Shown: positions 1-42,449 of the stretch, piece by piece | Position numbering within the stretch: position 1 is the stretch's first letter | Layout: each line of letters starts with the position of its first letter | Assembly (NCBI GenBank): GCA_018608545.1 | Contig: JABAZI010000032.1 | Location: 3,372 to 45,820, forward strand | Length of the DNA stretch: 42,449 nucleotides | Source of the DNA: Polaribacter sp. | GTDB lineage: Bacteria > Bacteroidota > Bacteroidia > Flavobacteriales > Flavobacteriaceae | Reading direction: 5' to 3' | Made by a program: the position numbers and the translations under genes | The notes under the pieces: generated by a model | What the model was told of the DNA's origin: nothing | Seen by the model: only the letters and a program-made list of their open reading frames with translations | The model's database searches: none

Positions 1-1178
1 GAGACCTTTGTTCTTAATTGTAGGTTTAAAATTGCTAATGATCCGTTTGGAACTGGAACCCTAATTGCATTTGATGTTAATTTACCTTCTAGAGCAGGTA
101 TTGCCTTGGAAACAGCTGCTCCTGCCCCTGTCTCTGTAATCACCATGTTCAAGGCTGCTGCCCTTCCTCTTCTATATTTACGATGCATATTATCTACTAA
201 ATTTTGATCATTTGTATACGCATGAATCGTCTCTAGATGACCTTTATGAATACCAAAATTATCTTCTAAAACTTTTAAAATAGGAGTAATTGCATTTGTT
301 GTACAAGAGGCCGCTGAAAAAATATCGACGGTATCTGGATGGTATTGTTTGTGATTTACACCATGAACAATATTGGGAATTCCTTTTCCAGGAGCTGTTA
401 AAAGTACTTTACTCGCTCCTGAAGCTTTTAAATGCCTACTAAGTGCAACTTTATCTGTAAAAGCTCCTGTATTATCAATAATTAACGCGTCTTTAATTCC
501 ATATTTTGTATAATCAATATCCTCTGGTTGGTTTGAAGAAATCATATAAACAGTCGTTCCGTTTATAATCAAAGCCTTTCGATCAAGATCTGTTTGAACG
601 GTTCCTAAAAAATCTCCATGAACAGAATCTATGCTTAATAATGACGCTCTTTTTAATAGAACTGTTTGTGTAATTTCTCCCCGAGTTACAATAGCTCTTA
701 GACGTAATTGAGAACCTTTACCCATTTTAGACATCAATTCTCTTGCCAATAAACGACCTATCCTACCAAAGCCATACAAAACAACATCTTTTGGCTGAAT
801 CTCTTTCGATATTGTTGCTTTTTCTAGTTTATTCTTTAAAAACTCAACCTTGTCCTCCGCAGTTTTAGGACTTAAATAACATTCATAGGCTAATTTTCCA
901 ATATCTAATTTAGAGGATGGAAGTTTTATTTGTTGTAGCGCTTTGGCAATGCTTAAAGCATCTTGAATTGAAATTGGTTTTTCTATAAATTCTTTTGCAT
1001 AATTTATTAAATTCAATACTTCGCTTGCTCTTTTATCTACAAGAGAATTCCTGAATAAAACCAACTCTATCGATTTCTCATACCACAAATCGTTTACTAT
1101 CGTTATAAATTCAATGGTAGCTCTTCTATTGATAACTTGTTCTGAAACTTCCTCTTCGTAATTTAATGTTGTTGACAT
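1..1178 (-). CDS. gap: Glyceraldehyde-3-phosphate dehydrogenase, long form (3' end truncated by window edge)
   Basis: Reverse-strand translation starts MSTTLNYEEEVSEQVINRRATIEF... and contains LYGFGRIGRLLARELMSKMG and the catalytic motif SAASCTTNAITPILKVLEDNFGI; open to window edge; ATG complement at 1176-1178. Not in supplied ORF track. Confidence 0.93.
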   Translation of the reverse strand, partial: MSTTLNYEEEVSEQVINRRATIEFITIVNDLWYEKSIELVLFRNSLVDKRASEVLNLINYAKEFIEKPISIQDALSIAKALQQIKLPSSKLDIGKLAYECYLSPKTAEDKVEFLKNKLEKATISKEIQPKDVVLYGFGRIGRLLARELMSKMGKGSQLRLRAIVTRGEITQTVLLKRASLLSIDSVHGDFLGTVQTDLDRKALIINGTTVYMISSNQPEDIDYTKYGIKDALIIDNTGAFTDKVALSRHLKASGASKVLLTAPGKGIPNIVHGVNHKQYHPDTVDIFSAASCTTNAITPILKVLEDNFGIHKGHLETIHAYTNDQNLVDNMHRKYRRGRAAALNMVITETGAGAAVSKAIPALEGKLTSNAIRVPVPNGSLAILNLQLRTKV

Positions 1179-1207
1179 ACCTGTATAAATAGCGTTTAAA
1201 TTTTCTT

Positions 1208-1215
1208 CAAAAGTA
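1208..1215 (-). promoter_or_regulatory. Bacteroidota-type -7 element (TACTTTTG) upstream of GAPDH
   Basis: Forward CAAAAGTA = minus-strand TACTTTTG, matches TAnnTTTG, ~30 nt upstream of the start codon. Confidence 0.55.
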
Positions 1216-1231
1216 TTTCTTTTTTATAATA

Positions 1232-1249
1232 TACGAAATCGATTTCGTA
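1232..1249. promoter_or_regulatory. Perfect 18-bp palindrome TACGAAATCGATTTCGTA, candidate transcription-factor operator at the GAPDH promoter
   Basis: Exact self-reverse-complement; additional TTTCGTAAA half-site at 1254-1262; overlaps the predicted -33 region for the minus-strand promoter. Confidence 0.6.
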
Positions 1250-1267
1250 AAGTTTTCGTAAATAAAA

Positions 1268-1294
1268 AAAACCTTGATCAGTAATCAAGGTTTT
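1268..1294 (-). terminator. Intrinsic terminator of the htrA gene
   Basis: AAAACCTTGAT-cagta-ATCAAGGTTTT hairpin immediately downstream of the htrA stop, followed by a T tract on the minus strand. Confidence 0.8.
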
Positions 1295-1315
1295 ATTATG
1301 GATGAAAATACAATT

Positions 1316-2704
1316 TTATCTGAAGGCATACCGCTCTTTTTCTCCATCTAAATTGATCAATTCTAAATAAATAGGAGCTCCTCTTAGGTTGGAAGCATCG
1401 ATTAATTCGACTGTTTGTTTGGCATTTAAAACTACTTTTTTATTTACCTTAGTAATGATATACCCCTCTTTAACTCCGTAGTAGTGAAGATTTTTATTTC
1501 GATTACTAATTATTTTAGCGCCACCGGAAAGGTTGTAATTTTTTAATTCTTTTTCAGTTAAATCTTTTAAATGAACATTCAAAGTTTCAGAGACAAATAG
1601 ATTTTTCTTTCCGAGTTCAACTCTCTTTGTGAGGAATTCACCTTTTCTTTCTATGGTAATATTTACAAAATCTCCTGGCCTCTTAGCTGTTAACTGCCCT
1701 CTTAATTCAGAAAATTTAGAAATCTTAACATTATTTACTTTTTTAATGATGTCGTCAGATTTTAATCCTGATTTTTTTGCTCCTCCATCATCATTAACTG
1801 AGGCAATTTTTACGCCATCAATTTGCTCGTTTCGCTGATCTATCCGTATTCCAAGAATTGCTTCTTGCACAGCACCAAATTCCAATAAATCATCGATAAT
1901 TTTCTTGGCTATATTCGATGGAACTGCAAATGAATATCCAACAAAAGAACCTGTTTTAGAAGAAATAGCTGTATTGATACCTACTAATTCTCCTCGAGTA
2001 TTTACCAAAGCACCTCCACTATTTCCTGGATTCACCGCTGCATCTGTTTGAATAAAGGAGTCTATATTTCTGTTTCCTTCTAGATCTCTTCCTTTTGCAC
2101 TTACAATACCGGCAGTAACGGTAGAAGTTAAGTTATAGGGGTTTCCTACTGCTAAAACCCACTCTCCTATTTGTAGGGTATTTGAGTTTGCAAAAGGGAT
2201 ATAAGCTAATTCATCGTCAGCATCAATTTTTAACAAAGCAATGTCATTTTCTTTGTCGTCACCAACTAATTGTGCTGCATGTTTTTGCCTATTATTCAAA
2301 GTAACTTCTATTTGTGTAGCTCCAGCGATCACATGATAATTCGTGACAATATAACCGTCTTGAGATATAATTACTCCACTTCCTGTACCTACCTGCTCGT
2401 ATTGTTTTTCTCTACCTCCATTTCCAAAAAAAATGTCTATTGGATTAACCTGACTAATGATGGATATGTTTTTAACATGAACAACAGAGTTGACGGTATT
2501 TTCTGCAGCGGTCGTTAAATCTACAGAGCTTGAAATTGAATTCATTTTGTGTATGGCAGGAGTGTAATTTACAGGGGCAGTTTTGAAAGATTCTGATGTT
2601 GTCCTTTCAACGACTATTGCATCACTAAAAAATAGTTTATACCCACTCAAAGAGATGATTCCTCCTAAAATTGCGACGACTAATAAAACAGCTATTTTTT
2701 TCAT
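1316..2704 (-). CDS. HtrA/DegP-family periplasmic serine protease with PDZ domain
   Basis: 462 aa ORF; signal peptide; catalytic motifs VTNYHVI (His), NDIALLKI (Asp), NPGNSGGALVN (Ser). Confidence 0.95.
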   Translation of the reverse strand: MKKIAVLLVVAILGGIISLSGYKLFFSDAIVVERTTSESFKTAPVNYTPAIHKMNSISSSVDLTTAAENTVNSVVHVKNISIISQVNPIDIFFGNGGREKQYEQVGTGSGVIISQDGYIVTNYHVIAGATQIEVTLNNRQKHAAQLVGDDKENDIALLKIDADDELAYIPFANSNTLQIGEWVLAVGNPYNLTSTVTAGIVSAKGRDLEGNRNIDSFIQTDAAVNPGNSGGALVNTRGELVGINTAISSKTGSFVGYSFAVPSNIAKKIIDDLLEFGAVQEAILGIRIDQRNEQIDGVKIASVNDDGGAKKSGLKSDDIIKKVNNVKISKFSELRGQLTAKRPGDFVNITIERKGEFLTKRVELGKKNLFVSETLNVHLKDLTEKELKNYNLSGGAKIISNRNKNLHYYGVKEGYIITKVNKKVVLNAKQTVELIDASNLRGAPIYLELINLDGEKERYAFR

Positions 2705-2833
2705 TTATTCATTTTTTATAAATCAAATATACATTTTTAACATATTTGAAAAAATAGTTTAACAGGTTTTTAACTGAGTTTAACCACTCTTTAACACTCC
2801 GTTTTTATTGATTAAATACCTATATTTGTCCTA

Positions 2834-3604
2834 ATGAATATAGCTTTTTATAAATACCAAGGAACTGGAAATGACTTTGTGATGATAGACAACAGAACAA
2901 ATACTTTTCCAAAATCAAATACAAATATCATATCCAATCTTTGTGATAGGCATTTTGGTATTGGAGCAGATGGCGTGATTTTAATTGAAAATGATACAGA
3001 ATTTGATTTTAAAATGATTTATTTTAATGCTGACGGAAGCCAGACTTTCTGTGGTAATGGAGGAAGATGTGCCGTTGCTTTTGCAAAAAAATTAAAAATC
3101 ATAGATTTAAAAACTAATTTTATTGCATTTGATGGAGCTCATTTTGCAAAAATTGAAAATGAAATTATTTCTTTAAAAATGATAGATGTTGAAGAAATTA
3201 AAGTTCATGAAAATTCAGTTTTTACATATACAGGAACACAACACCACGTGGAGCTGGTAGATGATTTAGATCTTTTTCCAGTGTATGAAGAAGGAAAAAA
3301 AATTAGAAACTCTTATAAGGACCCCGGAAGTAATGTCAATTTTGTTGAACAAATTAATACAACTACTTTTAGAGTTCGAACCTATGAAAAAGGTGTAGAA
3401 AATGAAACATTGGCCTGCGGAACGGGAGTGACGGCTGTTGCAATAGCAATGCATAAAATAAAAAAAACAACCAGCACTTTGATTTCTTTACCTGTTGAAG
3501 GTGGAAATTTAGAGGTATCTTTTACCGAAGAAAATGGCGTGTACAAAAATGTATTTTTGAAAGGACCTGCAAAAGCTGTTTATAATGGAAATATCACTCT
3601 CTAA
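2834..3604 (+). CDS. dapF: Diaminopimelate epimerase
   Basis: 256 aa; YQGTGNDFVMID, FCGNGGRCAVAFA, LACGTGVTAVA motifs. Confidence 0.97.
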   Translation: MNIAFYKYQGTGNDFVMIDNRTNTFPKSNTNIISNLCDRHFGIGADGVILIENDTEFDFKMIYFNADGSQTFCGNGGRCAVAFAKKLKIIDLKTNFIAFDGAHFAKIENEIISLKMIDVEEIKVHENSVFTYTGTQHHVELVDDLDLFPVYEEGKKIRNSYKDPGSNVNFVEQINTTTFRVRTYEKGVENETLACGTGVTAVAIAMHKIKKTTSTLISLPVEGGNLEVSFTEENGVYKNVFLKGPAKAVYNGNITL

Positions 3605-4128
3605 TGAAAACACTCAAAGGCGAAAATTTAACTTTAAGAGCTTTGGAATTAGAAGATTTAGATTTCTTATTTCAAATAGAGAATAATGAATCTTTTTGGG
3701 AAGTAAGCCACACCCAAGCCCCCTTTTCTAAATATATTTTAAAAAAATACATAGAAAATGGACATCTAGATATTTATGAAGCAAAACAATTGCGGTTTTT
3801 AATTGAAGAGAAGTCAACAAACAAACGAATAGGAATGATTGATCTCTTCGATTTTAACCCACAACATCAAAGAGCTGGAATTGGTATATTAATACACCCA
3901 AAATTTCAACAAAAAGGTTTTGCTTCTGAAGCACTATCCATTATAATCAATTATTGCTTTTCTCATATCAACTTGCATCAATTGTATGTGAATATCACCA
4001 CTGATAATATGAAAAGTATTTCACTTTTCGAAAAACATCATTTTACAAAGGTAGGAATCAAAAAAGATTGGATTTTATCTGAGGGAACATTTAAAAATGA
4101 AATTTTATTTCAATTGATAAAAGACTAA
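3604..4128 (+). CDS. GNAT family N-acetyltransferase (RimJ/RimL-like)
   Basis: 174 aa; LTLRALELEDLDFLFQIE and HQRAGIGILIHPKFQQKGFASEAL; TAATG overlap with dapF stop. Confidence 0.9.
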   Translation: MKTLKGENLTLRALELEDLDFLFQIENNESFWEVSHTQAPFSKYILKKYIENGHLDIYEAKQLRFLIEEKSTNKRIGMIDLFDFNPQHQRAGIGILIHPKFQQKGFASEALSIIINYCFSHINLHQLYVNITTDNMKSISLFEKHHFTKVGIKKDWILSEGTFKNEILFQLIKD

Positions 4129-4154
4129 TTTTATTTTTCATTAAAATTAAAACA

Positions 4155-5183
4155 TTGTATAAGAAAATATCATCCATCGCAATTGGCCTCTTTATATTAA
4201 TAGGTGCATCTATAGGATACTACTACTATCAAAAAATATTTGGTACATCCATTACCAAAGAGGTGGTTCTTTTCGTAAACTCAACAGACAACTTGATGGA
4301 TCTGAACAATAAAATATCAGCAGTATCCACTAAAAAAGAGGGGTTTCTTTGGGTCGCTGCAAGAAAAGGCTTTACCAAACCAAAGAGCGGAAGGTATCTC
4401 TTAAAAAAAGAGATGTCTAACAACGATCTTGTAAACTTGTTAAGGAGTGGTAATCAAACTCCGATAAAGCTGTCTTTCAATAATCAAGACAGCCTGGAAA
4501 AATTAGCCAGCAGAATTGCACAACAACTCGAGACAGACTCAATTTCACTTTTAAACTCTTTTAAAGATCCTGCCTTTTTATCAAAAATTAAAATGACTGA
4601 AAAATCTGTTTTACAAATTTTTATTCCTAACAGTTATCAGTTTTATTGGACTACTACCCCTCAAAAATTTAGAGATAAAATTTTCAATGAGTACAAGCGT
4701 TTTTGGAACCAAAGTAGACTAACAAAAGCGGCTAAATTAAACCTAAGTATCAATGAAGTGATCACCTTAGCTTCCATCGTTCAAAAAGAAACTACAAAAG
4801 TAATAGAAAGACCTATCGTTGCAGGTTTGTATTTGAATAGATTAAAAAAAGAATGGCCACTGCAAGCAGACCCAACAATTATCTATTGTATAAGAGAAAT
4901 TAAAGGGCAAAATTACAAGGTAAAAAGAGTGTTAAATTCAGATTTAAAAATCAACTCACCCTATAACACTTATAAGAACAAAGGCCTGCCTCCTACCTTG
5001 ATTGCAATGCCAGACATCTCTGCAATTGATGCTGTTTTAAATGCTCAAAAACACAACTATTTTTACATGTGTGCAAACATTGAAAATTTAGGCTACCATA
5101 GTTTTACAAGATCTCTTTTACAACATAACAAAAATGCAAAAAGATATCACCGATGGTTAAATAAACAACGAATCAATAGATAA
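4155..5183 (+). CDS. mltG: Endolytic transglycosylase MltG (TTG start)
   Basis: 342 aa; LASIVQKETTKVIERPIVAGLYLNRLKKEWPLQADPTIIY and SPYNTYKNKGLPPTLIAMP. Confidence 0.95.
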   Translation: MYKKISSIAIGLFILIGASIGYYYYQKIFGTSITKEVVLFVNSTDNLMDLNNKISAVSTKKEGFLWVAARKGFTKPKSGRYLLKKEMSNNDLVNLLRSGNQTPIKLSFNNQDSLEKLASRIAQQLETDSISLLNSFKDPAFLSKIKMTEKSVLQIFIPNSYQFYWTTTPQKFRDKIFNEYKRFWNQSRLTKAAKLNLSINEVITLASIVQKETTKVIERPIVAGLYLNRLKKEWPLQADPTIIYCIREIKGQNYKVKRVLNSDLKINSPYNTYKNKGLPPTLIAMPDISAIDAVLNAQKHNYFYMCANIENLGYHSFTRSLLQHNKNAKRYHRWLNKQRINR

Positions 5184-6073
5184 TGGTCAAAAAATATCCC
5201 CTTTTATTTTTTTTGCTTCTTTCACTAACTTTATTCTCTCAAAATTCGTCTTTTTACGAGAAATCAGACACTTTAAATATCAAAAGAAGAAATGCGATCA
5301 TTATTTCTGAAGGTATTGTGTTGAGCGGTGCATTGATTTCGCTCAATGAACTTTGGTACAAGAAATATCCACAGCGTAATTTTCATTTAAAAAACGACTA
5401 CAACCAATGGAAACAAATGGACAAAGTAGGACATTTTATGACGTCTTATTATGGCGGTAAACTAGGAATGGATGCTTTAAACTGGGCTGGGGTTTCTAAA
5501 AAAAATCAATTGATCTATGGAGCAGGTATCGGTTTTGTATTCTTAAGCGCAGTAGAAATTTTAGATGGTTTTTCAGAAGAATGGGGTGCTTCTACTAGTG
5601 ATGTTATTGCAAATGCAGCAGGAACTGGATTTTTAATTGGACAAGAGTTATTATGGAAGGAACAACGCATCTCAGTAAAATACTCTTTTCATCAGACCAA
5701 TTTTGCAAAACAAAGACCCGCTATTTTGGGAGAAAACTATTTTCAACAAACTTTAAAGGACTATAATGGACAAACCTATTGGCTTTCTGCAAACATATGG
5801 TCGTTTAATAAAAAAAGTACTATTCCAAAATGGCTGAACATTGCCCTGGGATATGGAGCGGAAGGAATGTTGTATGGAAATACAACAACACCCACTCTTA
5901 ATACCCCTTACAGACAATTTTATCTCAGTCTAGATGTAGATTTGACAAAAATTAAGACAAATTCAGAATTCTTAAAAACTGTCTTTTCTGTTGTAAACTT
6001 CATAAAAATTCCTGCTCCTACCCTAGAAATCAATACAAAAGGGAAGGTTCGGTTTCATTATCTGTATTTTTAA
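5183..6073 (+). CDS. DUF2279 (YfiM-like) family exported protein
   Basis: 296 aa; signal peptide; MDKVGHFMTSYYGGKLGMDAL...GFSEEWGASTSDVIANAAGTGF typical of DUF2279; start overlaps the mltG stop (TAATG). Confidence 0.8.
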   Translation: MVKKYPLLFFLLLSLTLFSQNSSFYEKSDTLNIKRRNAIIISEGIVLSGALISLNELWYKKYPQRNFHLKNDYNQWKQMDKVGHFMTSYYGGKLGMDALNWAGVSKKNQLIYGAGIGFVFLSAVEILDGFSEEWGASTSDVIANAAGTGFLIGQELLWKEQRISVKYSFHQTNFAKQRPAILGENYFQQTLKDYNGQTYWLSANIWSFNKKSTIPKWLNIALGYGAEGMLYGNTTTPTLNTPYRQFYLSLDVDLTKIKTNSEFLKTVFSVVNFIKIPAPTLEINTKGKVRFHYLYF

Positions 6074-6110
6074 TAAAATTTAACATATTGACAATCAGTA
6101 TATTTAAATT

Positions 6111-6731
6111 TTGATGATACATTTGCAACCGCAAAACAGAAAGATTACATTTATCAAAAGAAAGTTATTTTTTAGCATCGTATTTTTAGGGTTTATCAAT
6201 GCAACGACTGTTGGCAAGAAAACACTTCCTAAGAATACAATTACCAGTCCAAAATTAGTTGCATACAACATTCCGTATTTAGAAAAAGACTTTGTCGGTT
6301 TTAAAGAAGCTCTGGCCTTCAAAGAATCTCAAGGAAAATATACTGTCGTAAATACACTAGGATATTTAGGAAAATATCAATTTGGAAAAACTACGCTACT
6401 CAGATTTAAAATTTACAATACAAAAGCATTTTTAAACAATCCAGAATTACAAGAAAAAGCGTTTAAAGCATTATGTAAAGTAAATAAATGGATTTTAAGA
6501 AAAGACATTCAACGTTGTGTTGGTAAAACCATAAACGGCATAACCATTTCAACTTCAGGGATACTAGCTGCTGCACACCTAAGTGGTGCAGGGAATGTAA
6601 AAAAATTCTTACGAAGTAATGGAACTCGAAATTTTTCTGATGCTTATGGATCCTCTATAGAATCCTATTTAAAAAAGTTTGGAGGCTATGATGTTTCTGA
6701 AATTGAACCAGATAGAAACGCCAAGATATAA
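6111..6731 (+). CDS. Secreted lysozyme/transglycosylase-like protein (start codon uncertain)
   Basis: 206 aa; hydrophobic N-terminus, then ALAFKESQGKYTVVNTLGYLGKYQFGKTTL...GILAAAHLSGAGNVKKFL, resembling lysozyme-like/SLT folds. Confidence 0.7.
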   Translation: MMIHLQPQNRKITFIKRKLFFSIVFLGFINATTVGKKTLPKNTITSPKLVAYNIPYLEKDFVGFKEALAFKESQGKYTVVNTLGYLGKYQFGKTTLLRFKIYNTKAFLNNPELQEKAFKALCKVNKWILRKDIQRCVGKTINGITISTSGILAAAHLSGAGNVKKFLRSNGTRNFSDAYGSSIESYLKKFGGYDVSEIEPDRNAKI

Positions 6732-7436
6732 TTACTTTTGAATAATAAAAATTGCAGGTTTTTTGTGTAAATCTGGCTGTTGATGTTTCCAGTCTTTCAC
6801 AAGCATCGTTTTTATGAATTCAGTTTGCAAAGTGATATCTACCGCAATACATAAATAGGTTGTTGGAGACAAAGCAGCCTTCAAGTCTGCAAACATTTTT
6901 TCATTTCTATAAGGGGTTTCTATAAAAATTTGAGATTGATTTTTATCGTTAGATAAGCGCTCTAATTCTTTAATAGCTTTTTTTCTTTCTCCTTTTTCGA
7001 TTGGTAAGTATCCGTTAAAAGCAAAATTTTGTCCATTCATACCTGAGCTCATCATGGCCATTAAAATTGAACTAGGACCAACTAAAGGAACTACTTGAAT
7101 GTTTTTCTGGTGTGCCATTTTAACGATACTTGCTCCTGGGTCAGCGACAGCAGGAACTCCAGCTTCAGATAGCAACCCCACATTAACCCCTTCTTTACAA
7201 ATGTCTAAATACCTTAATGTTTCAATTTCCTCTGCATATTTATCTAACAACATCAAATGAAGTGAGGGTTGTGACTTTTTTGGAGCAATTTTTTTAATAA
7301 ATCTTCTTGCAGATTTTTCATTTTCGACAATATAATAATCGATTTGTTCTACAACTTTTTTAACTGACAGTGGCATTACTTCTAATGGTTCTGTTTCACC
7401 GAGGGTCGTCGGTATTAAATAAAGTTTACCAAGCAT
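6732..7436 (-). CDS. SAM-dependent tetrapyrrole-methylase-fold methyltransferase, RsmI-like
   Basis: 234 aa; LYLIPTTLGE, GLLSEAGVPAVADPGASIVKMAH, PLVGPSSILMAMMSSGMNGQNFAFNGYLP. Confidence 0.88.
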   Translation of the reverse strand: MLGKLYLIPTTLGETEPLEVMPLSVKKVVEQIDYYIVENEKSARRFIKKIAPKKSQPSLHLMLLDKYAEEIETLRYLDICKEGVNVGLLSEAGVPAVADPGASIVKMAHQKNIQVVPLVGPSSILMAMMSSGMNGQNFAFNGYLPIEKGERKKAIKELERLSNDKNQSQIFIETPYRNEKMFADLKAALSPTTYLCIAVDITLQTEFIKTMLVKDWKHQQPDLHKKPAIFIIQK

Positions 7437-7437
7437 C

Positions 7438-7887
7438 TTATAATTTTTTTAATATACATTCACAAGCCTCATCTAACATTGAGTATACATTTTCAAAACC
7501 TGAAGATTCTCCATCATAGGGATCTGGCACACTCCGGTTCTGATTAGGATGAGCTTCATTTAAAATTAACTTTATTTTAGAAATATCAAAATCAGTTCTA
7601 GCTAGTAAAAGTAAATGGTCATAATTATTTTGATCCATGGCAAAGATCCTATCGAATGTATCAAAATCTTTGACTGAAATTTTTCTTGCTCTTTGGCGGC
7701 TAATATCTAATCCATATTTGGCGGCAACATTTATGGAACGCTGATCTGGTTTGTTTCCTATGTGATAGGCTGCGGTACCTGCAGAATCTACAAAAATACT
7801 CTCAGGACTTGTTTTTGATTTTAAAATTCCCTCCGCCAATGGTGAACGACAGATATTACCTAAACAAACCATCAATATTTTTTGCAT
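7438..7887 (-). CDS. Low molecular weight protein-tyrosine phosphatase
   Basis: 149 aa; MVCLGNICRSPLAEGIL (CX5RS P-loop) and VPDPYDG motif. Confidence 0.95.
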   Translation of the reverse strand: MQKILMVCLGNICRSPLAEGILKSKTSPESIFVDSAGTAAYHIGNKPDQRSINVAAKYGLDISRQRARKISVKDFDTFDRIFAMDQNNYDHLLLLARTDFDISKIKLILNEAHPNQNRSVPDPYDGESSGFENVYSMLDEACECILKKL

Positions 7888-7942
7888 CTATTAATTCTAT
7901 AAAACAAGGGTGTTTATTACTCTTAGAATTGAAAATTTCCGT

Positions 7943-9370
7943 TTAAAATGTCAATTTTTTAGTAAGGTCGTCAACATACTTTCGAAACTGCTTATCAGTT
8001 TCTGTTAAGTTATCAACAGTTTTACAAGCGTGTAATACCGTAGCATGATCTCTTTGTCCAATTTGATTACCAATACTCGCCAGGGAGGTTTTAGTCAATC
8101 TTTTTGCAAAGAACATTGCTAATTGTCTTGCCTGAACAATATGGCGTTTACGGGTTTTAGATTGAAGCGTTGCTACATCCATATCAAAATATTTAGAAAC
8201 TTCTTTTTGTATGTAATCTATAGAAACTTCTTTTTTGGTGTTTTTTACAAATTTATCTACGATCTGTTTTGCCAATTCGAGAGAAAACTCTCTTCTATTG
8301 AAAGAAGCTTGAGCAATCATAGAGATGATAACCCCCTCTAATTCTCGTACGTTTGATTTAATATTCTTAGCAATGTATTCTACTATATCGTCTGGCATTT
8401 GCACGCCATCTCTAAATAATTTATTTTGAAGGATAGAAATCCTAGTTTCGAAATCTGGAGCTTGTAATTCAGCAGATAGCCCCCATTTAAAACGAGACAA
8501 TAAACGCTGTTCAATATCTTGCATATCTACAGGTGCCTTGTCTGATGTTAATATCACCTGTTTTCCATTTTGGTGTAGGTGGTTAAAAATATGAAAGAAA
8601 ACATCCTGTGTTCCAGCTTTACCGGAAAGAAATTGAACATCATCAATGACTAATACATCAATCATTTGATAAAAATGAATAAAATCGTTTCTTGTATTTG
8701 ATTTTACTGAATCAATGAACTGTTGTGTGAATTTTTCAGAAGAAATGTACAACACAGTTTTGTCAGGGTATTTATCTTTAATATCAACGCCTATAGCATG
8801 AGATAAGTGTGTTTTACCCAAGCCAACACCTCCATAGATTAATAAGGGATTAAAAGAGGTTCCTCCTGGCTTATTAGCTACTGCCATTCCAGCAGATCGT
8901 GCCAATCTATTTGAATCTCCTTCAACAAAATTATCAAAATTATAATTTGGGTTTAATTGTGATTCTATTTTTACTTTTTGTAATCCTGGAATTACAAAAG
9001 GATTTCTAAGTTCTCTTTTGTTAGATTCTAAAGGAATCGTAACTTTTTGTGATTTAAGAGGGTCTCTGTTTGAACTTGGAATTTTTACAATTTGAGGTCT
9101 ATTACTACTGTAATTATTCTCCATTTTAACATCATAAATCAATTTGGCATCAGTTCCCAATTGTTTTACGAGTGCAACCCGTAATAATTTAATATAATGT
9201 TCTTCTAACCATTCATAAAAAAACTTACTAGGCACTTGAATCGTTAATGCTTCTCCCGAAATTTTCACTGGCTTTATAGGCTCAAACCAAGTTTTATAAG
9301 CCTGTGGTTTTATGTTGTCTTTTATAAAAATAAGACATTCATTCCAAACTGAGTCAGCAGTTAAAGTCAT
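7943..9370 (-). CDS. dnaA: Chromosomal replication initiator protein DnaA
   Basis: 475 aa; NPLLIYGGVGLGKTHLSHAIG (Walker A), DVLVIDDVQFLSGK (Walker B), C-terminal GQRDHATVLHACKTV DnaA signature. Confidence 0.98.
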   Translation of the reverse strand: MTLTADSVWNECLIFIKDNIKPQAYKTWFEPIKPVKISGEALTIQVPSKFFYEWLEEHYIKLLRVALVKQLGTDAKLIYDVKMENNYSSNRPQIVKIPSSNRDPLKSQKVTIPLESNKRELRNPFVIPGLQKVKIESQLNPNYNFDNFVEGDSNRLARSAGMAVANKPGGTSFNPLLIYGGVGLGKTHLSHAIGVDIKDKYPDKTVLYISSEKFTQQFIDSVKSNTRNDFIHFYQMIDVLVIDDVQFLSGKAGTQDVFFHIFNHLHQNGKQVILTSDKAPVDMQDIEQRLLSRFKWGLSAELQAPDFETRISILQNKLFRDGVQMPDDIVEYIAKNIKSNVRELEGVIISMIAQASFNRREFSLELAKQIVDKFVKNTKKEVSIDYIQKEVSKYFDMDVATLQSKTRKRHIVQARQLAMFFAKRLTKTSLASIGNQIGQRDHATVLHACKTVDNLTETDKQFRKYVDDLTKKLTF

Positions 9371-9438
9371 TTAGCTAGGATAAATTTAAAAGTTTTTTAA
9401 TTCGTTTAAAAATGGTTTAATATTGCCATTAATTAGGG

Positions 9439-9458
9439 TTACACAAAAGTGTGAATAA
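9439..9458. promoter_or_regulatory. Facing DnaA-box-like pair upstream of dnaA: TTACACAAA and TTATTCACA (minus)
   Basis: 9450-9458 TGTGAATAA is reverse complement of TTATTCACA (fits TTATNCACA); 9439-9447 TTACACAAA is a weaker facing site; in the ~165-bp very AT-rich dnaA/thioesterase intergenic region. Confidence 0.5.
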
Positions 9459-9534
9459 AATTCAGTATAAAAAAATTAAATTGCTATTGATTATTAATTA
9501 TTTTTTACGTAACATAACAAAAAAATAAAATTCA

Positions 9535-9939
9535 GTGAAGTTGCAAAAATTCATTACCAAAACAAGAATTCGATATTCAGAAACCGACCAAATGGGAGTG
9601 GTTTATCACGGAAACTACGCTCAGTTTTTTGAATTAGGAAGAACGGAATGGCTTCGTTCTCTTGGGGTCACTTATAAAGACATGGAAAATAATGGAATAA
9701 TACTCCCTGTAATTTCATTACAATGTGATTTTATTAAATCTGCCCTCTATGATGATGTTCTAACCATAGAAACTTTTCTTAAAAAAACACCACTTGTAAA
9801 AATTGCGTTTAATTATGAAATTAAAAATCAAAATGATGAATTAATTTGCACAGGAAACTCAGTATTAGCTTTTATGAACAGCAAAACAATGAAACCGATG
9901 CGATGTCCTGATTATTTACTAAACAGTTTGAAAATATAA
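9535..9939 (+). CDS. Acyl-CoA thioesterase (4-hydroxybenzoyl-CoA thioesterase/hotdog family), GTG start
   Basis: 134 aa; RIRYSETDQMGVVYHGNYAQFFELGRTEWLR. Confidence 0.93.
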   Translation: MKLQKFITKTRIRYSETDQMGVVYHGNYAQFFELGRTEWLRSLGVTYKDMENNGIILPVISLQCDFIKSALYDDVLTIETFLKKTPLVKIAFNYEIKNQNDELICTGNSVLAFMNSKTMKPMRCPDYLLNSLKI

Positions 9940-9982
9940 GATCTCTTTACTTTTCCACTTTTATTGAAATCATTGCGAAACG

Positions 9983-10588
9983 TTATTTCATTTTAATTTC
10001 AACTTGATACAAATTTTTAAAAATATTATAAATAGTTTCTGAATCTTTTTTTCGAACAGAAATTTCGTATTCACAATTCATTTCTAATTGTTGACGAACA
10101 ATCTGTATTTTTTTTTCTCTAATAATTCTCATTACCGTGTTCATTAAATTATAATTGAATGTTATTAAGAAGAGGGTATTTATTGTTTTTTCTATAACAT
10201 CTGATGCTTCTAAGGTAATTTTTGCAGATGTTTTATATGCAGAAATCAAACCACCAACACCGAGTTTCACCCCTCCAAAATACCGTACACAAACTACCAA
10301 AATATTAGTTAACTGAAACGATTGAATTTGACCATGAATAGGGATTCCTGCAGAATTATTTGGCTCACCATCATCATTTGCTCTGAATCTAATTTCCGAG
10401 ACCCCTAATTGATAAGCGTAACAAAAATGACGCGCAGAATGATGTTTTTTTTTCAAAACCCCCAAACAGTCTTTTACATCATCTTCAGATAGAACAGGAA
10501 AAGCATAACCGAAAAACTTACTTGCTTTCTCTTTGTATAACGTTTCTTTTGTAGGGACGTGTATTGTCCTGTAAGTATCACTTAACAT
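9983..10588 (-). CDS. YigZ/IMPACT family protein
   Basis: 201 aa; KKKHHSARHFCYAYQLG, NDDGEPNNSAGIPIHGQIQ, VVCVRYFGGVKLGVGGLISAYK. Confidence 0.93.
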   Translation of the reverse strand: MLSDTYRTIHVPTKETLYKEKASKFFGYAFPVLSEDDVKDCLGVLKKKHHSARHFCYAYQLGVSEIRFRANDDGEPNNSAGIPIHGQIQSFQLTNILVVCVRYFGGVKLGVGGLISAYKTSAKITLEASDVIEKTINTLFLITFNYNLMNTVMRIIREKKIQIVRQQLEMNCEYEISVRKKDSETIYNIFKNLYQVEIKMK

Positions 10589-11451
10589 TAGGCCAAGGTG
10601 ACTAAAATGATTCCTAGAATTGCTAAAGAAACCCCAATTTTATTTTTAATACCAAAATGCTCTTTAAACAAAATCAAACCTACAATTGAGGAAACAATTA
10701 CAATTGCTACATTATTCAACGTAAAAAGGGTAGAACTTTCAAACCCGTCTGTTTGAAGTGCTTTGATTAAAAAAACAATAGAATAATAATTAGGAACTCC
10801 CAAAATAATCCCAGCAATTATATTTTTAAACCCGAAAGAACTTCTTTTTTTTAAGGCTTTTATTCCCAAGATGATAGTTCCAAAAAAAGCTGCAATTGCA
10901 AATAAACTTCCTGAAAAAACGGCAACCTCTTCCTTTGGAACAAAATGTACCTCAATATATTTTAAAGAAGTATCAATGATTCCTGAACCAAAAAAAAGCA
11001 ACATAGGAAAAAGTAATCCAACTTTTTTAAAATCATCTTCACCCTCTTTAATCGACGCTAGATACACTGCAATTAAAGCAATAATAATACCTGCTATTTT
11101 CAGAAAATTGACAGATTCGTCATACAGAAGAATTCCAAAAAATATAGGAATCACTACAGACATTTTTCCTGAAATTGAGGCAACAGAAATTCCATTTTTT
11201 TGAGCTGTCATTGCCATTACAAAAAATATCGAAACAAACATGGCTCCTAAAAATAATGCTCCATAAAACCAAGGTTGATCGGGAATCTCTGAAATCAAAA
11301 TCGTCTTTTCTGAAGATAGAAATCCTAAAATAAAGGCAACTATGTAATTGACTACGATGGCTTTTAAAGTATCAATTTTGTAAATACCAAAGTATTTAAA
11401 TATGATAAATAAACCTGTAGAAAAAAGAATACTTAGAAATAAATATATCAA
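10588..11451 (-). CDS. EamA/DMT-superfamily membrane transporter (likely TTG start at 11449-11451)
   Basis: ORF track gives 10588..11514, but the first ~21 residues are hydrophilic and lie inside the HAD gene; TTG giving MIYLFLSILFSTGLFIIFK... overlaps the HAD stop (TTGA). Multiple TM segments; stop overlaps yigZ start (TAATG). Confidence 0.8.
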   Translation of the reverse strand: MIYLFLSILFSTGLFIIFKYFGIYKIDTLKAIVVNYIVAFILGFLSSEKTILISEIPDQPWFYGALFLGAMFVSIFFVMAMTAQKNGISVASISGKMSVVIPIFFGILLYDESVNFLKIAGIIIALIAVYLASIKEGEDDFKKVGLLFPMLLFFGSGIIDTSLKYIEVHFVPKEEVAVFSGSLFAIAAFFGTIILGIKALKKRSSFGFKNIIAGIILGVPNYYSIVFLIKALQTDGFESSTLFTLNNVAIVIVSSIVGLILFKEHFGIKNKIGVSLAILGIILVTLA

Positions 11452-12059
11452 AATAAATGTTGTTTTTTTATGAATAATTGAGTTACATCCTCTTGATGAG
11501 GTTTTAAATTCCATGTATGGATTCCCATGGCCTCAGCTGCCGCAGTATTTTCTTTTAAATCATCTATGAATAAGGTTTCTTCAGCTATTAAATTATTTTC
11601 ATTTAAAGCTAACTCATAAATTTTATTGTCGGGTTTTCTTAAATTAATCTCATGAGATAAATAAAATTGCTCAAAACAATTTTTAAACTCCATATATTGT
11701 TTTAAACCCCAATTGTTTTGAATCCATGAAATATGCAAATCGTTGGTATTACTCAATAAAAACAATCTGTATTTTTTACTATTGTAAAGTTCTTTTAAAA
11801 AAGAAAATCTGTTGCGAGGAAAATTTAATAAAATTGAATTCCATGCGAAAACTAATTCTAAGACAGAAACTCCAAACTGAGAAGAAAAGAAATTTGTGAA
11901 TTCTTGAGTAGACATCAATCCTTTTTCATATTGATGAGCAACAGCAATCAATTGATCCGAAACACCTGGAACTCCTAATTTTTGTAATTCTCTTTGGGGT
12001 GCTTTTTTATCTAAATTGATAAAGATATCGCCAAAATCAAAAATAATATTCTTAATCAT
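11448..12059 (-). CDS. HAD superfamily (subfamily IA) hydrolase
   Basis: 203 aa; IIFDFGDIFINLD motif I, FLLSNTND motif II, LRKPDNKIYELAL, ETLFIDDLKENTAAAEAMG motif IV. Confidence 0.88.
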   Translation of the reverse strand: MIKNIIFDFGDIFINLDKKAPQRELQKLGVPGVSDQLIAVAHQYEKGLMSTQEFTNFFSSQFGVSVLELVFAWNSILLNFPRNRFSFLKELYNSKKYRLFLLSNTNDLHISWIQNNWGLKQYMEFKNCFEQFYLSHEINLRKPDNKIYELALNENNLIAEETLFIDDLKENTAAAEAMGIHTWNLKPHQEDVTQLFIKKQHLF

Positions 12060-13095
12060 TTACATACCTTTTTAACACATCTGTATGAACATCCATTTGT
12101 TCGCATGAAGACCTGTTTAAATTAGGAGACGGAATGCCTTCTTTAAATTCTTTATCACCTATAAAAACCCTTGCTTCGTCCCATAAATTTTCATCTATAA
12201 AGGTTTGTAATGTTTGCAAACCTCCTTCTATAATAACGGATTGAATGTGATTTTCTTGCAATACTTTACAAATTTGAATGGCAATATTTTTCGAAAAATT
12301 AATCTCTTCAAAAACCAGCTTCTTTTCACGTTGTTGTGGCTTCATCCCTAATCCGGTGATCACTATTGTTTGTATACTCGCATCAAAAATAGTGGCTGTT
12401 TTGGGAATTCTCAAATTTCTATCTAGTACAATCCTCACAGGATCTTGACCAATCCAACTTCTTACATTTAATTTTGGATTGTCGTCAATTACAGTAGAGG
12501 TGCCTACCAAAACTGCATGTTCTTTACTTCTCCATTGATGAACGAGTTGTTGCGAGTATTGATTCGAGATCCAAACAGGTTCTTGTTTCTCTTTTGAAAG
12601 AGGAGCGATAAAACCATCTTTAGTTTCAGCCCATTTTAGAATAATATAAGGCCTCTTTTTTTCCTGAACTGTAAAAAACCGTTGATGATGTTTAATACAT
12701 TCACTTTCTAAGACTCCTACAACCACACTCACTCCTGCATTTTTAAGACGATCAACTCCCTTACCTGCAACCAGACAATTTGAATCTATACAACCAATAA
12801 CTACTTTTTTAGGCTGGTATTTGATAATTAAATCTGCACAAGGAGGTGTTTTTCCATAATGAGAACAGGGCTCTAGGGTTACGTATATAATTGACTCTTT
12901 AATAAGAGAGGTATCTTTTACAGATTGTATTGCATTAACTTCTGCGTGATTTCCTCCATAGGCGGAAGTAACCCCCTCACCAATAATTGTATCATTATAC
13001 ACAATAACAGCGCCAACAGAAGGATTTGGGCGCGTGAACCCCACACCTCTTTTGGCGATTAATAGACATCTTTTTATGTATTTTTCGTGATTGAT
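12052..13095 (-). CDS. ribD: Bifunctional RibD (diaminohydroxyphosphoribosylaminopyrimidine deaminase / 5-amino-6-(5-phosphoribosylamino)uracil reductase); putative non-canonical ATC start at 13093-13095
   Basis: Track ORF starts at GTG 13044 (GFTRPNPSVGAVIV), but the frame stays open upstream encoding INHEKYIKRCLLIAKRGV, which looks like the RibD N-terminus; HAEVNAI and EPCSHYGKTPPCADLI deaminase motifs; C-terminal reductase domain. Only non-ATG codons exist before the TAG at 13102-13104. Confidence 0.85.
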   Translation of the reverse strand: MNHEKYIKRCLLIAKRGVGFTRPNPSVGAVIVYNDTIIGEGVTSAYGGNHAEVNAIQSVKDTSLIKESIIYVTLEPCSHYGKTPPCADLIIKYQPKKVVIGCIDSNCLVAGKGVDRLKNAGVSVVVGVLESECIKHHQRFFTVQEKKRPYIILKWAETKDGFIAPLSKEKQEPVWISNQYSQQLVHQWRSKEHAVLVGTSTVIDDNPKLNVRSWIGQDPVRIVLDRNLRIPKTATIFDASIQTIVITGLGMKPQQREKKLVFEEINFSKNIAIQICKVLQENHIQSVIIEGGLQTLQTFIDENLWDEARVFIGDKEFKEGIPSPNLNRSSCEQMDVHTDVLKRYVND

Positions 13096-13132
13096 AGTAT
13101 ACTACTTTACAGAAAACTGAATCAAATTTAAT

Positions 13133-13591
13133 TTAAAATTTGATTTTTGCAGTTTTATCTATTAAAATTTCTTTTTTAAAGCCTACAATATGATATATTA
13201 AACTTCCTTTGATTTGGACATTTATTTCATTGGTTAATACAGTATTTACAAGACTGCTTAAAAAATCTTTATTTGAGGTGCTTAAAATATCTTTGGCAGG
13301 AATATTTAAATGCAAAGGAACTGTAAATTTATCTTCAGAAGGTACTTTAAACTCATCAGAAAAAACGTGTACAAGCTCAACACCATTGACAACTACCTTA
13401 ATTTGATCCGTGGAAATTGAACCCCCAACATGATTTGGATTTTCAAAAAAAGCCACCGCTTTCAGACGAATTGTACTTGAAGAAAAACTTACCAACTTGA
13501 CATCATCTACCTTTACAAAGATAGGCTGCTTAGTCAGCGAGCAACTTATTAATACTAAAAATAAAAGCAGAAAAGATAGCGAATATTTCAT
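13133..13591 (-). CDS. LEA type 2-like lipoprotein
   Basis: 152 aa; lipobox LVLISCSL; VDDVKLVSFSSSTIRLKAVAFFENPNHVGGSI...VPLHLNIPAKDI typical of WHy/LEA14-like proteins. Confidence 0.7.
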   Translation of the reverse strand: MKYSLSFLLLFLVLISCSLTKQPIFVKVDDVKLVSFSSSTIRLKAVAFFENPNHVGGSISTDQIKVVVNGVELVHVFSDEFKVPSEDKFTVPLHLNIPAKDILSTSNKDFLSSLVNTVLTNEINVQIKGSLIYHIVGFKKEILIDKTAKIKF

Positions 13592-13642
13592 CTAAATTGA
13601 TTAAAAATTAGGTACATTGCTCATGCAAAAATACAGTAATAA

Positions 13643-14134
13643 ATGACAAATAATGAGTTTATCATTAGAGAAATACAACCTGATGATAATGAGCACTTGG
13701 CAAATGTAATCAGAGAAGTAATTTTAGAGATGGGAGCTCCAAAAACTGGAACAGCTTATGAAGATAAAGCAACAGACCAAATGTTTGAAAACTTTCAAAA
13801 ACCAAGATCCTTTTACTACGTTGTAGAGTATAAAAACAAAGTCATCGGTGGGGCAGGGATTGCTCCTTTACAGAATTCTGAAAATGATTTCTGTGAACTT
13901 CAAAAAATGTATTTTCTACCCATACTAAGAGGCAAAGGCTTCGGCTCTAAACTAATAAAAACTTGTTTAAAAAAAGCAGTATTATCGGGATATAAAAACT
14001 GTTATCTAGAGACGATGCCCTATATGAAAGCCGCAACAACACTGTATAAAAAAAATGGCTTTATTAATTTAAAAAAACCCTTAGGAGACACAGGGCATTA
14101 TTCTTGTAATGTATGGATGCTCAAAAAGTTATGA
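13643..14134 (+). CDS. GNAT family N-acetyltransferase
   Basis: 163 aa; LQKMYFLPILRGKGFGSKLIKTCLKKA, CYLETMPYMKAATTLYKKNGF. Confidence 0.9.
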   Translation: MTNNEFIIREIQPDDNEHLANVIREVILEMGAPKTGTAYEDKATDQMFENFQKPRSFYYVVEYKNKVIGGAGIAPLQNSENDFCELQKMYFLPILRGKGFGSKLIKTCLKKAVLSGYKNCYLETMPYMKAATTLYKKNGFINLKKPLGDTGHYSCNVWMLKKL

Positions 14135-14997
14135 CTTTAAAAGAATGTAGATTACATATTCATGAAGCCCTTTCAAAAATCTATCCAAAAACAGAAATAG
14201 ATAGCTTCTTTTTTCTGATGATTGAGGAAAAATTAAACCTGCAAAGAATTGATACGGTTCTAAAACCTGATTTATTAATTTCTCAAGACAATTTAACAAC
14301 GTTCTTAAAAATCATCAAAAGACTTCAAAATGAAGAACCAATTCAATACATATTAAAAAAAACAAGCTTTTATGGGTTGCCATTTATTGTCGATAAAAAC
14401 ACCTTAATTCCAAGGCCAGAAACTGAAGAATTAGTTGCCTGGATTATCGAAGAAGCCTCAAAAGGTAAACTACATAAAAAAGACAAAATCTCAATTCTTG
14501 ACATCGGAACCGGAACCGGTTGTATTCCTATTTCTTTGGCTAAAAATTTAATAAAATCTTCTGTTTCCGCAATAGATATCTCTCAAAAAGCATTACTGAT
14601 TGCAAAAAAAAATGCGCTTTTAAATAACACTAAAATTGATTTTTTTGAAATGGACATCTTAAACACCGAAAGCCTTCCTCAAAAATTTGATATTATTGTA
14701 TCCAACCCACCCTATGTTAGAGAGTTAGAAAAAAGAGAAATCAAAAAGAATGTTTTACAAAATGAACCCCATTTAGCCTTGTTCGTCGACAACAATAATC
14801 CCTTACTTTTTTATAAAAAAATTGCAGATTTAGCAATTAAGTATCTCCGTCAAGATGGACTGCTTTTTTTTGAAATCAATCAATATCTAGAAAAAGAAAC
14901 TGTGAAAATGTTAGAAATGAAAGGATTTAAAAATATTGAATTAAGAAAAGATTTATTTGGCAATTATAGGATGATACAATGTAACAACATCCTATAA
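14131..14997 (+). CDS. prmC: Peptide chain release factor N5-glutamine methyltransferase
   Basis: PRPETEELVAWII, ILDIGTGTGCIPISLA, IIVSNPPYV (NPPY). Track start 14113 adds MDAQKV; MTLKEC at 14131 is the likelier start, overlapping the GNAT stop (ATGA). Confidence 0.95.
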   Translation: MTLKECRLHIHEALSKIYPKTEIDSFFFLMIEEKLNLQRIDTVLKPDLLISQDNLTTFLKIIKRLQNEEPIQYILKKTSFYGLPFIVDKNTLIPRPETEELVAWIIEEASKGKLHKKDKISILDIGTGTGCIPISLAKNLIKSSVSAIDISQKALLIAKKNALLNNTKIDFFEMDILNTESLPQKFDIIVSNPPYVRELEKREIKKNVLQNEPHLALFVDNNNPLLFYKKIADLAIKYLRQDGLLFFEINQYLEKETVKMLEMKGFKNIELRKDLFGNYRMIQCNNIL

Positions 14998-14998
14998 A

Positions 14999-15472
14999 CT
15001 ATTTTACCTTTAAACTCCATTCAAATTGAAAACTTGAAACAATAACTCCAGCTGCATTAACCCCATCAGAAGTTAGCCTAACTATTTGACCTTCATTGGT
15101 TTCTATAGATTTCTGAATCGCTTCTTTAATTTGAATTCCACCGCTACAAGTAAACAATATTGTACCGATGGCTTTTTTAAAAAAGGCACTTTCCTGATGT
15201 GTAACTAGCATAGAGACGGTTCGATTGGACTTTTTAATTTCTTGCATTACTAATACTCCTGTACTCATTTCCGCAGCCATCCCTTGAGCTGCCCAAAACA
15301 TACTTTTAAACGGATTTTGATTGAGCCATTGATATTTAATCCTTACAACAGCAGTAGTCTCAGTTATTGATTTTACTCTCATTCCACTGATATAGGCCAG
15401 AGGAAGATTGAATAACATAAATAAATTTATTCTTGTAGGTGTTATTATCATCTTCATTTTATGTGATTGCAA
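14999..15472 (-). CDS. DUF4442 (hotdog-like) domain protein (start likely internal Met)
   Basis: MKMIITPTRINLFMLFNLPLAYISGMRV...WLNQNPFKSMFWAAQGMAAEMSTGVLVM, typical DUF4442. Confidence 0.8.
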   Translation of the reverse strand: MQSHKMKMIITPTRINLFMLFNLPLAYISGMRVKSITETTAVVRIKYQWLNQNPFKSMFWAAQGMAAEMSTGVLVMQEIKKSNRTVSMLVTHQESAFFKKAIGTILFTCSGGIQIKEAIQKSIETNEGQIVRLTSDGVNAAGVIVSSFQFEWSLKVK

Positions 15473-15598
15473 TTTACTTCTTTTTAAAAGAAATAATTGT
15501 AATTTAATTGTGTGTTAAAATAATACTAAAACAAGATTACTAAAACTTCAAGTAAAGTATATAATGAGTATCTTTAATATTATATATCATATTGAAAA

Positions 15599-16519
15599 AT
15601 GAAGAAACCATTTATACTGTCCGCTAAAAACATATTCGTACTATTCATTTTATCAACCCTGTTTTTTTGCTGTAATAAAAATGAGGCGAAAATTCGGTAT
15701 GATAAAGGGGGAATAATCGTGGAAAATCCAGATGCTCAAGTAGTGATGCATGATGGAGAAAAAAGAGAATATGTATTATATGTTCCTGATTCCTATGACG
15801 GAATTGCAGCGGTTCCGATACTGTTTAATTTCCACGGTTATGGAGGAAATGCAAGTGAATATATGATGGAAACTGATATGCGTTCGCTTGCTGAATCTGA
15901 AACTTTTATTTTGGTGTACCCTCAAGGAAGCCTTTTAAATGGGTCTCCTCATTGGAATCCCTCACTCCCTAGTATCGAAAATAAAAGCAATGCAGATGAT
16001 CTAGGGTTCATAGAGACACTAGTAAATAAACTTTCAACAGAACATGTCATTGACATGAAAAAAATATATGCCTGTGGATATTCAAACGGGGGGATGATGA
16101 GTTATGGATTAGCATCTCATAAAAGTAATTTAATCGCTGCTGTAGGAGCTATTTCAGGAGCAATGATTGAGACTGACATTACGCCTTCTCACCCGATGCC
16201 TGTTATAAAAATTCACGGAACAGCTGATGACGTATTGCCTTATAATGGAACGAACGAATTCAATTCTGTAGAGAACACGCTTGCATATTGGATAAATTTT
16301 AACCAAGCAAACACAACACCGGTAGTTACTAATTTCAATAACAATGGAACTCTAATTGAGCATTTTGTTTATGCAGATGGAGATAACGGAGCTACTGTAG
16401 AGCATTATAAAGTCATTGAAGGAGGGCATATTTGGCTTGATATGAATTTTCAGGACACAAACACAGGCAAGTTAATTTGGGATTTTGTTTCAAAATATGA
16501 TATCAATGGACTCCTATAA
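15599..16519 (+). CDS. PHB-depolymerase-family / LpqC-like esterase, lipoprotein
   Basis: 306 aa; lipobox-like LSTLFFCCN; ILFNFHGYGGNASEYM, IYACGYSNGGMMSYGLASH (GxSxGG), PVIKIHGTADDVLPYNG, EGGHIW. Confidence 0.88.
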   Translation: MKKPFILSAKNIFVLFILSTLFFCCNKNEAKIRYDKGGIIVENPDAQVVMHDGEKREYVLYVPDSYDGIAAVPILFNFHGYGGNASEYMMETDMRSLAESETFILVYPQGSLLNGSPHWNPSLPSIENKSNADDLGFIETLVNKLSTEHVIDMKKIYACGYSNGGMMSYGLASHKSNLIAAVGAISGAMIETDITPSHPMPVIKIHGTADDVLPYNGTNEFNSVENTLAYWINFNQANTTPVVTNFNNNGTLIEHFVYADGDNGATVEHYKVIEGGHIWLDMNFQDTNTGKLIWDFVSKYDINGLL

Positions 16520-16601
16520 CCCAAATGAATGGACACAATCTAACTAAAAACAGAATAAGATTCTTTGTTAAAAGTAAATCTGTAAGATCATCTATAGAAG
16601 G

Positions 16602-17009
16602 CTACTTATTGTCCAAGTGCTCCTCAATATCGGCAATATGGTGCTGTAATGCCTGTGCAGAAATTTGTATTTCCTTGATCAATAAAGCTAAAGATATAAT
16701 CAACAGAATCAAAGCAAAACCGAATACCCATATGGCAATTGCATAAATATCAACATAAATTAAAAACATCGTTAATACACAAAACAACAAACTGGAAATC
16801 CCAAAAATCTGCATCCATCTTGTTAGATTCAAACGGAGTTTTAAATTCTTAATCTGCCTCAACAAAGAAGCCTCTTTTCTTTGAAGATAGATGTCGTGTA
16901 AATTTCTAATTACAGCTGCATATGCCAAAAACCGATTGGTATATGCCAACATAATTAAAGAAATCGCAGAAAATAGTAGTGCCGGTGTTGTTAATGATAA
17001 TTCTTCCAT
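16602..17009 (-). CDS. DUF2721 domain-containing membrane protein
   Basis: 135 aa; LTTPALLFSAISLIMLAYTNRFLAYAAVIRNLHDIYLQ... with TM helices. Confidence 0.75.
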   Translation of the reverse strand: MEELSLTTPALLFSAISLIMLAYTNRFLAYAAVIRNLHDIYLQRKEASLLRQIKNLKLRLNLTRWMQIFGISSLLFCVLTMFLIYVDIYAIAIWVFGFALILLIISLALLIKEIQISAQALQHHIADIEEHLDNK

Positions 17010-17123
17010 ACAGACGTCAAAATTAAGTAATAACTGAGTATCAATAAAAAATAACGTGAATTTTTTTTTTAAAATATATTTTCAGATTCTATCATCCCTT
17101 ATTTCTAAACCCCACAAAAATGG

Positions 17124-17131
17124 TACATTTG
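17124..17131 (+). promoter_or_regulatory. -7 element TACATTTG five nt upstream of the trmD ATG
   Basis: TACATTTG-cattt-ATG. Confidence 0.5.
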
Positions 17132-17136
17132 CATTT

Positions 17137-17820
17137 ATGCGAATAGATATTATTTCAGTTGCTCCAAGTTTGTTAGAAAGTCCCTTCAACCACTCTATCG
17201 TTAAAAGAGCAAAAGACAAAGGTTTGGCAGAAATTATAATTCACGACCTGCGAGCATACGGTCTTGGAAATTACAAACAAATAGATGATACTCAATTTGG
17301 CGGAGGCGCTGGAATGGTAATGATGATTGAACCCATTGCAAATTGTATCAGAAAACTTCAATCTGAGAGAATCTATGACGAAATCATTTACATGACTCCT
17401 GATGCAAAAACATTGAATCAACAAACCGCAAATACACTTTCGTTAAAAAAAAATATCCTCATCTTAACAGGACATTATAAAGGCGTAGACCAAAGAATTC
17501 GAGACCTCTTCATTACAAAAGAAATTTCTATCGGAGATTATGTTTTAACAGGGGGGGAATTAGCCGCGGCCGTTTTAGTCGATGCTGTTGTGCGTTTAAT
17601 ACCAGGTGTTATAGGTGACGAACAATCTGCTTTGACAGATTCTTTTCAAGATAACCTCCTCTCTCCTCCAGTGTATACAAGACCTTCAGAGTTTGAAGGA
17701 ACCAGCGTTCCTGACATCTTATTAACAGGTAATTTTCCGAAAATTGATGACTGGAGAGCCGAACAAGCTTACAAAAGAACGAAACAAATTCGACCAGATT
17801 TATTCGATGAAACTTTCTAG
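17137..17820 (+). CDS. trmD: tRNA (guanine-N1)-methyltransferase
   Basis: [63 protein letters not shown]. Track start 17056 includes an unlikely 27-aa extension. Confidence 0.95.
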
Positions 17821-17844
17821 AAGTTTTTTCTTAAATTTTAAACC

Positions 17845-19332
17845 ATGGGACTTCTGAAAACAATAAAAACATTCATCAAAAACAACAAAACGATCTCATG
17901 GATCTTAGGATTTCAATTGTTTAGATTGATCTTGCTCCCATTTATGGGATTAATGCCTCAGGATGCCTATTATTATTTGTATGGACAAAATTTGTCTTTA
18001 TCATATTTTGATCACCCAGGCATGATCGGATATCTTTTAAGAATCTTCACGGATCTTTTTGGACAATCAATTTTTGTTGTGAAATTTGCCGATTTTTTAA
18101 TCACCTCACTAACCATACTAAGTTTCTATAAATTAGCCTCCTATTTTCTATCAAAACAGAAACTTCAGAGAGCTATTCTCCTTTTAACTTCTACTATTTT
18201 TATTTCAATTTTATCTTTTAATTCTACTCCAGATGTACCACTACTCCTTTTTTGGACATTGAGTTTAATCTGTTTATACAAAGCAATTTTTGAGGAAAAA
18301 AAGTGGTTTTGGGTATTGGGAGGAATAGCGATGGGCTTAGCTTTCAATAGTAAATACACCGCATTGCTATTACAAATAGGTTTGATTGGATTTCTTATTT
18401 TCTCAAATAAGTACAGAAAACTCTTCTTTTCTCCTTGGTTTTGGACCTCAATACTCCTTTCTATCTTAATAACATACCCTGTTTGGTATTGGAACTTTCA
18501 AAATGAGTTTGCCTCATTTGTATTTCAATCATCAGAAAGAACCAGTTCAATTTCAGAGTTTAAGATATCTCCTAAAAATTTCTTTGGAGCGATTGGACAC
18601 CAAATGTTCTTATTGATCCCAATTTTATTTCTCGTGATTGGTGTAATTACCTATAAGTACTTAAAGAGAGCCCTATTAAAACTTAAAATACCACAAGCCA
18701 AAACATTATTTTTATTAGCATTTTTTATTCCAACGTTCGTTGGTTTCTTTTCTCTCACTCCTATTTATTGGGTGAAACTGAATTGGATGATGCCCTCTTA
18801 CATTACAGGAATCGTCATCGCTGGAATGTTTATCAATAAAAGGCTATTAAAAACTCAACTTATCATCTCCATTGCATTTCATGTATTGGCAGGTTTACAA
18901 ATTTTATTTTATATAGTTCCCATTAAGAGTGATGACACATGGGTAGGTTGGAATGAATTAGCTATAGAAACTAAGAAGCTTCAAAAAAAGTATCCAAATA
19001 CATTTGTATTTTCTAACGACAACTATAAGACATCGGCTTGCTTGAATTTTTTTATGAATGAAAAAGTCTATGCACAAAACATTATTGGTTTACCTGCATT
19101 ACATTTTGACTATTTAAAGGACAATATAGCTTCTCTGAATACCAAAAATGCTTTATTCATAGATTCAGACAAGCGCTTTAAAAACGATGCTAAAAAAGGG
19201 AATCAACACCCATTATTAAAAAAATATTTCGACAAAGTAATCGAACTAGAACCTATTATTATTACAATCAATGATCGAAAGGTTCGTAAGTTTTGGGTTT
19301 TTTATTGCTCCAATTATGAAACAAAAAAATAA
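17845..19332 (+). CDS. ArnT/GT39-like membrane glycosyltransferase
   Basis: 495 aa; multiple TM helices; PQDAYYYLYGQNLSLSYFDHPGMIGYLLRIFTDLFG (PMT_2 motif). Confidence 0.88.
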   Translation: MGLLKTIKTFIKNNKTISWILGFQLFRLILLPFMGLMPQDAYYYLYGQNLSLSYFDHPGMIGYLLRIFTDLFGQSIFVVKFADFLITSLTILSFYKLASYFLSKQKLQRAILLLTSTIFISILSFNSTPDVPLLLFWTLSLICLYKAIFEEKKWFWVLGGIAMGLAFNSKYTALLLQIGLIGFLIFSNKYRKLFFSPWFWTSILLSILITYPVWYWNFQNEFASFVFQSSERTSSISEFKISPKNFFGAIGHQMFLLIPILFLVIGVITYKYLKRALLKLKIPQAKTLFLLAFFIPTFVGFFSLTPIYWVKLNWMMPSYITGIVIAGMFINKRLLKTQLIISIAFHVLAGLQILFYIVPIKSDDTWVGWNELAIETKKLQKKYPNTFVFSNDNYKTSACLNFFMNEKVYAQNIIGLPALHFDYLKDNIASLNTKNALFIDSDKRFKNDAKKGNQHPLLKKYFDKVIELEPIIITINDRKVRKFWVFYCSNYETKK

Positions 19333-19364
19333 TTAATTTTAGTTTTATAATAGAAAATAATGAC

Positions 19365-19372
19365 TACTTTTG
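19365..19372 (+). promoter_or_regulatory. -7 element TACTTTTG for rplS
   Basis: Matches TAnnTTTG; followed by CAACCGC. Confidence 0.6.
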
Positions 19373-19442
19373 CAACCGCTAAATTAACCTCTGACGAAAA
19401 AATCGTGAATGTTGTTTTACAAAATCAATTAAATCAAAAGAT

Positions 19443-19793
19443 ATGGAATCTTTAGTGAAATTTGTTCAAGACGAATTTGTAGCAAGAAAAGAATTTGCAG
19501 AATTTGCTGCCGGTGATACTATCACTGTTTATTACGAAATTAAAGAAGGAGAGAAAGTACGTACTCAGTTTTTTAGAGGAGTCGTTATCCAAAGAAGAGG
19601 AGTTGCTGCTTCAGAAACATTTACAATCAGAAAAATGTCTGGTACTGTGGGTGTAGAAAGAATTTTCCCAGTTAACTTACCTTCTATCCAAAAAATTGAA
19701 GTAAACAAAAGAGGAAAAGTACGTAGAGCTCGTATATTCTACTTTAGAGGTCTTACTGGTAAAAAAGCTAGAATTACTGAAAAAAGAAGATAA
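19443..19793 (+). CDS. rplS: 50S ribosomal protein L19
   Basis: 116 aa; FAAGDTITVYYEIKEGEKVRTQFFRGVVIQRRG...RIFYFRGLTGKKARI. Confidence 0.97.
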   Translation: MESLVKFVQDEFVARKEFAEFAAGDTITVYYEIKEGEKVRTQFFRGVVIQRRGVAASETFTIRKMSGTVGVERIFPVNLPSIQKIEVNKRGKVRRARIFYFRGLTGKKARITEKRR

Positions 19794-19813
19794 TATCTCT
19801 TATACAGATTATA

Positions 19814-19849
19814 AAAAAAAGCGTTGTAAATTTTTACAACGCTTTTTTT
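19814..19849 (+). terminator. Intrinsic terminator of rplS
   Basis: GCGTTGTAAA-tt-TTTACAACGC flanked by A and T runs. Confidence 0.92.
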
Positions 19850-19909
19850 AATTAACAAATGTTCATAACCATAGTTGATATTGTGTTGATTAACAAATAG
19901 TTATTTTTT

Positions 19910-19939
19910 TTGCACATGTAAAAAACATTTTTATATTTG
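19910..19939 (+). promoter_or_regulatory. Bacteroidota-type promoter for the rplS-icd intergenic RNA
   Basis: TTG (19910-19912), 19-nt spacer, TATATTTG (19932-19939). Confidence 0.6.
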
Positions 19940-19944
19940 AAAAG

Positions 19945-20380
19945 AATTACATATCTAACATACAAAGAAGCGTGAAAACAAATCTTTAGAGAGATGAGTA
20001 ATCCAATAAAGTAACGTTCTTTATTTATTGTTTTTTAAGAAGTCTATATATCCAATTTCTCTGTAAAAAGTGATAAGAAGATATTCTTTAAAAAAAATAA
20101 TGTTATGTAAATAACTAATTATTATTTTTTAAAATGTTTTGGTTGCATAGCCATACAAAGATGAATTAATCGACAATTTGAAACATTAAAAGATTAAAAA
20201 AAGCGTAAGCTTCTATAATTTATAGTGTTTCAAAAACTGAAATAGTGAAAAGTAATTTTTTACACGTAAAAAATACGAGATTCATTCTTGTTTGAATTTG
20301 TAGCAATACAAATCAGTACAAATTAACTACTTCAAAGAAGCCATATCACTGCAAGAAATTGTTTGATGTGGCTTTTTATT
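19945..20380 (+). ncRNA. Candidate structured non-coding RNA, unknown class
   Basis: No ORF reported here; bounded by a promoter and an intrinsic terminator; many local hairpins including GNRA-loop stems (GTTAT-GTAA-ATAAC, AAGC-GTAA-GCTT, ATTTGTA-GCAA-TACAAAT). Confidence 0.45.
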
Positions 20381-20384
20381 TTTA
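20338..20384 (+). terminator. Intrinsic terminator downstream of the intergenic RNA
   Basis: AAGCCATATCA - 15-nt loop - TGATGTGGCTT followed by TTTATTTTT. Confidence 0.75.
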
Positions 20385-20487
20385 AAGAATCTTATATTCT
20401 CCTAAATATTCTACTTTTATTATTCAATAGCCAAAAAACCAACTTAATTAATACTAATTTATCAATAGTATTTTCACTTTAAATTCA

Positions 20488-20495
20488 TAGATTTG
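20488..20495 (+). promoter_or_regulatory. -7 element TAGATTTG for icd
   Basis: Matches TAnnTTTG ~65 nt upstream of ATG. Confidence 0.45.
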
Positions 20496-20536
20496 TTCCG
20501 CTTTTTTTTCGAAAAGCATTTTTGTAAAAAACATAA

Positions 20537-22786
<2,250 letters not shown>

Positions 22787-22791
22787 TAAAC

Positions 22792-22874
22792 ATGATGAAA
22801 AGTCAATGTCAAACAGGGACTTTTCATCATACACTATCTGTTTAAAGCAGATAGTTTAACATTTCTTTAATGTT
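22792..22874. repeat. Three tandem inverted repeats between icd and the TonB receptor gene
   Basis: ATGATGAAAAGTC/GACTTTTCATCAT (22792-22804/22818-22830), ACTATCTG/CAGATAGT (22833-22840/22848-22855), AACATT/AATGTT (22858-22863/22869-22874). Confidence 0.75.
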
Positions 22875-22920
22875 TAGAGTTGTATTTTTGTTTAAAATAT
22901 AAAATATTCTATTAAACAAA

Positions 22921-25299
22921 ATGATGAGTGTAAAAACAAACTTTCTGTTCTTATTTTTATTCAGTATTGCTGTATTTTCTCAAGAAGAACAAACGATTAG
23001 TGGAACCGTTTATGACAAAAACAATAATGAGACTTTAATTGGTGTTTCATTATATTTCCCTGAATTAAATGCCGGGGTAACCACAAATGAATATGGTTTT
23101 TACTCTGTTACATTGCCAAAGGGAACCTACAAAGTACAAGTAAATTATCTAGGGTATTATTCAATTGTTGAAACCATCATTTTAAACAAAAAAATTACAA
23201 AAAACTTCAAATTAGAGGAGGAATCTGAAAGCTTGGACGAAATTGTAATCAAAAGCAATATCGAAAAACTAAATGTTAAAACTCCTCAAATGAGTGTTAA
23301 CAGACTAACATCAGCAACCATAAAACAAATCCCAGTTGTTTTAGGAGAAGCAGATATTATCAAATCATTGATCTTACTACCGGGCGTTACTAGTGCTGGT
23401 GAAGGAGCTTCTGGATTCAATGTTAGGGGTGGTGCAGCAGATCAAAACTTAATTTTATTAGATGAAGCAGTTGTATTCAACTCTTCTCACTTATTTGGAT
23501 TTTTCTCTGTTTTTAACCCTGATGTAATTAAAGATGTAAAACTCTACAAAGGAGGAATTCCATCCAAATACGGTGGAAGACTTTCATCTGTTTTAGATAT
23601 TTATCAAAAAGAAGGGAATAGTAATGACTTTAAATTAACGGGAGGAATTGGTCTTGTTTCTAGTAGACTATTAGCCGAAGGACCAATCGAAAAAGGGAAA
23701 AGCTCTTTTTTAATTGGTGGTAGAGCCTCCTATGCACATTTATTTCTACCGTTATTCAACAATGAAAATAAAGCCTATTTTTACGATTTAAATAGTAAAA
23801 TAAACTATCGATTTAATGATCAGAACAACCTTTTCCTATCCACGTACTTTGGTAAAGACGTCTTTGGAATCAGTGATAACTTTGTAAATAAGTATGGTAA
23901 TTCGGTTGTCAACTTGCGTTGGAATCATCTTTATTCTGACAAATTATTCTCGAACCTATCGATCATTTATTCAGATTATTTCTATGGATTGATCCTTGAC
24001 TTTGTTGGATTTGAATGGGATTCTGGCATTACAAACTTTAATTTAAAATATGATTTCAAGCATTACATTAACAATGATTTTAAGTTAAGTTATGGTATCA
24101 GCTCTATCTACAGCAAATTCAATCCAGGGAAAATTGTTCCAAATAGACCTGATTCTGGTATTATAGCTGAAAAACTTACCGACAAATATGCGAATGAATT
24201 TGCTTCATATATCGATGCAGAACATACGTTAAGTGATAAATTAAGAGTACAATATGGGATTCGTTTTAGTAATTTTACGAGATTAGGACAAGATGAATTA
24301 AACGTATATAAAGATAATAAACCTGTACTTTACGATACTGAATTTAAAAAATACAAAGCTGCAGAAGCAATCGCTTCAGATTCCTTTAAAAGGAGTGACG
24401 TAATTAGCAGTTTCAATAATTTCGAACCACGATTCTCTTTGTCTTACACCCTAGATGACCAGACTTCAATAAAAGCCAGTTACAATAGAATGGCTCAGTA
24501 TCTACATTTATTATCAAACACCTCCTCTCCTGCCCCCTTAGATGTTTGGACCCCAAGTGGAAAATATATCAAACCTCAATTGTTAGATCAATTTGCAATC
24601 GGATATTTCAAGTTCCTTAAAGACGGAGATTACTCTATAGAAACTGAAGCTTTTTATAAAGATATACAGAATAGAATCGATTATATAAATGGTGCAAATT
24701 TAGTAGCAAACAATGAAATAGAAACGGTTATCTTAAATGGAAAAGCAAGAGCCTATGGTTTGGAAATTTTGGTTAAAAAGAATCAAGGAAAATTAAAAGG
24801 TTGGCTCGCATATACACTCTCAAAATCAGAACAATTAACAGCCGGGAGAACCTTTAATGAACCAGGAATAAATAATGGGGAATGGTACAACACTCCGTAT
24901 GATAAAACCCATGATTTTTCAATAAATGCTAGTTATGAACTCAATAAGAAATGGAAATTCAATACAAACTTTGTATTTCAAACCGGTCAACCAACCAACT
25001 ACCCGGTTGGTCAATATGAAGTTCAAAGCTTAAATGTACCCATATACAATGATAATAGCAGAAACTCAGACAGACTTCCAGCATACCATAGATTAGACAT
25101 CTCTGCTACATTAAACCCCGAAAAAAATAATAAAAGAAAATGGCAAGCAGAATGGGTTTTTGGTATCTATAATGTATACGGAAGACAAAATGCTGCCTCT
25201 GTAAACTTTTCACAAAATAGAGAAACCTCAAGAAATGAAGCTGTGCAAACTGCCATTTTTGGATTGGTACCGTCTGTTACCTATAATTTTAAATTTTAA
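22921..25299 (+). CDS. TonB-dependent outer-membrane receptor with N-terminal carboxypeptidase-like domain
   Basis: 792 aa; ISGTVYDKNNNETLIGVSLYFPELNAGVTTNEYGFYSVTLPKGTY, plug motif GFNVRGGAADQNLILLDEAVVFNSSHLFGFFSVFNPDVIKDVKLYKGGIPSKYGGRLSSVLDI, C-terminal aromatic end YNFKF. Confidence 0.95.
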   Translation: MMSVKTNFLFLFLFSIAVFSQEEQTISGTVYDKNNNETLIGVSLYFPELNAGVTTNEYGFYSVTLPKGTYKVQVNYLGYYSIVETIILNKKITKNFKLEEESESLDEIVIKSNIEKLNVKTPQMSVNRLTSATIKQIPVVLGEADIIKSLILLPGVTSAGEGASGFNVRGGAADQNLILLDEAVVFNSSHLFGFFSVFNPDVIKDVKLYKGGIPSKYGGRLSSVLDIYQKEGNSNDFKLTGGIGLVSSRLLAEGPIEKGKSSFLIGGRASYAHLFLPLFNNENKAYFYDLNSKINYRFNDQNNLFLSTYFGKDVFGISDNFVNKYGNSVVNLRWNHLYSDKLFSNLSIIYSDYFYGLILDFVGFEWDSGITNFNLKYDFKHYINNDFKLSYGISSIYSKFNPGKIVPNRPDSGIIAEKLTDKYANEFASYIDAEHTLSDKLRVQYGIRFSNFTRLGQDELNVYKDNKPVLYDTEFKKYKAAEAIASDSFKRSDVISSFNNFEPRFSLSYTLDDQTSIKASYNRMAQYLHLLSNTSSPAPLDVWTPSGKYIKPQLLDQFAIGYFKFLKDGDYSIETEAFYKDIQNRIDYINGANLVANNEIETVILNGKARAYGLEILVKKNQGKLKGWLAYTLSKSEQLTAGRTFNEPGINNGEWYNTPYDKTHDFSINASYELNKKWKFNTNFVFQTGQPTNYPVGQYEVQSLNVPIYNDNSRNSDRLPAYHRLDISATLNPEKNNKRKWQAEWVFGIYNVYGRQNAASVNFSQNRETSRNEAVQTAIFGLVPSVTYNFKF

Positions 25300-25303
25300 G
25301 ACA

Positions 25304-26128
25304 ATGAATAAAATATTTTTACTTTCTGTTTTAATGAGCTTCTTTTTTATACGTTGTGAAAAAGTCATAGACATCGAGGTTCCATCAATTGAACCAAAAC
25401 TTATCATTGATGCTTCTTTTGAAGTCTTGTTTGATCAGACTCCCGTCACTTCAAATAACAGTGTAAAATTAAGGCTTTCAGCAGATTATTTTGATGATAC
25501 CATCCCTGTCGTGACAGATGCAACAGTCTTTTTAACCAACTTATCTGATAATTCTATCATTTCATTTACTGATGAAAATACAGATGGTGATTATAAGTCT
25601 GTAGATTCATTCACACCCCTCGATGGAGTAGCATACGAATTGACCGTTATTCACAATAACGAAATCTATAAAGCAAAAGCAACAAAGATAAAATCATCAA
25701 AAATCACTTCTATAGTCCAAGGTGAAAAGACCTTATTTTCAGGGGAAGAAGTCGAATTAAAAATATCATTTAAAGATGATGAGGCAATGAAAAATCATTA
25801 TCTTATTAATGTAGACCGCTACAATTACCTTCCAATTGAAGACCGCTATTTTAATGGATCGGATTATAATTTTTCTTATTTTTATGAAGATGAAAATATT
25901 GAATTTCCAAAAACTATAGACATCAAGTTATCAGGAATCACGCAAGAATACTTTACCTATTTTAGAATTCTAATTGGACAAAGCGGACAAAATGCAGGAG
26001 GCCCATTTCAATCAGCTCCCTCATCTTTGTTGGGTAATATAATAAATACGACCAATGAAGCGAATTTTCCACTAGGTTATTTTCACATTTCAGAGACCGA
26101 TACTTTTAAGATAGAATTAGTTGAATAA
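25304..26128 (+). CDS. DUF4249 family lipoprotein
   Basis: Start MNKIFLLSVLMSFFFIRCEKVIDIEVPSIEPKLIIDA (lipobox Cys); paired with the TonB receptor. Track start 25235 runs into the receptor gene. Confidence 0.85.
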   Translation: MNKIFLLSVLMSFFFIRCEKVIDIEVPSIEPKLIIDASFEVLFDQTPVTSNNSVKLRLSADYFDDTIPVVTDATVFLTNLSDNSIISFTDENTDGDYKSVDSFTPLDGVAYELTVIHNNEIYKAKATKIKSSKITSIVQGEKTLFSGEEVELKISFKDDEAMKNHYLINVDRYNYLPIEDRYFNGSDYNFSYFYEDENIEFPKTIDIKLSGITQEYFTYFRILIGQSGQNAGGPFQSAPSSLLGNIINTTNEANFPLGYFHISETDTFKIELVE

Positions 26129-26187
26129 AACTAAAATTTTATAATAATTCTCCACTTCAAAATAGATAAAAAATGTATTTTTAAGGG

Positions 26188-27000
26188 ATGAATTTTATAA
26201 AAACTACAGAACAAGACTCTAATTACAATCATTTGGAAGATATGTCTGTATCAGAGATTTTGAACCACATTAACAATGAGGACAAAACAGTTCCTTTGGC
26301 CATAGAAAAATCGTTACCACAAATTGAGGCTTTGACTGAACAGATCGTACTTAATTTAAAAAAAAATGGTAGAATTTTCTATATTGGTGCAGGTACAAGT
26401 GGTCGGTTAGGAATTTTAGATGCCTCTGAATGTCCACCTACTTTTGGGGTGCCTCAAGAACTTGTGATTGGTCTTATTGCTGGTGGAGATACTGCCATTA
26501 GAAACGCTGTTGAATTTGCAGAGGACTCCAAAGAAGAAGGCTGGTTATCACTCCAAAAATATAATATCTCTGAAAAAGACATTGTAATAGGCATTGCTGC
26601 ATCAGGAACAACTCCATACGTAATTTCTGCACTGGACAAATGCAATCAAAACAACATCATTACTGGTTGTATCACATGCAATAAAAACAGTCCACTATCT
26701 CTTGTTTCTAAATTTCCTATTGAAATTGTTGTTGGACCAGAATTTGTAACTGGAAGTTCAAGAATGAAAGCAGGAACAGCTCAGAAAATGGTTTTAAACA
26801 TGCTTTCTACTGCTTCAATGATTCGACTAGGAAAAGTTAAAGGAAACAAAATGGTTGACATGCAGTTATCAAATAATAAACTAATAGATCGAGGTCAAAA
26901 AATAATCGCAAAGGAATTAAATATAGACTTGGAGGAGGCCTTGATTTTACTCAACAAATTTGGCAGTATAAGAAACGCTATTAAAAATCACACAATATGA
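26188..27000 (+). CDS. murQ: N-acetylmuramic acid 6-phosphate etherase
   Basis: 270 aa; RIFYIGAGTSGRLGILDASECPPTFGV, GIAASGTTPYVISAL, VGPEFVTGSSRMKAGTAQKMVLNML. Confidence 0.96.
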   Translation: MNFIKTTEQDSNYNHLEDMSVSEILNHINNEDKTVPLAIEKSLPQIEALTEQIVLNLKKNGRIFYIGAGTSGRLGILDASECPPTFGVPQELVIGLIAGGDTAIRNAVEFAEDSKEEGWLSLQKYNISEKDIVIGIAASGTTPYVISALDKCNQNNIITGCITCNKNSPLSLVSKFPIEIVVGPEFVTGSSRMKAGTAQKMVLNMLSTASMIRLGKVKGNKMVDMQLSNNKLIDRGQKIIAKELNIDLEEALILLNKFGSIRNAIKNHTI

Positions 27001-27239
27001 GCACGAATGTAGAATTACTCGGAAAAGGTTTAAAATATTTAGGGTTTCTAATTTTTCTATTTATTGCTTCTCCAATAACGCTTACTATTGGCTTTAAAGC
27101 TTTAAAAAAATTTGAAAACACTCCCAAAGAATTCCTGTCTTATGCCATTTTATTTGCTGCAGGAATTTTTATGATCTATACAATTTACTTTGCTTTCAAA
27201 ACTTTTAAAATTTTATTAAAAGCAATATTTAACGACTAA
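26997..27239 (+). CDS. Small membrane protein (DUF6095-like)
   Basis: 80 aa with two TM segments; ATGA overlap with murQ. Confidence 0.7.
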   Translation: MSTNVELLGKGLKYLGFLIFLFIASPITLTIGFKALKKFENTPKEFLSYAILFAAGIFMIYTIYFAFKTFKILLKAIFND

Positions 27240-27259
27240 CCTGAGTGAATCGCTCCTAC

Positions 27260-28951
27260 TTATCGAATCAACTTCTTGTACTTTATTCGTTTAGGCATTA
27301 AGTCACCACCTAGTCGCTTTTTCTTATTCTCTTCATAATCAGAAAAAGATCCTTCAAAGAAATATACCTGACTGTCTCCTTCAAAAGCTAAAATATGTGT
27401 ACAAACTCTATCTAAAAACCATCTATCGTGAGAGATCACAACCGCACATCCAGCAAAATTTTCCAAACCTTCCTCTAAAGCCCTTAAGGTATTTACATCC
27501 AAATCATTGGTAGGTTCATCTAGAAGCAACACATTTCCTTCTTCCTTTAGCGTCATTGCTAAATGTAAACGATTACGTTCTCCTCCAGATAATGTAGATA
27601 CTTTTTTATTTTGTTCACTTCCTGAAAAGTTAAAACGACTTAAATAGGCTCTTGAATTCACTTGTTTTCCACCCATCATAACCAAATCCTGACCTTCAGA
27701 AAAATTTTCCCAAATTGTTTTGTTTGGATCAATATTAGAATGTGCTTGGTCTACATAGGCGATTTTTGCAGTTTCACCAACATTAAAATTCCCTTTATCA
27801 GGAGTTTCTTCTCCCATGATCATTTTAAAAATTGTCGTTTTTCCTGCCCCATTCGGACCGATAATACCAACAATACCAGCTTGTGGTAAATTAAAAGCCA
27901 AATCCTCATACAATAACTTATCATCAAAAGCTTTGGAAACTCCCGTTGCCTCAATAACATTAGTTCCTAGGCGCGGACCGTTAGGAATATAAATTTCTAA
28001 TTTGGCATCAACTTGCTTCTGATCTTGACTCATTAATTTGTCATAATTTTTCAAACGTGCTTTTTGCTTTGTTTGACGACCTTTTGCTCCTTGACGTACC
28101 CACTCTAACTCTCTTTCTAATGTTTTCTGGCGTTTAGAAGCTGTTTTGCTTTCTTTTGCCATTCTCTGAGATTTTTGATCTAACCAAGAAGAATAGTTCC
28201 CTTTCCACGGAATCCCCTCTCCTCTATCCAACTCAAGAATCCAACCTGCTACATTGTCTAAAAAATAACGATCATGGGTAACTGCTATCACGGTTCCTTT
28301 GTATTGTGCAAGATGGTGTTCTAACCAATGAACGGACTCTGCATCCAGGTGATTTGTTGGCTCATCTAATAATAAAATTTCTGGTTCTTGTAAGAGCAAT
28401 CTACATAACGCCACACGCCTTTTTTCTCCCCCAGAGAGTACTCCGATTTTTTTATCGGAATCTGGAGTTCTCAAGGCATCCATTGCTATTTCTAATTTAG
28501 TATCTAATTCCCATGCATTCGCTGCATCAATTTTATCCTGCAATTCTGCTTGTTGGGCCATTAGTTTATCCATCTTATCTGCATCTGAATACACCTCTTC
28601 TAAACCAAACATATCATTGATTTTATTGTATTCGTCTAAAATGGCAACAGTTTCTGCAACTCCTTCTTTTACAATTTCTAAGACCGTTTTATCTGGATCT
28701 AGTTGAGGTTCTTGTTCTAAATACCCTACTTTATAACCCGGAGAGAACGTTACATCACCTTGAAAGTTTTTTTCTACGCCTGCTATAATTTTTAATAAAG
28801 TTGATTTTCCAGATCCATTTAACCCTAGAATTCCAATTTTTGCTCCATAAAAGAAACTTAAATAAATATCTTTTAAAACTTGTTTCCCTGTTGATTGATA
28901 GGTTTTAGAAACCTTATTCATCGAAAAGATAACCTTCTTATCGTCGCTCAT
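27260..28951 (-). CDS. ettA: ABC-F energy-dependent translational throttle protein EttA
   Basis: 563 aa; two ABC domains: GLNGSGKSTLLKIIAG, LSGGEKRRVALCRLLLQEPEILLLDEPTNHLD, GPNGAGKTTIFKMIMG, LSGGERNRLHLAMTLKEEGNVLLLDEPTNDLD. Confidence 0.95.
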   Translation of the reverse strand: MSDDKKVIFSMNKVSKTYQSTGKQVLKDIYLSFFYGAKIGILGLNGSGKSTLLKIIAGVEKNFQGDVTFSPGYKVGYLEQEPQLDPDKTVLEIVKEGVAETVAILDEYNKINDMFGLEEVYSDADKMDKLMAQQAELQDKIDAANAWELDTKLEIAMDALRTPDSDKKIGVLSGGEKRRVALCRLLLQEPEILLLDEPTNHLDAESVHWLEHHLAQYKGTVIAVTHDRYFLDNVAGWILELDRGEGIPWKGNYSSWLDQKSQRMAKESKTASKRQKTLERELEWVRQGAKGRQTKQKARLKNYDKLMSQDQKQVDAKLEIYIPNGPRLGTNVIEATGVSKAFDDKLLYEDLAFNLPQAGIVGIIGPNGAGKTTIFKMIMGEETPDKGNFNVGETAKIAYVDQAHSNIDPNKTIWENFSEGQDLVMMGGKQVNSRAYLSRFNFSGSEQNKKVSTLSGGERNRLHLAMTLKEEGNVLLLDEPTNDLDVNTLRALEEGLENFAGCAVVISHDRWFLDRVCTHILAFEGDSQVYFFEGSFSDYEENKKKRLGGDLMPKRIKYKKLIR

Positions 28952-29002
28952 TCTGCTATTTTTTTTATTTTATGTAAAACTACTACCCAAAAATGTAGCC
29001 TT

Positions 29003-29185
29003 TTATACCCTTCCTTTTAATGCATTAAAAACCCAAGCAATTGCAAAAAAACCTACACCAACAGCTGCAAAGCCCCATCCAGCAACGTCATTATATCTAA
29101 AAGCTCCAAGAGCTATTAAACCTAACCCTACAAATATCATTATTAAAGTTGCCCAAGCAAGTACTGTATTTTTGTTCATTCCCAT
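29003..29185 (-). CDS. Small two-TM membrane protein (CAL67264-family-like)
   Basis: 60 aa; MGMNKNTVLAWATLIMIFVGLGLIALGAFRYNDVAGWGFAAVGVGFFAIAWVFNALKGRV. Confidence 0.75.
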   Translation of the reverse strand: MGMNKNTVLAWATLIMIFVGLGLIALGAFRYNDVAGWGFAAVGVGFFAIAWVFNALKGRV

Positions 29186-29451
29186 AATTCGTAATTAATT
29201 CATTTGTGTAGCAAATATCGGTATTTATTTGGTATTGTCAAATTATGAATTTAGTAAAAGTAATCGATAAAAAACAGCAAGAATTAAAGACTCAATTTCT
29301 AACAAACTTGCAATGTAGTCACTCGGTTTAATTTTTGTCTCAAAGAAGAAAAACGAGTCAAAGAAAGAGTTCCAATTAAAATATTGGAATGCTTAGATGG
29401 TTGTATCAACAGTCTAATTTTGACTTAAATTTTTGATCAAGAATTAAAAAA

Positions 29452-31527
<2,076 letters not shown>

Positions 31528-31540
31528 TTATTTTTAAAAA

Positions 31541-31572
31541 AAAACTCAAGATTCATGAGAATCTTGAGTTTT
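31541..31572 (-). terminator. Intrinsic terminator of the pirin gene
   Basis: ACTCAAGATTC-atga-GAATCTTGAGT with T run on the minus strand. Confidence 0.85.
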
Positions 31573-31683
31573 CACTTTAACATGTAATACAATATTCTAA
31601 ATCATTCGTTGTTATCCAACTCGTCAATAAAATTTAGTTTGTGGAGCACAAAAAAGGAACAACACCCGCTTTGTGACAATGGT

Positions 31684-32553
31684 TTAATACAAATACCCCA
31701 TTTTACCCTGCTGGTAATCACGCATCGCTTCCAAAATTTCTGTTTGTGTGTTCATAACAAAGGGTCCGTATTGCGTCACTTTTTCTTTGATAGGGATTCC
31801 TGATAGTATTAAAATAACGCTTTCTTTTTTTGCTTCAAATTCAATGGTGTTTCCGTCGTGATTAAAAGTAATCATTTGATGCGCACCTTTCTTTAAAATT
31901 TCAGAAGCATTAACAAGAACCTCCCCCTCTAAAAGATAAATTAAAGATTGGTGACTTTCTGAAATTTGAATCTCAATCTTTCCTCCCTTGCTGGCTTTTG
32001 CAGTAAAAACGTTTACATCGGTTTGTGTTTGAATCAAACCTGATTCGTGTTGCTGTTTTCCTGCAATGATATTGAGTTGTACTTTTTTATCGTTTGAATA
32101 CACTTTTGGAATTTGTGCATGCTCTAGGTGCTGGTAATTAGGGGCCATCATTTTATCTTTCGCAGGTAAATTTAACCACAACTGAATACCCTCTAACGTC
32201 CCTCCTTTTTTAACAAATTCTTTGGTAGGTGCTTCTGCATGAATAATTCCACGACCAGCGGTCGTCCATTGAACTCCTCCAGCTTTGACAATCATTTCAT
32301 TACCCAATGAATCTCTGTGAAATTGTGCTCCTTTAAACAACAATGTTATTGGCTCAAAACCTCTATGAGGATGAGGGCCTAGATCAAAAGGGTTGTTAAA
32401 TTCTGAAATTTCATAAGGACCATAATGATGTAATAATAAAAATGGATCTACATTCTCTAATCCTTCAATAGGTAGGGGTTGTCGCAACCTTATAGGCCCC
32501 ATGTTTACAAGAGGACTCGTTCCTTTGTATTGTATACTTTTATTGATTTTCAT
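31684..32553 (-). CDS. Pirin family protein
   Basis: 289 aa; DPFLLLHHYGPYEI, DLGPHPHRGFEPITLLFKG, GGVQWTTAGRGIIHAEAPTKEF. Confidence 0.94.
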   Translation of the reverse strand: MKINKSIQYKGTSPLVNMGPIRLRQPLPIEGLENVDPFLLLHHYGPYEISEFNNPFDLGPHPHRGFEPITLLFKGAQFHRDSLGNEMIVKAGGVQWTTAGRGIIHAEAPTKEFVKKGGTLEGIQLWLNLPAKDKMMAPNYQHLEHAQIPKVYSNDKKVQLNIIAGKQQHESGLIQTQTDVNVFTAKASKGGKIEIQISESHQSLIYLLEGEVLVNASEILKKGAHQMITFNHDGNTIEFEAKKESVILILSGIPIKEKVTQYGPFVMNTQTEILEAMRDYQQGKMGYLY

Positions 32554-32596
32554 GTCTATATTAGCTTTGAAATATTCATAAATTTAGCCGTTTTTT

Positions 32597-33040
32597 TTAT
32601 CTTATTTTATCTAAAATATCACTCAAAATTTCCGCTTCTTCTTTTGTAATTTTTTCTAGAAATTTTAGGTTTTCCGATTTGTCTATCCTTGACAGAAGCA
32701 GCAAACCTTCTTTGGCTATTTTCACATAAACAACTCTTCTATCTTGCTCACAACGTTCTCTTTCTATAAGATTTTTATCACATAATTTATCCATTAAACG
32801 CGTTGCATTTGGGGCTCGTTCAACCATTCTATCTTTTACAAGCTGCACCTTTATTTTATCTTTTGCTCCTCGTAAAATTCTTAGAATATTATATTGTTGT
32901 GGGGAAATCCCATAAGGTTTAAAAAAATCATTCTCTCGACTATTCAACCAATTTGAAGTGTACTTAATGTTGATCAATGCTTTTAATTTACTGCTTTTAA
33001 ATTTAGAATTGATGTCTTTTGAAATGTCACCCATAATCAA
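32597..33040 (-). CDS. MarR family transcriptional regulator
   Basis: 147 aa; wHTH pattern YGISPQQYNILRILRGAKDKIKVQLVKDRMVERAPNATRLMDKLCDKNLIERERCEQDRRVVYVKI. Confidence 0.92.
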   Translation of the reverse strand: MIMGDISKDINSKFKSSKLKALINIKYTSNWLNSRENDFFKPYGISPQQYNILRILRGAKDKIKVQLVKDRMVERAPNATRLMDKLCDKNLIERERCEQDRRVVYVKIAKEGLLLLSRIDKSENLKFLEKITKEEAEILSDILDKIR

Positions 33041-33214
33041 ACTTTTAATTTTACCCTTATTTTTATTGAACTCATGAGGTTTGAATACTAAATACCTCTT
33101 TAATCATATGGCAAATTTACTAAATATGCTTTTATTTACCAAGGAAAATAAATCCAAGGATGTATTTATAATATTTAAGAATCTTTTTTTTCAAAGTATT
33201 CGTATTTTTACAAA

Positions 33215-35203
33215 ATGGAATTTAAATTGGTATCAGAATTTTCTCCCACTGGAGATCAACCCGAAGCAATAAAAGAACTCACTCAGAATATCATAGCGGG
33301 AGAAAAATTTCAAACCTTATTGGGCGTAACGGGTTCGGGAAAAACTTTTACGGTGGCTAATGTTGTAAAAGAAGTAAAAAAGCCAACACTTGTCTTAGCA
33401 CATAATAAAACTTTAGCTGCTCAATTATATTCTGAATTCAAACAATTTTTTCCTGAAAATGCAGTCGAATATTTTGTTTCCTATTATGACTACTACCAAC
33501 CAGAAGCATACATTCCGGTAACCGGAACGTATATTGAAAAAGACCTATCCATAAATGACGACATAGAACGTTTGCGTTTGAGCACCACCTCATCTTTACT
33601 CTCTGGACGGAGAGATGTATTAGTGATTGCATCTGTTTCTTGTTTGTACGGAATTGGTAATCCAACAGAGTTTAAGAAAAATGTAATTCCCGTAAAAGTT
33701 GATCAACAAATTTCTAGAACAAAATTTTTACATTTATTGGTAACAAGTTTGTATTCTAGAACGGAACACGAAATAAAAAGCGGAACCTTTAAGGTAAAGG
33801 GTGATGTGGTCACTATTTATCCATCATATGGGGATCATGGGTACAGAATCCATTTTTTTGGAGATGAAATTGAAGAGATCGAATCATTTGATCTAGAGAG
33901 CAATGCCATTATAGAAAGTTTTCAAGAACTTACTATTTATCCAGCAAACCTATTTGTAACCTCTCCTGATGTTTTACAAAATGCGATTCATCAAATTCAG
34001 GAAGATATGGTGAAACAAGTGGACTATTTTAATGAAATTGGAAAACATCTAGAGGCAAAACGTTTAAAAGAACGCACAGAATTCGATCTAGAAATGATTA
34101 GAGAATTAGGATACTGTTCAGGAATTGAAAACTATTCTAGATATTTAGATGGAAGAGAACCAGGAACTAGGCCTTTCTGTCTGTTGGATTACTTTCCTGA
34201 CGACTATTTAATGATTATTGATGAAAGCCATGTAACTGTTCCTCAAACTCACGCTATGTATGGTGGAGATAGAAGTAGAAAAGAAAATCTTGTAGAATAT
34301 GGCTTTCGATTACCAGCTGCAATGGATAATCGTCCTTTGAAGTTTGAGGAATTTGAAGCGATACAAAATCAAACTATTTTTGTAAGTGCAACTCCTGCAG
34401 ATTACGAATTACAAAAAACAGAAGGAATTTTTGTAGAACAAGTAATTAGACCAACAGGGTTGTTAGATCCAATTATAGAGATCAGACCAAGTCTAAATCA
34501 GATTGATGATTTGATTGAAGAAATTCAGATTCGAGTTGAGAAAGACGAACGAACACTTGTAACAACTCTAACGAAAAGAATGGCAGAAGAGCTGACAAAG
34601 TATCTAACAAGAGTTGCCATTCGATGTAGATATATTCATTCTGACGTAGATACCTTGGAACGAGTTGAAATCATGCAAGATCTTCGCAAGGGATTGTTTG
34701 ATGTATTAATAGGTGTAAACCTTTTAAGAGAGGGATTGGATTTACCTGAAGTTTCTCTGGTTGCCATATTAGATGCTGACAAAGAAGGCTTCTTAAGAAG
34801 TCATAGATCAATTACTCAAACTGTAGGTAGAGCAGCAAGAAACATTAATGGTTTGGCCATTTTATATGCTGATAAGATAACCAACAGTATGCAAAAAACG
34901 ATTGATGAAACAGATCGAAGAAGAGAAAAACAAATAGCTTACAACACAAAACACGATATAATCCCTACACAAATAAATAAAAAAATTGATGACACCCTCT
35001 CTAAATCTGCAGTCTCTAGCTATCATTATGACAATGCGATACAAAAGGCAGCAGAACAAGATCTTCAATATTTACCAAAAGAAGAAATAGAAAAACGAAT
35101 TAGAGATAAACGAAAGCTAATGGAAATTGCTGCAAAGGAGTTAGACTTTATTGTTGCCGCTAAATTACGTGATGAAATTGCAAACCTTAAAGATAAATTA
35201 TAA
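33215..35203 (+). CDS. uvrB: UvrABC system protein B
   Basis: 662 aa; LLGVTGSGKTFTVANV, VEYFVSYYDYYQPEAYIP, GVNLLREGLDLPEVSLVAILDADKEGFLRS. Confidence 0.98.
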   Translation: MEFKLVSEFSPTGDQPEAIKELTQNIIAGEKFQTLLGVTGSGKTFTVANVVKEVKKPTLVLAHNKTLAAQLYSEFKQFFPENAVEYFVSYYDYYQPEAYIPVTGTYIEKDLSINDDIERLRLSTTSSLLSGRRDVLVIASVSCLYGIGNPTEFKKNVIPVKVDQQISRTKFLHLLVTSLYSRTEHEIKSGTFKVKGDVVTIYPSYGDHGYRIHFFGDEIEEIESFDLESNAIIESFQELTIYPANLFVTSPDVLQNAIHQIQEDMVKQVDYFNEIGKHLEAKRLKERTEFDLEMIRELGYCSGIENYSRYLDGREPGTRPFCLLDYFPDDYLMIIDESHVTVPQTHAMYGGDRSRKENLVEYGFRLPAAMDNRPLKFEEFEAIQNQTIFVSATPADYELQKTEGIFVEQVIRPTGLLDPIIEIRPSLNQIDDLIEEIQIRVEKDERTLVTTLTKRMAEELTKYLTRVAIRCRYIHSDVDTLERVEIMQDLRKGLFDVLIGVNLLREGLDLPEVSLVAILDADKEGFLRSHRSITQTVGRAARNINGLAILYADKITNSMQKTIDETDRRREKQIAYNTKHDIIPTQINKKIDDTLSKSAVSSYHYDNAIQKAAEQDLQYLPKEEIEKRIRDKRKLMEIAAKELDFIVAAKLRDEIANLKDKL

Positions 35204-35239
35204 AATAATCCGAGGTTTACACTTATTAACTTACAATAA

Positions 35240-35270
35240 AAAAGCCCCACATAATGTGAGGCTTTTTTTT
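35240..35270. terminator. Bidirectional terminator between convergent uvrB and sucC
   Basis: AAAAAAGCCcCACAT-a-ATGTGaGGCTTTTTTTT. Confidence 0.85.
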
Positions 35271-35285
35271 ATTTTTTTAGCTAGT

Positions 35286-36485
35286 TTAAGAAAGTGCTAA
35301 AACTTCTTGTACTTTGTTAGCAGCTTCTTGAAATTCTGTAGCAGAAATAATTTCCATTCCGGAAGTATCTATTAACTCTTTTGCTTCTTTAGCATTGGTC
35401 CCTTGTAATCTACAAATAATAGGCACCGTAATTTTATCACCCATATTTTTATAGGCATCTACAACACCTTGTGCTACTCTATCACAACGAACAATACCAC
35501 CAAAAATATTTACTAAAATTGCTTTTACGTTAGGATCTTTTAAAATAATACCAAATGCAGTTTCAACTCTTTGAGCATCTGCTGTACCCCCAACATCTAA
35601 AAAGTTTGCAGGCTCTCCACCAGACTCTTTAATTAAATCCATCGTTCCCATTGCTAAACCAGCACCGTTTACCATACATCCAACATTACCATCTAAATCA
35701 ACATAATTTAGACCGGCAGCTTTTGCTTCCACTTCAATCTGATTTTCTTCTCGTAAATCACGCATTTCTGCATAATCTTTGTGTCTGTATAATGCATTTT
35801 CATCTAAGGAAACTTTAGCATCGACAGCCATAATTTTAGCATCTGATGTTTTTAATACAGGATTGATTTCAAACATGGCAGCATCCGATTTTATATAGGA
35901 GGTATATAATGCACTCACAAACTTTGTCATTTCTTTAAAAGCGACCCCTGAAAGACCTAAATTGAAAGCCACTTTACGTGCCTGAAAAGGCATGATTCCA
36001 AGTAAAGGATCAATTTCTTCTGAAAAGATCAAATGAGGTGTTTCTTCAGCAACAGTCTCAATATCCATTCCTCCTTCAGTAGAATACATGATCATGTTCT
36101 TACCAGTTGCTCTGTTTAACAATACAGACATATAATATTCGTCTGGTTCTTCGTCACCAGGATAATACACATCTTCGCAAATTAAAACTTGATTTACTAA
36201 TTTTCCTTCTGCAGAGGTTTGAGGCGTAATCAACATCATTCCTAAAATATCATCAGCAATACTTTTTACCTGATCTAAATTTTTAGCCAACTTAACTCCC
36301 CCCCCTTTTCCACGTCCACCTGCGTGAACTTGAGCTTTTATTACATGCCAACCTGTACCGGTTTCTTCCGTTAGTTTTTTAGCAGCCTCAACTGCTTCTG
36401 CAGGAGTACTTGCTACAATTCCTCTTTGAATTCTAACTCCAAAACTGTTTAATATTTCTTTTCCTTGATATTCGTGTAAATTCAT
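35286..36485 (-). CDS. sucC: Succinyl-CoA ligase [ADP-forming] subunit beta
   Basis: 399 aa; MNLHEYQGKEILNSFGV, VKAQVHAGGRGKGGGVKLAK, ILVNIFGGIVRCDRVAQGVV. Confidence 0.97.
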   Translation of the reverse strand: MNLHEYQGKEILNSFGVRIQRGIVASTPAEAVEAAKKLTEETGTGWHVIKAQVHAGGRGKGGGVKLAKNLDQVKSIADDILGMMLITPQTSAEGKLVNQVLICEDVYYPGDEEPDEYYMSVLLNRATGKNMIMYSTEGGMDIETVAEETPHLIFSEEIDPLLGIMPFQARKVAFNLGLSGVAFKEMTKFVSALYTSYIKSDAAMFEINPVLKTSDAKIMAVDAKVSLDENALYRHKDYAEMRDLREENQIEVEAKAAGLNYVDLDGNVGCMVNGAGLAMGTMDLIKESGGEPANFLDVGGTADAQRVETAFGIILKDPNVKAILVNIFGGIVRCDRVAQGVVDAYKNMGDKITVPIICRLQGTNAKEAKELIDTSGMEIISATEFQEAANKVQEVLALS

Positions 36486-36778
36486 TTGTAGGTATTTATA
36501 AACGGAAACAAAAATACAAATTCATATATAAAACCTTGCATAGTTTTCATTAAAAAAATACTGACAATTCTCAATAAATATTTATTTGATAAATACACAC
36601 TGATATCGACCAACTAAATCTCAAAATTGGATTATTTTCGCTAAAACATGCATTTAATATCAATTTTTTAAAAAAACTAATTTAATAAATTCCATCCCAC
36701 AGTCAAAAATATAAATATGGCGAAACCAAGCTGTTTTTTATAATTTCTTTTTTATACATTCGTTGTAAAGTTCTAGAT

Positions 36779-37447
36779 ATGGTTTTAGGTAAAAATATTC
36801 ACAAATATTTCGGGAATACAGCGGTTTTAAGAGGTGTCAACCTACACGTAAATAAAGGAGAGATTGTTGCTATTGTTGGTCCCTCTGGAGCAGGAAAAAC
36901 AACACTTTTACAAATTCTAGGAACGCTGGACAAACCAACTACTCAAGAGGAATTTGAATTGAGTATCAATACAATATCATTGAAAAATTTATCAGATAAA
37001 GAAATCTCTGAATTTAGAAACAAACACATCGGTTTTATTTTTCAATTTCACCAATTATTACCTGAATTTACTGCATTAGAAAACGTATGTATTCCGGCAT
37101 TTATCGGAAACAAATCAAAAAAAGAAACAGAAATAAGAGCAAAAGAATTATTGGAGTTACTCGGGCTATCCGACCGATTAAATCACAAACCGAATGAACT
37201 CTCCGGTGGCGAACAACAAAGAGTGGCAGTGGCTAGAGCACTGATCAACAACCCTTCTATTATTTTGGCGGATGAGCCTAGTGGAAATTTAGACAGTACT
37301 GCTGCAAAACAGTTGCACAAATTATTTTTTGAATTAAGAGACAAACTAAATCAAACCTTTATTATAGTTACTCATAACGAAGAATTAGCAAACATGGCTG
37401 ATAGAAAATTGACAATGAACGATGGGAAAATTGTAGCAAAAATCTAG
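36779..37447 (+). CDS. LolD-like ABC transporter ATP-binding protein
   Basis: 222 aa; [74 protein letters not shown]. Confidence 0.92.
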
Positions 37448-37451
37448 TTGT

Positions 37452-38216
37452 ATGGATCAAAGAGAACTCAAAGAGTTTTTAGACGAGAAAGTAATGCTCT
37501 ATAACAATCCAAGCTTCATAGAGAGCGACCCCATACAAATTCCTCATTTATTTTCTAAAAAAGAAGATGTTGAAATCTCAGGTTTTTTAACAGCAATCAT
37601 TTCATGGGGTAATAGAAAAATGATTATCAAAAACGCTCTCAAAATGATGGAATTATTAGACAATGCTCCCTATGACTTTATCATAAACCATCAAAAGAGT
37701 GATTTAAAACCTTTTAAAAATTTTGTTCATAGGACATTTAATTCAGAGGACTTGTACCAATTTATAAAATCATTAAAGCACATCTATAAGAAACATCAAG
37801 GATTAGAAAAAACCTTAGCAATCATCGGAGAAAGAACAACATATATAGAAGCAATACACAACTTAAAAAAAATATTTTTTGAAATTCCACATCTACAGAG
37901 AACAAAAAAGCACATTTCAGATCCATTAAAAAACTCTGCTGCGAAAAGAATAAATATGTTTTTACGCTGGATGGTAAGAAATGATCAAACTGGAGTCGAT
38001 TTTGGAATATGGAAAACTCACAATGCAGCAAACCTTTCTTGCCCTTTGGATGTGCATTCTGGAAATGTTGCTCGAAAACTAGCACTACTTTCCAGAAAAC
38101 AAAATGATTGGAAAGCAGTTACTGAATTAGATACTAACTTAAGAAAACTAGACCATGAGGATCCTGTAAAGTACGATTTTGCATTATTTGGCTTGGGTGT
38201 TTTTGAAAAGTTTTAA
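37452..38216 (+). CDS. TIGR02757 family protein
   Basis: 254 aa; SKKEDVEISGFLTAIISWGNRKMIIKNA, KRINMFLRWMVRND..GVDFGIW. Confidence 0.85.
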   Translation: MDQRELKEFLDEKVMLYNNPSFIESDPIQIPHLFSKKEDVEISGFLTAIISWGNRKMIIKNALKMMELLDNAPYDFIINHQKSDLKPFKNFVHRTFNSEDLYQFIKSLKHIYKKHQGLEKTLAIIGERTTYIEAIHNLKKIFFEIPHLQRTKKHISDPLKNSAAKRINMFLRWMVRNDQTGVDFGIWKTHNAANLSCPLDVHSGNVARKLALLSRKQNDWKAVTELDTNLRKLDHEDPVKYDFALFGLGVFEKF

Positions 38217-38281
38217 TAGCGAATTAACAACCTTCTTATAACAAAGAATTTTATAATAAATTAGTCTTCTAAAAACAAAAA

Positions 38282-40231
38282 ATGCATTTTAAAACTCCGG
38301 AAATATTATACTTATTGACACTGTTAATTATTCCAATTTTAGTGCATTTATTTCAATTACAAAAATTTGTAAAAACACCATTTACAAATGTCTCTTTTTT
38401 GTATAAAATAGCGCAACAGACACGCAAAAGTTCTCGCATCAAAAAATGGCTAATTTTAGCGACAAGATTACTCTTATTTTCCACCATCATACTAACCTTT
38501 TCTCAACCATATATAAGCAGCAAAAAAGCCACATTAAAACAACATAATTATATTTATTTAGACAATTCATTGAGCACAAATACGGAAGGAAAAAAAGGGA
38601 ACTTACTTCAAGTTTCAGTCCAAGAAATCATAAAAAACGCTTCCAATGAAGACCAGTATTCTCTGCTAACAAATTCAAATTTTTACCCAAAAAAAACAAA
38701 AAATGAATTGAAAAAAATTCTATTGAAAGTAAAAAATACTGTAAAAAAAATTGACATCTCTACGGTTTTATTAAAGTTTGAAACCAAAATAAAAAATAAA
38801 ACTAAAGGTTTAGATAAAATAATATTAATCTCTGATTTTCAGAATATTTACAAAAACAAGTTTACAAATGTAACACCGCTTTTTTCTGCAGTAAAACTAA
38901 ATCCTTCTATAAAAGACAATATTTCTATTGACAGTGTTTTTATCAGCGATTCAAATACGGTTAATTGCACCCTAAATGTTATCGTAAGAAATCAAGGAAA
39001 CGCAAAAAAGAATGTTCCTATAGCTATTTACAACAAATCAAAATTAATAAGTAAACGCTCCTCCTCATTTAAAAAAAATACATACAAAAAAATTAAATTT
39101 AAAATTAAAAATCAGAAAGAATTAAAAGGAAAAATTACAAGTAATTTTAGCGATGCATACCCCTTCGATGATACACTTTTTTTTACAATTAAAAAAGACC
39201 AAAAAATCAATGTTTTATCGATCGGAAAAAATGCAAATTTCCTGACTAAAATATACAATAATAAAGAGTTTAATTTCCTCCAATCAACTGTTCAAAATGC
39301 AGATTATAATTCGATACCAAAACAACAATTAATTGTATTAAATGAAATTGAAAACATTCCAAAGGTTCTCATAAAAAAAATGCTAGAATTTTCTGATAAT
39401 GGAGGAAGTTTACTAATTATTCCGAATAAAAAATCAACTATAAACTCGTACAATGATTTACTAAAAGCATTGGGAGTTGGAAAAATTGATGCGCTAAGAA
39501 ATAATCCGCTTAAAATTACAAACATCAACTTTGAGCATCCATTATTTAAAAACGTATTTTCAAAAGAAGTAACTAATTTTCAATATCCAACAGTGCAAAG
39601 TTATTTCCCTTTTTATTCAGAGAAGGCCACTAATATTGTTCTTTTTGAAAACAACACTTCTTTTATTGCTCAAATTAAAAATAAAAAAAGGGCTGTTTAT
39701 TGGGTTTCAGCATCTTTGAAAAAAAATAATAGTAATTTTATTAATTCTCCTTTAGTTGTTCCTATTTTCTATAATTTCGGAAAATTAAGTTTTAAAAATA
39801 GTCAATTATTTTACAGACTAAGCACCAAATATAAAATTGACATAGAAACAAGCACAAAAAAAGAGCAAGTCTTGACAATTTCGAATGCAGGAGCATCTTT
39901 TATCCCTCCTCAATTAAAGTTTCAAAATAAAGTTCGTGTAACTACAAACGAGGAACACTTAAAAGCAGGCTTCTATCACGTTTTAAAAGATAACGACACC
40001 ATTGTGACACTGGCTTTTAATTACCCAAAAGAGGAAAGTTCTCTGAACTTCATGAACTTAAATGAACTAAAACAGGTCAGTAAAAAAGGAATTATTTCTG
40101 GATCCATTTCAGAAGTTTTTGAAGAAACTAACAAAAAAAATAAAGTTCATTGGCTTTGGAAATGGTTTTTAACGATGGCAATTGTATCTTTGTTGCTAGA
40201 AATTTTAATTCTGAAATTCTACAAACCATGA
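38282..40231 (+). CDS. BatA/aerotolerance-like N-terminal domain membrane protein
   Basis: 649 aa; MHFKTPEILYLLTLLIIPILVHLFQLQKFVKTPFTNVSFLYKI...SSRIKKWLILATRLLLFSTIILTFSQPYI; C-terminal TM. Confidence 0.85.
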   Translation: MHFKTPEILYLLTLLIIPILVHLFQLQKFVKTPFTNVSFLYKIAQQTRKSSRIKKWLILATRLLLFSTIILTFSQPYISSKKATLKQHNYIYLDNSLSTNTEGKKGNLLQVSVQEIIKNASNEDQYSLLTNSNFYPKKTKNELKKILLKVKNTVKKIDISTVLLKFETKIKNKTKGLDKIILISDFQNIYKNKFTNVTPLFSAVKLNPSIKDNISIDSVFISDSNTVNCTLNVIVRNQGNAKKNVPIAIYNKSKLISKRSSSFKKNTYKKIKFKIKNQKELKGKITSNFSDAYPFDDTLFFTIKKDQKINVLSIGKNANFLTKIYNNKEFNFLQSTVQNADYNSIPKQQLIVLNEIENIPKVLIKKMLEFSDNGGSLLIIPNKKSTINSYNDLLKALGVGKIDALRNNPLKITNINFEHPLFKNVFSKEVTNFQYPTVQSYFPFYSEKATNIVLFENNTSFIAQIKNKKRAVYWVSASLKKNNSNFINSPLVVPIFYNFGKLSFKNSQLFYRLSTKYKIDIETSTKKEQVLTISNAGASFIPPQLKFQNKVRVTTNEEHLKAGFYHVLKDNDTIVTLAFNYPKEESSLNFMNLNELKQVSKKGIISGSISEVFEETNKKNKVHWLWKWFLTMAIVSLLLEILILKFYKP

Positions 40232-41481
40232 ATACGCTTTTAAAATCGGCGACGATTATTGATAATTCTAGCCCATTTCACAATCAAAAAAAAGACATTT
40301 TAATTACCAACGGAATTATTGAAAAAATTTCGGATTCTATCAAAAACAGCAAGCACTATCAAGTTATAGAATTAGAAAATTTACATGTCTCTTGTGGCTG
40401 GTTTGATTCAAGTGTTTCCTTAGGAGAACCTGGTTACGAAGAAAGAGAAACCATTAAAAACGGGTTAACTGTTGCAGCAAAAAGTGGTTTCACTTCTGTA
40501 GCGGTCAACGCCAACACAAATCCAATCATTGATCACAAATCTGCTGTTGAATTTTTACGAAACAAATCGAAAGGGTTTGCTACAAATCTTTATCCTATTG
40601 GAGCTTTAACCCAAGAGAGTAAGGGATTAGAAATGGCAGAATTGTATGACATGCAACAATCTGGGGCGATCGCATTTGGTGACTACAATTCGCCAATTAC
40701 CAATGATAATTTAATGAAAATTGCCCTTTTATATGCTCAAAATTTTAATGGCTTAATCTATAGTTTCCCTAAGAACACGTCAATTGCTGGAGAAGGAACG
40801 GCAAACGAAGGGATAAACAGTACAAAATTAGGTCTCAAAGGAGATCCTAGTTTGGCTGAACATATTCAAATTGCAAGGGATTTATTTTTACTAGAATATA
40901 CTGGAGGAAAATTGCACATTCCAACAATTACAACAGGCAAATCTGTCGCGTTAATCAAAGAGGCAAAAAAGAAAGGACTTCAAGTTAGCTGTAGTGTTTC
41001 TGTGCATCATTTAACCTTGTCTGATGACGAACTACATGGCTTTGACAGTCACTTTAAAGTAAATCCTCCGTTGAGAACCAAAACGGATGTAAAAGACCTT
41101 CAAAAAGGAATTAAATCTGGAGTAATAGACCTAATTACCTCAGATCACAATCCCATAGATATAGAACATAAGAATGTAGAATTTAGCGAAGCAAAAGCAG
41201 GAGCAATAGGCTTAGAGAGTGCTTTTGGAGCTATCAATTCTGTTTTAACACTGGAAGACTTCATACAAAACATCACATGCAATCCAAAAGCTGTTTTTGG
41301 GATAGAAAATCATTCAATTCAGGAAAAAAATATTGCTGAAATTACGCTATTTAACCCCGAAAACGAATATACCTTTACAAAGGAACATATTTTATCAACA
41401 TCAAAAAACAGTCCTTTTTTAAATAAAAAATTAAAAGGAAAAGCATACGGAATTTTCTCTAACAATCAACTAATCTTATAA
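40228..41481 (+). CDS. Dihydroorotase-like amidohydrolase, probable catalytic pseudo-enzyme
   Basis: MNTLLKSATIIDNSSPFHNQKKDILITNGIIEKI; DSSVSLGEPGYEERETIKNGL aligns with DxHVHLREPG but lacks HxH and R; ITSDHNPID..K..EFSEAKAGAIGLESAFG retained. Track start 40150 lies in the BatA gene; ATG 40228 overlaps the BatA stop. Confidence 0.85.
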   Translation: MNTLLKSATIIDNSSPFHNQKKDILITNGIIEKISDSIKNSKHYQVIELENLHVSCGWFDSSVSLGEPGYEERETIKNGLTVAAKSGFTSVAVNANTNPIIDHKSAVEFLRNKSKGFATNLYPIGALTQESKGLEMAELYDMQQSGAIAFGDYNSPITNDNLMKIALLYAQNFNGLIYSFPKNTSIAGEGTANEGINSTKLGLKGDPSLAEHIQIARDLFLLEYTGGKLHIPTITTGKSVALIKEAKKKGLQVSCSVSVHHLTLSDDELHGFDSHFKVNPPLRTKTDVKDLQKGIKSGVIDLITSDHNPIDIEHKNVEFSEAKAGAIGLESAFGAINSVLTLEDFIQNITCNPKAVFGIENHSIQEKNIAEITLFNPENEYTFTKEHILSTSKNSPFLNKKLKGKAYGIFSNNQLIL

Positions 41482-41490
41482 CAATACAAC

Positions 41491-41817
41491 TTGAATTATC
41501 AAACAATACAAGAAGGTAAAACAACAGCCATCATCAGTCATATTACGATTGTTGGAACTATCGTAGCGCTTGTGATTCATCGTGGTAAAAAAAATTCTTT
41601 TGCTGCTTTTCACATAAGACAAATGATTGGATTGGGAATTTTTGGTTTATTAAATCAATACGTTATTACCGATTATTTAGGAAATAATACTGGGGTACTA
41701 ATCGCATTTATCTTGTTTGTTTTTAGAATCATTGGAGTTTTAGGAGCCATTAAAGGGCAAGAAAAAAGAATACCATTTTTTGGAGATCAATTTCAAGAAT
41801 GGTTTAAAAATATTTAA
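41491..41817 (+). CDS. Small Tic20/DUF4870-like membrane protein (TTG start)
   Basis: 108 aa, several TM segments; FAAFHIRQMIGLGIFGLLNQ. Confidence 0.65.
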   Translation: MNYQTIQEGKTTAIISHITIVGTIVALVIHRGKKNSFAAFHIRQMIGLGIFGLLNQYVITDYLGNNTGVLIAFILFVFRIIGVLGAIKGQEKRIPFFGDQFQEWFKNI

Positions 41818-41842
41818 TTACTACGTTAAAGGTAGCATCACA

Positions 41843-42449
41843 ATGAGCGATTTAAATTACCTGGTAAGAATACCAAAAAAAGAAGTCGAAAACCCTCCCT
41901 TACTAATTTTATTACATGGTTACGGAAGCAATGAACAAGATCTCTTTTCATTTTCAGAGGAACTACCCGATCAATTTTTAATTATAAGCGCTCAAGCTCC
42001 TATAAACATGCAGCCTGGAAGTTATGCCTGGTATGATATAAATTTTGATCGCATAAATGGTAAATTTTCAGATTTAAAACAAGCGAAAGAGTCTATTGAT
42101 AAAATAGCCGTTTTTATTGATCTAATAAAAGAAAAATACAAGACAGATACAGCGCAAACATTTTTATTAGGTTTTAGTCAGGGTGCAATTTTAAGCTACT
42201 CTTTGAGTTTTTTCTATCCGAACAAGGTACAAAACGTAATTGCATTAAGTGGTTATATAAATACCGACTTATTACCCGCTACTATTTCAAAAGAAATTAG
42301 AACTGACTATTATTGTTCTCATGGATCTGTAGATCAGGTTTTACCGGTAGAATGGGCTAGAAATAGCAAACCTTTTCTAGATAATTTAAAGCTTCAAAAC
42401 ACCTACTCAGAATACCCTGTAGGTCATGGAGTTGCTCCTCAAAACTTTT
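41843..42449 (+). CDS. Alpha/beta hydrolase (phospholipase/carboxylesterase family), 3' truncated
   Basis: Manual translation from ATG 41843: MSDLNYLVRIPKKEVENPPLLILLHGYGSNEQDLFSF...FLLGFSQGAILSYSLSF...SHGSVDQVLPVEWAR...HGVAPQNF; runs off window. Confidence 0.9.
   Translation, partial: MSDLNYLVRIPKKEVENPPLLILLHGYGSNEQDLFSFSEELPDQFLIISAQAPINMQPGSYAWYDINFDRINGKFSDLKQAKESIDKIAVFIDLIKEKYKTDTAQTFLLGFSQGAILSYSLSFFYPNKVQNVIALSGYINTDLLPATISKEIRTDYYCSHGSVDQVLPVEWARNSKPFLDNLKLQNTYSEYPVGHGVAPQNF

Follow-up and report, generated by a model that had tools for sequence, protein, structure and literature searches.

A predicted large structured non-coding RNA with a boxA-like element between rplS and icd in Flavobacteriaceae

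Results

The rplS-icd gap contains the signals of a separate transcription unit

The window, i.e., the whole stretch of 42,449 nucleotides from Polaribacter sp. that was analyzed, carries rplS and icd separated by a gap of 767 bp (19794-20560) without a credible open reading frame. Both points had been made in a preliminary description of this DNA, which proposed a new structured RNA for the gap; that proposal is now supported by a conserved locus, covariation, better folding than shuffled sequences and the lack of an Rfam match. The genes and signals of the region are as follows, with the basis of assignment given in brackets.

7943-9370, minus strand: dnaA, 10.5 kb from the RNA gene
19385-19414: L19-Flavobacteria ribosomal leader RF03130, 29 nt, upstream of rplS (the only Rfam match found, 44.6 bits)
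19443-19793, plus strand: rplS (L19), usual upstream neighbour, with its own terminator at about 19818-19850
19852-19892, plus strand: conserved upstream element TTAACAAATGTTCATAACCATAGTTGATATTGTGTTGAT, between about -92 and -50 relative to the predicted start
19910-19939, plus strand: Bacteroidota-type promoter TTG-N19-TATATTTG (TTG at 19910-19912, TATATTTG at 19932-19939)
about 19944, plus strand: predicted RNA start (placed from the promoter)
19944-20380, plus strand: non-coding structured RNA with a predicted length of about 437 nt (conservation, covariation, absence of coding signal)
20007-20023, plus strand: weak hairpin UAAAG/CUUUA with the boxA-like element on its 3' side (alignment A5)
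20014-20030, plus strand: candidate boxA-like antiterminator ACGUUCUUUA, extended ACGUUCUUUAUUUAUUG (sequence conservation)
20338-20384, plus strand: intrinsic terminator AAGCCAUAUC...GAUGUGGCUU followed by a U-run (family-wide conservation)
20488-20495: icd promoter box TAGATTTG, 3' of the RNA terminator (sequence)
20561-22786, plus strand: icd, monomeric isocitrate dehydrogenase, usual downstream neighbour (Pfam PF03971)

The promoter, described earlier as TTG-19 nt-TATATTTG, as well as the rplS terminator and the strong terminator behind the RNA, were all found to be present. The promoter box, for which a TAnnTTTG consensus has been published (PMC9723704), was detected with at most one mismatch in 90 of 101 homologues, and the terminator in 110 of the 141 rplS downstream regions inspected. 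With regard to coding potential, the longest open reading frames measured 31.4 amino acids compared to 30.9 in shuffled sequences, the longest one in the window being 16 amino acids.

Upstream of the promoter lies an element of about 45 bp with three direct GTTNAT repeats, at spacings of 13 and 11 bp, plus a fourth copy in inverted orientation. Across the family, this element is near-invariant in the form TTAACAAWTGTTAATAA-n5-GTTNATA-n4-TGTTGAT. Allowing up to two mismatches, TTAACAAWTGTTAATAA was present in 79 of 101 RNA-bearing gaps, whereas none of the 18 gaps lacking the RNA and 2 of 2,020 shuffled sequences contained it. The perfect three-repeat pattern occurred at this locus only, once per genome, in nine of the 12 genomes searched, and the element accompanies the RNA also where rplS is not adjacent. 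It bears some likeness to DnaA boxes TTATNNACA. Most likely, this element would be bound by a dedicated regulator.

Covariation reveals a conserved fold

Two alignments were employed in order to study the fold. For A2, R1, a covariance model built for the 3' domain, served to align 53 sequences. Compensatory changes were seen in 42 of 50 pairs; double-change cells numbered 377, compared to 101 after shuffling and 38-62 with slid partners. Since A2 leans towards its model, A5 was built from sequence alone with MAFFT, without fitting to structure, from 30 full-length homologues. RNAalifold predicted 91 pairs for A5, of which 54 displayed compensatory changes, and 95.9% of the cells were paired; here, 292 double-change cells were counted versus 79 after shuffling and 31-43 with slid partners. 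When the terminator was removed, comparison with 40 dinucleotide shuffles gave a folding-energy z-score of -3.1 for the window RNA; 100 homologues averaged -3.5, each being below zero. The RNA has a conserved secondary structure, therefore, with compensatory changes far above those of shuffled and slid controls. Conservation and covariation in related genomes, and folding beyond that of dinucleotide shuffles, on which the earlier proposal had been made to depend, were thus both found. The helices of the window RNA are the following.

20027-20038, plus strand: P0 long-range helix, 5' strand AUUGUUUUUUAA (helix 3 of A5)
20166-20177, plus strand: P0 long-range helix, 3' strand UUAAUCGACAAU (helix 3 of A5)
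20180-20187, plus strand: PA helix, 5' strand GAAACAUU (helix 1 of A2)
20201-20212, plus strand: inner hairpin AAGC-GUAA-GCUU within PA (AAGYA/UGCUU with other loops in Polaribacter-type relatives)
20224-20231, plus strand: PA helix, 3' strand AGUGUUUC (helix 1 of A2)
20239-20245, plus strand: PB domain-closing helix, 5' strand GAAAUAG (helix 2 of A2)
20256-20273, plus strand: hairpin h1 UUUUUUAC/GUAAAAAA (helix 3 of A2, compensatory changes in 5/5 pairs)
20275-20291, plus strand: hairpin h2 ACGAG/CUUGU (helix 4 of A2, compensatory changes in 7/7 pairs)
20296-20313, plus strand: hairpin h3 AUUUGUA-GCAA-UACAAAU with a GNRA loop (helix 5 of A2, compensatory changes in 5/5 pairs)
20327-20333, plus strand: PB domain-closing helix, 3' strand CUACUUC, with one mismatch in the window (helix 2 of A2)

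From 5' to 3', the architecture consists of a 5' hairpin (in A5), the boxA-like element in a weak hairpin, P0, PA, the PB domain and the terminator. P0 is formed by AUUGUUUUUUGA paired with UCAAGAAAAACAAU and encloses a central multibranch domain that contains hairpins capped by GNRA loops; in the window, where P0, PA, PB, h1-h3 and the terminator can be recognized, this domain is short and variable. The best supported helices are PA, with compensatory changes in 8/8 pairs, and PB, with 7/7 pairs and 98% of the cells paired (both in A2). For P0, A5 showed 11 pairs with 97.5% of the cells paired and compensatory changes in four, and the duplex amounts to -4.0 kcal/mol in the window. Because PA was misplaced in some sequences, the window included, when P0 was sought automatically across all clades, P0 is based on A5, on a register set by eye elsewhere and on the window duplex.

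P0 and PB, as well as the boxA-like and upstream elements, had been absent from the preliminary description. The stems listed there all exist as sequences, and the region folds beyond chance, but several of them are not conserved. A long-range pairing of AATGTTT (20133) with AAACATT (20181) had been suggested to close a multibranch domain; it is not conserved, and AAACATT instead pairs with AGTGTTT (20224-20230) to form PA. The stem TTTCA/TGAAA (20228-20242) competes with both PA and PB, CTATAA-t-TTATAG has a loop of a single nucleotide and cannot form as drawn, and AAGAA/TTCTT (20075) as well as GTTAT/ATAAC (20102) fall within the variable region. From three GNRA loops proposed, the GCAA loop of h3 (20303-20306) is conserved, with GNRA in 29 of 53 sequences of A2 and 24 of 30 of A5, but the other two are not. 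Further GNRA hairpins were found in relatives, in 28 of 30 and 18 of 30 homologues.

A boxA-like element near the 5' end of the transcript

About 70 nt after the predicted start, ACGUUCUUUA (20014-20023) constitutes the best conserved transcribed segment apart from the terminator. The exact 10-mer was present in 68 of 109 homologues but only in 2 of 2,200 shuffled sequences; within one mismatch, the numbers were 87 of 109 and 24 of 2,200, respectively, and conservation of the core GUUCUU reached 98-100%. A looser search for boxA patterns with two mismatches was swamped by chance matches in these AT-rich genomes and was discarded. The segment provides a GYUCUUUAA-like core close to the start of a transcript that is not translated. 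In 16S leaders and internal transcribed spacers of the same genus, AACGTTCATTGAAAATATTG and CACGTTCATTGACATATTGG were found, and AACGTTCTTTGACATTTTGG in another family of the Flavobacteriales. The rRNA boxA of Flavobacteriaceae is GUUCAUUGA and not GUUCUUUA, two positions being different, and the extended motif of the RNA has ACGUUC.UU.A.AUAUUG in common with the rRNA boxA of the same genus. Several homologues, for example L014, L134 and L155, fit exactly the gamma-proteobacterial boxA consensus GYTCTTTAANA (PMC5725501); a boxA of CRISPR arrays, GTTCTTTAAAA, has also been reported (PMC7862264).

We consider ACGUUCUUUA likely to be a boxA-type antitermination site at which Nus factors would act; likely rather than proven, since the rRNA boxA of the family differs at two positions and the segment can pair in the weak hairpin. 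As this hairpin is possible in most homologues, the conservation might be partly structural. A less probable, still noteworthy reading, perhaps one chance in a few, takes ACGUUCUUUA not as an antiterminator but as a hairpin motif with a structural or protein-binding role in the RNA, and the UAAAG/CUUUA pairing would agree with it: 96% of the A5 cells are paired, A-to-G drift of the 5' strand preserving the pairs while the 3' strand remains constant. However, GUUCUUU is retained in other lineages where the flanks do not pair (e.g., L070, L143 and L066), the extended motif fits the rRNA boxA context of the same genus, and the exact consensus matches mentioned above argue for a boxA as well.

Distribution of the RNA family

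A DNA search in 59 related genomes recovered the locus in about 20 genomes of the same genus, with 19997-20040 and 20173-20385 as the two best conserved blocks. When loci were collected via icd, rplS-icd synteny with an ORF-free gap of about 550-1,000 nt was observed in most Flavobacteriaceae loci, and R1 matched the coding strand directly 3' of rplS in most of them. R2, a broader covariance model, matched in 180 of the 301 Flavobacteriaceae genomes sampled and in 149 of 237 genera, nearly always in single copy. The 180 genomes are a lower bound, since the boxA-like element is retained in five of 12 R2-negative family genomes (genus g148 excluded) in which the rplS region was inspected (L169, L170, L172, L173 and L176), together with the conserved terminator in four of these five. 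No RNA was encountered in the six g148 genomes examined and in two close relatives (G403 and G528), and in seven of these eight the rplS-icd gap is 170-290 bp. As the RNA is absent from the large genus g148 and some close relatives, it is not generally essential. RNA and upstream element are lost together as a unit.

Outside of Flavobacteriaceae, weak R2 matches were obtained for G388 and G516 only (E ~1e-3) and were not accepted; the matches in G516 and G454 lie at loci without rplS, icd or boxA and were rejected. Five loci with a Bacteroidota-like monomeric icd (L088, L089, L095, L103 and L104) carry titles of metagenome-assembled genomes from Myxococcales, Verrucomicrobia, Neisseria or Deltaproteobacteria, and the source bins are probably mislabelled or contaminated. 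In G198, R2 matched twice: L131 follows rplS and includes boxA, and L132 precedes icd and lacks boxA; the locus may have been split or duplicated.

The neighbourhood of the RNA varies. At L139 and L160, where rplS is absent within about 2 kb, as well as at L142 and L154, upstream element, boxA and terminator remain together, and in some genomes the RNA sits beside rplS only or icd only with its fold unchanged. Gaps of 1.4-2.1 kb that hold an additional open frame of about 120-250 codons occur in several genera (L041, L042, L044, L045, L047, L049, L050, L052, L063 and L076); the RNA terminator, where located, precedes this frame, so that the order is RNA, extra ORF and icd. The Lacinutrix locus L047 also contains a Flavo-1 RNA (RF01705) at 9127-9210.

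Discussion

Judged by comparative sequence analysis, upstream element, promoter, boxA-like site, structured RNA and terminator make up a conserved, portable cassette which encodes no protein. With its own predicted promoter and terminator, compensatory structure and no conserved reading frame, the unit looks like an independent gene. The neighbouring genes fail to explain the RNA, since it is kept beside rplS only or icd only and since extra ORFs may precede icd. Nevertheless, the usual position between rplS and icd could point to an element that controls icd in cis, as leader or attenuator, or to a 3' element of rplS. This is very unlikely, because separate signals serve the three units (a terminator for rplS, a promoter for the RNA and, past the RNA terminator, a TAGATTTG box for icd), and because an additional gene separates RNA and icd in several genomes, the identical fold occurs elsewhere with a single one of the two neighbours, and icd also follows clean gaps of about 170-290 bp that lack the RNA. 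As the RNA is not always directly upstream of icd, a regulatory leader of that gene is largely refuted. Similarly, a chromosomal replication origin might be suspected, given the AT-rich DNA, the unique DnaA-box-like repeats TGTTNATAA and the proximity of dnaA; this is even less credible. In G020, a relative with a complete chromosome, strand-corrected third-position GC skew (raw GC skew was uninformative) places the origin at about 0.85 Mb and the terminus at about 2.1 Mb, whereas RNA and dnaA lie at about 0-32 kb, mid-replichore, which excludes oriC at the RNA locus and separates dnaA from the origin in G020. Furthermore, the upstream element can be lost. An intact cassette beside differing neighbours and the joint loss of RNA and upstream element therefore speak against both an icd leader and oriC. 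The DNA-binding signature of DnaA in the window is GQRDHATV, in place of GGRDHTTV as known from other bacteria.

DNA with 20-28% GC folds easily, and several of the stems listed initially are of that kind, yet covariation, conservation, position and folding z-scores refute chance hairpins of AT-rich intergenic DNA, and practically no weight is left for them. A trans-acting base-pairing sRNA, in which the structure would mainly protect or present seed loops for pairing with mRNAs, seems unlikely, but clearly less so than the preceding readings: the promoter looks regulated, and such a mode of action was proposed for the unrelated flavobacterial Rfp18 of F. psychrophilum (PMC9723704). However, the size of the RNA, more than 15 covarying helices and the GNRA loops suggest a folded scaffold, and apart from boxA no long invariant unpaired stretch was recognized.

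Our preferred explanation, which we regard as probable, is that the locus is an independent gene for a structured non-coding RNA of about 440 nt, predicted to be expressed by boxA/Nus-dependent transcription and to function in trans, most likely as a structural or regulatory RNA made by a Nus-modified polymerase. A regulator binding to the phased GTTNAT repeats would drive the promoter, and the boxA-like GUUCUUUA, transcribed after about 70 nt, would recruit NusB/S10 and the Nus complex. This complex might render the polymerase resistant to Rho on a long untranslated RNA and might aid RNA folding, as in the case of rRNA. The finished RNA, with P0, PA, the PB multibranch domain and GNRA-capped hairpins, could then act in trans as a ribonucleoprotein with a structural or regulatory role. 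More tentatively, and with somewhat less than even chances in our opinion, it may represent a new class of structural RNAs, large, rRNA-like and Nus-transcribed, which would form a ribonucleoprotein of their own or even act as ribozymes, being near-standard in Flavobacteriaceae and under their own regulator acting through the GTTNAT element.

RNA classes this large and widespread that are confined to one major, largely marine family are rare. A candidate boxA antitermination site outside of rRNA operons and CRISPR arrays offers a testable mechanism of expression; the boxA survey of 2017 by its own statement left non-coding RNAs aside (PMC5725501). The locus-specific upstream element provides a route to the regulator, and natural presence/absence pairs among close relatives make the function accessible to genetics.

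In agreement with the proposal of a new RNA in the preliminary description, the region 19900-20400 gave no match to Rfam 15 families at gathering thresholds, and at E ≤ 10 it gave sub-threshold, chance-like matches only; the families tested include RNase P, tmRNA, SRP, 6S-Flavo, Flavo-1, OLE, GOLLD and ROOL. The homologous gap of 14 related loci was likewise without a match at gathering threshold. RNase P RNA is located elsewhere in the same genome and in three relatives, and tmRNA elsewhere in three relatives; in the draft genome of the strain itself tmRNA was not found. A literature search yielded no description of the RNA, the supplementary list of F. psychrophilum sRNAs being outside its coverage.

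When compared to known systems, the boxA elements of rRNA operons and CRISPR arrays are alike in having a GUUCUUUA core early in a long transcript that is not translated, whereas the present candidate usually lies in a weak hairpin and neither rRNA nor CRISPR follows downstream. The L19-Flavobacteria leader (RF03130) also neighbours rplS, but is situated upstream of it and is unrelated to the downstream RNA. The Rfp sRNAs of Flavobacterium psychrophilum are also independent intergenic transcripts, some of them structured and genus-conserved (PMC9723704), but independent flavobacterial transcripts are short, with a median of 176 bp (PMC9723704), and the RNA is missing from the examined genomes of g148, which is possibly Flavobacterium. 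6S-Flavo RNA (RF01685) is likewise independent, structured and flavobacterial, but it comprises about 108 model positions and does not match at the RNA locus; it was located elsewhere in the same genome with 78 bits, just under the cut-off. OLE, GOLLD and ROOL are large orphan structured bacterial RNAs. Like the flavobacterial RNA, they are several hundred nucleotides long, multibranched, furnished with GNRA loops and encoded in their own transcription units, and their function was obscure upon discovery; they differ from it in host clade and architecture, and none of their Rfam families matched here. As a family, the RNA is new and has no Rfam entry, and as a type it joins the large orphan structured RNAs, for which there are precedents.
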